NCBI RefSeq assembly: GCF_030412265.1
Contig: NZ_JAUHLN010000002.1
Location: forward strand, 1,116,001 to 1,180,000
Source of the DNA: Fictibacillus terranigra
GTDB lineage: Bacteria; Bacillota; Bacilli; Bacillales; Fictibacillaceae
Direction of reading: 5' to 3'
Length of the DNA stretch: 64,000 nt
Shown here: positions 1 to 64,000 of the stretch, piece by piece
How positions within the stretch are numbered: position 1 is the stretch's first letter
How the letters are laid out: each line of letters begins with the position of its first letter
Position numbers and translations under genes: made by a program
The notes under the pieces: generated by a model
Told to the model about the DNA's origin: nothing
What the model saw: the letters and a program-made list of their open reading frames with translations, nothing else
Databases searched by the model: none

Positions 1-336
1 GGCTACGACGGCAGCCAGATCAACGGCAAGAAAGAGATTTTTTCTCACCTTGAACCGATCTTCGCGAACCACCCCACCGCAGCTTATGTCTGCAAAGTGA
101 AAAGCATCAAACTGTTAAGCAATGAGACGGCTCTTTTACGGGCGATCGCAGGAATGGTGCCGGACGGGAAAGACGAGCTGAATCCTTCCCTCAATGCTCA
201 CCAGACCCTCCTTGCCGTTAAAACAAATGGAACGTGGAGAATAGAACTCTTTCAAAATACACCTGCCCAATTCCATGGCCGTCCGGATCTTGTTCAGCGA
301 ATGACGGATGAATTGAGGAAGCAGCTATTTGAATGA
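1..336 (+). CDS. SgcJ/EcaC-type SnoaL-like protein, C-terminal part
   Basis: The frame is open from the first base of the window, so the start lies outside it. The visible 111 residues read as the C-terminal half of a SnoaL/NTF2-like alpha+beta fold of the SgcJ/EcaC family: a lysine-rich middle strand, a segment 'ALLRAIAGMVPDGKDELNP', then a strand ending 'WRIELFQNTPAQFHGRP', which is the usual closing motif of this family. Members are small (about 130-150 aa) and of mostly unknown enzymatic role. A GTG at 97 could be mistaken for the start, but the family pattern begins upstream of it. A bidirectional terminator follows. Confidence 0.75.
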   Translation, partial: GYDGSQINGKKEIFSHLEPIFANHPTAAYVCKVKSIKLLSNETALLRAIAGMVPDGKDELNPSLNAHQTLLAVKTNGTWRIELFQNTPAQFHGRPDLVQRMTDELRKQLFE

Positions 337-403
337 GCCGGCTTAAAACCCGCAGATGTGTCCTTGTTCCGATTGAACCGACACATTTTATAACCGAAAC
401 AAC

Positions 404-437
404 AAGGAGTACCATTCAAAAAGGGTACTCCTTTTAC
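404..437. terminator. Bidirectional terminator
   Basis: Inverted repeat AAGGAGTACC (404-413) with GGTACTCCTT (424-433), a short A-rich loop, and T-rich sequence after the plus arm. It sits between the convergent SnoaL-like and SET-domain genes and can serve both. Confidence 0.75.
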
Positions 438-438
438 T

Positions 439-837
439 TCATATGGGCTTAAACCAAAGCTCCCTGTCATCCTCAGGGTCTCCATTGTAATTAACAAGGA
501 TTTCTTCGCCTTCCCGAATGTCTTTATAAGCATAAAAATCAATGTTTAATTCTTTTTTTTTGAGTTTATACCTGGCGTTTGGCGTATAAGAATGGTTAAA
601 CAGTGATCCGTATCCAAGCGCTATCGCGTAACCATCATTCCAGTTAAAGACATAATCCGCCAATACCGTTTTTATCATATATTTGCACTCTTCCTTCGGG
701 CTTGCTATAACAGGAGCACGATGAATCAGCTCTCCTTTTTTTATGTTCCGGGTGGCGAAAATCCCCCGGCCAAACCGTGATTTCCTCACTTCAAACAATG
801 TAAACAAAACCTTTCCTTCATTGATTGTTTTGTTCAT
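439..837 (-). CDS. SET domain-containing protein
   Basis: A 132-residue protein consisting almost only of a SET fold. It begins with 'KSRFGRGIFATRNIKKGELI', the typical SET-I entry strand, and contains 'SLFNHSYTPNARY', equivalent to the NHS core that binds S-adenosylmethionine and substrate, then 'IREGEEILVNYNGD' near the C terminus, the usual EELTxxY-like closing motif. Bacterial single-domain SET proteins are lysine methyltransferase homologues whose targets are mostly unknown. The ATG at 835-837 was chosen because the family starts shortly before the FGRG motif; a TTG at 874-876 is an in-frame alternative. No clear Shine-Dalgarno site is visible, so the start is uncertain. Confidence 0.8.
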   Translation of the reverse strand: MNKTINEGKVLFTLFEVRKSRFGRGIFATRNIKKGELIHRAPVIASPKEECKYMIKTVLADYVFNWNDGYAIALGYGSLFNHSYTPNARYKLKKKELNIDFYAYKDIREGEEILVNYNGDPEDDRELWFKPI

Positions 838-903
838 TATATTCAAAGCGAAAAAGCCCGGTACGGGACAAAACAAAAAGGGCTGGATATATAAGATGGC
901 TTT

Positions 904-1700
904 TCAGGAGGGACGGCGAAAAATCTTGAACGGCTCCAGCTCGGAATCAGCAGGAAAGAGCGGAGTGAACTTGGGATCATTTTGCATTAAGTCAGAAACG
1001 GTTACACATTTGAATCCCCTTTTCTTCAGCTCAGGCAGCACGATATTTAATGCATCAATGGTCTGCCTTCGATTACCGCCTGAATCATGCAGCAGGATAA
1101 TATCTCCATTATGGACATTCGAAAGGATATGGTTCGAAATGTAGCCGGCTCCCGGATTACGCCAGTCTTTTGGATCCTGATGCCACGACCAGAGAATGAT
1201 TTTATACCCATTTTTACTGGAATAGTTAATAATTCTTTTATTCAGTGTTCCGCCTGGTGGCCGAAACAGCTTCACTTCCGTATGCTGAACCTTTTGTATC
1301 ATCTGTTCCGTTTTGTTTACTTCTTTAGAAAACATTCGTTTAGAAGAAAAACAAAAATTATGGGGATGGGTATACGTGTGATCTCCCAATTCATGGCCTT
1401 CTTTAATTTCTCTTTTTATGATATCCGGGTTGTTTTTCATATGCCGCCCGACAAGAAAGTGGCTTTTGCATCATACTTTTTTAGAACATCCAAAATCTTC
1501 GGAGTGTATTTCGGATTCGGCCCATCATCAAATGTGATGGCTACTTCTTTTTTGGGCGTTGGAATGTCCCAGATGACCTGTCCCTTTTTCTCATAATATT
1601 TCCGTTCTACTTTATAGCCAAAGACAGGAGAAGACGGCTGCAGCAGTATAAATCCTGACATGATCCCCAATAGTACAGTCAACCATCTCTTTTGTATCAT
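904..1700 (-). pseudogene. Polysaccharide deacetylase (NodB fold), frameshifted
   Basis: The N-terminal part (1437-1700) has a signal-peptide-like segment and the first NodB motif '[17 protein letters not shown]'. The C-terminal part (904-1440) is in another frame and carries 'GHELGDHTYTHP', 'RPPGG' and 'DIILLHDSGGNR', the remaining metal and catalytic motifs of family 4 carbohydrate esterases. Joining them by restoring one base near 1450-1456 gives 'DAKATF(F)VGRHMKNNP', exactly the expected continuation. A GGGAGGG site precedes a GTG/ATG pair at 1700-1703. Such secreted enzymes remove N-acetyl groups from peptidoglycan or chitin-like glycans. A single missing base may be a sequencing error or a true inactivation. 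Confidence 0.8.
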
Positions 1701-1770
1701 CACCCGTTTCCCTCCCGTCCAATTCCTGTTTATGATGAAGCAAAACGGAGAAAACAATCCGTATAAATGA

Positions 1771-1809
1771 AAAAGGCACCACCGTTTACATAAGGTGGTG
1801 CCTGGCACC
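1771..1809 (-). terminator. Terminator downstream of comK, with 13-bp palindrome
   Basis: GGCACCACC (1775-1783) pairs with GGTGGTGCC (1794-1802); on the minus strand the stem is followed by five T residues. The right arm overlaps GGTGCCTGGCACC (1797-1809), a 13-base palindrome that occurs again at 20515-20527. Confidence 0.7.
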
Positions 1810-1833
1810 CTTACAATTTCTTTTTTGGTTAAG

Positions 1834-2356
1834 TTAAGGCCGGAAAAACCTTTGAACAAAAGGTGTATTATTTTCATTGATCCGTAGTTCCAATATAAAA
1901 CGATAATGTGTGGCACGATGGATTTTAGCTTCAAGCGTACTTTTAACCTGGTTGACTGAAATGAAGGTATCATTTGAAAAGATGATGTCTGATGTGTCAG
2001 AGGAGGTTGCCATGACCTGCTTTACATGAGCCTGGGCAATCCAAATGCAAGTGTCGCTGTTCGGAGATTCAAGAGGTATAAAAAAAGATGCCAAGCTGCT
2101 CACTGATGACGATCGGAGCACGTGACCGAATGCCCATAATGAGTGATGCACCGTCTTTCCGTCCCTTATAACTCGATCCGTAGTAGCCGCAGCTAAATGT
2201 AACAACAGCCTTTGGCTTCCCGCACACACACAGTGTTCTGTCCCTTTCAAGAACCTTCGTATGTACTTTGCCGTACTCATCGTAGAAAGGCAGTAATGCC
2301 ATGGTCTCTGTATTGATCCCATACTGTTTTTTTGAAACCATCACCTTATTTGTCAT
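1834..2356 (-). pseudogene. comK: Competence transcription factor ComK, split by a T7 homopolymer
   Basis: ComK is the master activator of genetic competence in Bacillus. The first part matches B. subtilis ComK around 'SCGYYGSSYKGRKDG' and ends 'EQLGIFFYTS' at a stop. The next frame continues with '[19 protein letters not shown]' and '[19 protein letters not shown]', the matching ComK C-terminal region. The break is exactly at a run of seven T (minus strand, 2080-2086); six T would give one frame of 173 codons, close to the family length of about 190. The ATG at 2354-2356 has a GAGAGGGG site upstream. It could be a real null allele, a slippery phase-variable tract, or a base-calling error. 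Confidence 0.85.
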
Positions 2357-2469
2357 TAACCGCTTACCCCTCTCAATTTGAAAGATCCCCAGCCCCCTGG
2401 TTAATCTAAAACGGCATCCTATCTCAATCACATTCCTCCTTTCTGTGAACGAACGGGGTTCACAACTTA

Positions 2470-2522
2470 ATTATACCAAAAATTCTGAAATTTTCTACAG
2501 CATTTTACAAAATCATCCTTTT
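2470..2522 (-). promoter_or_regulatory. Probable comK promoter region
   Basis: On the minus strand a perfect TATAAT (plus ATTATA, 2470-2475) has no good -35 element. Instead two A/T half-site pairs lie upstream: AAAA...TTTT at 2479-2494 (8-base gap) and AAAA...TTTT at 2509-2522 (6-base gap). ComK boxes have the form AAAA-N5-TTTT and comK is autoactivated, so these are imperfect candidates only. Confidence 0.35.
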
Positions 2523-2647
2523 ATCTGTGAAAAAAGACTCATTCCTACACAAAAAAAAGTGTCTGTTTCAATTTTTTTCAGAATAAATTCCTTCACTTCC
2601 AGGCCATAATCTTGCTGAAACAATGCAGCATATCCCGGCCTCCTCCG

Positions 2648-2857
2648 TTATTTCTGTTCCATGGCCTCCGCTTTTTTTATTCGGTCCCACTGCTTTCTCG
2701 CATCTTCTTTTAACTTTTGGTTCGTACTGCTGTTCAGATCCTGAGCTGTTGCTCTCACCAATCGCTTTCCCTGAAAGTCCATAAATTGAATGATAATTTC
2801 ATTAGTAACCGCCATCCTTTCCTTATACATAAAATGATAGCGAATGTGCTCATCCAA
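2648..2857 (-). CDS. Small SOS-controlled protein of unknown function
   Basis: A 69-residue, highly charged soluble protein with no membrane segment; its C-terminal half is helical and rich in Lys/Glu/Asp ('NQKLKEDARKQWDRIKKA'). I do not recognise the family. The TTG at 2855-2857 was preferred over a GTG at 2864-2866 because AGGGGGTG lies six bases before the TTG, while it overlaps the GTG. A near-consensus promoter and a perfect LexA box sit directly upstream, so it is probably induced by DNA damage. It lies next to comK. It is not YneA (no LysM domain, no transmembrane helix) and I see no YolD-type motif. Confidence 0.7.
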   Translation of the reverse strand: MDEHIRYHFMYKERMAVTNEIIIQFMDFQGKRLVRATAQDLNSSTNQKLKEDARKQWDRIKKAEAMEQK

Positions 2858-2877
2858 ATTTACCACCCCCTAACAAA

Positions 2878-2921
2878 CGAACATTTGTTCTCATTATAAA
2901 ATAACACTCTGCCCTTTACAA
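2878..2921 (-). promoter_or_regulatory. LexA (SOS) box on a sigma-A promoter
   Basis: Minus-strand -35 TTGTAA (plus 2916-2921), 17-base spacer, -10 TATAAT (plus 2893-2898). Immediately downstream is CGAACATTTGTTCT (2878-2891), which fits the Bacillus LexA/DinR consensus CGAAC-N4-GTTC in both arms. The position, just after the -10, is ideal for repression. Confidence 0.85.
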
Positions 2922-3029
2922 TGTATTTTTAATTTATAGTACAATTTCTATATATTGGATATAAATGGTATAATTACAATTCATATGACCGTCCTCTTCT
3001 CATTAATTCAAAAACAGGAGGGTGATCTG

Positions 3030-3149
3030 ATGAAAAAGTTTTCATATTGCGGCCCAATAAAACAGGGAGACTCAGAACTGAGTCTCCCTCTTCATTGGCT
3101 GGCAAACAGAAGCACTAAAAATTATATTGATCAATATTGTCTTTTGTAA
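3030..3149 (+). CDS. Possible 39-residue peptide with strong RBS
   Basis: The ATG at 3030 follows AGGAGGGTGATCTG, one of the best ribosome binding sites in the window, and a TATAAT-like element occurs near 2970. The peptide starts [17 protein letters not shown] and ends at 3149. It is doubtful because its codons run through a terminator hairpin (3065-3088) and overlap the 3' end of lsrB on the other strand. It may be a real small protein or the head of a gene whose body was lost. Confidence 0.3.
3065..3088 (-). terminator. Terminator of the lsrACDB operon
   Basis: Perfect 11-bp stem GGGAGACTCAG / CTGAGTCTCCC with a 2-base loop; on the minus strand it is followed by TGTTTTATT. It lies 26 bases past the lsrB stop codon. 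Confidence 0.85.
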
Positions 3150-4170
3150 AAATCACACGTTCAGGCAACAGGATGATGCCGCTGTCTTTAGCGGTATAAT
3201 CGTACCCCTGAACGGTATTCGGCTCAATTTTTACTTTCCCGATTCCAGGTACATCGAACGAGTCGCCAACTTTTAGATGTTTTCCTTTGACCGTCATCAG
3301 ATAGGAAACGTAGGCAGCGAGCGCTCCCTGCTGTTTGACATCCCATAAGCCAAATTGTTTTACCGTACCTCGTTTAACAAAATCCCGCATGACATTTGGT
3401 GTTGAGAATCCCGTTACCGTTACCTTTCCGGATTTTTTCAGATTTTCAGCGGCTTGTGCCATGGCCGGCAGAGCCGTCGCATCCGGACAGATGACCGCAT
3501 CTACATCAGGATAGGTTTTCAAGATCCCTTCACCCACGGATAATGATTTTTGGGCATTATTCTCACCATACTGGGTGGTAACTATTTTCCATCCTGGATA
3601 TTTTTTTGCGATGATGTCTTTTGCTTCCTTGACCCATTGATTTTGATCCGTAACCGTCGGGCTGGAATAGAAAAAAGCTACTTTGCCTTTATCTCCGATC
3701 TGAGAAGCCGTCATATCAATGAGAAGCTGCCCAAGCTGCTGAGGAGTACCCTGGTTAATATAGAACGAACGGTCCTTTGGATTCACATCTGAATCCCAGG
3801 TCAGCACCTTAACTCCTTTTTGCCTAGCACGCTTCAATGTTTGAGAGAGGCCGTCAACAGAGGTGGAAGATACCATGATCGCATCATACCCCTGGTTCAC
3901 AAAACTGTTAATGTACTTGACTTGCCCGGAAACTGTAGCTTCTGAGGGGCCGTCATATTTCAATTTAACACCGAGTTTGTCAGCCATTTCCTTTGCCCCT
4001 TCACCACCAGAAGTGAAGAACCCCACTCCAGTCAGCTTTGGTATGAACGCAAGCTTCACATCCTTGGCCTCCTTGGCCTTTTGTTTGGTGTCACCGCTGC
4101 TGCAGGCTGCCAACAATGAGATCATTAGTGCAAAAATAAGGAACAAGGATAAGGCACTTCTTCTTTTCAT
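3115..4170 (-). CDS. lsrB: AI-2 ABC transporter substrate-binding lipoprotein LsrB
   Basis: A 351-residue extracellular lipoprotein that captures the quorum signal autoinducer-2 and hands it to the LsrACD importer. The N terminus has a charged start, hydrophobic core and lipobox LLAAC with the lipidated Cys at residue 23. The mature part is a periplasmic-binding-protein type I fold with '[15 protein letters not shown]', '[19 protein letters not shown]', '[20 protein letters not shown]' and '[18 protein letters not shown]', matching LsrB rather than ribose-binding RbsB. It is the last gene of lsrACDB, 12 bases after lsrD, and a strong terminator follows. The family and the whole neighbourhood agree on AI-2 as ligand. 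Confidence 0.9.
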
Positions 4171-4182
4171 CTCATTTCCCCC

Positions 4183-5184
4183 TTAGTACATAAGATCAGA
4201 CGAATTCGATTTCCTTTGCCTAAACCATTGCATGACTTTCTGAAATGAACTTTGCCTTGCCATGACTGACAAGATGAGCATCGCTCCAATGACAATACTC
4301 GCCTGTTCACTCGTCAGACCGATCGCTTGAAGGCCATACTGCATAAAACCGATGACAATACTGGCCAGCACTGTACCTGCGATCGATCCTCTGCCGCCGA
4401 TAATGCTCGTTCCTCCCAGAACCACTGCAGTAATAACAGGCAATACAGCTTCAGAACCTAGATCTGCACGTGCTGAACTGAAGTAAGATGTGAGCAGTAT
4501 GCCGCTTAAACCACCTCCCAATCCGGATAAGATATACGTGCTTAGCGATATCCATTTGATGCGCAAGCCGCTATATAAGGCAGCCTTGCTGTTAATACCG
4601 ACAAGATAGACACTTCTTCCATATTTCATAAAGTGGAGCAAAGTACAAAAAGCAGCAGTCATAACGAACAAGAACCAAACCGGGTTAGGAACTCCGAGGA
4701 AGCTTCCATTGCCAAGCTGCACGAACGCATCCGGAAACCCGCTGATTCCTTCATAGCCGGATGCCTTGGATCCGCCGGAAATAACAAGTGCTAATCCAGA
4801 AAAAAGAAACATACTCCCTAATGTCACCACAAGCGGCTGTACTCTGCTGTACAAAATGATCAGGCCATTGAACAAGCCGGCAGCCAGCCCGCAGAAGATC
4901 GCAATGATTACAGCCAGCCAAACATTCACTCCATGTGACCAAGAGACTCCCAGAATGATTGAGCAAAGACCCATGATCGAACCGATGGAAACATCAATTC
5001 CTCCTGAGATAATGACAAGTGTCATGGGAATAGCCGCTATGCTGATAAACATAAAATCGTTCATACTGAACAGAAGGTTATTCACATGAAGAAATCCCGG
5101 ACTAATCCATCCAAAAATGGCAATTTCAACAATGAATAGAAGCAGCAGAAAGAACTCCCATCTATAGAACCACTTTATCTTCAT
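4183..5184 (-). CDS. lsrD: AI-2 ABC transporter permease LsrD
   Basis: A 333-residue polytopic membrane protein of the ribose/AI-2 permease family (BPD_transp_2). Motifs 'ISGGIDVSIGSIMGL' (residues about 58-72), 'YLVGINSKAALYSGL' and 'VVLGGTSIIGGRGSIAGT' are the conserved substrate-channel and EAA-like segments. It overlaps the end of lsrC by 23 bases and precedes lsrB, so expression is coupled. It forms the import channel together with LsrC, energised by LsrA. The short basic tail after the last helix is normal. LsrC and LsrD are close paralogues; the assignment follows operon order. Confidence 0.88.
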   Translation of the reverse strand: MKIKWFYRWEFFLLLLFIVEIAIFGWISPGFLHVNNLLFSMNDFMFISIAAIPMTLVIISGGIDVSIGSIMGLCSIILGVSWSHGVNVWLAVIIAIFCGLAAGLFNGLIILYSRVQPLVVTLGSMFLFSGLALVISGGSKASGYEGISGFPDAFVQLGNGSFLGVPNPVWFLFVMTAAFCTLLHFMKYGRSVYLVGINSKAALYSGLRIKWISLSTYILSGLGGGLSGILLTSYFSSARADLGSEAVLPVITAVVLGGTSIIGGRGSIAGTVLASIVIGFMQYGLQAIGLTSEQASIVIGAMLILSVMARQSSFQKVMQWFRQRKSNSSDLMY

Positions 5185-6202
5185 ATCCGTCCTCTCCTGA
5201 CTTCGGTAGTTTAGAACGGTTCATATCTTCCTGTTCCTGCTTTTTCTTTTTTCCGTTTCCTTTCAGCCAAAGCTGAAACCGGCTGTCACCTGTCACGATT
5301 AAAAGAAGAAGAAATCCCGATATGGCATTATTCCAGTAAGCCGGAACCTTTAAAAAGACTAAAGAATGATTGATCACCTCAAGAAAGATGGCTCCCAGCG
5401 CTGCACCAAATAAAGAACCCTGGCCTCCTGACAGACTTACACCGCCAAGTACGGCTGCAGCAATGACCTGTAATTCAATTCCTGAACCTGTTTGATTCGG
5501 TACAAAACCGATATTCATGACAAACAGACAAGCAGCAATCGAGGCCGACAGACCCGAAAAAGTAAAGGCAAGCACTGTAATAAAGCGGACAGGAAGCCCG
5601 ATCAGCCTTGCTCCTGCCTCATTATCTCCTACAGCATAAAAGTAACGGCCCACCGAAAATCTTGAGAGAAAAATAAAGGCCAATACAGCCGCAATCCCCC
5701 CGATCCAAACCGGAAGCTGGATGCCTAGAAAAGCGGCCGCCGACAGTTCTTTAAAATAGTGCGGGATGTCCTCGATCCATCTTCCCTCTGTATAAAACAG
5801 CATATAACCCCTTACAATCCCGAGAGTCCCCAGTGTCATTATGATAGATGGGATGCGAAAGAATGAAACACCCAATCCATTGGCCGCCCCAATGCATAAA
5901 CCGATAACCAATGCTGCACCTACAGCAAGATATCCTGACACCCCATGAGAAAGCAATATTCCGCAGACAGCTGCAGAAAGACCCATTGTTGATCCGACGG
6001 ATACGTCAATATTCGCTGTTAATAAAACAAAGGATTGCCCAACCGCTAAAACGAGCAGGATCATGCTGGATTTTAAAATCAAACCGAGAGAATCCCCGCT
6101 TGTGAATGCAGGATTAACGATCCCAATACAGCCCACAAATAAAAAGATGAACAAAAGGATAGACGCCTCTCTAATTTGCAACAGCCTCGAAAGAACCTTC
6201 AT
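5162..6202 (-). CDS. lsrC: AI-2 ABC transporter permease LsrC
   Basis: A 346-residue permease with about nine or ten hydrophobic segments, paired with LsrD. Family motifs 'LLTANIDVSVGSTMGLSA', 'YAVGDNEAGARLIGL' and 'AVLGGVSLSGGQGSLFGA' are in the expected order. The start ATG overlaps the lsrA stop as ATGA (6199-6202), a typical translational coupling. The C-terminal tail is unusually polar ('KGNGKKKKQEQEDMNRSKL') and its coding region contains the start of lsrD. Function: one half of the transmembrane channel for autoinducer-2 uptake. Confidence 0.88.
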   Translation of the reverse strand: MKVLSRLLQIREASILLFIFLFVGCIGIVNPAFTSGDSLGLILKSSMILLVLAVGQSFVLLTANIDVSVGSTMGLSAAVCGILLSHGVSGYLAVGAALVIGLCIGAANGLGVSFFRIPSIIMTLGTLGIVRGYMLFYTEGRWIEDIPHYFKELSAAAFLGIQLPVWIGGIAAVLAFIFLSRFSVGRYFYAVGDNEAGARLIGLPVRFITVLAFTFSGLSASIAACLFVMNIGFVPNQTGSGIELQVIAAAVLGGVSLSGGQGSLFGAALGAIFLEVINHSLVFLKVPAYWNNAISGFLLLLIVTGDSRFQLWLKGNGKKKKQEQEDMNRSKLPKSGEDGYEDKVVL

Positions 6203-7707
6203 GGAGCAGTTACCTCCTCTTCTACACCGAAGGAAGCACTCGTGATTTGATCAAGTGTAATGGCATCGTTCTCCAGTTTTTTGACGAGCTTTCCTTCGTG
6301 CATAACCCAAACATGGTCACTCAGGGCCATTATTTCTTCAGGATCAGAGGAAATAAGAACGATGCTGATTCCTTTTTTCTTCAGCTCTGAAATTAATTCA
6401 TAGATATCCATCCGTGCACTCGCATCGATCCCTCTAGTAGGCTCATCAAACAGAATGACTTTTGGATCGGCAGCGAGAAATTTTCCTAACACAATTTTTT
6501 GCTGATTTCCTCCTGATAGAGACTCGGCAGACTGGCAGCTATTTAACGCCCTGATACTAAGCTGTCTGAGGTACTGTTCCGCTATCTTTTGTTCTTGCTT
6601 AAACGGAAGGAACCATCCTTTCCCTTTATGCAGTATGGCTGAGGTTAAATTTCCTTTTAGCGAAGCAATCGAAAATACGCCATGAGCACTCCGATCTTCC
6701 GGTATATAAACGAGGCCTCTGTCGATTCGCTCTCTGACAGATAAAGTGGATATATCTTCCCCGTCGAGAAAAACTTCTCCTGAAACACACTGTGATATGC
6801 CAAAAATCGCTTCGGCGAGTTCAGTCCTCCCTGCCCCGACAATTCCGGCAATCCCTGCCACTTCACCCCTCAACACATTGAACGACACAGACCGAAACCG
6901 CTTTCCAAAAAGGGTTTTAACAGTTAAAATTGGAGTTTTGTCCTCTGTCTTTTCCTCCTGTTTACAATGATCTACTGACATTGTTGAACCAAACGTTTTC
7001 CCTTCCGGCATCAGGTTCTGAATCAGCTTTTCATAGGAAAAATGAGAAACTGGGCCTGAAGCACTGATCACTCCGTCGCGCAAAACGGAAATATGATGAG
7101 CAAGCTCAAAGATTTCCGAAAAGCGGTGTGTAATATATACAATTCCTTTTCCGCTATGTGCCAGCTGTTTGACGATTTTAAAAAGGCTCGAAATTTCATG
7201 GTGGGTTAGTGTCGAGGTCGGCTCATCCAAGATCAGCAACTCAGCATCACGCATTAGCCCCCTCAGTAATTCCACCAGCTGCTGCTCGGCAATGGACAGG
7301 CTGGAAGCTAAACGAGAAAGATCCAAATTCCATCCCAGTGTAGAATTTAGTTCTCTCATCTTTTGTTTCAACACTTTCTTCGTCTGTTTGAGGCCAATCG
7401 AAATGTTTTCCTCCACGGTCATATTCGGAAAGATTAATGGTTCTTGCGGAACGAGGTAAACACCTTTCTTATGTGCCTCTCCAGGAGAGTTAAACTGCAC
7501 CGGCTCCCCTTTCATAAACAATTGTCCGGAGTCTGCCTGATAAAGCCCCGTAATAATTTTCATTAACGTAGATTTACCTGCTCCATTGCCTCCTATCAAT
7601 GCATGAATTTGGCCGGATAATACATTCATGTCCACGCCTTTTAACACGAGATTCTCAGAAAATTGCTTTTTGATCTCCGACATTTGTAACAGGGATTCCT
7701 TACCCAT
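6199..7707 (-). CDS. lsrA: AI-2 ABC transporter ATPase LsrA (two cassettes)
   Basis: A 502-residue double ATP-binding cassette protein. Cassette 1: Walker A GGNGAGKST (residues 39-47), signature variant LSIAEQQ, Walker B 'LLILDEPTSTLT'. Cassette 2: degenerate Walker A GIVGAGRTE, intact signature LSGGNQQ, Walker B 'VILFDEPTRGID'. This two-cassette layout with a degenerate second P-loop is typical of sugar and AI-2 importers (RbsA/LsrA). The ATG at 7705-7707 has GGCAGGTGAA upstream. It is the first gene of the leftward operon, divergent from lsrR, so the 7.7-7.9 kb spacer should hold both promoters. Confidence 0.9.
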   Translation of the reverse strand: MGKESLLQMSEIKKQFSENLVLKGVDMNVLSGQIHALIGGNGAGKSTLMKIITGLYQADSGQLFMKGEPVQFNSPGEAHKKGVYLVPQEPLIFPNMTVEENISIGLKQTKKVLKQKMRELNSTLGWNLDLSRLASSLSIAEQQLVELLRGLMRDAELLILDEPTSTLTHHEISSLFKIVKQLAHSGKGIVYITHRFSEIFELAHHISVLRDGVISASGPVSHFSYEKLIQNLMPEGKTFGSTMSVDHCKQEEKTEDKTPILTVKTLFGKRFRSVSFNVLRGEVAGIAGIVGAGRTELAEAIFGISQCVSGEVFLDGEDISTLSVRERIDRGLVYIPEDRSAHGVFSIASLKGNLTSAILHKGKGWFLPFKQEQKIAEQYLRQLSIRALNSCQSAESLSGGNQQKIVLGKFLAADPKVILFDEPTRGIDASARMDIYELISELKKKGISIVLISSDPEEIMALSDHVWVMHEGKLVKKLENDAITLDQITSASFGVEEEVTAP

Positions 7708-7901
7708 TGAATTCACCTGCCTTCCAATCAAACAATTTTTATACCATTTAGTTTTTGTTCGAAAAGAAAAGTTGTATTTGTAGCATTTTATCTTACTGAA
7801 TGATTCCTTAGAACCAATTTTCCATGCATTGAAGGCGGTCATAATCATTTTTGGCAGAACATATGTTGAAGCAACGGTCATATGTGGAAAGGATGGAACA
7901 C
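7708..7901. promoter_or_regulatory. Divergent lsrA/lsrR control region with candidate LsrR sites
   Basis: The 194-bp spacer between the divergent transcription units is AT-rich. Just before lsrR it holds CATATGT twice (7860-7866 and 7879-7885), 19 bases apart, the first inside the palindrome AACATATGTT. LsrR-type (SorC family) repressors bind such intergenic repeats and are released by phospho-AI-2. Identification as the operator is an inference; no promoter elements close to consensus were certain. Confidence 0.45.
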
Positions 7902-8864
7902 ATGAAAAGATCCACTTATGAGGAGAACTTGGTTGTAAAAGTTGCTTGGCACTACTATAAAAACAACCTGACACAAAATGAAATTGCGGATCTGCTCGAT
8001 CTTTCCCGAAACAAGATCGTCCGTATGCTGGAAAAAGCGCGGTCTGACGGAATTGTCCAATTTCATATTCGGGGAAGTGAAGCCAACTGTTTGAGTACCG
8101 AAAGAGAGTTTATCACAACTTTCGGGCTATCCGATGCCTTCATCATTCCAACTCCAGCATCCAGCCTATCAGACTCGTTGGCAAAGGCTGCCGCACAGTA
8201 CCTGGAGAGCACCCTGGCGTCAGAGCAGCTTCTTGGGATCGGGTGGGGGGAAGCCGTTACACGGACACTGCAGCACCTGACACTTGATCCCGCTTCCAAT
8301 GTATCCATTGTTACGCTGACTGGAGGAGTGAACTATTATTTTCAAAAAAAAAATTACTCTCTTGATGGGGGGCTGAGCAAGTTTCAGGGCCGATTCCACA
8401 TCATTCCTGCACCGTTTCTTGCCTCGTCACAACAAATGGCATCAAGTATTCTTTCCGAGCCTTCTGTGGGTGACATCCTCGAACTCGCCGATGTATCCTC
8501 TGTCATACTCGTCGGAATCGGCGGATTGTCACCCGATGCCACCATTATTAAAGAGGAAAAAATGACCTTAAAAGAAATGACCTCTATCAAAAAACAGAAT
8601 GGAGTCGGCGATATCCTCGGCCAATTTTATAATGCAGCCGGTGAGCTTCTTACCCTCCCACACCACGATCGGTTGATTGGAATACCTATCTCTAATCTAA
8701 AAGGATTGAAAAATGTAATCGGAGTCGCAGGAGGAGAGACGAAGATCGACGCCATTTACGGAGCTTTGAAAGGGGGATACGTTCAAACGCTGATCACCGA
8801 TGAAGAAAGTGCGATTCGATTAATGAAGAAGGAGGCGACAAAAAAAGAATGGATGCCATCCTAG
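7902..8864 (+). CDS. lsrR: Lsr operon repressor LsrR (SorC/DeoR-type)
   Basis: A 320-residue sugar-binding transcriptional regulator. Residues about 20-47 form the helix-turn-helix ('LTQNEIADLLDLSRNKIVRM'); the rest is the SorC effector domain with 'LLGIGWGEAVTRTL', 'IVTLTGG' and 'VILVGIGGLSPDATII'. In Lsr systems this repressor is inactivated by phosphorylated AI-2 made by LsrK. The ATG at 7902 follows AAAGGA by a suitable distance; a TTG at 7851 is open but lacks such a site. The gene overlaps lsrK by 16 bases. Confidence 0.9.
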   Translation: MKRSTYEENLVVKVAWHYYKNNLTQNEIADLLDLSRNKIVRMLEKARSDGIVQFHIRGSEANCLSTEREFITTFGLSDAFIIPTPASSLSDSLAKAAAQYLESTLASEQLLGIGWGEAVTRTLQHLTLDPASNVSIVTLTGGVNYYFQKKNYSLDGGLSKFQGRFHIIPAPFLASSQQMASSILSEPSVGDILELADVSSVILVGIGGLSPDATIIKEEKMTLKEMTSIKKQNGVGDILGQFYNAAGELLTLPHHDRLIGIPISNLKGLKNVIGVAGGETKIDAIYGALKGGYVQTLITDEESAIRLMKKEATKKEWMPS

Positions 8865-10411
8865 CACTAGATGCTGGAACAGGAAGTATTCGTGCAGTTG
8901 TATTCGATACGAAAGGCAAACAACTGGCAATGTCACAGCAGGAATGGGATCATCCAGCAGATCCGCGCTTTCCCGGCTCCATGAACTTTGATGTAACCGA
9001 GAACTGGAGAGTAACGGCCGAATGCATCCGGGCGGCCATACAGGAATCCGGGATATCACCTTCATGCATCAAAGCAATCAGTGCAACAAGCATGCGGGAA
9101 GGTTTTGTTCTGTATAACAAGGAAGGTAAAGAGATTTGGGCGTGTGCCAATGTGGACTCTCGAGCTTCAGAAGAAGTTTCAGACTTAAAACAGCTGCGTC
9201 CGTTTCTTGAAGAGGACCTGTACAGCCTTTCCGGCCAAACCTTTGCGCTGGGAGCATTGCCTCGTCTTTTATGGATCAAAAAAAATCAGCCTGAGATCTA
9301 TAAGGAAACAGCTACTATCACGATGCTGAACGATTGGCTCCTTTATAAACTTTGTGGAAAATTGCAAGCCGATCCTTCCAACGGGTGCACAACCGGCATT
9401 TTTAATATAAAAAAACGGTGTTGGGATGAGCAGATTACCAAGGAATGCCAAATAAAAGGCAATCTTTTTCCTCCTGTCCATGAAGCGGGGACTTTACTTG
9501 GCCACGTTACACCAGGAACAGCAAAGATCACCGGATTGACTGAAGGTACAGCAGTATTTTCAGGAGGTGGTGATGCTCAACTTGCCTCCGTCGGTGTCGG
9601 AGTAGTGAAGGAAGGGCAGACCCTTGTTTCAGGAGGAAGTTTCTGGCAGCAAGAAGTCAATGTGGCTCTGCCTGTCCCCCATCCTGAGCAGCGTATACGA
9701 ATCAATTGTCATGTATTGTCCCACCTATGGCAGTATGAAACCATTGTCTTCTTCCCAGGCCTCGTCATGCGCTGGTTTCGGGACGCCTTTTGTACAGAAG
9801 AAAAGAAACTTGCAAAAGAGCTGGGCAGAGATCCCTATGAATTGCTGGAAGAACAGGCAGCCGAAGTTCCGGTCGGTTCTTATGGCATCACGCCTATTTT
9901 CTCGGATGTAATGAATTTTATTTCCTGGCGGCATGCCTCTCCTTCTTTTACGAATCTTTCCCTCGATCCGGAACGGTGCGGCAAAAAAGAGTTATTCCGG
10001 GCGATTGAAGAAAATGCAGCCCTTGTGACACTGGGAAATTTAAAAATGATACAGGGACACACCGGTTACTATCCTGATGAAGTCATTTTTGCCGGAGGCG
10101 CCTCTAAAGGCAAGCTATGGTGCCAAATTCTTTCCGACGTACTCGGAATCAGGGTGAAGGTTCCGCTTGTGAAAGAAGCGGCTGCCCTCGGAACAGCGAT
10201 CGTTGCTGGCTATGGAGCGGGCATCTACTCTACTATTGAAAAAGCAGCCCTTGAGATCGTCCAATGGGAGAACATCTATGAACCGAATAAAGAAAATCAT
10301 GCTCTCTATGCGAAGGTTTTTGAGAAATGGCAGGCCATCTACAAGGAACATCTGTCACTCTCTGACCGGGGACTGACCAAACATATGTGGAAAGCACCTG
10401 GTTCTGTTTGA
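8849..10411 (+). CDS. lsrK: Autoinducer-2 kinase LsrK
   Basis: A 520-residue FGGY-family carbohydrate kinase. It phosphorylates the AI-2 precursor DPD inside the cell, trapping it and producing the inducer of LsrR. The N terminus has the phosphate-1 motif 'LALDAGTGSIRAVVFD'; 'FSGGGDAQLASVGVG' and 'VIFAGGASKGKLWCQILSD' are the phosphate-2 and adenosine motifs of the FGGY ATPase fold. The ATG lies inside the last codons of lsrR, with AAGGAGGCG upstream inside lsrR, indicating coupled translation. The length fits LsrK (about 520-530 aa). Confidence 0.92.
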   Translation: MDAILALDAGTGSIRAVVFDTKGKQLAMSQQEWDHPADPRFPGSMNFDVTENWRVTAECIRAAIQESGISPSCIKAISATSMREGFVLYNKEGKEIWACANVDSRASEEVSDLKQLRPFLEEDLYSLSGQTFALGALPRLLWIKKNQPEIYKETATITMLNDWLLYKLCGKLQADPSNGCTTGIFNIKKRCWDEQITKECQIKGNLFPPVHEAGTLLGHVTPGTAKITGLTEGTAVFSGGGDAQLASVGVGVVKEGQTLVSGGSFWQQEVNVALPVPHPEQRIRINCHVLSHLWQYETIVFFPGLVMRWFRDAFCTEEKKLAKELGRDPYELLEEQAAEVPVGSYGITPIFSDVMNFISWRHASPSFTNLSLDPERCGKKELFRAIEENAALVTLGNLKMIQGHTGYYPDEVIFAGGASKGKLWCQILSDVLGIRVKVPLVKEAAALGTAIVAGYGAGIYSTIEKAALEIVQWENIYEPNKENHALYAKVFEKWQAIYKEHLSLSDRGLTKHMWKAPGSV

Positions 10412-10447
10412 CAGCTCATAAATGCAGATGAAAAAGGGGTGGGTGTT

Positions 10448-10810
10448 TTGCAGAAAGTGAATGAGTCAGAAAACGATTTTCGCTTTGGAGATCACGGTCC
10501 TAAATATTTAACGAAAGGGCCTAACGTAGACCTGGGCGTCGTTGTCCTGAAGCCCGGCCAGGATTTCCCGAACCACTATCATACCACGTGTGAAGAAATT
10601 TTTTATGTACTAGAGGGGTCTATTGATTTCTATATTGACGGCGTCCGGTTTCCAGCTAAGCCCGGCGATATGCTTCAAGTCCGGCCAAACGAAGCACACT
10701 ACCTCATCAATCAATCGAGTGAAAACTTTAAAGCGGTTTTCATTAAATCACCGCATATACAAGACAAAGATTCTGTTGTTGTCGACAATCCAGATCTTGA
10801 GAAGGAGTGA
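10448..10810 (+). CDS. Cupin protein in the lsr operon
   Basis: A 120-residue single-domain cupin. Metal-binding cupin motif 1 is 'PNHYHTTCEEIFYVLEG' and motif 2 is 'PGDMLQVRPNEAHYLIN'. It lies between lsrK and lsrF, where other lsr operons carry the ABM-type isomerase gene lsrG, which is absent here. A role in turning over phospho-AI-2 is therefore likely but inferred from position alone. The TTG at 10448 is preferred because GGGGTGG lies five bases before it; a GTG at 10439 is in frame but overlaps that site. It ends 4 bases before lsrF. Confidence 0.85.
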   Translation: MQKVNESENDFRFGDHGPKYLTKGPNVDLGVVVLKPGQDFPNHYHTTCEEIFYVLEGSIDFYIDGVRFPAKPGDMLQVRPNEAHYLINQSSENFKAVFIKSPHIQDKDSVVVDNPDLEKE

Positions 10811-10814
10811 TCCT

Positions 10815-11609
10815 ATGAGTTGGGGATTAAAAAACCGAATGAATCAAATACTGCCTGAAGGAAAAGCAGTTATGCTTGCCATTGATCACGGCTATTTTCT
10901 CGGTCCTATTCACGGACTCGAGAAACCGGGAGAAACGGTAAAAGAGCTCCTCCCCTATACAGATTCCTTATTTGCGACAAGAGGAGCCCTTTCTGCCTGC
11001 ATACCTGAAACCTGTGAAAAACCAGTGTTATTAAGAGTATCAGGAGGTCCCAGCGTCGTAGGCAAGGATTTGGCAAATGAACATATCGTCACTCCAATGA
11101 AAGAAGCCATCCGTCATAATGTCGTTGGAGTGGGTGTTTCTATTTTTGTGGGCTCAGACTATGAAACTCAAACGGTTTCAAACTTGGCCGCTGCTGTCAC
11201 CGACGCTCACGACTACGGCATACCTGTCCTTGCCATTACTGCCGTTGCAAAGGAGCTGCAAAAACGTGAAGCCCGCTTCCTGGCCCTTGCCTCACGAATT
11301 GGAGCAGAAATGGGAGCTGATATTATCAAAACCTATTATTGCGATAACTTTGAAAAAGTAACGAGCACGTGCCCCGTGCCAGTCGTCATCGCTGGCGGGC
11401 CCAAGCTGGCCACTATGAAGGACGCCTTGGATCTGACCTATAATGCGATGCAGGAAGGAGCTGCTGGTGTTGATATGGGCAGGAACATCTGGCAGTCAGA
11501 GCACCCGGGCGCCATGATTCAGGCAATCCATCAGATCGTCCGCAAGAACGCGAGTGTAAAAGAAGCCCTGGAAGTTTACGAGAATGCGGCGAATGTAAAA
11601 CTGAAATAA
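10815..11609 (+). CDS. lsrF: 3-hydroxy-5-phosphonooxypentane-2,4-dione thiolase LsrF
   Basis: A 264-residue class I aldolase-like TIM barrel of the LsrF/DhnA family. LsrF transfers an acetyl group from processed phospho-AI-2 to coenzyme A, ending the signal. Motifs: 'VMLAIDHGYFLGP' near the N terminus, 'GADIIKTYYCDNFE' with Lys172 as the Schiff-base lysine candidate, and 'VVIAGGPK' and 'GAAGVDMGRNIWQ' for phosphate binding. The ATG at 10815 follows AAGGAGTGAT. It is the last gene of the rightward operon, followed by a terminator. Confidence 0.92.
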   Translation: MSWGLKNRMNQILPEGKAVMLAIDHGYFLGPIHGLEKPGETVKELLPYTDSLFATRGALSACIPETCEKPVLLRVSGGPSVVGKDLANEHIVTPMKEAIRHNVVGVGVSIFVGSDYETQTVSNLAAAVTDAHDYGIPVLAITAVAKELQKREARFLALASRIGAEMGADIIKTYYCDNFEKVTSTCPVPVVIAGGPKLATMKDALDLTYNAMQEGAAGVDMGRNIWQSEHPGAMIQAIHQIVRKNASVKEALEVYENAANVKLK

Positions 11610-11613
11610 GCGA

Positions 11614-11639
11614 AAAAGCACCGGGCTGGTGCTTTTTTT
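11614..11639 (+). terminator. Terminator of lsrRK-cupin-lsrF
   Basis: AAAAGCACC (11614-11622) pairs with GGTGCTTTT (11628-11636), loop GGGCT, followed by T residues, just after the lsrF stop. Confidence 0.85.
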
Positions 11640-12097
11640 GTTCGCCGGGAAAGAGTTAGATATCCACCCGTAACGGGTACTTTCTTATTTAAAAACACAG
11701 TTATTGACAAAACCTCAAATTACCGCATCTGAAGCTTATTTAGTACTGTTTATTTTATGGAGAAAGTCACGGCGAGGAAAGACAAGACGATTTAATAGTA
11801 AAAATAATCGAATTTGGTTTACGGATTTCTACTAAATTAGGATATAAACCATAGGGAATATTTTTTTGTTGGAAAACAGTTCAATAGATAAGTAACCTGG
11901 GAAAAAGTTTGGATAATCTCTGTCCAAGGGTTGCTTCAAAGCACAAATTTCCCATCTTAGATATAAACTCTATAACATGGGATGGCTCCAGTTTTTGTCA
12001 GATTCCAACATTGGTGGAGATGAAGGCGCGCCGCTTCCATTTCAAGAGTATGTCCTGAACCAGCACCTCTCATTGTTCGTCCCCCCAGAAAAAAACT
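11640..12097. other. Gene-free interval of about 460 bp
   Basis: No recognisable gene. It contains a TTGACA at about 11703 without a matching -10, a small hairpin ACCCGTAACGGGT near 11667, and an open plus-strand stretch of about 40 codons from ATG 11977 with no ribosome binding site. It may be a scar of lost DNA. Confidence 0.5.
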
Positions 12098-12126
12098 AAA
12101 AAAGAGCTGATGAACAGCTCTTTTTC
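12098..12126 (-). terminator. Terminator of the glutamine amidotransferase gene
   Basis: AAAGAGCTG (12101-12109) pairs with CAGCTCTTT (12115-12123), flanked by A and T runs on both sides, 32 bases past the stop of the minus-strand gene. Confidence 0.8.
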
Positions 12127-12157
12127 GAACGCATTTCTTATTCACAGGATTGCTGCA

Positions 12158-12907
12158 TCAAAGAGCCGACTGCTTTTTTTCCATCAAGTCATGGCACTTT
12201 TGCACAAAACGAACAAACATTTGATGCATCTCATCGCTCACGGCTGTCATATCTTCCGGATGCCACTGAACCGCTAGCATCCAGCTTTTTTCTCGATCCG
12301 TGCTTTCCAGAGCTTCAATCACCCCGTCAGACGAACAGGCCACAGCTTTTAAGCCCGGCGCCACTTCATCTACTGCACCGTGGTGAAAACTATTGACCGA
12401 AATTTCTTCCGTTCCAAGAATTTCGGATAAAAGAGTACCTTTGTCTACACGGATGGAATGAGTAGCAGCCGAACGTGCACCATCCTGATAATGTTTAATT
12501 ACATCCTCTTTCTCATCATTCAGATCCTGAATGAGCGTTCCTCCCAATGCTCCGTTCAATACCTGAATTCCCCGGCAGATCGCGAAGATAGGAAGATTTT
12601 GCTCTTGCGCATAGTGGATGAGATTAATTTCTGTTTCGTCCCGTTCCGGAATCACTTTTCCAAGGTTCGGATGAGGTTCAGCTCCGATCTTTTGGGGATC
12701 CATATCCTCTCCCCCGCTGAGCAATAGGCCGTCACACAGGGCGGTCCATTCTTTCACGGTCTCTTTGTCACCCATAGGAAGTATCACGGGAACGGCGCCC
12801 GCATTCATAACGGCTGTCGCATAGCTATAATGTAAATAAGCCGTTTCCTGACCTCCTAAATCCTTTGTTGAGCATGTAATCCCGATCACCGGTTTCTGAT
12901 TTTCCAC
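12158..12907 (-). CDS. Class I glutamine amidotransferase, gamma-Glu-GABA hydrolase family
   Basis: A 249-residue member of peptidase family C26 (PuuD-like), which hydrolyses gamma-glutamyl amides such as gamma-glutamyl-GABA in polyamine degradation. The nucleophile elbow is 'FAICRGIQVLNG' with Cys111, and the catalytic His216/Glu218 occur in 'VQWHPED'. 'LLLSGGEDMDP' is the usual N-terminal glycine loop. The start is a GTG at 12905-12907 with AGGAG eight bases before it. No other polyamine genes are adjacent, so the substrate is open. Confidence 0.85.
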   Translation of the reverse strand: MENQKPVIGITCSTKDLGGQETAYLHYSYATAVMNAGAVPVILPMGDKETVKEWTALCDGLLLSGGEDMDPQKIGAEPHPNLGKVIPERDETEINLIHYAQEQNLPIFAICRGIQVLNGALGGTLIQDLNDEKEDVIKHYQDGARSAATHSIRVDKGTLLSEILGTEEISVNSFHHGAVDEVAPGLKAVACSSDGVIEALESTDREKSWMLAVQWHPEDMTAVSDEMHQMFVRFVQKCHDLMEKKQSAL

Positions 12908-12993
12908 AATAACAACTCCTGTCAGATTTACGTTATAGGAGTCAATACCCGTTTTAGGACGATCTCAATTCGTTAAATTTCTCCAAATAAATG

Positions 12994-13012
12994 GCCCTCG
13001 CTAAGCGAGGGC
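12994..13012 (-). terminator. Hairpin between amidotransferase and TrmB genes
   Basis: Perfect 8-bp stem GCCCTCGC / GCGAGGGC with a 3-base loop. It follows the direct-repeat array downstream of the TrmB-family gene and can end that transcript; the T tract is poor. Confidence 0.55.
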
Positions 13013-13030
13013 TTCTTTATATCTCGGCTT

Positions 13031-13200
13031 GCCGCATGTTTTGGTTACGTGCGAATTTTGTAGCTTTACCATCCACTTTTTGTCGATTATTAGCCACTTT
13101 TTACAGTTGACGTGCGGGTTTTCACTGTTTACATGCCAAACACAGCACGTTACATGCCAAACTACACATCACACCCGCCAATCATTCACCTGCCATTGCC
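13031..13200. repeat. Degenerate ~21-bp direct repeats, family A copy 1
   Basis: Seven or eight imperfect units of 20-22 bp, for example TGCGGGTTTTCACTGTTTAC, TCCACTTTTTGTCGATTATT and TGCCAAACACAGCACGTTAC (each listed without its last base). The last unit recurs exactly at about 41985-42005. The array lies between the 3' end of the TrmB-family gene and a terminator. It has no coding potential that I can support. Confidence 0.7.
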
Positions 13201-13208
13201 TAACAGAG

Positions 13209-13967
13209 CTAATATCTTAAGTTCAACAGCACATTTCTGACCGCCTCATCCTTCATCACGGTGTCTTTGTATTTTCTGGTAATTTCTGTGAGTGCCACAT
13301 CATGATAAAAGAATTCCGCAAAAAATTTGACGAGAGGGCGTGATTTGGTCCGAATGGCTTGCCATGCTGTGTCTTCCATACCCGCAAACAGCATCTCCTC
13401 TTCATCCGCGATGAGAATCCTGCTCCTCTCCAACGTTCCATGCTGAGTATCCGGTATTAACGTCGATACGTCAGGAATTTTCGTGGTTAGTTCACCGATC
13501 ACATGCATTTTTACAGAGACGCCGTTCTTATATTTCTCTTCAAGTAACGGGAGATAGCCTGCTAAGTCGTCCGCCCATCCCGAAATGATGATCGATTTTT
13601 CGGCTTTCTCTATCAGACCTTGCAGGACAGATTGAATGGACTGGTTATCTTTCAGAGTCCATACCCGGTCATCGGTTACTGTTTTTTTAATTTGTGCTTC
13701 TCTAAGCTGCTGTACATTGGTCTCAAAGTCTGCTTTGAGCTTTTTGATTGTAGCCTCGATCGGCAGCGCTGTATAGAGCCGCTTTTTTTCTACAGTTGAT
13801 TCCAGGATCATTCCTTTTTCAGAAAGACGGTGCAGCACCTCGTACACTTTGGAACGCGGGACCCCGGACCGTTTCACAATTCCAGTCGCATCCAGCGGCT
13901 GATCCTCTGAGATTAATGACTGATATACCTGGCTTTCATATTGGGTAAATCCGAATTGCTGCAGCAT
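13209..13967 (-). CDS. TrmB-family transcriptional regulator
   Basis: A 252-residue regulator. Residues 1-65 form a winged helix ('YESQVYQSLISE' and 'TGIVKRSGVPRSKVYEVLHR'), followed by a coiled-coil linker and an effector domain with 'KSIIISGWADDLAGYLPLL', the phospholipase-D-like fold used by TrmB proteins to bind sugars or other small ligands. It is divergent from an MFS transporter gene starting at 14111, with a 20-bp inverted repeat between them, so it probably controls that pump. The ATG at 13965-13967 fits the domain start. Confidence 0.85.
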   Translation of the reverse strand: MLQQFGFTQYESQVYQSLISEDQPLDATGIVKRSGVPRSKVYEVLHRLSEKGMILESTVEKKRLYTALPIEATIKKLKADFETNVQQLREAQIKKTVTDDRVWTLKDNQSIQSVLQGLIEKAEKSIIISGWADDLAGYLPLLEEKYKNGVSVKMHVIGELTTKIPDVSTLIPDTQHGTLERSRILIADEEEMLFAGMEDTAWQAIRTKSRPLVKFFAEFFYHDVALTEITRKYKDTVMKDEAVRNVLLNLRY

Positions 13968-14066
13968 GTTATTGACTCCTTGACTTTAATCGCTATGTAA
14001 ATGATAACACAGACTCTTCCAATTTATGTACAGCCGAATTTTAATCTTGTTTTTCTTCGCGTAAAT

Positions 14067-14086
14067 GTTACTATTACAGTGGTAAC
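14067..14086. promoter_or_regulatory. Candidate operator for the TrmB/MFS pair
   Basis: GTTAC (14067-14071) and GTAAC (14082-14086) form an interrupted palindrome in the divergent spacer, 25 bases before the MFS start codon. Its use by the neighbouring regulator is inferred. Confidence 0.4.
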
Positions 14087-14110
14087 TTTTTATACAAAGG
14101 ATGAAGTGCT

Positions 14111-15283
14111 ATGAATAAACGTGTTTACTTATTAACGATCGTATCGTTTGTAGTGGGTATGGTTGAATTAATTATAGGCGGCATATTGGATCTTGTTGCA
14201 GAAGACTTGAACGTCAGCATCGGCCATGCGGGTTATCTCATCACTGCCTTCTCGCTTGTTTTTGCGGTGGCCTCACCCGTTCTGTTGATGGCCACATCAA
14301 AAGTGGAAAGAAAGAGATTGACGCTGATTACACTACTTGTGTTTTTCGCTGCAAACGGCATCGCGATTATAAGCCCCTCGTACAGTGTACTGCTCATCGC
14401 CCGTATCTTATCAGCAGCGAGCGGCTCATTGCTTGTTGTTCTGTGCATTACCATGGCATCTAATATCGTTTCAGAACAGTATCGCGCCCGGGCAATCGGT
14501 GTCGTGTTCATGGGAATCAGTGCTTCTCTCGTGCTGGGCGTCCCGATCGGCCTAATGCTCGGAAATGCATTCGGATGGCGAGCACCCTTTATATTGATCG
14601 CCGGGCTTACTCTTCTTTCCATGGCCGGCGTGTACTTCTTTATGGACCAGATGGAGTCAAAGCCAGCGGTTTCGCTCGTTACACAGATTAAGACGCTGAA
14701 AGACCGAAAGCTTCTGTTCGGCCAGTTAACATCTTTTCTCTTCTTGGCCGGTCATCTGACTCTTTACGGATATTTAACGCCCTTCTTAAAAACAGCTCTC
14801 GGCTTGAACGGAACGTGGGTAAGCATCGTGTATCTCGTCTTTGGCTGTGCGGCTGTAGCCGGTGGAGGAATCGGAGGTTATCTTGCTGACCGTTTGGGTA
14901 CAAAACGGTCGATCATCGGGTTTATTATTCTTTTCGGGATTACGATGTTCGTCATCCCTTACACAACCTTTTCGCTTCCTCTTTTCTTAGGCGTGATGAT
15001 TATTTGGAGCATGCTCAGCTGGGCGATCACACCTGCGATGCAAAGCTATTTAATTGAATCTTCCTCTGCTGAAACATCTGATATTCAGCAAAGCCTGAAT
15101 AACACCGCGCTTCACTTTGGAATTGCGTTCGGTTCAGCCATCGGCGGTTTTGTGATTGAGCAATCCACCGTAGAATCGAATGCCACTGTCGGGGGATGTT
15201 TCATCATTTTCGCACTGGCTGCGGCACTGATATCAATGTCAGAAAGCAAGCGCAGGGTGGCGTCGGTAAACAATCACACCTGA
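14111..15283 (+). CDS. MFS transporter, DHA1/AraJ-like efflux type
   Basis: A 390-residue protein with twelve hydrophobic segments. The first helix 'LTIVSFVVGMVELIIGGIL' and the loop 'RARAIGVVFMGISASLVLGVP' carry the motif A and antiporter motif C features of drug:H+ antiporters, and 'GGIGGYLADRLGTKRSI' is the second-half loop 8-9 motif. The ATG at 14111 is preceded by AAAGGATG. The divergent TrmB-family gene probably regulates it. The substrate cannot be told from sequence. Confidence 0.85.
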   Translation: MNKRVYLLTIVSFVVGMVELIIGGILDLVAEDLNVSIGHAGYLITAFSLVFAVASPVLLMATSKVERKRLTLITLLVFFAANGIAIISPSYSVLLIARILSAASGSLLVVLCITMASNIVSEQYRARAIGVVFMGISASLVLGVPIGLMLGNAFGWRAPFILIAGLTLLSMAGVYFFMDQMESKPAVSLVTQIKTLKDRKLLFGQLTSFLFLAGHLTLYGYLTPFLKTALGLNGTWVSIVYLVFGCAAVAGGGIGGYLADRLGTKRSIIGFIILFGITMFVIPYTTFSLPLFLGVMIIWSMLSWAITPAMQSYLIESSSAETSDIQQSLNNTALHFGIAFGSAIGGFVIEQSTVESNATVGGCFIIFALAAALISMSESKRRVASVNNHT

Positions 15284-15307
15284 TGGGCAGCGCTAAAGGC
15301 TTGGCTT

Positions 15308-15440
15308 AGAATTACTCACGGTTTTGATGGGTTTACTCCCGGTTCGACACGATTCACTCACGGGTTTGCCTCTAATACTCACCGTTTTGCGAACTTTACT
15401 CACCGTTTTACATGGTTTACTCACCATTCACATCATTTTC
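15308..15440. repeat. Degenerate ~21-bp direct repeats, TTTACTCACCG type
   Basis: Six head-to-tail units of 20-22 bp with the core TTTACTCACCGTTTTG (variants ATTACTCACGGTTTTG, TTTACTCCCGGTTCG, TTCACTCACGGGTTTG, AATACTCACCGTTTTG). The array fills the space between the MFS stop codon and the bidirectional terminator. Confidence 0.8.
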
Positions 15441-15460
15441 AAAAAAAAATAATAAACAAG

Positions 15461-15500
15461 AAAAACACTTCCGCGGAAAAACTCCTCGGAAGTGTTTTTT
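15461..15500. terminator. Bidirectional terminator between MFS and kimA
   Basis: AAAACACTTCCG (15462-15473) pairs with CGGAAGTGTTTT (15487-15498), with T and A runs outside each arm. It serves two convergent genes. Confidence 0.9.
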
Positions 15501-15510
15501 ATTCGATCCA

Positions 15511-17334
15511 TTATTTTTTGAAGCGGTAAGGAACAGTCGCAATCACTACATCCCGTTTAAAGAGCAGATACGCCCGGATGAGCAAGCTTGACTGGTTATG
15601 AAGAATATTGTGCCAGCTTTTCTTTGTGATGAACTGAGGAATCAATACCGTTACTTGGTAGTTGTTTTCACCGGCCTTATGCTGAACAGTATCAATAAAC
15701 TTCGTCAATGGCTGAATAATGCTGCGATAATGAGAATGAAGGGTAACTAGACGAACATTCGGCTGCCACTTCTTCCATTTTTCCTCGAACACTCTCTCGT
15801 CTTCTCGCTCAAATGACACATAAACGGCAATCACCTGGTCTGTTAAAGAGGTCGCAAAGTTTATGGAGTTTTCCACAACCTGTGTAATGCCTGCGACAGG
15901 AACGATAATGACGTTTCCTTCGATTTTCTTCGGCATATGATTCGGATTAATTCTTAATTGTTGTCCTACTAACTCATAATGTGTTTTTATCTTATGAAAG
16001 ATGATCACAATGATCGGCAAGAAAATTAGGACCGGCCACACCTGTGTGAATTTAGTCAAGAAGAACATCAGCGTTACAGTTAAACTGATGAGCGCCCCAG
16101 TGGCATTGATGATAAGCTTTGTCACCCATCCTTTTGGTTTTTCCCTGACCCATTTCACGATCATGCCGGACTGTGACAAGGTGAACGGGATAAACACCCC
16201 GACAGCATACAGTGGAATGAGGTGCTCCGTCTGTCCTTTAAACAGGATAATCAGGATAATGGCACTGACTCCCAATGTGATGATGCCATTGGAGTACCCA
16301 AGTCTGTCACCGCGAATCGTAAACATCCGCGGGATAAATTTATCTTTTGCAAGGTTAACAGCGAGCAGCGGGAAAGCAGAATATCCTGTGTTTGCCGCCA
16401 AAATGAGAATTAATGCTGTGGTCCCCTGAATAAAATAGTACATAAAGTTTCTTCCAAATGTCTCATCGGCAATTTGTGAGACGACGGTTTCCGTTACACT
16501 TGGAGTAATTCCATAGTAATACGCCAAGTAAACGATGCCCGAAAACAGGATTGCCAATAATCCGCCCATGGCCATCAAAGTCTTTGAAGCATTATTCGGT
16601 GCGGGATCCTTGAAGTTCGGTATCGCGTTAGATATGGCTTCCACACCTGTTAATGCGGAGCTTCCTGAAGCGAAGGCCTTCAGCAATAAAAACAGACTGA
16701 TTCCGGCAACCGGCGTTCCAACAGACGTATGTAAGTCAGCAGGTACATGCCCAGTATAAATCTGATACAATCCCACCCCGATCAGGATAAATAAAGCGGC
16801 AACAAACAGGTAAACGGGATAGGCTAAGATTGAAGCCGATTCTGTAACTCCCCGGAGATTTAGTGTTGTAAGAAACAAAACAAACACAATCGCAATCGGT
16901 ACAGTATAGGAATGCAGTGCAGGAAAAGCGGACGTTATCGCATCTGTACCCGCTGACACACTTACCGCTACAGTTAAAATGTAATCAACGAGCAAGGAAC
17001 CCCCTGCGATTAAACCTGGATTCACTCCGAGATTATCCCTGGAAACAACATATGCTCCACCTCCATGAGGATAGGCAAAGATAATCTGCCTGTAAGATAG
17101 AATAAGTGCAGTTAAAAGAATGAGTACACCGGCAGCAATTGGAATGGAATACCAGAATGCGGCAGCACCGACCGTGACCAAGACGATCAGTATTTGTTCG
17201 GGACCATAGGCAACAGATGATAATGCATCTGAGGAAAGAATCGCTAGCGCTTTTGTTTTGTTAAGCTTTTGCTCTCCTAACTCATTTGATTTGAGCGGCC
17301 TTCCGATTAATAGTCTCTTTAAATAAGAAAACAC
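15511..17334 (-). CDS. kimA: High-affinity potassium importer KimA
   Basis: A 607-residue APC-superfamily transporter, the same length as B. subtilis KimA (YdaO) and closely similar throughout: 'KALAILSSDALSSVAYGPEQ', 'AFASGSSALTGVEAISNAIP', 'NTGYSAFPLLAVNLAKD', ending in the cytosolic domain 'HNQSSLLIRAYLLFKRD'. KimA is a K+/H+ symporter shut off by c-di-AMP. About twelve transmembrane helices precede a soluble C-terminal domain. The GTG at 17332-17334 (after GGGGGA) was chosen over a TTG at 17394 because the latter lies in the leader terminator. A c-di-AMP riboswitch upstream supports the identity. Confidence 0.95.
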   Translation of the reverse strand: MFSYLKRLLIGRPLKSNELGEQKLNKTKALAILSSDALSSVAYGPEQILIVLVTVGAAAFWYSIPIAAGVLILLTALILSYRQIIFAYPHGGGAYVVSRDNLGVNPGLIAGGSLLVDYILTVAVSVSAGTDAITSAFPALHSYTVPIAIVFVLFLTTLNLRGVTESASILAYPVYLFVAALFILIGVGLYQIYTGHVPADLHTSVGTPVAGISLFLLLKAFASGSSALTGVEAISNAIPNFKDPAPNNASKTLMAMGGLLAILFSGIVYLAYYYGITPSVTETVVSQIADETFGRNFMYYFIQGTTALILILAANTGYSAFPLLAVNLAKDKFIPRMFTIRGDRLGYSNGIITLGVSAIILIILFKGQTEHLIPLYAVGVFIPFTLSQSGMIVKWVREKPKGWVTKLIINATGALISLTVTLMFFLTKFTQVWPVLIFLPIIVIIFHKIKTHYELVGQQLRINPNHMPKKIEGNVIIVPVAGITQVVENSINFATSLTDQVIAVYVSFEREDERVFEEKWKKWQPNVRLVTLHSHYRSIIQPLTKFIDTVQHKAGENNYQVTVLIPQFITKKSWHNILHNQSSLLIRAYLLFKRDVVIATVPYRFKK

Positions 17335-17373
17335 TGTTTTTCCCCCACTGATAAAAATTTTGTGTAAATATGA

Positions 17374-17413
17374 ACGTGAAAAAAAAGCCCCCAAGCCAAT
17401 TTTAATAGACTTG
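17374..17413 (-). terminator. Expression-platform terminator of the kimA riboswitch
   Basis: On the minus strand an imperfect stem CCGCAAGTC / GGCTTGGGG is followed by GCTTTTTTTT, about 40 bases before the kimA start. It is the expected OFF structure stabilised by c-di-AMP. Confidence 0.75.
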
Positions 17414-17457
17414 CGGACGTGTGTTTACCTGTCTCACAAGCTTCATTTCTTTCTCAT

Positions 17458-17592
17458 TAACGCTTACGAGGTTAGCTGTCGGATTCGGGCCATTGAGTAG
17501 CCCTACCTGTTTAAGGATTCACCCCTAGGACTTTTATATAAGCAGCCCGTATTGGTTCCCCCGCACCTAATGGTTTAAGCGATTTAAGAATT
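17458..17592 (-). promoter_or_regulatory. c-di-AMP riboswitch (ydaO-yuaA type)
   Basis: On the minus strand the leader reads CGCTTA ... GCGGGGGAACCAATACGGG ... GGGGTGAATCC ... GGTAGGGCTACTC ... GGCCCGAATCCGACAGCTAA ... CTCGTAAGCG, i.e. every conserved block of the ydaO aptamer in order, closed by P1 (CGCTTA/TAAGCG). In this class, c-di-AMP binding promotes termination, so kimA is made when c-di-AMP and cellular potassium are low. The encoded KimA is itself inhibited by c-di-AMP. Confidence 0.95.
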
Positions 17593-17604
17593 GAAACTCA
17601 GATA

Positions 17605-17633
17605 ATAATACTCCTCTCTTGAAAAAATGTAAA
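17605..17633 (-). promoter_or_regulatory. kimA promoter
   Basis: Minus-strand -35 TTTACA (plus 17628-17633), 17-base spacer and -10 TATTAT (plus 17605-17610), placing the transcription start just ahead of the riboswitch. Confidence 0.75.
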
Positions 17634-17733
17634 TACCGAGATTAAAAACTTTTCCTAAAGGTTATTTTAAAGATGTGAATAATATTTAATATACAAAGAA
17701 ATTTTGAACTTCCCGAAAAAAGGAGGATTTAAA

Positions 17734-17871
17734 ATGTCTAAAAAAGATGGGCCTTTATTCTCAGATGAGTTCTTGGATCAACTTGCGAAAGAGATTAACG
17801 AACAATATGGCGGTCCGGAATTTAATCAAGGCGACACTGAACCCGAAACGGACACAGAGGAATTGACATAA
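17734..17871 (+). CDS. Small acidic protein of unknown function
   Basis: A 45-residue ORF preceded by a perfect AGGAGG seven bases before the ATG. The product is soluble and strongly acidic toward the C terminus ('GGPEFNQGDTEPETDTEEL'), with an N-terminal 'MSKKDGPLFSDEFLDQLAKE' that could form one amphipathic helix. It has its own upstream AT-rich spacer and is divergent from kimA. I do not recognise a family. Confidence 0.6.
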   Translation: MSKKDGPLFSDEFLDQLAKEINEQYGGPEFNQGDTEPETDTEELT

Positions 17872-18012
17872 ATCACAGCTAAAAATCCCGGCTTTCTGTT
17901 CCTATGCCCCTTGTCCCCTGTTGAGGATTCATTTAAATTAAGGAATGCATCCTCCTTTTGTGACTATATTGTAATATCACAACGGAATGTGAATCATGCA
18001 GGGGAGGTTTTT

Positions 18013-18588
18013 ATGTGCTTTTTTAAGAGAATGGACCCCCTTGTTCAAAGGGCAGCCAATTCTTTTCAGAACCGTTTTTCTAAAACCGCTTTACTCGTTC
18101 TCGTTTCCATTGCTTCTGCGATCACTGCACTCATACAATCTGCGGGTGGTACCCTGCCAGCGGTCGGACTCATCATCAGCCCCTTTTCCACCCTGCCTGT
18201 TGTTCTGATCACCATCATTTCTCCGCTGCTTGGGATCTACACCTTCTTTTTAACAGGCCTTCTCCTATTTCTCGTACAGCCTAGTGAACTATTGATTTTT
18301 CTTTTTACAACCGGTCTTCTTGGAGTAGGACTTGGTCACGGCTTTACCTTTTTTCAAAGACGTATCTTGATTGCATCCATCGGATCCCTTTCTCTTTTTC
18401 CTGGAATCTGCATCATGCTTCTCGGATTTCAATTTCCTCTATTCGGACCCGAGTTCCAAAGTACCTCCAGCTTTTATTTTTGGCTGTCCCTCTTTCTTTT
18501 TTCGTGTGGGTACAGCTTGGTTTGGGTGGAAATCACATTCCTTATTTTAAAAAAATATGTGAGCAGGCGGCTGAGGTCTAAACCTTAA
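18013..18588 (+). CDS. Polytopic membrane protein of unknown function
   Basis: A 191-residue protein with about five hydrophobic helices separated by very short loops ('ISPFSTLPVVLITIISPLLG', 'LIFLFTTGLLGVGLGHG'). The ATG at 18013 follows GGGGAGG. The Pro/Gly pattern is reminiscent of YybS/DUF2232-type or ECF-S-like integral membrane proteins, but no diagnostic motif is present, so the function is open. The C terminus is short and basic. Confidence 0.75.
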   Translation: MCFFKRMDPLVQRAANSFQNRFSKTALLVLVSIASAITALIQSAGGTLPAVGLIISPFSTLPVVLITIISPLLGIYTFFLTGLLLFLVQPSELLIFLFTTGLLGVGLGHGFTFFQRRILIASIGSLSLFPGICIMLLGFQFPLFGPEFQSTSSFYFWLSLFLFSCGYSLVWVEITFLILKKYVSRRLRSKP

Positions 18589-18868
18589 AAATTCTCCAGA
18601 TCACCCCGGTGGAAGCATCCGGCCCAAACGCCCTTCTGCTGCCGCCTCGATCCTGTGGCCTTCTTTCACGGCAATATCCCCTGGAGTGATCTTCCTTTCG
18701 CGCTCCATAGCCTCTCGCTCCTACTCTCGTAGTACAGTATGGATATTCATCCCGTTCAGGCCTTATTCTCGAACGATTGATCTTTCTTCATGATCTCCTC
18801 ACAATTACATATTTTTCTTTCCCCTTCTCATACTAAGAGCAGGTATGTCAGTTGGGGGGGAAAAGCGA

Positions 18869-19144
18869 ATGGCGTCATTTTGGAAAAAATCTAAAAGATT
18901 GTCTTCTCAAGCGCCTACCGAGGGGTTGCGCAAGATGAATCGGCCTGTTTTTCCAACATCGAGCAGCCTCAATGAGAATAAAGAAAAAATATTAGATTAC
19001 CTGGATCACTCTCAAGACATCGGCAAAAGAGAGCTGACCTTTCAGGGCAAAAGTGCACTGTTGGTCTTCTACGTACCGCTCATGGATTCAGTTAAGCTGC
19101 CAACGGTAAAGGCAAGAATTGATTATAGAGGAATCACCAATTAA
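18869..19144 (+). CDS. Stand-alone N-terminal fragment of a GerA-type germinant receptor subunit
   Basis: A 91-residue ORF. After a basic leader, '[20 protein letters not shown]' and '[18 protein letters not shown]' match the first subdomain of GerA/GerKA A-subunits (normally about 480-540 aa), which binds germinants at the spore inner membrane. No transmembrane core follows; the frame stops and a terminator comes at once. The start has GGGGGGAAAAGCGA upstream and no internal stop is present. It is either a clean truncation or a retained mini-protein. Confidence 0.6.
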
Positions 19145-19743
19145 AAAAAGAAGGACGAACTGCGTCCTTCCTTCTTTTTAGTTCACTTTGCGTATTTGTT
19201 AAAAATTCATCGGTTGTCCTTACCTTGCCGATTTTCGGAAAAATAAAGCGGCAGGATGCGTCATGCTCTTCCTGGCTGAATGAAACCATCGCGTCTGTTA
19301 TAAAAACTTGGTTGTATCCAAACTGGAAGGCTTCTCTCGCCGTACTTTCCACCCCGATGTTTGTAGCAATTCCGCAAAGCACGATTGTGTCAATTCCGCG
19401 GCGTCTGAGCTGAAGATCAAGATCCGTACCGAAAAAAGCTCCCATTGGCGCTTTGTTACGACATAATCGTCTTTTGCAACACCAAGCTCAGGTGCAAACT
19501 CAGCCCAGTCCGCAGGCCGTTCAGAAGAAGCCGCAGGCTGGTCAGTCGCAGGTTTCAAAGCATCTTTTCCATCATGAAACTCTACGTTCACGAACGAAAT
19601 AAACCTTCATTTTGGCGGAACCGCTTGACCAGTTCGGCAGCTTTCGCCACTACCTCTGGTCCACCAGGAATTGGACGATCCCTTTTTGAAGATCGATAAG
19701 GACGAAAGGCGGTTTTTTGAAAATCGATGTGCAGTGAATCCAT
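19134..19743 (-). pseudogene. Isochorismatase-family cysteine hydrolase, multiply frameshifted
   Basis: The pieces read, across several frames, MDSLHIDFQKTAF / VLIDLQKGIVQF / GGPEVVAKAAELVKRFR / FVNVEFHDGKDALKP / '[10 protein letters not shown]' / '[20 protein letters not shown]'. The aspartate after 'VLI', the lysine in 'VTKRQ' and the cysteine in the last block sit at the family's catalytic triad positions, with T rather than the usual S/V near it. At least four indels are needed to rebuild one frame. The ATG at 19741-19743 retains AGGAGGAC upstream. It is the third gene after mqnB and mqnD, so it was probably part of that operon. Confidence 0.85.
19144..19179 (+). terminator. Terminator after the GerA fragment
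   Basis: GAAGGACG (19150-19157) pairs with CGTCCTTC (19163-19170), followed by CTTCTTTTT. It overlaps the 3' end of the decayed isochorismatase gene on the other strand. Confidence 0.8.
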
Positions 19744-19746
19744 ACG

Positions 19747-20601
19747 TTAGTCCTCCTTTTTGAGAAGTGCAGAATAATCCCTTTCCGGCACGAGACCCTC
19801 ATTTGCCGCGCGAGTCAGCAAAGAAATGATGGCTTCATAGCCTTTTTCTCCCAAATCAGAGGTAAATTCATTCACATAAAGGTTGATGTGCTGCTGTGCT
19901 ACATCGAGTGATAGTTCGCTCGCATGCTGCATGACATATTCTTTTGAGGCCTCAGGAAATTCCCACGCATAAGCGACGGAAGAACGAATCCATTTGGTGA
20001 TGGACTTCGTATCCAGGGACTTGCGCACAATAATCGCACCTAGCGGAATTGGCAATCCAGTATCCTCTTCCCACCAGTTGCCCATATCGGCCAACAGGTT
20101 TAAGCCGTAATTTTGATAAGTAAAGCGTGCCTCATGAATGACAAGCCCAGCATCGATTTTTCCTTCTTTAACCGCCGGCATGATTTGGTCAAACGGCATC
20201 ACAACCGTTTCTCCGATTCCACCGGGTACATTTTGTGCTGCCCACAAGCGGAACAACAAGTAAGCTGTGGACCGTTCACTCGGCACGGCAACCTTTTTCC
20301 CAGACAGCATGCCCGGGCTTACATCACCGTCATGATTCACAAGAACAAGCGGGCCGCAGCCTCGCCCGAGTGCTCCTCCACAAGGAATCAAGTCATAATG
20401 GTCCAGCACCCAGGGTAGAGCAGCATATGAAATCTTCAGGATCTCTGGCCCTTCCTGACGGGCAGCCAGCCGATTTGTTATATCAATGTCAGCATAGGTC
20501 ACTTCAAATTCCGGGGTGCCTGGCACCATTCCATGGACCAATGCGTGAAACACGAACGTATCATTTGGACATGGTGAAAAGGCGATGCTCATTTTACTCA
20601 T
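19747..20601 (-). CDS. mqnD: 1,4-dihydroxy-6-naphthoate synthase MqnD
   Basis: A 284-residue periplasmic-binding-protein-like enzyme. It opens with 'IAFSPCPNDTFVFHALVHG', the diagnostic MqnD motif, and has 'KKVAVPSERSTAYLLFRLW' and 'AGLVIHEARFTYQNYGL' in the family positions. MqnD cleaves cyclic dehypoxanthinyl futalosine to 1,4-dihydroxy-6-naphthoate, the fourth step of the futalosine route to menaquinone. The ATG follows the mqnB stop directly, with GGAGG inside the mqnB end, so the two are coupled. The 13-base palindrome GGTGCCAGGCACC occurs inside the gene near its 5' end. Confidence 0.92.
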   Translation of the reverse strand: MSKMSIAFSPCPNDTFVFHALVHGMVPGTPEFEVTYADIDITNRLAARQEGPEILKISYAALPWVLDHYDLIPCGGALGRGCGPLVLVNHDGDVSPGMLSGKKVAVPSERSTAYLLFRLWAAQNVPGGIGETVVMPFDQIMPAVKEGKIDAGLVIHEARFTYQNYGLNLLADMGNWWEEDTGLPIPLGAIIVRKSLDTKSITKWIRSSVAYAWEFPEASKEYVMQHASELSLDVAQQHINLYVNEFTSDLGEKGYEAIISLLTRAANEGLVPERDYSALLKKED

Positions 20602-21249
20602 CTATAATACCTCCATAAAAACTTTACTTGCAGATTCAAGGGATTGCAGCGCATCTTTTATCCGCCATGCTTCTCGGTCACGGGGACCAACCGCATTGGA
20701 GATCGCCCGGATTTCAAGCACCGGGAGATTATACTCCTGTGCCGCGCAGGCCACTCCGTATCCCTCCATAGCTTCAGCCGCTGCTTCAGGCTCACGCACC
20801 ATTAATTCTACCGTCGTTTCTTCGGTGCCTGTCACCTTTGAAAGGGTAAGAATAGGTGCTCTCTGAACGTCCTGGCCATCCCTGGACAGTGCCGATGAAA
20901 TGGCGTGTACTAAGCCCTCATCGACCTCTATCCTGGTCGAAGAGCCAATTCCCAGCTCGTCCATGCTCAGGAATCCTTCAGGAGATTCAGCCCCTAAATC
21001 AGCACAGACGATTTCACTGGCGATCACCAATGAACCAATATCAGCTCTGCCGGAAAAACCGCCCGCAATCCCTGCATTTATCACGAGTTCATATGTATTG
21101 GCCGTTAATGCCTTCATTGTATTGATCGCTGCTGCTACAGGGCCAACACCAGCGAGTACGACATCCACTCGATCATCCTTCAATCCCCGAAGAACGGCTT
21201 CCTTTTCCGCCTGCACCGACGTCATAATCAGTATCCGCCCGTTTTTCAT
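20602..21249 (-). CDS. mqnB: Futalosine hydrolase MqnB
   Basis: A 215-residue nucleoside phosphorylase-fold hydrolase. 'ILIMTSVQAEKEAVLRGL', 'DVVLAGVGPVAAAINTM', 'LVINAGIAGGF' and the C-terminal 'VLEIRAISNAVGPRDREAW' with the catalytic aspartate define the MqnB branch of the MTA/SAH nucleosidase family. It removes the purine from futalosine in menaquinone synthesis. It is the first gene of mqnB-mqnD-(isochorismatase). MqnA, MqnC and MqnE are not in this window. Confidence 0.9.
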   Translation of the reverse strand: MKNGRILIMTSVQAEKEAVLRGLKDDRVDVVLAGVGPVAAAINTMKALTANTYELVINAGIAGGFSGRADIGSLVIASEIVCADLGAESPEGFLSMDELGIGSSTRIEVDEGLVHAISSALSRDGQDVQRAPILTLSKVTGTEETTVELMVREPEAAAEAMEGYGVACAAQEYNLPVLEIRAISNAVGPRDREAWRIKDALQSLESASKVFMEVL

Positions 21250-21400
21250 GTACCTTCCTCCTGTTCCCTATTTCAAAGTTAGCATTTATCCTTCTGTTAT
21301 TTCCACTTTCATGCTCTGGGCAAATTGGATGTCCGCATAAATTATACCGTATGGATAACCCTATACGAGTAGAGAAAAAATGGAACGGAGGATTTTGAAT

Positions 21401-22267
21401 ATGGATCAAGTGGAAGGCAGTGCTTCTACCAATAAATACATTCCTGTCAGTTCAGTGACTTCGGGCGAAGGAATAGAACTGGCACCGGATATCTATAGCT
21501 TTACCAATCAGATCGTTAATCTTTGTTTTATCGGAAACCCTGAAAATGACCAAGGCTGGGTGCTCGTTGATGCGGGTATGCCTGATTCAGCTGAAAAGAT
21601 CATCCATGAGGCCGAAGATCGCTTTGGAAAAGGGGCACGTCCGAAAGCGATCATACTCACACATGCCCATTTTGATCATATCGGCGGCATCATTGGCCTG
21701 TTGAACAAGTGGGAAGTCCCTGTCTATGCCCACCGGTTTGAACTGCCTTATGTCACTGGTGAAAAAGATTATCCAAAGCCTGATTCTTCTGTGGAAGGCG
21801 GGATGGTCGCAAAAATGTCCTTTTTGTTTCCTCACGAGTCCATTAATCTCGATCAACGGGTAACCGCTCTCCCCGAAGACGGGTCCATACCCGAAATGCC
21901 AGGATGGCGCTGGGTTCATACACCGGGCCATACCGAAGGCCATATTGCACTGTTTAGGGATTCCGACCGGGCATTGATCGCCGGAGATGCGTTTATTACT
22001 GTAAAGCAGGAGGATCTATACAGCGTCATTACACAGCAACTGGAGATCAGCGGACCGCCCCGTTATTTTACCCCCGACTGGATGACAGCCTGGAAATCGG
22101 TGAAGACACTGGAGGCCTTGCACCCCTCATTAGCGGTAACAGGACATGGTCGCCCGGTTAAGGGGGAATGGCTCTCTGAAAACCTCGCAAAACTGGCCCG
22201 GGACTTTGAAGAGATTGCCATTCCCGACTATGGAAAATATGTTGATGGTCAAAATGCGGAACAATAA
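21401..22267 (+). CDS. MBL-fold metallo-hydrolase
   Basis: A 288-residue metallo-beta-lactamase-fold hydrolase. 'VLVDAGMPDSAEKII' precedes the zinc motif THAHFDHIGG; later metal ligands are in 'WVHTPGHTEGHIALF' and 'LIAGDAF', and the closing histidine is in 'LAVTGHGRP'. The fold is used by glyoxalase II-, lactonase- and phosphodiesterase-like enzymes and the substrate cannot be assigned. The ATG at 21401 follows GGAGG; an upstream ATG at 21380 lacks a site. It is divergent from mqnB. Confidence 0.85.
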   Translation: MDQVEGSASTNKYIPVSSVTSGEGIELAPDIYSFTNQIVNLCFIGNPENDQGWVLVDAGMPDSAEKIIHEAEDRFGKGARPKAIILTHAHFDHIGGIIGLLNKWEVPVYAHRFELPYVTGEKDYPKPDSSVEGGMVAKMSFLFPHESINLDQRVTALPEDGSIPEMPGWRWVHTPGHTEGHIALFRDSDRALIAGDAFITVKQEDLYSVITQQLEISGPPRYFTPDWMTAWKSVKTLEALHPSLAVTGHGRPVKGEWLSENLAKLARDFEEIAIPDYGKYVDGQNAEQ

Positions 22268-22269
22268 TA

Positions 22270-22298
22270 AACAGGCGCATTAGCCTGTTTTTTTTTTA
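22270..22298. terminator. Terminator shared by convergent genes
   Basis: AACAGGC (22270-22276) pairs with GCCTGTT (22283-22289), followed by ten T on the plus strand. The last codons and the stop of the convergent MFS gene lie inside this hairpin. Confidence 0.85.
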
Positions 22299-23494
22299 TG
22301 TAAGGAATGAATTCTCCCGTTTTCCCTAATCAGAAAAAATAAACCGGGCAGAACAATGACCGCTCCGATGATCATAAAGGTCTGGCGTGCGGAAAGCTGA
22401 AGGAACGCCGACGAAGCAAACAAGATACCCAAGGGCATCGTCGCTCTCATGAACAGCAATCGTACAGCACTTAACTGGGCCAATCGCTCACGGGGAGCCT
22501 CTGTCTGGAATCTGGCCGCACTTTGGGCATTGAACAGCGGGAATACAAGGCCTCCAAACAACTCGCACATCCACGCCACAGGGATGGAGGTCACCACAAA
22601 GAGAAGCAAGAAGGATAGCCCTCCCCCAACAAGCCCGGCATACATTGTCCATGGTGATTTTGGTATTCGCTTTAATAGCAAGGTTCCTATGGCATATCCG
22701 ACTGGAAAAGCTCCTGAGAAAACACCATACTCCCACCGCTCACCGTTAAGATCACCCCGTATGAATGGAACACTTAATACCATGGCAGCTCCAACCGCAA
22801 ACTGTACACTAGATGAAAGAAGACTCAATTTAAGGAGGTCCGGATACTGAAAGAAGGTCCTGTACCCCACCTTCAGCTCTGACCACCAGAACTTTTTGCT
22901 CCACACAGCGGTTTTCCTCGACCCAACTGCCGGAATGCGGGAAAGAGCAATAAAGCTGACAAAAAACATGAAGGACGACAACGCGTAAATCACTGGGATA
23001 GGACTGAACGCGAGCAATAATGACGTGAAGCCAGGCGCAAGAAAACTCATAAGCCGGACTGTCCCATCGAGCAGTCCATTTGCTTGCGCCAACTTCTCTT
23101 CCCTGCAGATGTCAGGCAAAAGAGAAAACGACAGACTGGCGTAAATCGGCTGCATCAAACCTAAACAGCATTGCAGGACCACCAGTCCAACAATGGTCAT
23201 CATAGGCGAATCGAGCAGCGATCCGGCCAGCGGCAGCAAGTACGCACCCATGCGGATGAGCTGAACGTTCCGGAGCACTTTCTCTTTCATCACATGATTA
23301 AAAAAAGGGGCACAGATTCCCTGAAGCGCCAGAGAAGGAAGAAAGTAAACGAGCCACAAGGCTCCCATCCATTCCTTAGAGCCTGTCAGTTCATAAAGAA
23401 GCAAGCCGTTGACGATCCCCCCTGCTGCTCCTCCGAATTCAGACACAAGCTCACCGGCCCAGAGCGCTTTGAACGGCCTTGAGCAGCTTTTCAT
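22280..23494 (-). CDS. MFS transporter coupled to an ArsR-type regulator
   Basis: A 404-residue protein with about twelve hydrophobic segments. 'SKEWMGALWLVYFLPSLALQ' and 'EEKLAQANGLLDGTVRLMSF' are typical of the MFS_3/enterobactin-exporter-like group. Its ATG overlaps the stop of the preceding regulator gene (23491-23494), so the two are translationally coupled. The pair resembles autoregulated drug- or metabolite-efflux modules. The last codons (KKKTG) are encoded in the shared terminator. Confidence 0.82.
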   Translation of the reverse strand: MKSCSRPFKALWAGELVSEFGGAAGGIVNGLLLYELTGSKEWMGALWLVYFLPSLALQGICAPFFNHVMKEKVLRNVQLIRMGAYLLPLAGSLLDSPMMTIVGLVVLQCCLGLMQPIYASLSFSLLPDICREEKLAQANGLLDGTVRLMSFLAPGFTSLLLAFSPIPVIYALSSFMFFVSFIALSRIPAVGSRKTAVWSKKFWWSELKVGYRTFFQYPDLLKLSLLSSSVQFAVGAAMVLSVPFIRGDLNGERWEYGVFSGAFPVGYAIGTLLLKRIPKSPWTMYAGLVGGGLSFLLLFVVTSIPVAWMCELFGGLVFPLFNAQSAARFQTEAPRERLAQLSAVRLLFMRATMPLGILFASSAFLQLSARQTFMIIGAVIVLPGLFFLIRENGRIHSLHKKKTG

Positions 23495-24528
23495 TCTTCT
23501 TTTCCTAAATACTGGGTTAATTTTTTCGAAAACGACTGGATTTGTTTCACATTTGCCGAATAGATTCCCTTTTCAGCACTAACGAACTTTGCCGCTTTTA
23601 AAAGGGAAAGCTGATGATGAAGCGTCGTTTTTGACATGTGAAACTGCCCGCTCAATTCCTGCAGAGATAATGGACCTATCTGCAGCTGAAAAAGGAGTTT
23701 CAATCGAAGCTCGTCTCCAAGCGCTTTATGCCCCCGGATCAGATCGCTGGAAGGTACCCCTGGCTCAGCAAAATATTCTTCATTTACCGGGTAAAAGAAC
23801 AGCATGGTGTCAGGCGTCCGCAATTGCAGAACCCATGGACGGTAAGAAACATGGGGGACAAGCTTAATATTCCAGACAGATGGCTCGGGAACATACTTCA
23901 CTCCGCCTGTTATACGTTCGATCTCCTCCAAAGGAGCATCCAGCTTCACGGTTTGTTTCGTTTCATGAGCCAGTGCCTGCATCCATTTCTCCCAAAAAGG
24001 CTGAGTACTGATAAAGCCCTGCCACTCTTCCATCACCGTTATCATCAGCAAACTTAGCTCACCGCATGATTTTTCTCCAAGCAATCGAACATAGTCTTCC
24101 AAGTAATCGTGTCCTTTAAAGTACGCCGCATATTCTGTAAATCGGTTCTTCTGGTGAACATGAAGCGGGATCTCTTTTCGAGAGGCTTCGGCATCCCTGT
24201 TTTTATAAGGCAAAAGCGTTTCATAAAAGGCTTCCTCTGTCATAGCCTGCAATTGATTCGAGAATTCCTGAATGGTTCCTGCGTTCCATCGGTTTTGAAG
24301 AAGAAGCATGGCGTACCACAGGTTCGTTTCCTGAATAGCTTCAAGATGCTCCAGAAGCGAACGGTTCATTTCCCCTTTCCATTGCTTCCACTCCTCGTCC
24401 AAATCAAAGGAATGCCTTAATTGAGCGTAAGTGTAACCGGCAATACCTAGTATGACTTCCCATACAGATGAAGACTCAATGACGACATGGGTGTTGTCAG
24501 CGGGCTGTGCAGATAAAAGGTGTTTCAT
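23491..24528 (-). CDS. ArsR-type winged-helix regulator with long sensor domain
   Basis: A 345-residue protein. The C-terminal 85 residues are an ArsR-like winged helix: 'ALGDELRLKLLFQLQIGPLS' then 'ELSGQFHMSKTTLHHQLSLL'. The first 250 residues are an alpha-helical domain seen with this type of regulator in Bacillus, probably the effector-binding part. No metal-binding CxC motif is present. It is the promoter-proximal gene of the operon with the MFS transporter. The ATG follows AAGGGGATGG. Confidence 0.8.
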   Translation of the reverse strand: MKHLLSAQPADNTHVVIESSSVWEVILGIAGYTYAQLRHSFDLDEEWKQWKGEMNRSLLEHLEAIQETNLWYAMLLLQNRWNAGTIQEFSNQLQAMTEEAFYETLLPYKNRDAEASRKEIPLHVHQKNRFTEYAAYFKGHDYLEDYVRLLGEKSCGELSLLMITVMEEWQGFISTQPFWEKWMQALAHETKQTVKLDAPLEEIERITGGVKYVPEPSVWNIKLVPHVSYRPWVLQLRTPDTMLFFYPVNEEYFAEPGVPSSDLIRGHKALGDELRLKLLFQLQIGPLSLQELSGQFHMSKTTLHHQLSLLKAAKFVSAEKGIYSANVKQIQSFSKKLTQYLGKEE

Positions 24529-24594
24529 GGCGTTCCATCCCCTTTCTATTGATTCACTATTTATATTCTAAATACAAAGAACGGTATTTTCAAT

Positions 24595-24607
24595 ATATTT
24601 CGAATAT
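24595..24607. promoter_or_regulatory. Candidate ArsR-type operator
   Basis: ATATT-TCG-AATAT, a perfect 5-bp inverted repeat with a 3-base centre, about 70 bases upstream of the regulator gene in an AT-rich promoter region. Confidence 0.35.
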
Positions 24608-24618
24608 TAATTCAAAAG

Positions 24619-24650
24619 AAACACAAAAGCGCCTTTACACTTTTGTGTTT
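24619..24650 (-). terminator. Terminator after phoD
   Basis: ACACAAAAG (24621-24629) pairs with CTTTTGTGT (24640-24648), 12 bases past the phoD stop, with T residues on the minus strand. Confidence 0.75.
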
Positions 24651-24659
24651 ATCAGTCCA

Positions 24660-26409
24660 TTATTGTTTTACTTTTTCCTTGATTTGTCCCATCTGTTTAT
24701 TATGTGCATGGGTATGAGCCGTAAAACGGTCTTCCTCTACCTGTTCAGAAATCTTAAGCCCTTGTGGGACAGCGGAAGCTGAAACCCTTTTCAGCCCCAT
24801 CTGATCTTTTTGGTACACATAGGACGCTCTTGTAGATACAGCGGCACCCGGCTCTGTGACAAAAGGAACAACCCGATAGTCCGCCTGCCATTGTACAGGT
24901 GTCACCTTACAGCGAACATACCCTCGGTAGTCGTTAAAGAATTTGATATGCGGATTTTGTTCCAAAATATGATCAGTATCCTTTCGCTTATCAGCTCCAT
25001 TTCCACCAGAAGTGATGGAAGTTCCAACAAATTCAGCACCGAAGATCGGCGACTTCGGATTATTAAAATCCGTATGCAGGTTGGACGCCCAGCTGGCGTG
25101 AACATCACCGGTTAATACAATCAAGTTGTTCATATTTTTTCCTTTTACAAAATCCATGACCCGCTGGCGCTGAGCCGGATAGCCATCCCAGGAATCCATG
25201 CTGTAGACAGGAGCACTGCTTGTCCCAAAGTTCCATTGTGCAAAGAAGATCTGCTGTGCAAGTACATTCCAATGAGCCTTGGAAGTGCTCAGATTGTTAA
25301 AGAGCCAGCTTTCCTGCTCCTGACCCATCAGTGTGCGGCGAGGATCCAATGATTCAGGCGACTGTGGTTTGTTTCCGTCTCCGTTGGCTTGATCCGATCG
25401 GTACTGGCGTGTGTCGAGTACATTGAAGGAAGCAAGGTTTCCGTACGTGAAATTTCGGTATAAACGCATGTCCGGACCGTTCGGAAGCGATGTTTTACGG
25501 AGAGGCATATGTTCATAATAGGCTTGGTATGCGGCTGCACGCCGGATGATAAAGGCTTCCACAGATTGTCCTTTTTCAGGAATTTTGTCCGCATAGTTAT
25601 TTTCAACCTCATGATCATCCCAAGTGACGACCCATGGGAAAGCAGCGTGAGCAGCCTTCAGGTTCGCATCAGACCGATACTGCGCATGGCGGTTACGGTA
25701 ATCATCCAGAGACATGATCTCTGCACTGCTGTGTGTGCGGACATTTCCCGTTGCCGAGACATACTCGTTCGGTCCATACTCATAAATATAATCACCAAGA
25801 TGGAACACAAGGTCCAGATCCTCCTCCGCCATATGCTTATAGGCGGTGTAGAATCCGTGTTCATACTGCTGGCAGGACGCAAAGGCAAACTTTAAATTCT
25901 TTCACGGCGGAGCCAGCAGCCGGCAAGGTCTTTGTTCTGCCGATCGGACTAAATTCATAGCCGGACTTAAAACGATAATAATAGACTTGATCAGGTTTCA
26001 ATCCGCTTACTTCAACATGTACAGAGTGTGCGAGGTCAGGCCTTGCCAGCTCAGTTCCGTGCTGAACGATATGGCGGAAACGCTCATCTCTGGCAATCTC
26101 CCATTTTACTGGGACAGCTTCCCCCGGCATCCCGCCCCCATTCAGAGGTTCCGGAGCAAGTCGCGTCCACAGCACAACACCATCAGGCAGCGGATCACCT
26201 GAGGCCACTCCCAGGGTAAAAGGATAGCTTTGAAACTTTGGAGCCGCATTAACTTCAAACCCTCCGATGGACTGTGCGAGCACCATACCTAGAGATAACC
26301 CCGCGATTTTGCCGGTCCCTTTAAGAAAGCTTCGACGATCAAACTTCTTGTCCTGATTCTCATCGGTCAATTTCTTAATCCAATCTTCCATATGCCTCTC
26401 ATCTGCCAT
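24660..26409 (-). pseudogene. phoD: Alkaline phosphatase/phosphodiesterase PhoD, one frameshift
   Basis: The N-terminal part has a Tat signal with 'FDRRSFLKG' and the domain 'SYPFTLGVASGDPLPDGVVL'. Its frame ends just after 'AVKEFK'. The C-terminal part continues with 'MAEEDLDLVFHLGDYIYEYG', 'WVVTWDDHEVENNYAD' and 'NLIVLTGDVHASW', the PhoD metal and active-site motifs. Removing one base at TTTAAA (25891-25896) restores 'KEFKFAFASCQQYEHGF'. PhoD is a secreted Tat-dependent phosphodiesterase for phosphate scavenging. tatAd-tatCd lie directly upstream and a Pho-box array precedes the gene. The single extra base may be a sequencing error. Confidence 0.88.
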
Positions 26410-26452
26410 ACGAATTCCCCTCTCATTGTAAAAAGTAGCTTACGAGGCCATT

Positions 26453-26491
26453 TTAAAACCTGTTTGTGAATCTACCGTTAAGGTATGTAAA
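26453..26491 (-). promoter_or_regulatory. Pho-box array upstream of phoD
   Basis: On the minus strand TTTACA, TAACGG, TCACAA and TTTTAA are each separated by exactly five bases (11-bp period), the arrangement bound by PhoP dimers (consensus TT[A/T/C]ACA). It ends 43 bases before the phoD start. Confidence 0.7.
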
Positions 26492-26628
26492 TGCCAGTTT
26501 TTCAAAAAGGCCTTTTTTCTCAGGACTTTTATCATCCCCAAGATCTATTATCAACAGCAACCGGTGATTGAAAGGATAAACTTAACAAACACGGGACTTT
26601 CGCCCGGGTAAAATTTAATAACCTCTTT

Positions 26629-26660
26629 AAAAAAAAAACAGAGTGCGAGCAGCACTCCAT
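26629..26660 (-). terminator. Terminator of tatAd-tatCd
   Basis: GAGTGC (26641-26646) and GCACTC (26652-26657) form a stem that on the minus strand is followed by ten T residues. Confidence 0.75.
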
Positions 26661-26663
26661 TTT

Positions 26664-26742
26664 TAGATTGGCGCGTATTTTGGAAAGACTGGATCATCAA
26701 ATGAAGAGATCCGCGCGTATTTCAACCCAATTGGCGCGTATC
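26664..26742. repeat. Degenerate ~21-bp direct repeats, TTGGCGCGTATTTC type
   Basis: Cores TTGGCGCGTATTTT (from 26669), CCGCGCGTATTTC (from 26711) and TTGGCGCGTATCTC (from 26731), with a decayed unit between the first two, giving a period of about 21. The array touches the tatCd stop codon on one side and the terminator on the other. Confidence 0.7.
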
Positions 26743-27474
26743 TCACGAAGGTTTTCTAAGTTCCACTACGTTATCTTCCTGTTTCGCAAGCTTTTTACGG
26801 TAAACAATCTTGGATAACGTGATGCTGAACTCATACAGAACCAAAAGCGGAATCGTGACCAGAAAATCGGACATGAAATCTGGCGGCGTAATCAGAATGG
26901 CGATCAGTACTAAAACAAAATAAGCGATCCTCCGTGCTTTTGACAGAACTTGTGGATTTACGAGTCCGACTGAAGTCAGGAACATAACAACGAGAGGAAT
27001 CTCGAACAAAAAGCCAAACGGCAAAGTAAGATTTATCATAAACCGGAAATATTTCTCTGATGTGAAGAAGGTCTGAAACTGCCCATGTGACAAAGAAAGC
27101 AGAAAATCCAGCACCATCGGATAAACAACGAAGTAACCGAAAGCAAGGCCGGCGATAAACAACAGGAATAAAGCCGGTATGTAGGACAATGTGGTCTTCG
27201 CTTCATGTTTAGAGAGAGCCGGCTTCACAAACATCCAGATTTGGTGCGCGGCCACCGGAATCGTCAATGCAATGGAGATGACACCGGATATCATAAAATA
27301 CACCCACAGAATATCACTTGGGCCCAGAACCGCGAGCTTCTCATCCAGATCCCTGATCAGCCAGTGATAGATATCCTGGACATAAATAAAAGAAACGATG
27401 AAAAATAAAGCAAATGTTCCCAAGGTAATAATCATCCGTTTTCGAAGCTCACTCAGATGATCCACTAGCAGCAT
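26743..27474 (-). CDS. tatCd: Twin-arginine translocase subunit TatCd
   Basis: A 243-residue six-helix membrane protein, the receptor for twin-arginine signal peptides. 'VDHLSELRKRMI' is the N-terminal TatC signature; 'IYHWLIRDLDEKLAVLGPSD' and 'FGYFVVYPMVLDFL' match TatCd, the PhoD-specific paralogue of B. subtilis, better than TatCy. The ATG at 27472-27474 has AAGGATG upstream; longer in-frame starts exist up to 27534. It is cotranscribed with tatAd (72 bases apart with this start) and lies immediately before phoD. Confidence 0.92.
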   Translation of the reverse strand: MLLVDHLSELRKRMIITLGTFALFFIVSFIYVQDIYHWLIRDLDEKLAVLGPSDILWVYFMISGVISIALTIPVAAHQIWMFVKPALSKHEAKTTLSYIPALFLLFIAGLAFGYFVVYPMVLDFLLSLSHGQFQTFFTSEKYFRFMINLTLPFGFLFEIPLVVMFLTSVGLVNPQVLSKARRIAYFVLVLIAILITPPDFMSDFLVTIPLLVLYEFSITLSKIVYRKKLAKQEDNVVELRKPS

Positions 27475-27546
27475 ATCTACATCCTTCAAAGTTTTCACCT
27501 CACCGAATAAGAGAAAGGAGATGACGACGGCCATCCCCTTCTTCTA

Positions 27547-27729
27547 TTATTTTTGTTCTGCTCTTTCTTCCTTTTCGTCCGGACTCATCAAATCTTTGGC
27601 AGAGTTCTTAAATTCCCTGAGTGTGCTGCCAAACGCCCGTCCGATCTCAGGAAGCTTGGAGGGCCCGAAGATGATTAACGCAATCACTAACATGATAACC
27701 AAGCCAGGTATACCGATATTTTGAAACAT
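27547..27729 (-). CDS. tatAd: Twin-arginine translocase subunit TatAd
   Basis: A 60-residue TatA protein with one N-terminal transmembrane helix ('[15 protein letters not shown]'), the hinge [14 protein letters not shown] and an amphipathic helix followed by an acidic tail. TatA oligomers form the passage for folded proteins delivered by TatC. The start has AAGGAGG upstream. Order is tatAd-tatCd-phoD, a permutation of the B. subtilis phoD-tatAd-tatCd operon. Confidence 0.93.
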
Positions 27730-27783
27730 TGCATTTCCTCCTTAAGGTTCGATGCCCTTACGATTATCGTTCATCTCCTACCA

Positions 27784-27822
27784 TAAAGAAGTTTTGTTGA
27801 GAAACTGTGAAGAAAAATTTAA
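27784..27822 (-). promoter_or_regulatory. Pho-box array upstream of tatAd
   Basis: Minus-strand hexamers TTAAAT, TTCACA, TCAACA and TCTTTA are each separated by exactly five bases. The spacing and sequence match PhoP sites, 55 bases upstream of the tatAd start. Confidence 0.7.
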
Positions 27823-27908
27823 CATTTGATAAATTTAATAGGCTAGTCAATAAAAGTTGGTTTTCGTGGAGTGTGATGGAACCGGCTAGTGGAGGCAACC
27901 GCCGTCCC

Positions 27909-28544
27909 TTAAACCATATTAATCGCCCGTGCCGACACTACGACAAGCGTAACCAGTGATATCATCGATTGTGTCATCATCAGAAGTTTCGCCCGCCGGG
28001 AATATACAGCTGTATCCGCCGGGCTGAAGGCGACACTTGTATTGAACGCTACAAATAAATAATCAAGAAAATTCGGCTTCCATCCTTCCCACTCAGGAAA
28101 AGACGAAGTCATCTGGGGAAAAACAATTTCCGGTTTCCCTGGATTTTCGGAATTTCTTCGTATGGGACCACCTTGGTCAATCTCCCAGTACCATATGGAA
28201 AAAATGAGCACATTCGCCGACCATAGAAGAGCGGCGCATTGAAACAGTTCAGATGCGCTCGGTTTACCAAAAAATAAAGAACTTACCAAATCCACCATAC
28301 TGCTCATCAGAGCGAACGTTAAAAATAGAACCCGAAGGATGGTAAACTTCCTTGACCATAAATCATGTTCGGAGCTAACCGCGAAAAGTAAAGGAATATA
28401 AAGAATAAAGGCTATACAATAGACCGGCCAGTTCGGGCCGATTGTCACCGAATTGGATAGAAGTTTAAAAAGGATTCCGATGATGACGATCGCAACATCA
28501 GACGGCCATCGGTAGTCTTTGTGCTTACTCATTTTCCATTTCAT
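27909..28544 (-). CDS. Integral membrane protein, DUF1345-like
   Basis: About 211 residues with five to six hydrophobic helices. The C-terminal 'YLFVAFNTSVAFSPADTAVY' and 'SRRAKLLMMTQSMISLVTL' resemble the conserved end of DUF1345 membrane proteins, whose last region looks like an ion-channel pore segment. The function is unknown. The start at 28544 is one of several in-frame choices (28574 TTG, 28532 ATG); none has a strong ribosome binding site. Confidence 0.65.
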   Translation of the reverse strand: MKWKMSKHKDYRWPSDVAIVIIGILFKLLSNSVTIGPNWPVYCIAFILYIPLLFAVSSEHDLWSRKFTILRVLFLTFALMSSMVDLVSSLFFGKPSASELFQCAALLWSANVLIFSIWYWEIDQGGPIRRNSENPGKPEIVFPQMTSSFPEWEGWKPNFLDYLFVAFNTSVAFSPADTAVYSRRAKLLMMTQSMISLVTLVVVSARAINMV

Positions 28545-28676
28545 AAAGACCGCCAACTTAAAAAAGGTAGTCAATATACAAAGACCTGCTTGTCCTCATA
28601 TACCGCCACCTTATACTATGTCATCGAAAATAGAACGGTGATTCCGGCAACCTGTCATTCATTCGGGTATCCGGCT

Positions 28677-29141
28677 TTATTCAAAAAGCGGTATTTTCGG
28701 ATCTCTGCCATTGATAACCAGTACCGTCTGAAGCTGGCCACGATGGTGGTAGATATGACCAAGGATTTCCAGCATCCATTCGTATCTTGAATAGGAAACA
28801 CCCCACCAGGAGGTCGTGACGGCTGACCATTCTTCAGTCGAAAAACGCGCCGTATTATCTTTTAAAAAGGCAAAATGAGCAAGCAGCGTCTCCTTTATCT
28901 CCTTTTTGGTCTGCGGCTGGTGCCTTTCATAGAACTCCTCCATCTCCTGCCGGGTGGCCTCATTCATGATCAGGAAATCCGCTTGGCAGATCACTGCCAG
29001 ATGGGCCAGCAGTTCCCGTACCGTCCTTTTCTTCTCTCCCAGTGAAAGTTCCAAGTCACTTTCATTTAAAAACTCCAAGATTTGAACAATCGACTGGTTG
29101 GTGATCTCAAGCTGATGCATAATTGGCTTTACGAATTCCAT
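28677..29141 (-). CDS. DinB-family protein
   Basis: A 154-residue four-helix-bundle protein. Three metal-ligand histidines are in place: 'ELLAHLAVI' near residue 46 and 'GHIYHHRGQLQ' near residue 130. DinB/YfiT proteins bind a divalent metal; some are bacillithiol-dependent transferases, but the substrate here is unknown. The ATG at 29139-29141 has AAAGGAGAT upstream. Two further DinB paralogues lie at 41364 and 61238. Confidence 0.82.
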   Translation of the reverse strand: MEFVKPIMHQLEITNQSIVQILEFLNESDLELSLGEKKRTVRELLAHLAVICQADFLIMNEATRQEMEEFYERHQPQTKKEIKETLLAHFAFLKDNTARFSTEEWSAVTTSWWGVSYSRYEWMLEILGHIYHHRGQLQTVLVINGRDPKIPLFE

Positions 29142-29205
29142 GAAATCTCCTTTCTGTCTTCACGATAAACAAAAAAACCCTCGATTAAGGGTTTCATAGT
29201 GAAAA

Positions 29206-29394
29206 TTAAACGCCTGTGCGACGATGCTGGTTGTTCGCCTTTTTCGTCTGCTGGCTTTTCATTGGTTTCGTTGATTTAACTGGGTTGGTGGAAAGCTTCC
29301 CACCGGCTTGATGCTGCTTTTTTTCAGCCAGCTTTTGCTTGATCGCTTCCTGATAGCTCAGCTTTTTAGGCTGCCCGTTCGTTTCAGATGACAT
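29206..29394 (-). CDS. Small basic low-complexity protein
   Basis: A 62-residue hydrophilic protein rich in Lys, Gln, Ser and Thr ('KLSYQEAIKQKLAEKKQHQA', then a disordered tail). The ATG has GGAGGTAGG upstream and a hairpin AACCC/GGGTT with T residues follows near 29173-29190, so it looks like a real monocistronic gene. No function is known to me. Confidence 0.6.
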   Translation of the reverse strand: MSSETNGQPKKLSYQEAIKQKLAEKKQHQAGGKLSTNPVKSTKPMKSQQTKKANNQHRRTGV

Positions 29395-29524
29395 ATATCC
29401 TACCTCCTTATGCCGTGTAGATCATATTGTAATGATATCGTCTTCTGCACGTTTTGTCTGCAATTTTTTTACACATGAACAGTCCGTTTTCGGTGCATCG
29501 ACAAGTCTTCTAGGAAAAAAGTCA

Positions 29525-29553
29525 TTGACAATGATTTGAAACCCTGCCATAAT
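29525..29553 (+). promoter_or_regulatory. metQ promoter
   Basis: TTGACA (29525-29530), 17-base spacer, CATAAT (29548-29553), about 25 bases ahead of the S-box aptamer. Confidence 0.75.
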
Positions 29554-29577
29554 ATGAAGTAATTTGATATGAGTACA

Positions 29578-29747
29578 CTCTTATTAAGAGCAGGTGGAGG
29601 GAATTAGCCCTATGAAGCCCGGCAACCATTCATGCTGAATAGCCAGCATGAAAACGGTGCTAAATCTAACAGCGAAAGCTGAGAGATGAGAGGTCAGCGG
29701 ATTTATACTGAAGCCCTCTGTCTCTCTTTGAAGACAGGGGGCTTTTA
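29578..29747 (+). promoter_or_regulatory. SAM-I (S-box) riboswitch with terminator
   Basis: The aptamer (29578-29692) shows CTCTTATTAAGAGCAGGTGG, GGGAATTAGCCCTATGAAGC, CCGGCAACC, GGTGCTAAATC and GATGAGAG in order, the S-box consensus. The terminator (29711-29747) pairs AAGCCCTCTGTCT with AGACAGGGGGCTT and ends in TTTT. S-adenosylmethionine binding should terminate transcription, so metQ is expressed when SAM is scarce. Confidence 0.96.
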
Positions 29748-29813
29748 GTTCGACTCCACGCTCTCCAAGGCAGTGTAGGTTTATCAAAAAAATACATGGG
29801 GGTTGGGGAACCA

Positions 29814-30647
29814 ATGAGATTAAAAAAATGGGGATTATTATTACTGGGAGCACTGATTGCAGCAGCATTAACGGCATGCGGATCATCAAGCACGAGCGGC
29901 GATGGGAAAAATCCGGAAAAATTGACCGTCGGCGCCTCAAATGTACCACACGCCGTCATATTAAAAGAGGCCGTTCCGTTGCTGAAGAAAAAAGGAATTG
30001 ATCTGAAGATTGTTAAGTTCCAGGATTATGTTCTGCCAAACAAAGCACTCTTCAATAAAGAGATCGATGCAAACTACTTCCAGCACATTCCTTACCTGGA
30101 ACAGCAATTAAAAGAAAACCCTAAGTATAAATTTGAAAACGCCGGAGCGATCCACATCGAACCAATGGGCGTTTACTCTAAAAAATACAAATCGCTAAAA
30201 GAATTGCCAGACGGTGCAAAAGTCATCCTTAGCAATTCCGTTGCTGAGCATGGCCGTATCCTTTCAATCTTTGAAAAAGCTGGCTTGATCAAGTTGAAGG
30301 CTGGGGTCGGCTACAAAGCACAGTTGAAAGACATCGTTGAAAATCCGAAGCATCTGAAATTCAAAGCAGACATCGAGCCAGCTCTTTTAACAAAAGCCTA
30401 CCAATATAACGAAGGTGACGCGATCGTCATCAACACGAACTATGCGATTGATGCAGGACTCAATCCGAAGAAGGATTCCATCGAGCTCGAAGGAACAGAT
30501 TCTCCGTTTGCCAACATCATCACTGTTCGTAAAGGCGACAAAGACAAAAAAGCAGTCAAGACCCTCGTTGAAGTGCTTCATTCCAAACAGATCCAATCAT
30601 TTATTGAAAAAGAATACAAAGGCGCTGTACTTCCGGTGTCCGAATAA
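29814..30647 (+). CDS. metQ: Methionine ABC transporter substrate-binding lipoprotein MetQ
   Basis: A 277-residue NlpA-family lipoprotein. The signal peptide ends in lipobox LTAC. 'LTVGASNVPHAVILKEAVP', 'DYVLPNKALFNKEIDANYFQ' and 'NTNYAIDAGLNP' are the methionine-binding-protein motifs. An S-box riboswitch controls it. The ATPase and permease genes metN and metP are not next to it; a terminator follows at once, so MetQ here is an orphan subunit that must work with a transporter encoded elsewhere. The ATG at 29814 fits the signal peptide; upstream GTG/TTG codons are less likely. Confidence 0.93.
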   Translation: MRLKKWGLLLLGALIAAALTACGSSSTSGDGKNPEKLTVGASNVPHAVILKEAVPLLKKKGIDLKIVKFQDYVLPNKALFNKEIDANYFQHIPYLEQQLKENPKYKFENAGAIHIEPMGVYSKKYKSLKELPDGAKVILSNSVAEHGRILSIFEKAGLIKLKAGVGYKAQLKDIVENPKHLKFKADIEPALLTKAYQYNEGDAIVINTNYAIDAGLNPKKDSIELEGTDSPFANIITVRKGDKDKKAVKTLVEVLHSKQIQSFIEKEYKGAVLPVSE

Positions 30648-30649
30648 GA

Positions 30650-30685
30650 AAAAATGCCTGGAGAATAATCTCCAGGCATTTTTCG
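30650..30685 (+). terminator. Terminator of metQ
   Basis: ATGCCTGGAGA pairs with TCTCCAGGCAT around loop ATAA, followed by TTTTT. Confidence 0.9.
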
Positions 30686-30690
30686 TTTTG

Positions 30691-30800
30691 ACGTGTTTGG
30701 CACGTAAAACGGGAAAAGTGGACTGTAAATGTTGAAAAGCCGCATGTAACTCCCGAAAAGTGGATCGTAAACCATAAAAACCGGCTTGTAAATCAACTGG
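30691..30800. repeat. Degenerate 21-bp direct repeats, family A copy 2 (inverted)
   Basis: Read on the minus strand: TTTACAAGCCGGTTTTTATG, TTTACGATCCACTTTTCGGG, TTACATGCGGCTTTTCAACA, TTACAGTCCACTTTTCCCGT and TTACGTGCCAAACACGTC, a period of 21 (final bases of each unit omitted). These are the same units as at 13.1 and 41.9 kb in the opposite orientation. The array is between the metQ terminator and the 3' end of the Nudix gene. Confidence 0.75.
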
Positions 30801-30821
30801 TCCTTCAAGGAAAACGCATTT

Positions 30822-31256
30822 TTAGCCGGACACCGTTCCACGATGATCATATGCGATTGAAACGTTGGCTTTGATCCTTTCTTTAACCCCATCCGGCAGA
30901 TACAAATACGGCTCTGCTGCCTCATGATTCATCCATGCTACTTCCTCGATCTCATCGGGACTCAGGATCCCCATTTCACCCCCAATGATTTTTCCGAGGA
31001 ACGTAAAGAAAATCACATGATGTCCTCTTTCTTCAAAGAAGGCTTCAGATACTCCAAATAAATGTTGCAGCTCAACCTCCAGACCCGTTTCTTCTCTTAC
31101 TTCACGGATCGCACCTTGTTCAAGTGTCTCCCCCTCTTCCACAGCTCCCCCTGGGAGTGTGTAGTAGGATTCTTTTTCTCCGTAGTTTTTAACCATTAGA
31201 ATATTTTCTGACTCTTCATCCCATAACAGCACATAGACGACATCAACTCTCTTCAT
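30822..31256 (-). CDS. Nudix hydrolase
   Basis: A 144-residue Nudix-fold pyrophosphatase. The Nudix box is complete: G-G-A-V-E-E-G-E-T-L-E-Q at residues about 36-47, followed by AIREVREETGLEV, matching GX5EX7REUXEEXGU. Such enzymes cleave nucleoside diphosphates linked to another group (house-cleaning, cofactor turnover). The substrate is not assignable. Confidence 0.9.
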   Translation of the reverse strand: MKRVDVVYVLLWDEESENILMVKNYGEKESYYTLPGGAVEEGETLEQGAIREVREETGLEVELQHLFGVSEAFFEERGHHVIFFTFLGKIIGGEMGILSPDEIEEVAWMNHEAAEPYLYLPDGVKERIKANVSIAYDHRGTVSG

Positions 31257-31355
31257 TTCATGCTCTCCTCTAAGCGTTTTCTTCTTATTTCTTCTCCACG
31301 ATCAGAAAACCTCTTTTTGTCATCAAATGACCATTGATGTTCAGGGCCGAAAATA

Positions 31356-31387
31356 AAAAGAACTTCCCTGTACGGAAAGTTCTTTTA
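31356..31387 (-). terminator. Terminator after the PIG-L gene
   Basis: AAAGAACTTCC and GGAAAGTTCTTT form a stem with one bulged A, loop CTGTAC; A and T runs flank both sides. Confidence 0.75.
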
Positions 31388-31400
31388 TAGCACCCGCCAC

Positions 31401-31913
31401 TTAATTCACCTTAACCGTGCGCGCGATCGCAATGAGGCTCAACAGCTGTTCTATGGCCGGTTTTTGGCTTTTGTACACGTCAAGAAGCTCCAGTTTACGC
31501 TTAAGGATATCTACTTGTAATAGTTCCTTGACGTTAAAATCAAACATATAGAGATTTTCCTTTACTATTTTATGCATGATCTCCGCTACTGCCTTGTGTT
31601 CAGGATGTCCATATTCTCCATACAGGTTATGGGTTACAATTTTTTTATAATCCCGTTCATTAACCACTCTTGAAAGGTCTTCCTCCAGTTTTGGGCGGTT
31701 CACGTGCTCCGTCCAGGCATCTTTATAATTCCACATCTCATATTCTGCTCCAACGAGTTGCATAGCCCGTTCAAACTCTTGCCGCCTTTCCTCATTATCT
31801 CCATCCGTTACACATACTACTTTCCAGCCTTCTTCTTGGATCAATTCATCTCCGCCGAAGAATAGTTCATCATCCGGATGAGCAACGACCATTAGTTTAT
31901 TGGTTTCTGCCAT
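31401..31913 (-). CDS. PIG-L family deacetylase
   Basis: A 170-residue LmbE/PIG-L protein. The zinc motif AHPDDE lies at residues 11-16 and the third ligand region 'YGEYGHPEHKAVAEIMH' near residue 100. These metalloenzymes remove N-acetyl groups from GlcNAc-type substrates; BshB in bacillithiol synthesis belongs here, but this short protein is not an obvious BshB (usually about 220-235 aa). It is monocistronic. Confidence 0.82.
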   Translation of the reverse strand: MAETNKLMVVAHPDDELFFGGDELIQEEGWKVVCVTDGDNEERRQEFERAMQLVGAEYEMWNYKDAWTEHVNRPKLEEDLSRVVNERDYKKIVTHNLYGEYGHPEHKAVAEIMHKIVKENLYMFDFNVKELLQVDILKRKLELLDVYKSQKPAIEQLLSLIAIARTVKVN

Positions 31914-32063
31914 GATTTATTTCTGCCTCCTGCATGATATCACGTAATATCTAGTTATCCGTTTCCCTTTCACGGCTGCCATTAAACTTGCTCACTCTAT
32001 GAATGCAATAGGTGCTTTGAGGGAATAAACCTAGTATATTTCACAACGCAGGGAGGCTCCCCC

Positions 32064-32804
32064 ATGAAACCTGAATCCATATTAAAGCATACTGAACACC
32101 GGCCATTCCCTCTTCCCAGAGGACCATGGTTCATGACCCAGACATGGAATCATGTATTGTTTGCTCACTGGCCACTACCTGTTGAGGCTCTCCAAAATCA
32201 CATCCCCTCTTGTCTGGATATTGACACGTATGAGGAGACGGCATGGATCGGAATACTGCCATTTTTTATCGATCAATTCCATGCCAGGTTTCTGCCGCCA
32301 ATACCGCGGGCAAGTTCTTTCCCGGAGTTGAATGTGAGGACCTATGTGAAATACAGAGGCATCCCTGGCATCTATTTTTTCAGTTTAGATGCCGCACAAC
32401 TTCTTGCTGTGAAGGGAGCCAGAACTTTCTTTCATCTGCCTTACTTCTATGCTGAAATGGAGCTGGATCGAGTGGACAGAAAGAACATCATTTTCACAAG
32501 CAAAAGAGAAGGCGGCGGTTCCGAAATACTTTTACACTATCGGCCTGTATCGAGACCATTTGCATGCAAAAAAGATACGCTGGAGTATTGGCTGACTGAG
32601 CGATACCGGCTATACACAACACATAAAAAAAGTTTATATTTTCAAGACATCCACCATCTTCAGTGGCCCCTTCAAAGAGCAGCTGCGAGTTTCCGAAAAA
32701 ATTCGGCGATTTCTGGTATCGAATTACCGTCTGTCAGCCCCATTTTGCATTACGCGGATTCCCAAAAGGTATTATTTTGGCCAATGCACCGAATTCGGAA
32801 GTGA
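32064..32804 (+). CDS. YqjF-like DUF2071 protein
   Basis: A 246-residue protein of DUF2071 (B. subtilis YqjF type). Typical blocks: 'WFMTQTWNHVLFAHWPLPVE' at the N terminus, 'ELNVRTYVKYRGIPGIYFF', 'FHLPYFYAEME' and 'ADSQKVLFWPMHRI' at the end. It belongs to the acetoacetate-decarboxylase-like fold; the function is not established. The ATG follows GGGAGG. The protein is full length. Confidence 0.85.
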   Translation: MKPESILKHTEHRPFPLPRGPWFMTQTWNHVLFAHWPLPVEALQNHIPSCLDIDTYEETAWIGILPFFIDQFHARFLPPIPRASSFPELNVRTYVKYRGIPGIYFFSLDAAQLLAVKGARTFFHLPYFYAEMELDRVDRKNIIFTSKREGGGSEILLHYRPVSRPFACKKDTLEYWLTERYRLYTTHKKSLYFQDIHHLQWPLQRAAASFRKNSAISGIELPSVSPILHYADSQKVLFWPMHRIRK

Positions 32805-32820
32805 TGGTCACAAATCAAAA

Positions 32821-32848
32821 AGAACCGCTCCAAATACAGAGCGGTTCA
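32821..32848. terminator. Bidirectional terminator
   Basis: GAACCGCTC pairs with GAGCGGTTC around CAAATACA, flanked by AAAA on the left. It separates the DUF2071 gene from the convergent Mn-catalase gene. Confidence 0.75.
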
Positions 32849-32856
32849 AAGTATTT

Positions 32857-33699
32857 CTATTTTCGTTTCAATAATTCTTTATCCAGGTCATGGTGCACTT
32901 CCGAAGCAGGAACAGTTGGATTTGGTATATTTCCTTCAGGATCGGGATCCGCATAATATTTAAAATCCCCGGTTCCGTCCGGTGCGCTGCCTGTCGCCCA
33001 CAGGCCTTCAGCTGATTGTTCGCCCTCAGATAAGTTCCAGAACTTGTAGGCTTCTTCCTGTGCTTCCATTTCCGCTTCTGGCGGGAAGGTTGCTGGTACA
33101 ACAACACCATTCTTCTCTTCCAATTCTGCGATCGCTGCCATCCATTGATATTGGTGATAACGGTCTCGTGCAAGCATCTTTCTGAATGTTGCTCGGACCC
33201 CTTCGTCAGTGGTCATGTGGTACAATCGCGCAACCTGAAGGCGACCCTGGCTTTCAGCATGCAGGTTAGAACGCATGTCGGCAAGCAAGTTTCCGCTCGC
33301 AACGATATACCCTGCATTCCATGGCACTCCATTGGAGTTGGTTGGCAGCCCGCCAAGTCCGCTGACGAGCAGATGCTGTGGATTTATTCCGCCCATGATC
33401 GCCGCCATATGAGGATCTTTCGCTGCTTCCGCCTGGTCTGCAGGAGATGCCCCATCCATTAATTGGCTGATCAAAGCACATAACATCTCGACATGGCCAA
33501 TCTCCTCCGTACCGATATCCATCAGCATGTCCTTATATTTTTCTTCTCCCCTACAGTTAAAACCTTGAAAGAGATACTGCATCATGACGGTCATCTCACC
33601 AAACTGTCCGCCTAGAACCTCCTGTACCTGGCGTGCCAGCATGGGATCAGGACAGTCGACCTTTACTTCGAACTGAAGTTCTTTTTGGTGCCTAAACAT
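32857..33699 (-). CDS. Manganese catalase family protein
   Basis: A 280-residue ferritin-like four-helix protein of the Mn-catalase family (CotJC/YdbD group). The dimanganese ligands lie in 'GEMTVMMQYLFQGFN' and 'DIGTEEIGHVEML' of the first half and 'ESQGRLQVARLY' with 'DRYHQYQWM' of the second. These enzymes break down hydrogen peroxide; some are spore coat proteins. The C terminus carries 'DFKYYADPDPEGNIPNPTVP', usual for full-length members. It is separated from a paralogue at 35662 by an RNase J gene. Confidence 0.88.
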   Translation of the reverse strand: MFRHQKELQFEVKVDCPDPMLARQVQEVLGGQFGEMTVMMQYLFQGFNCRGEEKYKDMLMDIGTEEIGHVEMLCALISQLMDGASPADQAEAAKDPHMAAIMGGINPQHLLVSGLGGLPTNSNGVPWNAGYIVASGNLLADMRSNLHAESQGRLQVARLYHMTTDEGVRATFRKMLARDRYHQYQWMAAIAELEEKNGVVVPATFPPEAEMEAQEEAYKFWNLSEGEQSAEGLWATGSAPDGTGDFKYYADPDPEGNIPNPTVPASEVHHDLDKELLKRK

Positions 33700-33779
33700 T
33701 TTGCTCCTCCTTTATAGGTTTCTTACTCTCTTCTTCTTCCCCAATATGAACTGGAACAAAACACCATTTTTCTCTTAAA

Positions 33780-33818
33780 AAAAGAAAATGATCCGCAACA
33801 TATTGGATCATTTTCAGA
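33780..33818 (-). terminator. Terminator of the RNase J gene
   Basis: On the minus strand GAAAATGATCC pairs with GGATCATTTTC, followed by seven T. Confidence 0.88.
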
Positions 33819-33844
33819 AAGCACCCCTAAGCTGCCCGTGAAGT

Positions 33845-35512
33845 TTAAACCTCAATAATAATAGGCAGGATCATCGGCCTCTTCTTTGTCTCTTTAAACA
33901 AATAGTGACCCAATTTTTCTTTAACCTCTTTCTTCAGAACGTTCCATTGATGATGGTTTTGTATTAATAGGGAATTAACGGTTTTTGCGGCGATCTGATT
34001 AATCTCCTTCAACAGTTCTTCCGACTCCCTCACGTATATAAAGCCCCTGGTGATGGTATCCGGTCCCGTAACGATTCTGCCCTCTGTTTTGCTGATTCCT
34101 ATAACAATGATCAGCATTCCGTCGGCGGACAATTTCTGCCTGTCTCTTAATATGATATTTCCTGTACTTCCTATGCCCAAGCCATCAATGTAGATGTTAC
34201 CTGCAGGAATCGTCCGGGTCTGGGACGCCTGTCCATCTTTTAAATCGAGAACATCACCGTTTTTTAAAATGAACATGTTTTGTGGATCAATGCCAATGGA
34301 TCCTGCTAACTGACAATGATGATGCAGCATCCTGTACTCTCCATGTATAGGAACAAAATATTTTGGCTTCATTAAGGTAAGCATAAGCCGCAGCTCTTCT
34401 TGATAGGCATGTCCGGACACATGCATCCCTGTAGAACTTCCTGACCCATAGATGACTTTTGCTCCCAAATGGAACAAGTTATCAATAATGCGGGAGACCC
34501 CTCTTTCATTACCCGGTATGGGCGAAGATGAAAAGATGACCGTATCACCGGGCAGCACTTCAACATCGCGGTAACTGGAATTTGCAATTCTTGATAAAGC
34601 AGCCATTGGTTCTCCCTGGCTTCCCGTACAAAGAATGGCTACCTGTTCGGGTGAATAGAAGTTCATACTCTTTGGTTCGATCAACATGTTTTCTGGAACC
34701 TCGAGGTAGCCTTGATCGATGGCAACAGACACTACATTCACCATACTTCGTCCCAGAAGAGCAACTTTTCGGTTCGTAAAATGAGCCGCATTGATCACCT
34801 GCTGCACACGATTCACATTTGATGCAAATGTAGAGACAAAGACCTTCCCGCGAGCTTGAATGAAAGCTTCCATCAAATGCTCACCAACGATACGTTCGGA
34901 AGGGGTAAAACCTGGTTTTTCAGCATTTGTACTCTCAGATAAAAGCGCCAGCACTCCCCTGCTTCCGATTTGGGCCATTTTATGAAGGTCAGGAGGCTGA
35001 TTATTGATCGGTATTAGATCAAATTTAAAATCTCCTGTATGAACAACACAACCCTCAGGAGTATCGAATACCATGCCTACACAATCAGGGATACTATGGT
35101 TGGTTTTAAAAAATGAAACATGAATATATTCGAAATCCAGCTTCGTCTCTGAATCAATTTCCACAAGGGATGCTTCCGCTAAAAGATTGTGCTCCTTTAA
35201 CTTGATTTCGATTAACCCGAGGGTCAAACGCGATCCATAAACGGGGAGATTTAGTTTTTTTAAAAGATAGGGTATGCCGCCGATATGATCCTCGTGTCCA
35301 TGGGTCACCAGTAAACCCCGGATTTTATCCTTGTTATCTTGAAGATATGTAATATCAGGAATGATCCCATCTACACCTAATAAGCTCTCATCGGGAAACT
35401 TAATTCCACAATCAATGATGAGGATTTCGTCTGAGTACTGGATCGCGTACATGTTCTTGCCAATTTCATTTAATCCGCCTAATGCAAAGATAGAAAGCTG
35501 CTCACTTTTCAC
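33845..35512 (-). CDS. Ribonuclease J paralogue
   Basis: A 555-residue metallo-beta-lactamase/beta-CASP nuclease, the same length as RNases J1 and J2 of B. subtilis. The zinc motif is THGHEDHIGG (His71, His73, Asp75, His76), intact as in active J1 and unlike the altered motif of J2. Others are 'VVHTGDFKFD' and 'PIHGEYRMLHHH', and the C-terminal domain ends 'RPMILPIIIEV'. RNase J performs 5'-to-3' and endonucleolytic RNA decay. The GTG at 35510-35512 follows AAGGAGG; a longer start at 35551 exists. Flanking Mn-catalase genes instead of the usual housekeeping neighbours suggest an additional paralogue. Confidence 0.92.
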   Translation of the reverse strand: MKSEQLSIFALGGLNEIGKNMYAIQYSDEILIIDCGIKFPDESLLGVDGIIPDITYLQDNKDKIRGLLVTHGHEDHIGGIPYLLKKLNLPVYGSRLTLGLIEIKLKEHNLLAEASLVEIDSETKLDFEYIHVSFFKTNHSIPDCVGMVFDTPEGCVVHTGDFKFDLIPINNQPPDLHKMAQIGSRGVLALLSESTNAEKPGFTPSERIVGEHLMEAFIQARGKVFVSTFASNVNRVQQVINAAHFTNRKVALLGRSMVNVVSVAIDQGYLEVPENMLIEPKSMNFYSPEQVAILCTGSQGEPMAALSRIANSSYRDVEVLPGDTVIFSSSPIPGNERGVSRIIDNLFHLGAKVIYGSGSSTGMHVSGHAYQEELRLMLTLMKPKYFVPIHGEYRMLHHHCQLAGSIGIDPQNMFILKNGDVLDLKDGQASQTRTIPAGNIYIDGLGIGSTGNIILRDRQKLSADGMLIIVIGISKTEGRIVTGPDTITRGFIYVRESEELLKEINQIAAKTVNSLLIQNHHQWNVLKKEVKEKLGHYLFKETKKRPMILPIIIEV

Positions 35513-35614
35513 TGATTTCCCATCCTCCTTCAATTGAGCATCTGGCTCCAACTAAAGCATTCTCAATCTGCCTTTTTTTTATGCTGGGTCAGTTCATGAG
35601 ATATATGTGAAATA

Positions 35615-35656
35615 GAAAAAGCCCGCAGCGCCGTCTTACCGACCATCCGCAGGCTC
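35615..35656 (-). terminator. Terminator of the second Mn-catalase gene
   Basis: On the minus strand AGCCTGCGG and CTGCGGGCT form the outer stem of a long hairpin followed by TTTTTC. Confidence 0.7.
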
Positions 35657-35661
35657 AATCG

Positions 35662-36522
35662 TTATCTGTTCATATCACTGATTCCAGGACTGTGCTCATT
35701 TGGCATTTCGGGAAGGACAGGTACCGGAAATCCTTTTGGAGGATCGGTCACTTTCAATTCACCAGCATTGCGGCTCGGTGACTGGCCTTGGAAAATCTCA
35801 CCCATCCTGGTCTGATCCAATCTGAAATTAAACTGAGCATTGTGGAAGCCCATATCCACATATTTTTTGCATTCAGGGTACTTATTAATATCATAATTCG
35901 GTACAGGGAAAAGTTTCCCCCAATCGACACCAAGCGTCTCTAAGGCTTTTGCAAACGCATTTTGGTGAGCATTGTCCCTTACGATCAGAAACGCGAGGGT
36001 TTCACGGAAGGCTTTATTCGTACTCATCTCATAGATCCTCGATTTCTGAAGTACTCCTGTTGATTCAAGAACGAGGTTATCCAAAAGATCGCTGATGAGG
36101 TTTCCATGACAATAAACCCAAGAACCGTTCCAAGGATTTTCAGCAGCATCTTCCGGAACGGAGCTCTGTGCCCCTATAATAAAGTGATGGGGGTTGCTGT
36201 TCACACCCAAAACCGCTTCATCTAAAGGTGCCCCATCTGCTCCTGCATTACCAACGCCAGAATCCCCAGCTCCATTTAATAACTGGTTGATAGTATGCTG
36301 AACAAGCTCAACGTGGCTGATTTCTTCTAAAAATACACCCCGAAGCAAATCACGGTATTGAAGGGCGTTTCCCCGGAAGTTGGAGCCTTGGAAGAAATAT
36401 TGCATCATGGTCCGCATTTCCCCAAACCTGCCTCCTAATATTTCCTGCAGAACTTTAGCTGCTGCAGGATCCGGTTTATCCACCTCAATGATGTTGATCA
36501 GATCCTCTTTATAAAAATACAT
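35662..36522 (-). CDS. Manganese catalase family protein, second paralogue
   Basis: A 286-residue member of the same family as the gene at 32857. Ligand helices include 'GEMRTMMQYFFQGSNFRG', 'FLEEISHVELVQHT', 'LVLESTGVLQKSRIYE' and 'RDNAHQNAFAKALE'. The ATG at 36522 follows GGGAGGGG; the tail is Pro-rich. Two such genes three kilobases apart suggest a duplicated peroxide-defence or spore-associated function. It is monocistronic, with a terminator behind it. Confidence 0.87.
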   Translation of the reverse strand: MYFYKEDLINIIEVDKPDPAAAKVLQEILGGRFGEMRTMMQYFFQGSNFRGNALQYRDLLRGVFLEEISHVELVQHTINQLLNGAGDSGVGNAGADGAPLDEAVLGVNSNPHHFIIGAQSSVPEDAAENPWNGSWVYCHGNLISDLLDNLVLESTGVLQKSRIYEMSTNKAFRETLAFLIVRDNAHQNAFAKALETLGVDWGKLFPVPNYDINKYPECKKYVDMGFHNAQFNFRLDQTRMGEIFQGQSPSRNAGELKVTDPPKGFPVPVLPEMPNEHSPGISDMNR

Positions 36523-36540
36523 CGGGCAAGCCCCTCCCAA

Positions 36541-36974
36541 AACATGTTAACATCCTGCAGAAGAAGATGTCTTATATAACTTGCTCTAGATACAATCGTT
36601 TATTCGAGTTGGAGAGCTTTGTCATTGATATCCACCGGCTATCGAGTGCAGTTTTTTCCATCTCCATTCATCTGTCTACATCTTCCGTAAACAAGCATCC
36701 ATTGAGGTTTCATCCCCAATGCTCCATGATCAATACATTTCATACTTGCCTTTACTACCAATGACCGTTTTTTCTCAAGATCCCATCGGGCTTCATTTTT
36801 ATATGGCTCTGAAATATCCTCCCGTCTTCTTCGAATTCCCACTTTTGAGCATGAATATGATCGATTGCCGTTTGGCAATAATAAATGTGAAGATCCACAG
36901 GGTTTGGCTGTTCCTCTCTAGTTAGATTCTTCTTACATTATTTCGCTGCATCCAAATAAAAAAATCAACTCTTT
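36541..36974. other. Gene-free interval of about 430 bp
   Basis: No recognisable gene. On the minus strand an open stretch from about 36938 to 36769 would encode ~55 residues (it includes 'DHIHAQKWEFEEDGR' and 'KMKPDGILRKNGHW'), with a GTG as the only start and no good ribosome binding site. It looks protein-like and could be a fragment of a lost gene. Confidence 0.4.
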
Positions 36975-37003
36975 TTGTAAAAACTCTGCCGATATGGTAT
37001 ACT
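36975..37003 (+). promoter_or_regulatory. Promoter of the CPA2 antiporter gene
   Basis: TTGTAA (36975-36980), 17-base spacer, TATACT (36998-37003). The predicted start, near 37010, leaves a leader of about 110 bases. Confidence 0.75.
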
Positions 37004-37034
37004 ATAGGTAACAAAATAAACGGGAAGACTTGGA

Positions 37035-37088
37035 GGAGCCTGTCACCAAAGGGATTACTATGCCCTTGGTGACAGGCTCCTTTTGTGT
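37035..37088 (+). terminator. Leader hairpin / possible attenuator before the antiporter
   Basis: GGAGCCTGTCACCAAAGGG (37035-37053) pairs with CCCTTGGTGACAGGCTCC (37063-37080), an 18-bp stem with one bulged A, followed by TTTTGTGTTT. It lies between the promoter and the start codon, so most transcripts might stop here unless the stem is opened. Confidence 0.7.
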
Positions 37089-37119
37089 TTATTACTCCTA
37101 TTGGAAGGTGGTCATTTAT

Positions 37120-38271
37120 ATGATATTACTGCAAATCGCCATCATTTTAATCGCTTCCAAGCTGGCGGGGAGCTTTAGCGTAAGGTTCGGTCAGCCATCT
37201 GTTCTTGGCAAACTGATTATCGGGATCATTCTGGGACCAGCGGTATTGGGATGGATCAATGAAACGGAAACATTAACAGAATTTAGTCAAATCGGTGTCA
37301 TTTTACTGATGTTTATTGCCGGGCTGGAATCCGACGTGGATGAGTTTAAACGAACAGGTAAAGCCTCAACATTTGTGGGCTTTGGGGGAATCATCGTTCC
37401 TCTCGCACTAGGATATGCGGCAGGTATGGCAATGCATTTATCTGTTATGGAATCTCTCTTCTTAGGATTGGTCCTCTCTGCAACAAGCGTAAGTATTTCT
37501 GTACAGGCACTCAAGGAAATGAATAAGTTAAAAACTCCGGAAGGAATCACCATCCTGGGAGCAGCAGTCATTGATGATGTGGTCATCATCATCGCTTTGG
37601 CAATTTTGATGAGTTTTTCCGGCGGTGACGTGAATCTTTCGATGGTTATCCTGAAGAAAGTTTTATTCTTTGTGATTGTCGTTCTTGCAGGATGGAAGAT
37701 CGTTCCTTTATTCTTGAAGAAATTTTCTTCTCTAAAAGTGACAGAAACAGTGATATCTTCAGCTCTTATCATTTGCTTTGTTTTTGCATATTTCGCTGAA
37801 TATACTGGTGTTGCTGCCATCATTGGTGCGTATATTGCCGGTGTGGCCATAAGTGTAACAAACTTTAAGCACGAAGTGTTTGAAAAGGTCGAAACCATTG
37901 GATATTCTATTTTTGTTCCTATTTTCTTTACTTCCATTGGTATAACAGCAGAGTTTTCAGGGATTATGGAAAATATGGGTCTTATCGTTACCCTTAGTTT
38001 AATCGCGATCCTTACAAAATTAATCGGAGCTTCAATCGGAGCAAAAGCGGCTGGATTCGGCTGGAACAGCTCATTGGGGATTGGTGCAGCCATGATCTCC
38101 CGCGGTGAGGTAGCGTTAATCATTTCCGCTATCGGATTAGAAACGAAGCTATTGAGCCAGGAAATGTTTACTGTGATTGTTGTCGTTGTTCTTGTCACCA
38201 CTATTGTAACACCGCCTATGATGAAAGTCTTTTTCAAATCCACTGCTCAAAAGGAAAACAATATCGCGTAG
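37120..38271 (+). CDS. CPA2-family cation:proton antiporter
   Basis: A 383-residue membrane protein with about twelve helices of the NapA/GerN/Kef type. 'FGQPSVLGKLIIGIILGPAV' and 'GVILLMFIAGLESDVDEFK' are family motifs; 'GAAVIDDVVIIIALAI' holds the Asp-Asp pair that carries protons and cations in NapA-like Na+/H+ antiporters. No RCK or TrkA_C domain follows. The ATG at 37120 has GGAAGGTGG upstream. It is monocistronic with a hairpin-bearing leader. Na+(K+)/H+ exchange is inferred from the family. Confidence 0.88.
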   Translation: MILLQIAIILIASKLAGSFSVRFGQPSVLGKLIIGIILGPAVLGWINETETLTEFSQIGVILLMFIAGLESDVDEFKRTGKASTFVGFGGIIVPLALGYAAGMAMHLSVMESLFLGLVLSATSVSISVQALKEMNKLKTPEGITILGAAVIDDVVIIIALAILMSFSGGDVNLSMVILKKVLFFVIVVLAGWKIVPLFLKKFSSLKVTETVISSALIICFVFAYFAEYTGVAAIIGAYIAGVAISVTNFKHEVFEKVETIGYSIFVPIFFTSIGITAEFSGIMENMGLIVTLSLIAILTKLIGASIGAKAAGFGWNSSLGIGAAMISRGEVALIISAIGLETKLLSQEMFTVIVVVVLVTTIVTPPMMKVFFKSTAQKENNIA

Positions 38272-38282
38272 AAATAAAAAAT

Positions 38283-38300
38283 GGACGGCCGCTGCCGTCC
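38283..38300 (+). terminator. Hairpin after the antiporter gene
   Basis: GGACGGC (38283-38289) pairs with GCCGTCC (38294-38300), 12 bases past the stop, with a weak T tract. Confidence 0.6.
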
Positions 38301-38409
38301 CGCTTTGATTCGATTTAAGCTTCGCCCTCTCTGCCTGGAAGAAAAGGCGGTAAACTGAGGGCCAACGATCGCGAATAAAATCAGACCCCCTATATCGGTA
38401 AAATCAATG

Positions 38410-38879
38410 TGCTTAAAATCATTCAAAAAGGTTCAAGTTACAGACTCTATCGTTATGGTCGTGACTGTTATTACTGTAGTAATCACTCATAATCTATCAA
38501 TAGGGGTTATGTTCGGGATCATACTGAGTGCAATCTTCTTTGCCTCTTAGATTTCGAAAGTAAAGGTAGCCAAAGTGATCGGTACCGTGCCAAATAAGAC
38601 AATTTACCAAGTTTCTGGACAGCTTTCTTTGCTTCTGTTACCGGTTTTGTGAATAGTTTTGATTTCAGAGAAAATGAAGCGGAAGTTGATATTGATTTTT
38701 CAAACGCCCACTTATGGGACGATTCGGCTGTTGGAGCCGTAGACCGGGTGGTCATGAAATTTCATCAGTCTGGTATTGCCGTAAACCTGAAAGGGCTGAA
38801 TTCAGAGAGCAGCAACCTTCTTGACAATCTGGCGATTCATAGCCGTGCTGAAAGCCTTGAAAGAGTCTCTAATCTTTAA
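38410..38879 (+). pseudogene. C-terminal remnant of a SulP anion transporter
   Basis: Frames together read 'VTDSIVMVVTVITVVITHNL', 'SIGVMFGIILSAIFFAS', an in-frame TAG where lysine is expected, 'ISKVKVAKVIG', then after a one-base loss 'VTGFVNSFDF' and the STAS domain ('AEVDIDFSNAHLWDDSAVGA'). This is the last transmembrane helix and STAS domain of sulfate permease-family transporters. The first ~370 residues are missing. One nonsense and one frameshift mutation plus truncation make it a genuine pseudogene. Confidence 0.85.
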
Positions 38880-38916
38880 TGCAAAAAACACGTTGTTCAC
38901 ACAACGTGTTTTTTTA
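38880..38916. terminator. Bidirectional terminator
   Basis: AAAACACGTTGT pairs with ACAACGTGTTTT around TCAC, followed by further T. The stop codon of the convergent yjjG-like gene lies inside it. Confidence 0.9.
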
Positions 38917-39601
38917 TGCCCAAAATAGAATACAGCTCATCAAGCCTTTGGATTTCATAGGCAGGCTTCGTATCGGTTGAATTCCGATTTTTATTTGGAT
39001 TATACCAGCAAGTGTCGAGCCCGGCCATTTGGCCGCCTTTCATGTCCGCGTTCAGTGAATCACCGATGATGAGTCCATGTTCTAAAGAAAAATTCGGGAT
39101 GCGCGCGAAAACATAATCGAAGTATTCCTTCATTGGTTTTTGATAACCTGTATCCTCGGAAACAAAGATTCCCTTAAACAGGGGGTGCAAGCCAGAACCT
39201 CTCAGGCGTTTCTCCTGTGTCCTGGAAACTCCGTTCGTAACGATATACAGATCAAAGTGATCCTGAAGTGAAGCAGCCAGCTCCAAAGCCCCTTCGATCA
39301 GCTGGTTTCCTTCACTTAAAAACTCACGATAGATTCCTTCCAGGACAACTCCGTCCGCCTCATGGCCATACTCTTTGAATAACATAGAAAAACGCGTGTT
39401 CAGAAGCTCATCACGGTCCAGCTTTCCTTCCTCAAACGCTCTCCATAGGCCCTTGTTGATTTTTTTATAACGTGTTTCAAGCTCAGTCGTAAACGAAATC
39501 CTTTGGTTTTCACATAACAAGCGAAGGGCCGCACTTTCAGCAGCGTCAAAATCTAACAGGGTATTATCGACATCAAATAACAAGGTTTTGTATTTTTTCA
39601 T
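38897..39601 (-). CDS. YjjG-family noncanonical pyrimidine nucleotidase (HAD)
   Basis: A 234-residue haloacid-dehalogenase phosphatase. Motif I 'LLFDVDNTLLDFD' (residues 7-19), motif II 'LYIVTNGVS', motif III lysine in 'TGYQKPMKEYFDY', motif IV 'GLIIGDSLNADMKGG'. YjjG/YfnB enzymes dephosphorylate noncanonical pyrimidine nucleotides. The ATG overlaps the end of the preceding YdcZ gene by four bases. It is the last gene of a four-gene operon. Confidence 0.88.
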   Translation of the reverse strand: MKKYKTLLFDVDNTLLDFDAAESAALRLLCENQRISFTTELETRYKKINKGLWRAFEEGKLDRDELLNTRFSMLFKEYGHEADGVVLEGIYREFLSEGNQLIEGALELAASLQDHFDLYIVTNGVSRTQEKRLRGSGLHPLFKGIFVSEDTGYQKPMKEYFDYVFARIPNFSLEHGLIIGDSLNADMKGGQMAGLDTCWYNPNKNRNSTDTKPAYEIQRLDELYSILGIKKHVV

Positions 39602-40065
39602 GAGGCTTTCTCCGATTGCTGTGACTCTTGCTGTCCGCTGAATTTAAATACGAGGATGCCGCCAATGATAATGAGTACACCAAGCAGCTCCTTCAAAGTG
39701 AAAGGTACAGGTTTCAAACCCATCGCACCTATAGAGTCTAAGAAAAGGGCAAAACCAAGCTGTGAGGCGAGAACAATCGAAATGGCTATCGTTGGACTGA
39801 GCCGTTTCAGCCCCTGTACAACACAGGTAACCACGCCAACACCGATCACCCCGCTGAACCAATACCAGGTTTGCATATGATGCAGACGGAATAATTGCTT
39901 CCCTTCAAAAAGAAGGCCAAGTGTAAATGATGCTAAGAACCCGAGCCCCAAAACTAAAACATTGGTCGCCCATGATCCGGCATGTTCATTGACTTTACTG
40001 TTGAAGATATTTTGCAGGCCAACGAGTGAGCCTGCGATCAATGCAAAGATGATCCCTAAAAGCAT
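39598..40065 (-). CDS. DMT-family transporter, YdcZ type
   Basis: A 155-residue protein with five hydrophobic helices of the DUF606/YdcZ branch of the drug/metabolite transporter superfamily, i.e. a half-sized transporter. 'FALIAGSLVGLQNIFNSKV' and 'VVQGLKRLSPTIAISIVLAS' are typical. A second short YdcZ protein is encoded 0.75 kb upstream in the same operon, so the two probably form a heterodimer. The Crp-like gene sits between them. Confidence 0.82.
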   Translation of the reverse strand: MLLGIIFALIAGSLVGLQNIFNSKVNEHAGSWATNVLVLGLGFLASFTLGLLFEGKQLFRLHHMQTWYWFSGVIGVGVVTCVVQGLKRLSPTIAISIVLASQLGFALFLDSIGAMGLKPVPFTLKELLGVLIIIGGILVFKFSGQQESQQSEKAS

Positions 40066-40085
40066 ACCCTTCTCTCCCGCTTTCT

Positions 40086-40784
40086 TTATTCATAAATATT
40101 ATCATTCGCCAGTCTTCTCAAGCCTTCCCGGTCTTTAACCAAAATCCCTTTACTGTTCCGATCAACCAGACCTTCATTGCAAAATTGCCGGATCACCCGG
40201 TTCATATGCCTGTAGCTCGTTCCGATCAGGTTCGCGGCATCCTTAAGGCTTCCTGCACTGTGCTGTCCAGTTAACAAGGAATTCGATTCATCAAAAGAGA
40301 CCGACAGCAGGTAGCTGGCCAATCTGACTTCGACAGGATACAGCAGATTAAACCGCAAAGAATTGGACTTCACATAAAATTTATCTGTAATGATCTTCAG
40401 CAAAAATTGCAGGAAAGCCGAATCTTCACTTGCATATTTTTTCAGCCAGCGCTGATGAACCCCGATCATCGTGACAGGGGATACCGCCTCGACGGTGTTC
40501 ACGGTATCCGTTCCCCTTACGTATTCAATATCCCCAATCAGTTCAAGCGGTGTCTTAAACGATAGGATGAGTGTTTTACCCTCTGGAGAGGTCGTAAACA
40601 CTTTTACTTTTCCTTTTACAAGAACGTAGAGATATTCCGACGGTTCTCCCTGTGAACAAATGTTTTCACCACGGTTGAATTGATAAAGCTTCAAATGCGG
40701 CATCAATTGCGGATTAAACAGACAGTCGATCTTATATGCACGCATAAAAGAATTCAGCTGCTCACGATTCTTTATTTCTTTCAT
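40086..40784 (-). CDS. Crp/Fnr-family regulator, YeiL-like
   Basis: A 232-residue regulator. The N-terminal cyclic-nucleotide-binding fold has 'FNRGENICSQGEPSEYLYVL' and 'KGKVKVFTTSPEGKTLILSF'; the C-terminal winged helix has 'SLKDAANLIGTSYRHMNRVI'. The N terminus lacks a four-cysteine FNR cluster motif. It is enclosed by two YdcZ transporter genes (21-26 base gaps), so it probably controls their operon. The length and arrangement resemble YeiL. Confidence 0.85.
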   Translation of the reverse strand: MKEIKNREQLNSFMRAYKIDCLFNPQLMPHLKLYQFNRGENICSQGEPSEYLYVLVKGKVKVFTTSPEGKTLILSFKTPLELIGDIEYVRGTDTVNTVEAVSPVTMIGVHQRWLKKYASEDSAFLQFLLKIITDKFYVKSNSLRFNLLYPVEVRLASYLLSVSFDESNSLLTGQHSAGSLKDAANLIGTSYRHMNRVIRQFCNEGLVDRNSKGILVKDREGLRRLANDNIYE

Positions 40785-40809
40785 CCAACTAACCTCCAGC
40801 GGGTAAATA

Positions 40810-41235
40810 TCACATGCTTAATATGAGCACACCTGCTACCATCATACCAATACCGATAAACTGAGGCAGCCTCATTCGCTGTTTCGTGACGCCGAACCAG
40901 CCGCAGGTGTCCGTCAGAAACGCTACACTCAGCTGCGCGATCAACAGCGCGGAGATGGTCAGCGTCACGCCGACCTTGTGGATGGCTGTCACATTACTGA
41001 AGATAACAACCGCAGCAAAAGTTCCTCCGAACAAATACATCGGTTTCACACGCTTGAAATTTTGCCATGTCCGGTCACGGAATGAGACCATCAAAACGAC
41101 CGCCAGGATAAATCCTGTCATCTGGGTGATGGTTGCCGCTTGCCATGTGCCGATATCCTGGCTGATCCGCGAATTGGCCACCCCTTGCAGAGTAATAAAA
41201 ATACCGCCAAACAATGCAAAAAGTATTCCCTTCAT
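40810..41235 (-). CDS. DMT-family transporter, YdcZ type (first copy)
   Basis: A 141-residue half-sized transporter with five helices ('LFALFGGIFITLQGVANSRI', 'VGVTLTISALLIAQLSVAFL'), paralogous to the gene at 39598. It is the first gene of the operon ydcZ-crp-ydcZ-yjjG. The ATG at 41233-41235 has AGGGGAGAGATAGG upstream. The substrate is unknown. Confidence 0.82.
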   Translation of the reverse strand: MKGILFALFGGIFITLQGVANSRISQDIGTWQAATITQMTGFILAVVLMVSFRDRTWQNFKRVKPMYLFGGTFAAVVIFSNVTAIHKVGVTLTISALLIAQLSVAFLTDTCGWFGVTKQRMRLPQFIGIGMMVAGVLILSM

Positions 41236-41324
41236 CCTATCTCTCCCCTATCTGATATACAGCTTTATTATCAGGGATATCAATGGAAAAGGGGAAGGAC
41301 ATATGTCCCGGCAATGGTAAAAAA

Positions 41325-41353
41325 CAAAAAAAGAGCTGTTTTCGGTTAACAGC
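41325..41353 (-). terminator. Terminator of the DinB gene at 41364
   Basis: On the minus strand GGAGCTGTT pairs with AACAGCTCT, followed by seven T. Confidence 0.8.
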
Positions 41354-41363
41354 TCCCCAACTG

Positions 41364-41846
41364 CTATTTTATTTTCATGCTAAGTCCCCGATTAATGAGG
41401 TTGGCGCTAACCGGCTTTTTCCCTATTTCCCGCGCCCAAACAGACAGCTGCCCGATGTGATGAATTTCATGGGCGATCACGTGACGCATGATTTCTCCAT
41501 GGGTGAATATGACTTTGGTTCCGTCCGGCCGCATATCCTGAAGGATTCGGTCTTCCATGCCATCGTTCCAGGCTAGTAGAAAGTTTCCTACTTCAGGCTT
41601 AAATTCAGCATCCAGTTTACGCACCTTTTCAAGTGACCGGTAACCATCAAAGCTCTCCTGAAAATCCGGTTTCTCCTGCATCCCCCGAATCCAGCTCCAC
41701 TCCACATCAATGATATGAAAAAGGGTATGTAAGATCCCTCCCACTCCTCCAATGCGTGCCTTAAGCAGCTCATCCTGTGGAACATCCTCACACCATTTAT
41801 ACCAATCTTCCCTGACTTGCCAGTTGTAATGAAACAACGTCTTCAT
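41364..41846 (-). CDS. DinB-family protein
   Basis: A 160-residue four-helix protein, second of three DinB paralogues in the window. Metal ligands: 'GILHTLFHIIDVEWSWI' near residue 40 and 'HVIAHEIHHIGQLSVW' near residue 128. The usual opening 'FHYNWQVREDWYKWC' is present. It is monocistronic, with the family A repeat array upstream of its 5' end. The substrate is unknown. Confidence 0.85.
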   Translation of the reverse strand: MKTLFHYNWQVREDWYKWCEDVPQDELLKARIGGVGGILHTLFHIIDVEWSWIRGMQEKPDFQESFDGYRSLEKVRKLDAEFKPEVGNFLLAWNDGMEDRILQDMRPDGTKVIFTHGEIMRHVIAHEIHHIGQLSVWAREIGKKPVSANLINRGLSMKIK

Positions 41847-41895
41847 GACTCTGCCTCCTTATCCAGACGGAACTCAATGAGCCAGCAATCCCTCT

Positions 41896-42010
41896 TACCG
41901 TCCAGTTTCTGTCGATTACTGTCCACTTTTTGTCGATCACAGTCCACTTTTTACAGTTTACGTGCGACTTTTCCCAATTTACATGCCAAACACAGCACGT
42001 TACATGCACT
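41896..42010. repeat. Degenerate 21-bp direct repeats, family A copy 3
   Basis: Five units of 21-22 bp: CGTCCAGTTTCTGTCGATTA, TGTCCACTTTTTGTCGATCA, AGTCCACTTTTTACAGTTTA, TGCGACTTTTCCCAATTTAC, TGCCAAACACAGCACGTTAC (last base or two omitted). The last unit is identical to one at 13.1 kb. Here the array lies between the 5' end of the DinB gene and the 3' end of the VOC gene. Confidence 0.8.
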
Positions 42011-42041
42011 TAGGAATATACAAGAAACTACTCCTTTTAAC

Positions 42042-42401
42042 TCAACTGCTAGAACATGTCACTTCAAACAAAATGTCGTTCAGTGCATGGAAATAAAAGG
42101 TATACCCGCCCCGGATCACTCTTGGATGATTGCCAACAGAAATATCCGCGGCTTTTAGCTGTCCGTAGATTTCATCCACTTTTTCGTTCGTGTCCACATA
42201 AAATCCTACATGAAAACCATGTGGATATTTCGGAGGGTCTTCTCCCGTACAGCTAAGTACAAGAATAAATCCGTACCCGTCATCCAGCACTCTGATTACG
42301 TGGCTATTATCCATTGTTGTTTGAAAGCCAAAAAATTCTTCAAAAAAATGCTGTGCTTCAGCTAAATCATTCACACAAAGATTCAAATGGTTTAGCTTCA
42401 T
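42042..42401 (-). CDS. VOC-family (glyoxalase fold) protein
   Basis: A 119-residue single-chain member of the vicinal oxygen chelate superfamily. 'LNHLNLCVNDLAEAQHFFEE' opens the first beta-alpha-beta-beta-beta module and 'GFHVGFYVDTNEKVDEIYGQ' the second; metal-ligand candidates are His5, His63 and a Glu near the end ('DILFEVTC'). The family includes glyoxalases, fosfomycin-resistance enzymes and dioxygenases; the function is unassigned. Confidence 0.8.
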   Translation of the reverse strand: MKLNHLNLCVNDLAEAQHFFEEFFGFQTTMDNSHVIRVLDDGYGFILVLSCTGEDPPKYPHGFHVGFYVDTNEKVDEIYGQLKAADISVGNHPRVIRGGYTFYFHALNDILFEVTCSSS

Positions 42402-42413
42402 GCTCCACCTACC

Positions 42414-42895
42414 TCACCCGCATTTTTTTATGGGAACGAACAGATCGATCTTGCATCTCCCTTCCGGATCCTCTGCAGGATTATTCAGGTTAAATTCCAA
42501 ATTATGACGAGTAAAATCAGGCTCATACATATTGGCTGGCAGCCATTCAGGATATATGAACTGAGATGCAGGATTCAGCTTATCCGCTGTGTCATAAAAG
42601 GAATACACCGCATACGATCCGCCATCCAATGTCTTAAATGAAACCCAGGATGCTGTTCCTTTTGAAAATCGACTGGAATAGTCACACAGGCATCGTGAAG
42701 GCATTCCTGCGCTTCAACGACCGCGGGATTATCAAAAGAGATTCCGATAAACTGCTGCGTTGGGGGGACCAACTCATTGCCGATCGCCCATTGAAACAAT
42801 TTCTCCCAATGCTCCGGAAGCTCAAAATATGAGCCGATTCGTCTAAATACGCAACTTCAACTTCCTGCAATTCTTTTACCCGCTACTTTCATCAT
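42414..42895 (-). pseudogene. GyrI-like/AraC effector-binding domain protein, frameshifted
   Basis: Fragments in three frames read MMKVAG, 'ELQEVEVAY', 'RRIGSYFELPEHWEKLFQW', 'AIGNELVPPTQQFIGISFDN', 'ACVTIPVDFQKE', then 'ASWVSFKTLDGGSYAVYSF' and 'GRCKIDLFVPIKK', the order of a stand-alone GyrI-like domain of about 155 residues. At least three indels are required to restore a frame. Such proteins bind small hydrophobic ligands or counter gyrase toxins. It is a genuine pseudogene. Confidence 0.8.
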
Positions 42896-42989
42896 CCATT
42901 CCCCTTAACTGTTATAGTCCTCATTAAATTTTCGCCAAAGCCACATCAATCCCTTCCTCCCTACTATGAGGCTATGTTTTCCCCAACAA

Positions 42990-43032
42990 AAAAAGACACC
43001 AGGATGAGTTCTCCCGATGTGTTTTTTAGGTA
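42990..43032 (-). terminator. Terminator of the VTT-domain gene
   Basis: On the minus strand an imperfect stem beginning ACACATCGGGA and closing with CTGGTGT is followed by seven T. Confidence 0.6.
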
Positions 43033-43049
43033 TTTTCCCAACATGAGCC

Positions 43050-43604
43050 TTACCGTGTTTTAAGCCTTTTCCACACCAGTCCGACGAGAATGCAGGAAAT
43101 GATGGCTGTAAACAGCTTGCCTTCCCACGTCCAATGAATGACCTGATAAACCGAATATCCTTCAATCAATAGGGCCGGTACTTTACCAATTGAACTGGCA
43201 GCCACAAATATAAGAAGAGAGGTCTTTCCAATGGCGGCGATGAACGTGACAAGGCCTGACGGGACAAACGGGAGAATTCTAAGAGCCAGAATCAACAAGA
43301 ACGATTCTTTTCCTTCAGCTTTCAGTAATTGTTTTACTTTCGGATGAGAAAATCCTTTTCGATCAGCCAATCTTCGGAAACCTTTTCTATACAGGAGGAA
43401 CGAGATAATGGCTCCGAACGCCTCACCGATAAATGATACAGCCATCCCTTCCCAGAGTCCGAACACGGCAAGGTTAGCAGCTGTTACAAACACACTGGGA
43501 ACGACACCCAAAACACTGACAAAAATATTAACCGCTATACTTACCATAAATGCAATATGATCGCAGGCGGTAAGCAACTCGATCATGAAATCCTTTAATT
43601 GCAT
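43050..43604 (-). CDS. TVP38/TMEM64-family (VTT domain) membrane protein
   Basis: A 184-residue protein with four to five helices and the VTT/SNARE-associated (DedA-like) core: 'VVPSVFVTAANLAVFGLWEG', 'GEAFGAIISFLLYRKGFRR', 'RILPFVPSGLVTFIAAIGKT'. Some members are lipid scramblases or flippases; the role here is unknown. It is monocistronic, convergent with nothing nearby and transcribed in the same direction as phoA. Confidence 0.85.
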   Translation of the reverse strand: MQLKDFMIELLTACDHIAFMVSIAVNIFVSVLGVVPSVFVTAANLAVFGLWEGMAVSFIGEAFGAIISFLLYRKGFRRLADRKGFSHPKVKQLLKAEGKESFLLILALRILPFVPSGLVTFIAAIGKTSLLIFVAASSIGKVPALLIEGYSVYQVIHWTWEGKLFTAIISCILVGLVWKRLKTR

Positions 43605-43677
43605 ATCGATTCGTCCCTATTTTGAGTTTACAAAAAGTATATAAATACCATCTCATAGAGTCAATCAAATCGAATAA

Positions 43678-43709
43678 AAAACGCCCAGAAGGTTCTGGGC
43701 GTTTTTTAC
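43678..43709 (-). terminator. Terminator of phoA
   Basis: AAAACGCCCAGAA pairs with TTCTGGGCGTTTT, loop GG, with A and T runs on both sides. Confidence 0.9.
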
Positions 43710-43720
43710 CATGCTTTTAT

Positions 43721-44971
43721 CTATTTATTAAGACCCATCGCGTCTCTCATCGCCTTAAAGATGTTAGTGTTCTCGTACGTACCTTCCAGTTTTTCTGCCC
43801 CAGGCCCTTGAGCGGTCAGCGGTACTGATTGACCGCCATGTTCTTGAGTAGTCCAGTCAAGTGTGAATTTTTGATTAGAGTGAGCAGCCGTATATGGACC
43901 GTCCTCCTTGGACGTATGGTCGCCACTTTCATCCTGCGGGTCCACTTCTTCAATGGATAAACCGCCGCATTCATGGTCAGCCGCAACGAGTACAAGGGTA
44001 TCAGGATGCTCTTTCGCATACTCTTGTGCGATTTGTACAGATTTGTCCAGTTGCTCGCCAGCTTTCATCATCAGCTTGCCGTTGTTTTCATGAGACATTT
44101 CATCCGTTCCTTCCTCTTCAACCATAAGGAAGAATCCTTTTTGATTTTGAGAAAGTGTATCGATCGCTTTTTTCGTCATGTCAGGCAACGGTACGACGGG
44201 ATCGTAGAGGTCGCCTTCACCTTCTGGATTTTGTTCGAACATTTCTTCATTGGCAAAAAGACCAAGCAATCGATGGCTTTTCGAACCTTCAAGCTCTTCT
44301 TGATTTGTCACATAGTCATAACCAAGTTTTTCTGCCTTTTCAACCAGATTTCCATGTGTTCCTTGGCTGGCTTCCTCATTGTCTTTTGCCGGGTGATCCT
44401 GAAATTCCCCTTCCTCGCCTTTAGGGTACCAGTAATCTTCACCACCGCCAAGAAGGACATCGACCTTGCTGTTTTCCAGGTATTGTTTGGCAATGTCACT
44501 TTGCTTTTTACGATCGGCTACATGCGCGCCTAAGGAAGCAGGGGTAGCATCAGTAATTTGACTGGTAGTCACAAGTCCTGTTGACTTCCCAGCCTCACTG
44601 GCCAATTCCAGCACAGATTTTACTGGTTTTTTATTTTCATCTACTCCAATTGCTCCGTTAAAAGTTTTGACTCCTGTTGCCATAGCCGTTCCTGCCGCTG
44701 CAGAATCAGTGACAACGGATGTTGAATGTGTATGAACATTTCCTGAATACGGCATTTTGTTCATCGCGAGCTCACCATTCATACCTTCAGCAGCTAAACG
44801 GATGGCTTCCCTGTGAGAAGCACCCATACCGTCTCCAACAAACATGATGACATTTTTCGCTTTATTCGGGGATGCGTTTCTTTTTTCTTTTGCATCCGCC
44901 ATATGATTCATACCAAAAGATGTAATCAGTGCTAATGAAAGTGTTGCAGCAGCGATTGTCTTCTTTTTCAA
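43721..44971 (-). CDS. phoA: Secreted alkaline phosphatase
   Basis: A 416-residue PhoA-type phosphomonoesterase. The signal peptide is 'MKKKTIAAATLSLALITSFG'. 'VIMFVGDGMG' binds metal, and the nucleophile Ser90 lies in 'VVTDSAAAGTAMATG'; later ligands are in 'MVEEEGTDEMSHENN', 'LVAADHECGG' and 'EHGGQSVPL'. A TTG at 44969-44971 with AGGGGAGTG upstream was chosen because it gives the proper signal peptide; an ATG at 45016 would add 15 polar residues. A five-repeat Pho-box array lies about 50-100 bases upstream. The enzyme releases phosphate from organic esters outside the cell. Confidence 0.92.
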   Translation of the reverse strand: MKKKTIAAATLSLALITSFGMNHMADAKEKRNASPNKAKNVIMFVGDGMGASHREAIRLAAEGMNGELAMNKMPYSGNVHTHSTSVVTDSAAAGTAMATGVKTFNGAIGVDENKKPVKSVLELASEAGKSTGLVTTSQITDATPASLGAHVADRKKQSDIAKQYLENSKVDVLLGGGEDYWYPKGEEGEFQDHPAKDNEEASQGTHGNLVEKAEKLGYDYVTNQEELEGSKSHRLLGLFANEEMFEQNPEGEGDLYDPVVPLPDMTKKAIDTLSQNQKGFFLMVEEEGTDEMSHENNGKLMMKAGEQLDKSVQIAQEYAKEHPDTLVLVAADHECGGLSIEEVDPQDESGDHTSKEDGPYTAAHSNQKFTLDWTTQEHGGQSVPLTAQGPGAEKLEGTYENTNIFKAMRDAMGLNK

Positions 44972-45018
44972 TACTTCCACTCCCCTTTTCTCTGATGTGC
45001 CTCCATTGTAGGACATAG

Positions 45019-45068
45019 GTGTAAAGGGGCAATAAAGGTTTTGTAACGATAAAAAGAAGTTTTGTTAA
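45019..45068 (-). promoter_or_regulatory. Pho-box array upstream of phoA
   Basis: Minus-strand hexamers TTAACA, TCTTTT, TTACAA, TTATTG and TTACAC, each separated by exactly five bases. Three of five match the PhoP consensus TT[A/T/C]ACA at four or more positions; the 11-bp period is exact. Confidence 0.75.
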
Positions 45069-45084
45069 CGAATTGTAAAGCCGT

Positions 45085-45352
45085 GGATTTTCATGCCCGC
45101 CTTCCTGCTCGTTTCTGGCACCCTTCCTTTTTGAAATGCATTACGCACAACCCGAACGTAAAAGGAGCCTTCATGGGTGCGAACGCTTCGGTGGTGGGTA
45201 TTTTAATCTCGGCTTTTTACTTACCCATTTGGACGGGTTCCATTTTGGCGCCGATCGACTTCGCTTTGGCCGGATTGCTTGCAGGCTGCCACCGTGGATG
45301 ATCGTTGCTCTTAGGGATTGTGGGAGGAACCTTACTGTCTTATGCTTCATGA
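45085..45352 (+). pseudogene. C-terminal remnant of chromate transporter ChrA
   Basis: Frames together read 'FMPAFLLVSGTLPF', a TGA where Trp is expected, 'NALRT', 'NPNVKGAFMGANASVVGILI', 'SAFYLPIWTGSILAPIDFAL', then 'LPPWMIVAL' and 'GIVGGTLLSYAS'. This is the last third of a CHR-family chromate transporter. A nonsense mutation, at least two frameshifts and loss of the N-terminal two thirds make it a dead fragment. Confidence 0.8.
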
Positions 45353-45455
45353 GGATTTCAAGATTCTGATAAATAATCTTCCTCGGGAAAATGGAGACAG
45401 GCATAAGTTGGATGATATGTGGAATATCTTTAAGTTCTGATGTTTGTATCCGCAT

Positions 45456-45662
45456 TTATTTTTTAGCAAACGAGAGTCCTTTTTGAGCGAGGGCTACTCT
45501 CAATTGTTCCATCGTTTTCGGACCCATACCATGAAGTTTTGACACTTCAGCTTCGGTAAGATCCGTCAATTGTTCAAGCCCTGTTATACCTGCTCCAGCA
45601 AGCGCGCGCTGTGCCGGCTTCGACATTTTAAATGGAAAATGACTTTCAATATTTTGAGCCAC
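45456..45662 (-). CDS. Small helix-hairpin-helix protein, RNAP alpha-CTD-like
   Basis: A 68-residue protein. 'SKPAQRALAGAGITGLEQLT' and 'DLTEAEVSKLHGMGPKTMEQ' form two helix-hairpin-helix units like the DNA-binding C-terminal domain of RNA polymerase alpha subunit. Stand-alone copies of this domain are common in Bacillus and are of unknown role. The GTG at 45660-45662 follows GGAGCG and overlaps the end of the decayed hydrolase gene, so the two formed an operon. Confidence 0.8.
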   Translation of the reverse strand: MAQNIESHFPFKMSKPAQRALAGAGITGLEQLTDLTEAEVSKLHGMGPKTMEQLRVALAQKGLSFAKK

Positions 45663-46241
45663 TATAATCGCTCCTTTTTAAGAAATCGATCGAGATGATA
45701 AAAGGCATGATGTGCTGATTCTTCGTTAAAATTTGGTCCATAACAATCGCTAAATCCATGCTTTCCGTCAAATTTATAGATTTCAGCTTCTTTTTTCTTC
45801 AGCACTGTGATCAGCTCGTCCACAGCGAAGGATTTCTCCTCTTCCGGAAAAAATAACAAAACTGGGCACTGTGGAGAGATTTCTGTATAGTTTCGAATAC
45901 GTGAACCGTAAAAACCAGCCATACCGTCCACTCCCTTTTCTTCACTGCATAACCAGGCGACGGTCGCCCCTACACTAAATCCGATAATAAAGATCTTTCT
46001 ATGTAGTGGCGTTTACTTTCCTTAATGAATTCTTTGATTTCAAAGGAAGCCTTCGCAAAACATAAGCAAGATTCTCCTCACTATAATGAAAAGGGGTTTC
46101 CCGCCCCAATAGATTCGGCGAGATGACATCAAACTCCTGCTGAGAGAAGCATTCACAAACTTCTATCATGTGCTGGTTTAACCCATAAATTTCGTGAACA
46201 ACGATGATTAATATATCCGTTTGATTCTGTATGATCAGCAC
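45662..46241 (-). pseudogene. Dienelactone hydrolase-family protein, frameshifted
   Basis: The first part reads 'ILIIVVHEIYGLNQHMIEVC' and 'QQEFDVISPNLLGRETPFHY'; other frames continue 'ASFEIKEFIKESKRHYIE', 'KIFIIGFSVGATVAWLCSEE', 'GVDGMAGFYGSRIRNY' and the C-terminal 'FDGKHGFSDCYGPNFNEESA'. This is the alpha/beta-hydrolase order of dienelactone hydrolase-like enzymes; the nucleophile elbow has Gly-Phe-Ser-Val-Gly and the catalytic His is in the last block. At least two indels separate the pieces near 46005-46045. The GTG start keeps GGGAGG upstream. Confidence 0.8.
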
Positions 46242-46301
46242 ATATTCAACCTCCCGAAAAAAACATAAAAAAGAAAGGGTTTACCCTCTCTAGTTAATGT
46301 A

Positions 46302-46451
46302 TTATTTTCCGGCAATGAACGTCCACCGTTTTTTTCTCAAACTCTTTAAGAAAGACAGGATCGAATAGTTTTCTTCCTGCAAGGCTTTTTCATAATGAGA
46401 CAAGGTCGGCTTAGGTCCTTGAATCCGTGAGACAAATCGTTTACTTTTCAC
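46302..46451 (-). CDS. SpoIISB paralogue, probable second antitoxin (SpoIISC-like)
   Basis: A 49-residue basic protein. The GTG at 46449-46451 lies directly after GGAGGGAGTTT. Residues 9-31 align with SpoIISB of the neighbouring gene as R-I-Q-x-P-K-x3-S-H-x6-E-E-N-x2-I, eleven identities without a gap, although the rest differs. In B. subtilis the spoIIS locus has a third small gene, spoIISC, a SpoIISB-like antitoxin, so this is probably its counterpart. It is downstream of spoIISB but separated by a terminator hairpin. Confidence 0.6.
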   Translation of the reverse strand: MKSKRFVSRIQGPKPTLSHYEKALQEENYSILSFLKSLRKKRWTFIAGK

Positions 46452-46512
46452 AAACTCCCTCCAACGCCACGGAATGTTTGCTTTAGTATATGCAGCAAAC
46501 CTCTCAGCATAC

Positions 46513-46544
46513 AAAAAAAGACAGCGGATAGGCCCGCTGTCTTT
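46513..46544 (-). terminator. Terminator between spoIISB and the SpoIISC-like gene
   Basis: AAAGACAGCGG (46517-46527) and CCGCTGTCTTT (46534-46544) form an 11-bp stem; on the minus strand seven T follow. The downstream antitoxin-like gene would need read-through or its own promoter. Confidence 0.85.
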
Positions 46545-46545
46545 G

Positions 46546-46737
46546 CTATTTTCGTTTAAAAGTGCCCCGTCTGGTTCCCTTTTGGATGATTCGTTCGTTC
46601 TCTTCCATGACCTGCATGGTGTGATGGCTGATGCCAACTTTCGGAAACTGAATTCTCGGCTTAAAAGTAATCCCTCTTCGCTCGCTGTTCTTCAGAGATA
46701 CCGGCTGGCTCCCCATAAGATCGAGTCCGCTTGTCAT
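46546..46737 (-). CDS. spoIISB: SpoIISB-type antitoxin
   Basis: A 63-residue basic protein. The C-terminal part 'VGISHHTMQVMEENERIIQK' matches SpoIISB of B. subtilis (S-P-H-T then K-E-N-E-R-L-I), the segment that wraps around the SpoIISA cytosolic domain. The start overlaps the stop of spoIISA as ATGA, with AAAGGAGTGATG upstream, so toxin and antitoxin are translationally coupled. It is slightly longer than the 56-residue B. subtilis protein. Confidence 0.85.
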   Translation of the reverse strand: MTSGLDLMGSQPVSLKNSERRGITFKPRIQFPKVGISHHTMQVMEENERIIQKGTRRGTFKRK

Positions 46738-47480
46738 TCATCATCACTCCTTTCCAGTGCTTGTACAAGAATATCGTAAGTAGCCAAAAGGATTCCGATT
46801 AAGGATCCATCGACATCACTTACTTTTGCGGTTGAAGAGATTTTTATCACATAAATCTCATCTTCAATATTAAAAGGATAAAACGCAAAGTTGTCTTCCT
46901 GATTATAGTATGCTTCAGCTCTTGATAACGTGGATTGGATCAGGCTCGCATTCGTATAAGCGGCCAGTGCTTCGTTCTTCTCTTGCGGGGTTTCAAAAGG
47001 CAATATAGTAAAGCTATGGCCTTCCTTTTCTACATACGACTGAAGAACGAGTTTCAGTCCATATAAATAATGTTCCTTATTTCCATAATACGCAGTGATC
47101 CCTTCCGTTTTCAAGATATACAGCGCATTATTTACTTTCGCCCGCAGATCGTCCAACAGCATCTGATTGTTCTCCACTGATCGCGTGATTCGTGCTAGTT
47201 CATTATTCCCGATTTTTTTCAGGTACAAACTCAGGAAGATGAAGGCGTCGATCAAGATGAACACCACGAGAACGACTAAATAGTTATCCCAATTTGTAAA
47301 AATGCTTTGAGGCTTTCCTGTCCAATAGATCAGGGCACCAAATATGTAGATGACATACCAAAGCTTCCGGATGGCATCCAATTTCTTTTCAGCTTTATCT
47401 TCATCATTCCAGTAATAAATAAGATAGGCTCCGATACCAAGGAAAATCAGCCAGACAATTATTCGAAAGAACCAAATCAA
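46734..47480 (-). CDS. spoIISA: SpoIISA-type membrane toxin
   Basis: A 248-residue toxin, exactly the B. subtilis length. Three N-terminal helices ('IIVWLIFLGIGAYLIYYW', 'WYVIYIFGALIYWTG', 'YLVVLVVFILIDAFIFLSLY') precede a GAF-like cytosolic domain. 'LDAIRKLWYVIYIFGALIYW' aligns with the SpoIISA core. The TTG at 47478-47480 follows GGAGGGGAAGAGAC and makes the N terminus 'MIWFFRIIVW', aligning with 'MVLFFQIMVW'; an upstream ATG at 47525 has no ribosome site. SpoIISA damages the membrane of vegetative and sporulating cells unless bound by SpoIISB. Confidence 0.9.
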   Translation of the reverse strand: MIWFFRIIVWLIFLGIGAYLIYYWNDEDKAEKKLDAIRKLWYVIYIFGALIYWTGKPQSIFTNWDNYLVVLVVFILIDAFIFLSLYLKKIGNNELARITRSVENNQMLLDDLRAKVNNALYILKTEGITAYYGNKEHYLYGLKLVLQSYVEKEGHSFTILPFETPQEKNEALAAYTNASLIQSTLSRAEAYYNQEDNFAFYPFNIEDEIYVIKISSTAKVSDVDGSLIGILLATYDILVQALERSDDE

Positions 47481-47559
47481 AGTCTCTTCCCCTCCAATTC
47501 CAAGCTGTCTTACATACCATTCCATTTGGGGTGTGAGAATTCCTTCCTGGTGCCATGGG

Positions 47560-47660
47560 ATTGATCACTGGACAGGAAGAAGAATTGCATCAAATTCGAA
47601 ATCATTGATTCTAATTCGAAACAATTGAACAAACTCCAGATAATTGAACCTTACTGAAGA
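47560..47660. repeat. Degenerate ~20-bp direct repeats, ATTGA/TTCGAAA type
   Basis: ATTG starts at 47560, 47584, 47604, 47624 and 47643; units include ATTGCATCAAATTCGAAATC, ATTGATTCTAATTCGAAACA and ATTGAACAAACTCCAGATA. The array is 80 bases upstream of the spoIISA start. Confidence 0.6.
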
Positions 47661-47687
47661 GTCGGCTAACTCCACACGACCTTAACG

Positions 47688-47946
47688 TCAAACAGCTACC
47701 CCTTCCTTAATGTCCCCTGATGAAAAAACATCTGCCAGATCCCTTTTGCTTTCCTCCAAAGAGAACTTCTTAAGCTCTTCAGCCCATTGTTTCATCATTC
47801 AATTCATATGAGCGTGTACCACCTGATCAGAAAGCCTAAGAATTTCAAAGTGAGACACATTCATCACCGGCAAACCTAAATATGTTCTTTCCCAAAAAGC
47901 CTTATGGAAAAGAGCCCCAGATGGGCCATCCAGAGCTCCAGTATAG
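47688..47946 (-). pseudogene. Decayed ORF of unknown family
   Basis: Directly after the stop of the secreted-protein gene at 47949 the same strand is open as 'GALDGPSGALFHKAFWERTY', 'LGLPVMNVSHFEILRLSDQV', 'VHAHMN', one TGA, then 'MMKQWAEELKKFSLEESKRD' and 'LADVFSSGDIKEGVAV'. With a single nonsense codon in 85, and protein-like composition, it is probably the C-terminal part of a lost gene. I do not recognise the family. Confidence 0.5.
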
Positions 47947-47948
47947 TT

Positions 47949-48509
47949 CTATTCTATATCTTTAAATGTTCCGGCGGGAACATCAAATGACCATTTTTTT
48001 CCGTCTTTTGCCTGAAGTGTTAATATAAATTCTTTGGCATCAATAATTCGGACTTCGCCATGTTTGCTTGGGGTCTTGTATTCTTTTTCTCCTATATACT
48101 TGCGTTTGTCACCTTCCGATCTGACGAAGACATAGCCTTGCTCGGGATCATTGATCAATGCGCCGGCTTCTACCGTCACGTTTTTACCTCCCATTTCTCC
48201 ATTCTTGATCGGGCTGACCCAGCCATTTTTGAATTTAGCTTTATGGTCGTTTACCGGGTCTTCTACATGCGTCAGAATTTGAGCTGTCACCGCACGATCA
48301 TGCTGAACAACAAGCGGCCCGTTTACTCCATCTTTCTTGGAGACGCTGTCATTGCGTGCTTTATCTTTATTCTGAGCTTTCCGCTCCATAATCTCTCTTT
48401 TTTCTTTTGGAAGACCATCATAAGTGTCAGAAGCAGACACATGGTAAAAAGCAACTCCTGCTCCAAACAAAACAGCTGTCGTTACAAGTGAAATTGCAAT
48501 TTTTTTCAT
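47949..48509 (-). CDS. Secreted protein of unknown function
   Basis: A 186-residue protein with a clear signal peptide (MKKIAISLVTTAVLFGAGV, cleavage after 'HVSASD' region). The mature part is hydrophilic, starts with a charged Lys/Glu segment and continues with beta-strand-rich sequence ('NGPLVVQHDRAVTAQILTHV', 'KWSFDVPAGTFKDIE'). No catalytic motif is visible. It starts 23 bases after the larger secreted protein gene at 48533 and was probably cotranscribed. The ATG follows AGGGGTGAAAAGAC. Confidence 0.7.
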   Translation of the reverse strand: MKKIAISLVTTAVLFGAGVAFYHVSASDTYDGLPKEKREIMERKAQNKDKARNDSVSKKDGVNGPLVVQHDRAVTAQILTHVEDPVNDHKAKFKNGWVSPIKNGEMGGKNVTVEAGALINDPEQGYVFVRSEGDKRKYIGEKEYKTPSKHGEVRIIDAKEFILTLQAKDGKKWSFDVPAGTFKDIE

Positions 48510-48532
48510 GTCTTTTCACCCCTCTACTGGAA

Positions 48533-49537
48533 TTAATGCCAACGGATATCGGTTGATAGTATTGGATAATTGGTTGCAGACTTTGTTTTTGAATCACTGT
48601 ATAGTTCGCTGTAAAGCTGGCTCCAGCCCTGGCTCGGCGTGTTATCGAGCTCCGAATGGCAACCTGTACTCGTACATGCAGCATATTGGGTTAAAGAAGC
48701 ACTGAATCGCATTGGTTTAGCAGCAGTGACGGCAGAATATTTGGCAATATTCTGCCACTGTTCGGCCATGTCGCCGCTGTTATCATAAACTTCCGGAAGC
48801 GGCCATGCAGGGGATGCTCCCCAGGAAATATATTGAATATCTTTGTAGGTCCAGCCGTTATTGCACGAATAATTAATCGTGCCTGAGTTCAAGTTGGTAT
48901 GATAGCATCCGTCCGCAGAACCATAATTATAGAGTGAATAGCTGTTAACAGAATCATAGCCGTTCACCCACTCAATGGTAGTCGATGCAGGATCGTACCC
49001 CGGTTCCATATCGTTGCCGCCATCTACTTCAACCTGATCTGAATAAGAATTCATGTTATTATGGCTGTTAATATCATCGATCATATTGGCAAAGTTCTGG
49101 CCGCCTTCATATGTTACGGTATAGGAGTTGTTCGTTCCGACAATGATATGAACCGTGGATAGTGAATCACTCGCTGTGCCTTTCCAATACCCGCGGGAGT
49201 ATGCTTCAACGGCTGCCGCCACTTGAGTCAATGAAGCATCGGGCATCCCGAAAAGAGATAAACTCGTTGGCGAGGACTGTCCACCGAAATCGAGAATGAC
49301 CATACTGTTCTGAGTTCCTGCTTTCTTATAATCCGCGAGGCCTTTTTGGTATCCCATATCATAAAGCGTCACGGTATCAACTGTATCCATATAATAGCTT
49401 TGCGCTGCCGGCGGCGGTGCGGAAGCGCTTACATTATTGACTGGCAGTATATATCCAAAACCAAGCATCACAACCATTGCTATTAAAACGAATACTTTAC
49501 CCATGTACTGGCCACGTAACCCCACTTGCTTGTTCAT
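48533..49537 (-). CDS. Large secreted protein of unknown function
   Basis: A 334-residue exported protein: signal peptide with 'GKVFVLIAMVVMLGFGYIL', then Ser/Ala/Pro linker, then a domain with 'SMVILDFGGQSSPTSLSLFG', 'TVHIIVGTNNSYTVTYEGGQ', 'QVEVDGGNDMEPGYD' and a Trp/Tyr-rich C terminus with paired cysteines ('DGCYHTNL...NYSCNNGW'). The conserved acidic GGNDME block suggests a glycoside-hydrolase-like TIM barrel, but this is only a resemblance. The ATG at 49537 (GTG at 49540 in frame) follows AGAGGGG. First gene of a two-gene secreted-protein operon. Confidence 0.7.
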   Translation of the reverse strand: MNKQVGLRGQYMGKVFVLIAMVVMLGFGYILPVNNVSASAPPPAAQSYYMDTVDTVTLYDMGYQKGLADYKKAGTQNSMVILDFGGQSSPTSLSLFGMPDASLTQVAAAVEAYSRGYWKGTASDSLSTVHIIVGTNNSYTVTYEGGQNFANMIDDINSHNNMNSYSDQVEVDGGNDMEPGYDPASTTIEWVNGYDSVNSYSLYNYGSADGCYHTNLNSGTINYSCNNGWTYKDIQYISWGASPAWPLPEVYDNSGDMAEQWQNIAKYSAVTAAKPMRFSASLTQYAACTSTGCHSELDNTPSQGWSQLYSELYSDSKTKSATNYPILSTDIRWH

Positions 49538-49697
49538 CACAATCCCCTCTTCTTATTTGACTTAAAAGCAGCAAAACGTGCCTGCCCCCCCTTTTAGAAA
49601 TTTTGTACATAAAAGGAATTCGTTCGAATTATTGTTTTTATTTACTATTTTATGATAATTTTCTAAAAATTATAAAAAGGAAGTTGACAATTTCTTA

Positions 49698-50459
49698 TCA
49701 GCTTCCCTTACATTCTTCTTCCCACTCCAATTCTTCCAAAAATCGATACACGTCTTCATGCAGCCTTTCTTTTTCAGGTCCTCTCGTCACAAGATGCGGA
49801 GAGTTTTCATACCAGATGAGCGATTTTTGATCAGACGAGATCCTATCATAAAGAAGGTCCGCACTTTCCAGGTTGACGGGATGATCCTTACCCGCTTGTA
49901 CAATGAGTGCCGGACATGCGATCTCCTGAATGTGGTTCCCTGCTTCCTCAATCACACCTTGTACGGTTCTCACCATTTCTGATGAGCTCGGCTGCAAGCT
50001 CAACCACTCTTCTTCAATCTGTTCGGCTGGAGTTCTCAGGATCGTTTTATATCTTCTCGTAAAAAGGCTGACGTGCTTCCTCAAGACTTCTTCGCTTTTC
50101 GGCTTAACTGGCGCACACATGGAAACGAGCCCTTTTACCGGAAAAGTATACGCCATCTGCAGCGCAAACACGCCGCCAAGGGAGAGGCCGACAACGGCAA
50201 TCTCTTCATGACCTTGCTTTTGCAGAAAGCGATATCCGTCAACGACATTCTCCCACCACTGGCTGGCCCGAGTCGTGACCAATGTTTCAGGGGTTTCTCC
50301 ATGGCCTTCATACAACGGGCCATGGCAGCTGTAGCCTTTCTTGTTCAAAAAACGGCCAAGCTCCCTTACATCCACGGTGTTTCCTGTAAATCCATGCAGC
50401 AGCAGGACAGCCCGGCTGCCCCCTCGAAAGGTAAACGATTTTGCTGGTACCATTTTCAT
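49698..50459 (-). CDS. Alpha/beta hydrolase, carboxylesterase Est-like
   Basis: A 253-residue serine hydrolase. 'AVLLLHGFTGNTVDVRELG' holds the oxyanion-hole HGF, 'AVVGLSLGGVFAL' the nucleophile Ser93, Asp191 is in 'IVQAGKDHPVN' and His221 in 'ENSPHLVT'. This arrangement and length match the small thermostable carboxylesterases of Bacillus/Geobacillus (Est30, YvaK type), which cleave short- to medium-chain esters. It is monocistronic and divergent from the aminotransferase at 50659. Confidence 0.87.
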   Translation of the reverse strand: MKMVPAKSFTFRGGSRAVLLLHGFTGNTVDVRELGRFLNKKGYSCHGPLYEGHGETPETLVTTRASQWWENVVDGYRFLQKQGHEEIAVVGLSLGGVFALQMAYTFPVKGLVSMCAPVKPKSEEVLRKHVSLFTRRYKTILRTPAEQIEEEWLSLQPSSSEMVRTVQGVIEEAGNHIQEIACPALIVQAGKDHPVNLESADLLYDRISSDQKSLIWYENSPHLVTRGPEKERLHEDVYRFLEELEWEEECKGS

Positions 50460-50580
50460 AACTGTATCCTCCGATTCATTTCTCTCCTGATTTTACTCTA
50501 TCACATCACAAACCAGTAGAATAATTCATGAACTGACCACTTAATTAGTAATTATTTGAAAATTCTCACATAATTTTATA

Positions 50581-50626
50581 GGAATTCATGAAATTCCATT
50601 GACTTTCAAATTAGAAAGAGTAAAAT
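50581..50626 (+). promoter_or_regulatory. Aminotransferase promoter with overlapping palindrome
   Basis: TTGACT (50599-50604), 16-base spacer, TAAAAT (50621-50626). Immediately upstream is the palindrome GGAATT-CATGA-AATTCC (50581-50597), well placed as an operator. Confidence 0.55.
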
Positions 50627-50658
50627 GTTCTTTAAAACTTTAAACTGAGGTGTCACTG

Positions 50659-51861
50659 TTGAAGTACTCATTTGCCAACCGTATTTATTCATTACAATCA
50701 TCTGCCGTGAGAGATATTTTAAAAGTTGTAAACCAGGAAGGCGTCATTTCATTTGCCGGCGGCCTGCCGGATGATCAGCTGTTTCCATTGGAAGGCATTG
50801 AAGAAGCCTTTGCCAAAGTGTTTGCATCTGGAAGACACGCACTCCAATATATGGAAACGGAAGGATACCTGCCGCTTCGTGAAGTGATCATTGAGCGAAT
50901 GGCTCGAAAAGGGATCAAGAACTACACCACCAAGGACGTGATGCTCACGACCGGTTCGCAGCAGGTCATCGACTTGTTTTCCCGTGTCATGCTGAATCCA
51001 GGGGACGTCATCCTGACGGAAGACCCTACGTATCTAGCAGCCCTTCAAGTGTTTAAATCCTATGAAGCACGTGTCATTGGTGTCGCTTCGGATGAGGACG
51101 GCATGATTCCTGAAGACTTGGCCCATAAAATCAAGGAATACAACCCAAAATGCATATACGTCGTTCCTACCTTCTCCAACCCTGCTGGAAAGGTCTGGTC
51201 TCTCGAACGCAGAAAACAGCTGCTTCATGCGGCACATAAGCATAAAATCGTTGTCCTGGAAGACGATCCGTACGGCGACCTTCAGTTCAACCGCGAGGAA
51301 ACATACACTCCGCTTGCTGCATTGGACGATGGAACCTGTGTCCTGTACACGAGCACCTTTTCCAAAACGGCCGTACCCGCGCTTCGTACGGGCTGGGTCG
51401 CCGGGCCGTTCCAAATTGTCCGCATGATGTCGCAGGCCAAACAGGCAAATGATCTTCATTCCAACTCTCTGTCTCAGCAGGCCCTCTATCATTTCTGTAC
51501 AGGATTTGATATGGATGGCCATATCAACCGCCTGATCACCGAATATGAGACACGGATGAACGTCATGTACCGCTGTTTGGAAGAAGCCAACCTTCCAGGA
51601 TTGAAATTTACGAAACCAAAGGGCGGCATGTTCTTCTGGGTTGAGCTCGACGAACATGTAAATACGACGCTTCTTCTGCCGGAAGCAGTCTCCCGAGGTG
51701 TTGCGTATGTACCTGGCGAACCGTTCTTCGCCACCTTGCCAAAAGCGAATACATTGAGACTAAACTTTAGCCATCCGACGATTGAACAGATCGAGAGCGG
51801 AATCTCGGTAATGACTGGCCTGTTTAAAGAATCGCTGGAGAAGGATGTTGTTTATTCATAA
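50659..51861 (+). CDS. PLP-dependent aminotransferase, 2-aminoadipate/LysN type
   Basis: A 400-residue fold-type I aminotransferase. 'VISFAGGLPDDQLFP' opens the family pattern; 'TTGSQQVIDLFSRV' and 'EDPTYLAALQVFKSY' bind PLP phosphate and ring; the Schiff-base lysine is in 'YTSTFSKTAVPALRTGWVAG'; 'GGMFFWVEL' and 'RLNFSHP' complete the site. Related enzymes transaminate 2-aminoadipate, aromatic or branched amino acids. There is no GntR domain, so it is not a MocR regulator. A TTG at 50659 fits the GAGGTG site better than the GTG at 50650. Confidence 0.87.
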   Translation: MKYSFANRIYSLQSSAVRDILKVVNQEGVISFAGGLPDDQLFPLEGIEEAFAKVFASGRHALQYMETEGYLPLREVIIERMARKGIKNYTTKDVMLTTGSQQVIDLFSRVMLNPGDVILTEDPTYLAALQVFKSYEARVIGVASDEDGMIPEDLAHKIKEYNPKCIYVVPTFSNPAGKVWSLERRKQLLHAAHKHKIVVLEDDPYGDLQFNREETYTPLAALDDGTCVLYTSTFSKTAVPALRTGWVAGPFQIVRMMSQAKQANDLHSNSLSQQALYHFCTGFDMDGHINRLITEYETRMNVMYRCLEEANLPGLKFTKPKGGMFFWVELDEHVNTTLLLPEAVSRGVAYVPGEPFFATLPKANTLRLNFSHPTIEQIESGISVMTGLFKESLEKDVVYS

Positions 51862-51865
51862 GATG

Positions 51866-51900
51866 AAAAGGAACCCGGTGTCTATACCAGGTTCTTTTTG
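51866..51900. terminator. Bidirectional terminator
   Basis: GGAACCCGGTG and CCAGGTTC pair around TCTATA, with A and T runs outside, between the convergent aminotransferase and amidase genes. Confidence 0.75.
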
Positions 51901-51902
51901 TG

Positions 51903-52592
51903 TTATTTCACCCGCAGGCTTTGTCCTACATAGATCGTGTAGTCACTGTCCAGGTTGTTCCATTGCTTGATTTTGGTTACTGAGGTGCTATAGGTCTTGC
52001 TCAAGGAATAAACAGTATCCCCTTTGATGACGGTATGATATACCGCTGTTGGCTTTTTGGTAAGTCTGAAGCTTTTCACGATCCCATTCACATGAGCACG
52101 TGCAATGCTGCTAATAAAAGAACTGGATTTTAATTTTGTGGCATCTGCTGGCGTATCGATAAATCCATTTTCTGTCAGCACCGCCGGCATGTTCGATTCC
52201 CGGAGCACATGAAAATCTGCCGTTTTCTTACCGCGGTCCCTGAAATCCGCTAAGTCGATGACGGCATCGTGAATGTTAGTGCGGTAAGTTGTGGTTGGTG
52301 CACTTGTGCCGGGATAAATATAACTTTCAAAGCCTGTCCCGCCGCCTGCATTGATATGAATGGATAGAAAATAATCGGCATCCCAGTTGTTGGCTGCATC
52401 GGTTCTTTCATCTAACGAGACGAATTCATCACTCGTTCGGCTCATCTTCACTTCCACATTATTATATTCAACCAACAGAATATTTTTGATCCGTGTAGCA
52501 ATCTGCAGGGTGAGATTCTTCTCCTGAAGGCCATTGCCGATGGCTCCTGTATCACTGCCGCCATGCCCAGGGTCAATAAAGATTTTAACCAT
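51903..52592 (-). CDS. N-acetylmuramoyl-L-alanine amidase with LysM
   Basis: A 229-residue cell-wall hydrolase. Residues 1-170 are an Amidase_3 domain: 'FIDPGHGGSDTGAIGNG' with zinc ligand His, 'SIHINAGGG' and the catalytic glutamate in 'AVLTENGFID'. Residues about 185-229 are a LysM peptidoglycan-binding module ('VIKGDTVYSLSKTYSTSVTK'). It has no signal peptide, like CwlC-type amidases that act after mother-cell lysis. The start ATG at 52590-52592 fits; an AGCGGGGAG lies upstream. Confidence 0.9.
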   Translation of the reverse strand: MVKIFIDPGHGGSDTGAIGNGLQEKNLTLQIATRIKNILLVEYNNVEVKMSRTSDEFVSLDERTDAANNWDADYFLSIHINAGGGTGFESYIYPGTSAPTTTYRTNIHDAVIDLADFRDRGKKTADFHVLRESNMPAVLTENGFIDTPADATKLKSSSFISSIARAHVNGIVKSFRLTKKPTAVYHTVIKGDTVYSLSKTYSTSVTKIKQWNNLDSDYTIYVGQSLRVK

Positions 52593-52823
52593 CTGCCAAA
52601 CACTCCCCGCTAGTAACTTGAGAAAAGACTAATCTCATTCTCACTATTATTCTATGTAAAAAATCTAGTAAAGGTTTGGGCTGGTACACCCTATTGATTT
52701 ACAAAACGGCTCTAAATAAAAGACGCCTCTGGTTCAAAAAATTCAAATAGCTTCAAGTACTCACTAAAACTTGGACATACTTATAGGATAGTGTAAATTC
52801 ATTGTCTTATTATTTTTTTATAC

Positions 52824-52862
52824 AAAAAGAACCCTGTTTAAACTTTAAACAGGGTTCTTTGT
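52824..52862 (-). terminator. Terminator of the glnHPQ-type operon
   Basis: AAAGAACCCTGTTTAAA pairs with TTTAAACAGGGTTCTTT almost without a loop; T runs follow on the minus strand. Confidence 0.88.
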
Positions 52863-52882
52863 ATATTTGGAGCTTCCTATCG

Positions 52883-53611
52883 TTATAACACTTTGCTTAA
52901 AAAGGATTTGGTTCTGTCATGCTGAGGGTTTCCAAACAATTCACTTGGCACGTTCTCTTCAACAATATAGCCGCCGTCCATGAATAACACACGGTCGCCC
53001 ACCTCGCGGGCAAAACCCATTTCGTGTGTCACCACGACCATGGTCATCCCTTCTTGGGCTAATTGTTTCATGACTTCTAATACTTCCCCTACCATTTCGG
53101 GATCGAGAGCAGACGTCGGCTCATCAAACAGCATGATTTTTGGGTTCATCGCAAGCGCCCTCGCAATCGCCACACGCTGTTTCTGACCGCCTGACAATTC
53201 GCCTGGATAGCTGTTTGCTTTTTCTTTTAGTCCGACCTTTGCCAGCAGCTCCATACCTTTTTCATTCGAAACCGCCTTGGACACCGAACGTACTTTAATA
53301 GGTGCAAGTGTTACATTCTCAAGGACCGTCATGTGCGGAAAAAGGTTAAAGCTTTGAAACACCATTCCGATATCCTGTCTTACTTTATTAATATTAATTT
53401 TCGGATCCGTAATGTCCTGGCCTCTGATGATGACTTGTCCGTCCGTAATATCCTCCAATTTATTAAGGCAGCGGAGGAACGTACTCTTTCCTGAGCCTGA
53501 AGGACCAATCACACAAACTACTTCTTTTTCTTGAATTTCTGCATTGATATCTTTTAAAACTTCTAACGTTCCGAAAGATTTCTTTAGATTGCTCACTTGG
53601 ATGATGCTCAT
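52883..53611 (-). CDS. Polar amino acid ABC transporter ATPase (GlnQ-like)
   Basis: A 242-residue ABC ATPase. Walker A 'GPSGSGKST' (residues 37-45), Q-loop '[17 protein letters not shown]', signature LSGGQ, Walker B '[14 protein letters not shown]', switch His in '[10 protein letters not shown]'. This is the GlnQ/ArtP branch that drives uptake of glutamine and related amino acids. Its ATG overlaps the permease stop by four bases. It is the last gene of the operon. Confidence 0.92.
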
Positions 53612-54252
53612 CTTAATTCAAATCTCCTCTCGAGGAAGTTCGCCAGCAGGGAAAGAAGATAGATTAATATAAAGTAGATGACGCCAACAACAAACCAGAT
53701 TTTAAAAGCCTCAAAGGTAGCCGATGTGGCAACTTCGCCTTGCTGTGTCAGATCGGCAATTCCAATGATCGATAACAGGGAAGTATCCTTTAAGCTAATA
53801 ATGGCTTGGTTTGTAAAGGTCGGCAGCATTCTTCTGACCGCCTGCGGCAAAACGATGAAACGCATGTTCTGAGATCCCGTTAACCCGAGAGAGCGAGCCG
53901 CTTCGGTTTGCCCTTTATCGATGGATTGAATACCGGCCCGGATAATTTCAGCAAAGTACGCGCCAGCATTAAGGCCAACCGTTACAATTCCTGCTGTTGT
54001 CTTGTCCATGGAAATCCATTCGAAAGAGTTAAGCCCAAAATAGATAAAAAACAATTGCACCAGAATGGGTGTACCTCGGATGGCATCAATGTAAATTTTA
54101 GCGATCCAATTCAATGGTTTAACCGGCGAAAGACGAAGCAGCGCCATGATCAGGCCGATGATCAACCCTAAAATAAGTGATGCGATAAATATATAGACAG
54201 TAACTTGAAGCCCTTCCAGCAAATAAGGCATTGCTTTACTAATTGCATCCAT
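53608..54252 (-). CDS. Polar amino acid ABC transporter permease (GlnP-like)
   Basis: A 214-residue permease with about five helices of the HisMQ family. 'LIVSL'-type opening helices are followed by '[20 protein letters not shown]' and the EAA loop '[20 protein letters not shown]', which contacts the ATPase. The ATG at 54250-54252 follows AAAGGAGAAAATGTT; a TTG at 54270 is in frame but overlaps the site. It follows the binding-protein gene after a hairpin and overlaps the ATPase gene. Confidence 0.92.
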
Positions 54253-54269
54253 AACATTTTCTCCTTTCA

Positions 54270-54301
54270 AAAATACGGCGCGCTAAAAGCGCGTCGTATT
54301 G
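54270..54301 (-). terminator. Intra-operon hairpin between binding protein and permease
   Basis: On the minus strand ATACGACGCGCT pairs with AGCGCGCCGTAT (one mismatch) followed by TTTTTG, just before the ribosome site of the permease gene. As a partial terminator it would keep the binding protein in excess over the membrane subunits. Confidence 0.8.
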
Positions 54302-54311
54302 GACTAACCTA

Positions 54312-55070
54312 CTATTCTTTTAAATATTTTTTGACGATTTCGTCGTATTTGCCGCTTTTCTTTAAATCTTTAAGACCTTTGTTGATCTTTTTCAGCACTT
54401 CTTCGTTCTCGCCTTTCAGTACGGCAATACCGTATTGGTCACCATTTAAGCGGTCGCCTACAATCTTTAGGCCAAGATCCTTCTGTGCAATCGCATAGGC
54501 TACAACCGGATAATCTTCAATCAGCACATCGGCATTGCCATTGGCAACTTCCTGGAACATGGAAGGGCTGTCGTTAAATTGAACAACCTTAGCATTTTTC
54601 TTTTTCGCCAGGTCTTCGGCAAACTTGGCACCGGTTGTTCCTTTTTTAACCGCAATGGTTTTTCCTTTCAGATCATCCGGGGTTGTAATGTTATTGTTGT
54701 TCTTAGCTACGACAAGAGTAAGTCCGGCCTTAAAGTAAGGATCTGAGAAATCCACCACTTTTTTTCTTTCTTCCGTAATGCTCATACCCGCAATGGCAAT
54801 GTCAAGCTCATTGGCTTGAAGGGCAGGGATAATCCCTTTAAAATCCATCGGCTCCAATTTGATTTTAAAGCCTTCTTTCTTAGCGATCTCAGTGATCAAA
54901 TCAATATCGATCCCTTTTTGTTTACCGTTTTCTTCAAACTCAAACGGAGGGTAGGTGGTATCAACCCCAACTTTATACTCCTTGTTTTTGGCGTCTTCTT
55001 TACCTCCGCCACATGCCGCTAACAGCAGTGACAGGATCAAGACCAGACCGACTACACTTAGTTTTTTCAT
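54312..55070 (-). CDS. Polar amino acid ABC transporter binding lipoprotein (GlnH-like)
   Basis: A 252-residue lipoprotein. Lipobox LLAACG with lipidated Cys at residue 20; then 'YKVGVDTTYPPFEFEENGKQ', 'GIDIDLITEIAKKEGFKI' and 'IIPALQANELDIAIAGMSIT', the SBP_bac_3 pattern for glutamine or arginine binding. It is the first gene of a three-gene importer operon. Its upstream region carries a terminator and a hairpin (55158-55253). Specificity between glutamine and other polar amino acids cannot be fixed. Confidence 0.92.
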   Translation of the reverse strand: MKKLSVVGLVLILSLLLAACGGGKEDAKNKEYKVGVDTTYPPFEFEENGKQKGIDIDLITEIAKKEGFKIKLEPMDFKGIIPALQANELDIAIAGMSITEERKKVVDFSDPYFKAGLTLVVAKNNNNITTPDDLKGKTIAVKKGTTGAKFAEDLAKKKNAKVVQFNDSPSMFQEVANGNADVLIEDYPVVAYAIAQKDLGLKIVGDRLNGDQYGIAVLKGENEEVLKKINKGLKDLKKSGKYDEIVKKYLKE

Positions 55071-55157
55071 CGTAATCCTCCCCTATTATGTAAAATAAAT
55101 CCCGACTTTTAGAATACCACAAATATAGAGAAAATAATGATAAATATTTTGCAGAAG

Positions 55158-55253
55158 GAGCTGACCAGATTCTGGTATCAGCTCTAGAGACAAAAAAAAG
55201 GCCGCTGAGCTGACTTTACACATTTTGTCGTGTAAATCAGTCCCAGAGACCGA
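55158..55253 (-). terminator. Terminator and competing hairpin upstream of the glnH-like gene
   Basis: On the minus strand a long imperfect stem with core TTTACAC / GTGTAAA, inside GACTGA/GTCAG, is followed by eight T (about 55193-55253). Next comes GAGCTGA ... TCAGCTC (55158-55184). The TCAGCTC sequence also occurs in the first stem, so GAGCTGA could pair with either. It is the VOC gene terminator or an attenuator of the importer operon. Confidence 0.55.
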
Positions 55254-55398
55254 TTTTTAATTAGTGGGAGGGTGCACTTACCTTAACCTGCTGTTTTCCT
55301 AAATTTACCTGTTAATAAATTAAAAAACGCTTTAGGCACATTTTCAAAGCCTTACTTCCTTTTGCTAGCCAATCTTCATGACCTCCCTTTATTTAAAG

Positions 55399-55821
55399 TT
55401 ACTCCCCAATCTCCCACGCTGGATTCCAGACGACTTCCCACAAGTGGCCATCAGGATCTTGGAAATGCCCTGAGTATCCGCCCCAGAACGCGTCATGCGG
55501 CGGGTCGGTGATCACAGCACCTGCTCTTTCAGTCTCTACCATCACCTTGTCCACTTCTTCCTTGCTGCCCACATTGTGGCCCAGCGTGAATTCTGCTGGG
55601 TTTGGCGTACCCTGAACAACTTTCGCTTCATGTGCAAGATCCGCCCGATTCCAAACGGCGAGCTTTATCCCTGATTCCAAGTCAAAGAAAGCCACCGCGC
55701 CATGCTCAAACTCTGTTCCGATAATTCCTTCTGTCTGAAATCCCAATCCGTCCCGATAGAATTTTACTGACCGTTCCAAATCATTGACACCTAACGTAAT
55801 AACCGTAACTCGTGGTTTCAT
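55399..55821 (-). CDS. VOC-family protein
   Basis: A 140-residue glyoxalase-fold protein. 'VTVITLGVNDLERSVKFYRD' opens the first module and 'DAFWGGYSGHFQDPDGHLWE' is the classic second-module signature with metal ligands His and Glu. The closing 'VVWNPAWEIGE' is common in a group of uncharacterised VOC proteins. The ATG follows AAAGGAGG. The substrate is unknown. Confidence 0.85.
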   Translation of the reverse strand: MKPRVTVITLGVNDLERSVKFYRDGLGFQTEGIIGTEFEHGAVAFFDLESGIKLAVWNRADLAHEAKVVQGTPNPAEFTLGHNVGSKEEVDKVMVETERAGAVITDPPHDAFWGGYSGHFQDPDGHLWEVVWNPAWEIGE

Positions 55822-55852
55822 CTAAAAAACCTCCTTTAGGTTAGAGTTCATA

Positions 55853-55893
55853 AAAAACCCTGATATCTCTTGGTGGGAAAAATCAGGGTGATT
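55853..55893 (-). terminator. Terminator of the type VII effector locus
   Basis: AACCCTGAT (55856-55864) and ATCAGGGT (55882-55889) form the stem; the minus strand continues into TTTTTTATG. It lies 35 bases past the last DUF5085-like gene. Confidence 0.7.
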
Positions 55894-55926
55894 TATACTT
55901 CAATAAGAATTTTTTTATATTTTTAT

Positions 55927-56373
55927 TTATTCCTCACTAAACACCGAAATCTTTACGTCGACATACTGAATGGATTCATCACCTCCAAAGATATGATAGA
56001 TAGGTGATGCTAAATTCAATTTGTTATCTACCATATATTGAAACAACTCAGCATAGACAAACTCCGTTAAGGTTTCGTAATTCCCTGTAAAACGCTTCAT
56101 AAGCATCTCATCTACATAATAATAGCTTCTAAAGGTAAGAGATTCAGAGGAAGGAATTTTATCTTCATGAACAGGCATGAACAATTCAATATACATGTTT
56201 TCATCTGTCGGTATATTTTTTAACGCGTAAAACATGGGTCCCTTTATCGTTAAATGGACTTTTGCAATTTCTGATAATAGATCCTTAATTACGTCCTCCA
56301 TCTCACTGTAATGGAAGAAATATTCCTTTGATACCACATTGGAGTAGGTTATGCTTTGATCTTCAGCTATCAT
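55927..56373 (-). CDS. DUF5085-like protein, second copy
   Basis: A 148-residue acidic soluble protein. 'GPMFYALKNIPTDENMYIEL', 'YYVDEMLMKRFTGNYETL' and a C-terminal 'ESIQYVDVKISVFSEE' parallel the neighbouring gene at 56370 ('GPVLFKFKALEDDTDSAKFT', 'IEEALCVRFTDEDGSIEEVY', 'TWLDVYAPI'), so the two are diverged paralogues. DUF5085 proteins are found beside LXG/WXG type VII effectors, where small partners help secretion or protect the producer. It overlaps the upstream copy by four bases. Confidence 0.65.
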   Translation of the reverse strand: MIAEDQSITYSNVVSKEYFFHYSEMEDVIKDLLSEIAKVHLTIKGPMFYALKNIPTDENMYIELFMPVHEDKIPSSESLTFRSYYYVDEMLMKRFTGNYETLTEFVYAELFQYMVDNKLNLASPIYHIFGGDESIQYVDVKISVFSEE

Positions 56374-56831
56374 AGGGCGGGCTCACCTACTTCTACAATA
56401 GGTGCATAGACATCCAGCCATGTTTCTCCAAATACATCCAAACAAACATGATAAAAGCTTGGATCGAGTGTAATACGATTCTTTTCCGCAGTCTCTTGAA
56501 TCAATTGATACACTTCTTCTATGCTACCGTCTTCATCTGTAAAACGAACGCATAAAGCTTCCTCAATGACTAAAGCGTCAATATAATTATAGGCCGAACC
56601 TTTGTCTATTTCTACTCGGTCATTCACAGGTACAAAGTATGTGAATTTCGCAGAATCAGTATCATCCTCTAAGGCCTTGAATTTGAAAAGAACAGGCCCT
56701 ACGGGATAGATTCCATTGTTTACGACCTGGCTCCTTAGAGCGATAGCCGGAAGCAGCCATTCCTCTTTTTTCACCACGTGAGTAATACTGATTAAGTTTA
56801 ATAGCGATAAAGATTTATATTGAACTTTCAA
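56370..56831 (-). CDS. DUF5085-like protein, first copy
   Basis: A 153-residue acidic protein, paralogous to the next gene downstream. It has the bacterial transcription activator effector-like alternation of strands ('VGPVLFKFKALEDD', 'KFTYFVPVNDRVEI') followed by a helix and a final strand 'ETWLDVYAPIVEV'. A TTG at 56829-56831 follows GAGAGGAG by eight bases and is preferred to the GTG at 56838-56840. It lies 20-30 bases after the membrane protein gene in the same operon. A role as effector partner is inferred from context. Confidence 0.65.
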   Translation of the reverse strand: MKVQYKSLSLLNLISITHVVKKEEWLLPAIALRSQVVNNGIYPVGPVLFKFKALEDDTDSAKFTYFVPVNDRVEIDKGSAYNYIDALVIEEALCVRFTDEDGSIEEVYQLIQETAEKNRITLDPSFYHVCLDVFGETWLDVYAPIVEVGEPAL

Positions 56832-56860
56832 TAAGACCACTCCTCTCCTGCTCTCACTAC

Positions 56861-57652
56861 TTAGTTTCTTCTTTTTATTTGCTTTTCGATTGTGTTTTTT
56901 TTCATGGCTCTATTCTCACGCTGATATTCTTGCCAAGTTATGTTGAAAGAAGGGAATTTACGTTTGCAGTAGGACAACAAATGAAATTCAGCTGTACCTA
57001 CAGCAACACCATAAAGTATGACCGATAGAACAAAGTAAAAAATCATATTCCCCAATGAAGTTTCACCAAAGTTATGTACATAAATTAAGATCAATAAAAC
57101 GAAGGTATAAACTAAGGCTGCAATAACCGTATAAATAATGGTTTTATTGAAAAATCCAGAAGAGTTCTCTCCCTCATTAAAAGCTCCATTTTCAGCTAGT
57201 TTAAAAGTATTTAGGGTACATACAATATGAGTCATTATTCCGCCCGCTATGAGTAATCCAACATAGACTAATGTAAGAGAATCAGTTGGAAAATCAAAAA
57301 CTTTATGAATCACTACCGCCACAAATCCAATAGTTGCGAGTTGAAAAGAATAAAACAAGGTCACTTTTGAAAGCGACTTTTGAAACTTTATAAACCTCTT
57401 TGGTTTTGAATAGAAGAATAATAAGACGATCTGCAAGCTGTAAAACAAAAGCTCAACAATAACTACTATCTTTTCAAAAGCAGTTGGAAAAGCAGCCCAG
57501 CCAAATCTAACTAACCCAAGAATAATAAAAAACATAACCATGGAACTCCAAATGATCGTTCCATACATAAATGAAACATTATTAACAGGATTAAGCCGAT
57601 TTTTGGATGTAACTTTAAATTCAGATAAGTCTTCTTCTTTAATGTTCCACAT
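56861..57652 (-). CDS. Polytopic membrane protein of the type VII effector locus
   Basis: A 263-residue protein with six to seven hydrophobic helices in two groups, separated by a polar loop ('AENGAFNEGENSSGFFNK'), a cytosolic N terminus and a basic tail ('KKNTIEKQIKRRN'). No transporter motif is seen. Position directly after a putative pore-forming effector suggests an immunity protein, as polytopic membrane proteins protect against membrane-depolarising LXG toxins; a DUF5083-type identity is possible. The ATG at 57650-57652 follows AAGGTGGAG; a GTG at 57664 is in frame. Confidence 0.6.
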   Translation of the reverse strand: MWNIKEEDLSEFKVTSKNRLNPVNNVSFMYGTIIWSSMVMFFIILGLVRFGWAAFPTAFEKIVVIVELLFYSLQIVLLFFYSKPKRFIKFQKSLSKVTLFYSFQLATIGFVAVVIHKVFDFPTDSLTLVYVGLLIAGGIMTHIVCTLNTFKLAENGAFNEGENSSGFFNKTIIYTVIAALVYTFVLLILIYVHNFGETSLGNMIFYFVLSVILYGVAVGTAEFHLLSYCKRKFPSFNITWQEYQRENRAMKKNTIEKQIKRRN

Positions 57653-57685
57653 ATATTTCTCCACCTTAATAATTAACGAGTAATT

Positions 57686-58828
57686 CTACCAGAAAACAGA
57701 AGCAATCTTATGTGTTACTCCCTTTATCGCTTTTTTCGTGCCGCTAACAATGCTCTCTCCTCCAAGGAAGTCCGATTTATAATTCATTGCAAAGGAGGCA
57801 GCAATACCCACACCCGCGCCGACCACCGTTCCGACAGGTGGTACAATTAACGAGCCTACAGCAGCTCCGGCACCGGCTGAAGCAGCAATTGAACCAATAT
57901 CTACTGCTGAATCTGTAACGATATCAGCCGCATCCATACCTTGCCAGCCGTCTTTTTGTGATTCTATGACATTACCGGCAACGGATAATGCAGATCCTAC
58001 CACAGCTAATCCTTTTACTGCTTTTCCAACTTTTCCAACCTCTTTAAAGGTTGATTTCCATTTTGCTGGATTGAGATTTTTCAAACTGTCGGCATACGAT
58101 GATTTAAAGCCATTCAATGCTTGTTTCCCGAAAGCTTTAGTAAATCCAATTTTTCCAAGATCTTTTTTAAACTCTTGATGTGCTACAAAATCCGGTAATT
58201 TATAGATCGTTGCCTTTGCTTTTTTTATTTGTGATTTAGTCGTTTTTAAATCATTAAACTTAAAACCATTCCGAATATATTTCATGAAAGCATCATCGTC
58301 TTTATTTAGCTTTAGCATCTTGGCTACTGTTACTAAATCTTTATTATTTAGCGCGGATAAGGTATACGCTCCTCTTCCCTTTCGGCCGGCTGGGTCAAAA
58401 AGAGTTTTGAAATCATATTTCCACTTAAGATACTGGCTAATCGTTAATGCAGTAGAAACCCTTCCATATTTAATACTTTTACTTACATTAGAAACCCCTT
58501 GCCTTACTGTAGCAAATAAAGTACCACTCAAGAAACTAGTAAAGCCGTCGGCACTAAACAACTGCTGATCCGCCTCACGAAACTTAGTTTCCGTTTTCTT
58601 CACGGCATCCTGTGCGCTATGTAAAAGTGTACCATAATGCTCCATCTGTTGGACCAGGCTGTTATAAAGCGGACTGATCGCTGATAGATTTATCCCCTGG
58701 CCAAGGCTCTGCATGGAATCATAATTTAATTGTAATTGAGCTTTGATTTCTTTGCTTTGTTCGACTAGCTTGCCGACATCGGAAGCGAGTGCTTTGAGTT
58801 CATCCGGTTTCACATTTACACGACTCAT
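57686..58828 (-). CDS. Putative type VII secretion effector with hydrophobic glycine-rich C terminus
   Basis: A 380-residue protein with no signal peptide. Residues 1-95 are a helical hairpin of WXG100/LXG style ('VKPDELKALASDVGKLVEQS' and 'LVQQMEHYGTLLHSAQDAVK'), without a WxG turn. The middle is Lys-rich and mostly helical. Residues about 309-350 are hydrophobic and glycine-rich ('SAGAGAAVGSLIVPPVGTVV'), like membrane-inserting parts of depolarising toxins and colicins. The ATG follows AGGAGAGAAAAGTA. It heads an operon with a membrane protein and two DUF5085-like genes. Secretion and toxicity are inferred. Confidence 0.6.
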   Translation of the reverse strand: MSRVNVKPDELKALASDVGKLVEQSKEIKAQLQLNYDSMQSLGQGINLSAISPLYNSLVQQMEHYGTLLHSAQDAVKKTETKFREADQQLFSADGFTSFLSGTLFATVRQGVSNVSKSIKYGRVSTALTISQYLKWKYDFKTLFDPAGRKGRGAYTLSALNNKDLVTVAKMLKLNKDDDAFMKYIRNGFKFNDLKTTKSQIKKAKATIYKLPDFVAHQEFKKDLGKIGFTKAFGKQALNGFKSSYADSLKNLNPAKWKSTFKEVGKVGKAVKGLAVVGSALSVAGNVIESQKDGWQGMDAADIVTDSAVDIGSIAASAGAGAAVGSLIVPPVGTVVGAGVGIAASFAMNYKSDFLGGESIVSGTKKAIKGVTHKIASVFW

Positions 58829-58964
58829 TACTTTTCTCTCCTGCCTTTCTTCTCTCTTTCTATTGTAAAAAAGAAAGAATGCTGATTATAGTGACTAATT
58901 TACTAAAAACTCCCACTTCCTTATTCCCCTTCCTTCAAACCAAAACCCAAATAATACCAATAAA

Positions 58965-59001
58965 ATAAAAAGCAGTCCATCCCGATGGAATAGCACTGCT
59001 C
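58965..59001 (-). terminator. Terminator of the serine hydrolase gene
   Basis: On the minus strand AGCAGTGCTATTCCATC and GATGGACTGCT form an interrupted stem followed by TTTTTATTTTATT. Confidence 0.7.
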
Positions 59002-59005
59002 GTAC

Positions 59006-60034
59006 TTAAGACGTGATCTCTTTCATCACTTCACTCTCAATACCTTTGATCATTTCAAACGCACCCCCTGACTGATTACTGCAAACAGAGATGCTGAGTG
59101 AGGAATGCTTATGGAAAGCGGCCCGAAAATTCACACCTGGGTCGTAGCCCATCAAAATGTATTTCGTCACTGCATGGTTTTCAGTCTTCATCCAGATTCC
59201 ATATCCATAGGCAGTAGAGTCATCAACCATCGTATGAGGGGTAAGCAGCTGTTGAACGGTCTTTTTATCCAACAACCTCCCTTCTGTTAATGCCTCCCAT
59301 AACTGAATCATCCCACAGGCCGTTGTATAGGCCCCGCCGTCTGGTCCTCCTTTTGCCGGCAACGAGAATATATTCGTCTTCCAGCTTCCATCGCTTTGAT
59401 CGATATAGCCTAAAGCAGTTTTCGACGGCAGCCTGTCTGTTTCGAAGTAACCAGCATCCAGTCCGACTCTCTGAAATATATTTTTCTCTACATAGTCGGT
59501 GAACGACATTCCGCTTACTTGTTCAATGATCAAGCCAAGCAAGATAAAGCCCGCGTTATTGTAGTGAAACTCGCTTCCAGGAGAGTGCTTCATCCTTTCA
59601 TTTTGAAAGAACGGTAAAAGGTCTTCCGGACCACGGACATGATACATCGGCTTGTTGATCCATAGTTCCTCGTAATCTTCCATTACTTCTTCATCAAAGT
59701 AATCAGGAATACCTGAAGTATGAGTCAGCAATTGATGGATGCTGATTTCCTGAGAAAAGTGAGGGAAAAACAGGTTTAAACAATCTCCCAACAAAGAATG
59801 ATAGGATACTCGCCCCTCTTCAACCAGCTGACAAATCGCAATAGCCGTAAACAGTTTACTGCCCGACGCAATTCCAAACTTTGTATCACTTACGTTGGTC
59901 ATCATCTCCGAACGGTTCGCCAGTCCAAAACTACAATCTGCCAGGATTTTGTCTCCCTGCTTTACGAATACCGATCCTGAAAAGTGAATTTCAGCGGCCA
60001 TCGATTGTATGTATTCAATAATCTGCTTGTTCAT
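59006..60034 (-). CDS. Serine hydrolase, class C beta-lactamase family
   Basis: A 342-residue penicillin-binding-protein-like hydrolase. SxxK is 'ASGSKLFTAIA' (Ser57, Lys60), YxN is 'HYNNAGFILLGL', and a late 'HKHSSLSISVCSNQSGG' region replaces the KTG strand. It has no signal peptide, so it is probably cytoplasmic. Such proteins include esterases and D-amino-acid peptidases; the substrate is unknown. The ATG at 60032-60034 has GGAGGAAGAG upstream. Monocistronic. Confidence 0.85.
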   Translation of the reverse strand: MNKQIIEYIQSMAAEIHFSGSVFVKQGDKILADCSFGLANRSEMMTNVSDTKFGIASGSKLFTAIAICQLVEEGRVSYHSLLGDCLNLFFPHFSQEISIHQLLTHTSGIPDYFDEEVMEDYEELWINKPMYHVRGPEDLLPFFQNERMKHSPGSEFHYNNAGFILLGLIIEQVSGMSFTDYVEKNIFQRVGLDAGYFETDRLPSKTALGYIDQSDGSWKTNIFSLPAKGGPDGGAYTTACGMIQLWEALTEGRLLDKKTVQQLLTPHTMVDDSTAYGYGIWMKTENHAVTKYILMGYDPGVNFRAAFHKHSSLSISVCSNQSGGAFEMIKGIESEVMKEITS

Positions 60035-60247
60035 AACTCTTCCTCCACTATCTATTCGTTATTCAAAACTTTGACATTCTTTTACCAAATCCTCCTTTTG
60101 ATCACTAAGTTGCTTTTCTAATTTCTTCATATTTAATAAAATGAAAGTATCCAATCTATCTCGTCCAATGAAACACCACAAAAAGCCGAACCAATAATCA
60201 TCGTAACCTCATACCCTTACGTTGCAAAAGGAGGAGGTGCAAAAGTG

Positions 60248-60643
60248 ATGAAGAAGGCAGGTTGGATTCCGGTGTTTTTTATTATTACGATGCTGATTCC
60301 GACAACCGCGCATGCGGGCTGGGATTACCAGGGCAGTGATGGCTTTACGAAACAAAGCAAGAATCTCAATGCGGAAGCAGTTTAAATTCTGTCTGGGCAA
60401 AAAAAGGAAAGAAGGAAGCTGCCGGCTGATGGAGGAGGATCCTTTTAATCCGGATGGCTGGGTCTCCTATGAAGAAGAAGATCCGACTGGCTATGAACCA
60501 AGCTTCCTAATCACGGATTCGATAGCAAAGGCTGTATCGTATACCACAATATTAATAAATATGTGGACGGAACAGATGGACAAGCGGAGATGTATATCAA
60601 GAAATGGCCGGAAGGGAATTCAAAGGTCTATGCTCATGAATAA
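60248..60643 (+). pseudogene. Decayed small secreted protein
   Basis: A strong AGGAGGAGGTG site precedes ATG 60248 and an ideal signal peptide ('WIPVFFIITMLIPTTAHA'). The frame reads 'GWDYQGSDGFTKQSKNLNAE' and stops; another frame continues 'DPFNPDGWVSYEEEDPTGYE', and a third 'GCIVYHNINKYVDGTDGQAE' and 'MYIKKWPEGNSKVYAHE', ending at 60643. At least two indels are needed to join them. I do not recognise the family; it would be a ~130-residue exported protein. Confidence 0.65.
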
Positions 60644-60655
60644 TTTGAACGACAA

Positions 60656-60683
60656 AAAGAGCATCGATGCTGATGCTCTTTTA
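60656..60683. terminator. Bidirectional terminator
   Basis: AAAGAGCATC pairs with GATGCTCTTT around GATGCT, between the decayed secreted gene and the convergent GNAT gene. Confidence 0.85.
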
Positions 60684-60688
60684 TGTGC

Positions 60689-61198
60689 CTATTCAAGATT
60701 CAGCCGCCAGTTGTTGCACTGCATCATGCTGCCGGGAGGGTATTCAAACTGACATTCATTCACGAAGGTAAAGCCCAGCTTGCGGCAAATGGCATTTGAA
60801 GCTTTGTTGCTGACAGATGGAAAGGCATGAAGAAATCTGTGCTTTTTCTCAGATCTCGCTTCCTCAATGGCCGCAGTAACCGCTTGGCTGGCTATGCCTT
60901 TTCCCTGAAAGACAGGCAGAACACTCCAGCCGATCTCATAAACAGTTTCATTCTCCCAGACACTTTCCCAGTAACCGACAGACCCTGCTGTTTCACCGTG
61001 ATTGAGGATGACCGTGTACATACAACCCCTGTCACCGAGTTCCAGATACCGCTTATGGCGGGCAAGGATGAACTCCTCACTCTCCGGTCCGCCAAGATGC
61101 TTTGTCATTTCAGATGTATTCAACTGATACAGGAGCTCGAGATCCCTGTCCGCCTCCGTCCACGGCCGGATTTGAAGTGAAATGGTTCCATCCTTCAT
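60689..61198 (-). CDS. GNAT-family N-acetyltransferase
   Basis: A 169-residue acetyltransferase. Motif A 'YEIGWSVLPVFQGKGIASQA' contains the acetyl-CoA pyrophosphate loop Q-G-K-G-I-A, and motif B 'SNKASNAICRKLGFTFVNE' is the usual C-terminal helix. The opening 'LQIRPWTEADRDLELLYQL' is standard for the Acetyltransf_3 group. The acceptor is unknown. The ATG is at 61196-61198. Confidence 0.88.
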   Translation of the reverse strand: MKDGTISLQIRPWTEADRDLELLYQLNTSEMTKHLGGPESEEFILARHKRYLELGDRGCMYTVILNHGETAGSVGYWESVWENETVYEIGWSVLPVFQGKGIASQAVTAAIEEARSEKKHRFLHAFPSVSNKASNAICRKLGFTFVNECQFEYPPGSMMQCNNWRLNLE

Positions 61199-61237
61199 TC
61201 CCTTTTCCTCCCATTGATAGAAGGCTACATAATTTTA

Positions 61238-61762
61238 TTATACCGGGCTCTTAAATCCGTTTCTTGAAACATATAAGTATAATCCGTAATCCTGCATGAC
61301 AGACGAATGCCCTTCCTGTCTTAGCATGGCAGCTGCATTTCCACGGTGATAATTGCCGTGTGTGGAGATATGGAAGATTGTTTCGGTTGGCGTCGTATCG
61401 AGCAGGCCAGCGTACGGATTATCAACCGTGAATACTTTTTCCATATCGTTTTGCTGGATAAAGGCTTTGTATTTCTCGGTAAGCTCGTTGTACATCGTTT
61501 CCATCTCCTGAAGTGCACAAGAATCTGCCTGCAATCGGATTTGATCATTGTCACCCCATACTTCTTTCATGTCTCTCCCGTTCATAACCTCCAGCCACAA
61601 TAAATCCGTGAGATAAATGTGGATCATCACTGTTTGAAGAGATGGAAAAATGCTTGGCTTTAATTCTTTTTTGTATAAATCCTCTGGAAGTTCTTTTAGG
61701 CGTTCAAAAATTTTTGCGTTTGCCCAGGCATGATAGTCATACATTTCCTTTGCTTGGTCCAT
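61238..61762 (-). CDS. DinB-family protein
   Basis: A 174-residue protein, third DinB paralogue in the window. 'MYDYHAWANAKIFERLKELP' is the classic opening; metal-ligand histidines are in 'VMIHIYLTDLLWL' and 'HISTHGNYHRGNAAAMLRQ'. The ATG at 61760-61762 follows GGGAGG; an upstream in-frame start at 61795 is less likely. It resembles B. subtilis DinB/YuaE in length and layout. Function unknown. Confidence 0.87.
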   Translation of the reverse strand: MDQAKEMYDYHAWANAKIFERLKELPEDLYKKELKPSIFPSLQTVMIHIYLTDLLWLEVMNGRDMKEVWGDNDQIRLQADSCALQEMETMYNELTEKYKAFIQQNDMEKVFTVDNPYAGLLDTTPTETIFHISTHGNYHRGNAAAMLRQEGHSSVMQDYGLYLYVSRNGFKSPV

Positions 61763-61954
61763 ACCGAAAGCCTCCCTTTGGAAAAAGATTCTCAACCCCC
61801 TATGTATTCAAGGAAAAACAGCCAATCCCTTCAACTAAGGAAATATTTGGTCATCTCTCCCATTCACCCCCACAAACCATGCTTTTCATTATAAATATGT
61901 TATAGAGTACATAAAAAGCAACGCTGAAAAAGGACGCATGAAGGAGGCAAGGCC

Positions 61955-62272
61955 ATGGAGCCTTATGTAAAAGAAGCTCTGCTGGAGTGGAAAGAAGAAA
62001 TGGAGATCCAAAAGCGAGAAATCGATGAAGAGTACGAAAAAGTAAAGACCGAACTTCAGCTTTATTCCTATAAATTCGGAATCACCAAACAAGTCCTGCA
62101 ATCCACGATCAACGAAGAAATGATCCGAAACATCAAGTCCACCTACCAGGAACCATTCGAGGAAAAATACAACGAGCTCAAGCAGCAATTAAAGAAGCTT
62201 GAGGAGAAGCGGAATGTATTTTTAATGTTTGTGGAGAAGATTGAGGGTGCGGGGGTTAAAGAACAGGATTAA
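61955..62272 (+). CDS. Coiled-coil protein of unknown function
   Basis: A 105-residue, highly charged protein with two long helices predicted from heptad-like patterns ('WKEEMEIQKREIDEEYEKVK' and 'YNELKQQLKKLEEKRNVF') around a central 'SYKFGITKQVLQSTINEEMI'. The ATG follows AAGGAGG by seven bases and a terminator follows the stop, so it is a real single gene. No family was recognised. Confidence 0.7.
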   Translation: MEPYVKEALLEWKEEMEIQKREIDEEYEKVKTELQLYSYKFGITKQVLQSTINEEMIRNIKSTYQEPFEEKYNELKQQLKKLEEKRNVFLMFVEKIEGAGVKEQD

Positions 62273-62274
62273 TG

Positions 62275-62304
62275 AAAAAGCGCAGCTAAGGGCTGCGTTT
62301 TTTC
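62275..62304. terminator. Bidirectional terminator
   Basis: AAAAGCGCAGC and GCTGCGTTTT pair around TAAGG, with T residues after, between the coiled-coil gene and the convergent helicase. Confidence 0.85.
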
Positions 62305-62305
62305 A

Positions 62306-64000
62306 TTAATGTACAAGTAATTTAAGGTTCTCATCTTTTCTCTCAAAGTGTTCATGCAGCCTATACTCACATATCTGTCTTGTCCACTCAAAAACGATTT
62401 CATTATGATTGATTGGCAGTTGAATCTTAATGGAAAAAACACCTTGATTAAACGCGGTTAACCCTTTCGAACTCCCGCTCCATTTAGTCATTGGCATATT
62501 GGCAATAAGCTTGCTGACTTTTTGTTCGTCATATTGCCAAAGCTGTTTTGATGCTTTATCGGAGAAGTCAATCCGTTTCCGATATTCCTTTTCCGTCATA
62601 TAACGATGGAAATATGGAGCAACTTCATTTGGTGTAACAGGAACCAGCCAGTTATCCAAGCCTTTGCTGAGCATAAAGTTTAAAACAACCATTTTATAGC
62701 TTTTCGCCATACCCGTACTCTCAACTTCAACTAGCCAGGTTTCATTCTCCAAGAAAGCATTTTTTTCTTTTTCTGTTAATTCATCTGCCCAATACAGAAA
62801 ACCCGGATAAGATTTAAATTCCTGCCTGTATTCCCTGCTGTTTGATCTGCCATGTAAATGAAGCTCCAAATAGGTCGGACGCCTTCCCAGCTCTTTTTTG
62901 AGTTCAATGTAATCCCAAAAAAGTTTATCCTTCTTCGGCTGACGTTTACGATTCAGTTCATTGAGCAAATTAACTGCGGCCAATTCAATATTCAATTCAC
63001 AGCCTGGAGGAACAGCAGGTATTGAGGCTTTCTTACCATTTTTCTCTTTTCCAGGTTCGGTATTAAACAGTTGAAGTTTAATGTCCGCATTTCGATAGTT
63101 TCCAATCAAATCAATAATGACACAATGATCTTTCCCGGCAAACAGCCTCAATCCCCGTCCAACCTGCTGGGTGAATACAGTAAGTGATTCGGTCGGCCTT
63201 ACAAAAAGAAGCGTATCAACCGAAGGAATATCAACACCCTCGTTGAATAAATCTACCGTAAAGATCATATCGAGAGCTCCCTCATCCAACCTCTTTATCG
63301 CTTCCCCGCGTGTAATGCCCACTGTTTTAGAGTTTAGACTTACTGTTTGATATCCTTGTCGGTTAAAATACTCCGATAGAAAATTCGCCTGCCGGATCGA
63401 CGAGCAGAAGGCAATAGTTCTTGATTGTTTATAAGATTTCCATGCTTTCAAAACTTTATCTGCCATATCATCACGCAGCTGCACCAAAGCCAGTTCTTCT
63501 TCATCATAACGTGTACCCAGCCATGTAATTTGGGAAAAGTCTGTGTCATCATATATACCGTAATAATGAAAAGGAGCAAGCCACTTCTTTTCAATGGCTT
63601 CAATAAAATGCAGCTGATACGCAACATTTCCATCACAAATAGCATATACATCCTTTCCATCCATTCGATCTGGCGTCGCAGTGATTCCGAGCAGGAATTT
63701 AGGCTTAAAAAAATCAATTACTTTTTGATAAGAGCCTGCCGCTGCATGATGGAATTCATCTACAATAATCAAATCAAATTCACCCGGCTCAAACCTTGCT
63801 AGATGTCTATTGATTCCAAGTGAATAAATAGAGGCAAACACGCAATCTGCGTCACCTTCTTTATCCCTTCCATAATAAAGACCCATAGAGCGTTCAGGCA
63901 TAATATTGCGAAAAGAATTCTTAGCTTGTCCCAATATTTCTTCACGGTGTGCAATGAAAAGAATTCGCTTGAATTTTCGAGCAAAAAAGCCTGCGAGATA
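62306..64000 (-). CDS. DEAD/DEAH-box SF2 helicase (DUF3427-type), 5' end beyond the window
   Basis: The frame is open to the right edge, so the N terminus is missing. Visible parts: 'RILFIAHREEIL' (motif Ia), 'FDLIIVDEFHHAAAGSYQ' (motif II, DExH), 'LLGITATPDR' (motif III), 'TIAFCSSIRQANFLSEYF' (IV), 'GALDMIFTVDLFNEGVDIP' (V) and 'QQVGRGLRLF' (VI). The C-terminal 240 residues, with 'LGRRPTYLELHLHGRSNSRE', match the long tail of DUF3427-type helicases. Many such proteins have an N-terminal phospholipase-D-like nuclease domain and act against foreign DNA; that part cannot be seen. Confidence 0.88.
   Translation of the reverse strand, partial: YLAGFFARKFKRILFIAHREEILGQAKNSFRNIMPERSMGLYYGRDKEGDADCVFASIYSLGINRHLARFEPGEFDLIIVDEFHHAAAGSYQKVIDFFKPKFLLGITATPDRMDGKDVYAICDGNVAYQLHFIEAIEKKWLAPFHYYGIYDDTDFSQITWLGTRYDEEELALVQLRDDMADKVLKAWKSYKQSRTIAFCSSIRQANFLSEYFNRQGYQTVSLNSKTVGITRGEAIKRLDEGALDMIFTVDLFNEGVDIPSVDTLLFVRPTESLTVFTQQVGRGLRLFAGKDHCVIIDLIGNYRNADIKLQLFNTEPGKEKNGKKASIPAVPPGCELNIELAAVNLLNELNRKRQPKKDKLFWDYIELKKELGRRPTYLELHLHGRSNSREYRQEFKSYPGFLYWADELTEKEKNAFLENETWLVEVESTGMAKSYKMVVLNFMLSKGLDNWLVPVTPNEVAPYFHRYMTEKEYRKRIDFSDKASKQLWQYDEQKVSKLIANMPMTKWSGSSKGLTAFNQGVFSIKIQLPINHNEIVFEWTRQICEYRLHEHFERKDENLKLLVH

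Follow-up and report, generated by a model that had tools for sequence, protein, structure and literature searches.

The stretch of DNA analysed here, hereafter the window, covers 64,000 nucleotides of the genome of Fictibacillus terranigra (G000). On its minus strand it carries a small gene headed by a promoter-like site with a LexA box and followed by comK, which is present in two pieces. The features, in the order of transcription, are the following.

2916..2921, minus strand: -35 hexamer TTGTAA, invariant in the six-genome alignment
2893..2898, minus strand: -10 hexamer TATAAT (three relatives have TAAAAT), with 1 base between it and the LexA box
2878..2891, minus strand: LexA box AGAACAAATGTTCG, 1 base after the -10 hexamer; 20 nt from the end of the box to the TTG
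2863..2871, minus strand: ribosome-binding-like stretch AGGGGGTGG, 5 nt upstream of the TTG, proposed from the sequence
2648..2857, minus strand: small gene, 69 aa from the TTG, or 72 aa if the GTG at 2866 is used
2470..2497, minus strand: promoter-like site before comK, TAGAAA-16-TATAAT with TG, the bare pattern not being above chance
2078..2329, minus strand: 5' part of comK, frameshifted (PF06338 positions 2-85)
1879..2088, minus strand: 3' part of comK in another frame (PF06338 positions 82-151)

The open reading frame enclosing the small gene runs from 2648 to 2866 on the minus strand, with the TTG at 2857 as its best start. The promoter-like site upstream, TTGTAA-17-TATAAT (2921 to 2893, minus strand), gives 10 matches out of 12, and the LexA box lies at 2878-2891, which confirms the initial annotation of a 69-residue gene behind such a site. 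The same annotation had called the box perfect. This is slightly too strong: the core GAACNNNNGTTC matches fully, whereas a single outer base differs from CGAACNNNNGTTCG, so that the box matches at 13 of 14 positions. The boxes of the SOS regulon of Bacillota are of the consensus type CGAACRNRYGTTYG.

Such a box could be a chance match and the gene lie outside LexA control. Patterns of this kind are indeed common: the window holds two matches to the LexA core where 0.96 are expected, which is not significant alone and is unremarkable for 64 kb, and three promoter-like sites where shuffled sequences predict 3.6, so that the bare promoter pattern is not above chance. In the whole genome, GAACRNRYGTTY was matched 45 times, compared with 32 in the control. 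Since the pattern alone is not rare, the box of the small gene draws its significance from its position and its conservation.

We considered the conservation within Fictibacillus. The small gene is open in all seven genomes of the genus searched, the six other copies being 48-93% identical, and the seven named loci matching the same profile are all from Fictibacillus. According to the initial annotation, the absence of a LexA box upstream of orthologues would refute its proposal; the proposal was not refuted, the box being found at the matching promoter position in six of the seven genomes. In the remaining one (G001), which is devoid of the box, the small gene follows, at a distance of 25 nt, a gene judged TrmB-like by eye. 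Three of the six boxes have an exact core and the other three carry GTTT in its second half. An alignment of the six genomes displays an invariant -35 hexamer and a largely invariant box core, while the flanks have diverged. Together with the occurrence of the box in six of seven genomes, this alignment supports the SOS control proposed initially, which, as judged from sequence, is well supported.

How far the family extends depends on the alignment used for the search. The genus-led alignment A1, from which one locus (L011) had been excluded for a match inside a 954-aa open frame, found matches at E≤0.01 in 16 of the 397 genomes of the order, several of them weak. With alignment A2, which adds remote members to A1 but was built without weak, broken or false-looking loci (L030, L031, L035, L039-L042), matches were found in 50 of the 397 genomes, at 63 places, a count in which three likely false matches (L174, L175, L178) were kept. 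The E-values obtained with A2 are partly circular because A2 includes several of its own hits, and the rows of the remote profile A10 were chosen from such hits. The genus profile A4 and A10 have no rows in common; compared by hhalign, they aligned with a probability of 98.1% and an E-value of 1.4e-13 over 56 columns. In a phylum-wide sample, alignment A5 matched one of 398 genomes, the window genome itself, at E≤0.001, a stricter threshold than the 0.01 applied to the order. Two of the 23 best members (L031 and L079) are flagged with an internal stop. The search for homologues suggested by the initial annotation showed the protein to be no orphan, profile searches having found its family in the order (50 of 397 sampled genomes) and in the Aeribacillus phage AP45. 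Most of the weak members are devoid of a LexA box.

The core shared by the members consists, in this order, of (R)Y..M, MDF and a helix in which a Leu is conserved, and we call them the MDF-core family. For the window protein, Pfam gave no family at E≤1, NCBIfam and PHROG gave no usable match (best PHROG E-value 0.032) and PADLOC nothing usable; the remote members tested against the family libraries gave no match better than E 0.009, and A5 gave E 0.34 or worse against the PDB sequences. The statement that the protein is not a known SOS product is thus borne out as far as the Pfam, NCBIfam and PHROG libraries reach. In the open-access literature, subscription journals being largely outside, no title or abstract opening among the matches listed names the family. 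As far as sequence comparison indicates, the window protein is a member of an as yet unnamed Bacillales family whose proteins are small and soluble. Three members (L039, L094, L095) are fused to an N-terminal segment resembling a zinc ribbon, with two CxxC pairs (by eye), and two of these three have a LexA-like box.

LexA boxes were then scored at the 63 places by seeking GAACNNNNGTTC, one mismatch in the core being allowed, within 250 nt upstream; 100 dinucleotide shuffles of each region were the sole control and the bins were set by E-value. In the best bin (E<1e-12), a LexA-like box was found in 17 of 23 members for 1.34 expected, and the exact box core in 10 of 23 for 0.02 expected. The middle bin gave 5 of 14 (0.86 expected) and the weak bin 4 of 26 (2.1 expected). 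We conclude that the LexA-like box is a feature of the core family and not of its most distant relatives. It is missing within 250 nt in six of the 23 best members, one of which (L074) is preceded by a gene for mini-WYL, a stand-alone WYL domain (PF13280) protein of about 70 aa, with two boxes upstream of this neighbour. In genus g24, distant copies without a box follow a gene for a UvrD-like helicase (by eye, yjcD-like); members without a box may differ in role or may not be true relatives. In another genome (G033), a 33-aa open reading frame (1391-1492, upstream in L009) is located between a perfect CGAACATAAGTTCG and the family gene, and the box may therefore head a two-gene unit there. As regards a chance match in the window, the placement of the box on a promoter-like site, its presence in six of the seven Fictibacillus genomes and the enrichment across the family make this explanation hardly credible.

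Repression by LexA and its relief through RecA-stimulated LexA cleavage are the established SOS pathway. In an undamaged cell, LexA bound to the box just downstream of the -10 hexamer would block transcription, and upon DNA damage the RecA-stimulated cleavage of LexA would free the small gene. We consider LexA repression and damage induction very likely.

The initial annotation also saw a clue to function in the link to comK. The adjacency is real, the neighbour matching PF06338 and being split in the window, but comK as a key to function is not supported: within the 31 loci of strong members it is a repeated neighbour in Fictibacillus alone, where it decays while the small gene stays open. 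One could imagine that the LexA-controlled transcript runs into comK, so that DNA damage raises ComK and couples the SOS response to competence. The gene order would allow it: six of the seven Fictibacillus genomes have comK downstream of the small gene with the same orientation (G001 gave no match), and a scan of the same strand of the window between the two genes found no terminator pattern, which would permit read-through. Yet comK is preceded by a promoter-like site, and four relatives have, by eye, a similar stretch before comK. Moreover, two of the six genomes that have the gene carry a broken copy, and the seventh lacks it. The window copy is interrupted by a frameshift at a run of T, and the G003 copy is without its 5' third, the profile starting at position 48 of 152; four relatives have an open copy. 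The frameshift in the window may be real decay or an assembly error. Finally, among the clustered neighbours of 31 strong-member loci (flanks of about 1.5 kb), comK recurs only in Fictibacillus and is not a recurring neighbour outside the genus. We thus regard a coupling to competence as quite unlikely, and the proximity of comK is best read as local gene order. As for ComK-type sites, only one-mismatch AAAA-N5-TTTT sites were seen, without a control. A role of the small protein as a ComK regulator was considered and rejected.

The neighbours of the small gene in the window are ABC-transporter genes, comK and a deacetylase gene. The latter (904-1973, minus strand) encodes a PdaB-like polysaccharide deacetylase and is split between two frames near 1440. 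This frameshift and that of comK, within 1 kb of each other, could indicate assembly errors, as could the short frames resembling UvrX and YolD found elsewhere in the genome (L057, L063). A bacterial SET-domain protein (PF00856, E 4.7e-18) is encoded at 439-876 on the minus strand, and SET-type open reading frames are seen by eye near comK in several relatives. On the other side, positions 3115-10411 hold an LsrB-like cluster of an ABC transporter for autoinducer-2 or a sugar, with a substrate-binding protein matching NF011937 (E 1.7e-176) and, by eye, permease-, ATPase-, regulator- and kinase-like open reading frames.

The structure of the window protein was predicted with AlphaFold2 from an alignment of 8 rows. 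The model displays three strands and a C-terminal helix with a pLDDT of 84 and a pTM of 0.64, and the five models average pLDDT 71-84. A similar prediction for a phage member (12 rows) reached a pLDDT of 80 and a pTM of 0.53, with the element order b-b-b-a-a as in the window protein; the two models are not independent because the phage alignment includes the window protein. Foldseek searches of the PDB and BFVD returned no match at E≤0.001. With VIA-align, applied to predicted models only, chromo and chromoshadow chains led the lists (Z 6.1 for the window model, Z 4.8 for the phage model). For the window model, the chain 4quf_B gave Z 6.1 with an rmsd of 3.2 over 59 residues at 2% identity, and the N-terminal domain of CarD (4kbm_B) gave Z 3.7, rmsd 4.5 over 57 and 14% identity. 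Scores in this range may, as the tool warns, come from a common arrangement alone; an unrelated receptor chain also ranks among these chains with Z 5.5. No function was derived from these lists. The likeness to chromo and chromoshadow domains and to the CarD N-terminal domain is thus one of predicted sheet-plus-helix arrangement, for which we claim no homology.

The small size and the SOS box of the gene, present in six of seven Fictibacillus genomes, are also what one would expect of an SOS-induced cell-division inhibitor acting like YneA or SosA, and the initial annotation had envisaged a new division regulator. YneA and SosA are anchored in the membrane at their N-terminus. The window protein, though small and apparently SOS-controlled like them, displays no transmembrane or hydrophobic segment, the best 19-residue Kyte-Doolittle mean being 0.42, which makes a regulator of the YneA/SosA kind unlikely. 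A YneA-like gene (by eye) is in addition already present in the same genome. Division inhibition is therefore, in our opinion, a very improbable function. The genes yneA and sosA belong to the small SOS-induced genes of Bacillota (see PMC6851548). A membrane toxin was discarded as well.

Another possibility is that the small gene is an SOS-switched gene of a phage or mobile element that was domesticated in Fictibacillus, and that its product works in the induction of the phage, in superinfection control or in the replication of phage DNA and not in host repair. Several members have a mobile context. In phage AP45 the gene lies past the lysis genes, close to an end of the genome; four further viral loci from IMG/VR (L100-L103) encode members as well; genes that by eye resemble those for holins, amidases and XRE proteins stand close to other members (L033, L076, L086, L154), and a further member is found in a conjugation-like region (L007/L016). 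Other members, on the contrary, look chromosomal, being neighbours of comK, of an SRAP gene or of genes that by eye are like sigK and hfq. In tblastn searches of 50,697 phage records with two remote members, AP45 alone was found (two records of one phage), and the window protein found nothing in these phages or in plasmids; nor did the two remote members in plasmids. Scanning of the IMG/VR viral contigs with A1 and with a single member (L037) detected no relative. The same scan with the AP45 protein yielded 13 loci, one of which (L099) is AP45 itself and four of which (L100-L103) were confirmed by the profile; the other eight (L104-L111) have only a 14-residue stretch in common and were not confirmed as relatives. 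We thus judge the origin and function in a phage or mobile element unlikely, if less so than the coupling to competence, and a role in repair or damage tolerance is more probable than one in phage biology.

If the small protein indeed acts in repair or damage tolerance, mini-WYL is its candidate partner. A mini-WYL gene occurs in the fetched stretch of nine of the 23 best members, divergent from the family gene in eight cases and upstream on the same strand in one, and is lacking from the fetched stretch of the other 14. Each of the eight divergent pairs has a box upstream of the family gene. In AP45 (L098), the mini-WYL gene (957-1172) overlaps the family member (1169-1438) and the pair sits behind the boxes AGAACATATATTCG and AGAACAAACGTTCC; the four confirmed IMG/VR loci contain the pair as in AP45. 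Boxed mini-WYL genes without a detected family member are also found (L117, L118).

Mini-WYL is widespread. It was detected in 31 of 34 relatives (E≤0.01) and in 143 of 199 genomes of the order (E≤1e-8), and it is because of this wide distribution that its presence in the same genome as a family member says little. When the best-scoring 30 loci of each search were fetched (L119-L148 and L181-L210, two sets that share genomes), 29 of the 30 loci in one set and 26 of the 30 in the other had a box within 150 nt, for 1.15 and 1.06 expected. By these counts mini-WYL looks like a widespread SOS gene. The copy in the window genome (C9:864205-864396) has its own box and is located about 254 kb from the small gene. 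The protein matches the generic WYL domain and, weakly, a PHROG of unknown function, and hhalign detected no sequence likeness between its profile and the MDF-core family (0.2% for the window-side family, 2.1% for the remote members). Membership of the window protein in the WYL family was consequently rejected, these hhalign values being accompanied by the lack of a Pfam match. In two genera, g24 (L211, L212) and g21 (L072, L078), mini-WYL adjoins a sigK-like gene (by eye).

We propose that the product of the small gene is a LexA-repressed soluble SOS accessory that probably functions with mini-WYL in repair or damage tolerance, an explanation whose chances we see as evenly balanced. The protein would consist of a predicted three-stranded sheet and C-terminal helix built around the (R)Y..M...MDF core, and, acting with mini-WYL, would assist SOS repair or damage tolerance as a small accessory that binds protein or nucleic acid. 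We put a physical partnership between the two proteins at about even, and an accessory of repair or damage tolerance is our preferred reading of the small protein.

A comparison can be made with YolD (PF08863), the LexA-controlled partner of the Y-family polymerases UvrX and YqjW, which is likewise encoded by a small LexA-boxed gene in relatives of Bacillus. According to two reports, YolD is a member of the WYL superfamily (PMC6511836, PMC4012209), as is the mini-WYL neighbour of the MDF-core family. The former proposes YolD as a counterpart of UmuD and calls the experiments on YqjX, a partner of the YolD type, inconclusive (PMC6511836). The window gene differs from yolD in that it does not form an operon with a polymerase of the UvrX/YqjW type, and inspection by eye of the neighbours listed for 17 of the 31 family loci revealed no Y-family polymerase. 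YolD membership by sequence was rejected: the window protein has no Pfam match, whereas the YolD gene of the same genome does match PF08863.

The SRAP proteins (YoqW/HMCES, PF02586) offer a second comparison. They are SOS-associated, and the gene of one of them is transcribed divergently from that of a family member (L084), a LexA-like box lying in the gap, but their sequence is unrelated to that of the window family. According to one paper, SRAP domains comprise 220-260 residues and have a proposed catalytic triad (PMC3765255). This neighbour fits a damage-tolerance setting, as a single case.

A bolder conjecture, drawn by analogy and in our view rather improbable, would be that the MDF-core protein and mini-WYL form an undescribed SOS module with two subunits, found in relatives of Bacillus and in their phages and analogous to YolD/UmuD, that docks on RecA or on a translesion polymerase. 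In Fictibacillus this module would have been split, the MDF half standing upstream of comK so that SOS transcription also feeds competence. The SOS regulons of B. subtilis, E. coli and S. aureus are well studied. Two small LexA-boxed families, MDF-core and mini-WYL, recur across the order, the former without a model in the libraries searched, and both are testable candidates for missing subunits of damage tolerance in Gram-positive bacteria.

Finally, we surveyed the boxes of the window genome by inspecting 27 loci that hold 30 of the 45 matches to GAACRNRYGTTY. They include a lexA-like gene with a divergent YneA-like gene and a box between them (L059, names by eye), a UmuC/UvrX-like open frame of only 70 aa downstream of a box (L057, by eye), a YolD gene with a LexA box (L060, PF08863, E 4.4e-27) and a short YolD-like frame (L063, by eye). 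The mini-WYL gene (L062) and the window gene (L064) are boxed as well. Neither recA nor uvrB was recognised among these 27 loci, and many other matches to the pattern in this genome fall inside genes, as chance predicts. A gene of the YvrJ family (PF12841) lies behind the LexA-type palindrome CGAACATTTGTTCG (L047, G000:C8:101901). Two near-identical open reading frames of 50-55 aa with a hydrophobic N-terminus are located behind perfect CGAACAAATGTTCG (L054 and L069, G000:C9:38884 and C9:1381881), and are reminiscent of TisB, an SOS-induced membrane peptide.
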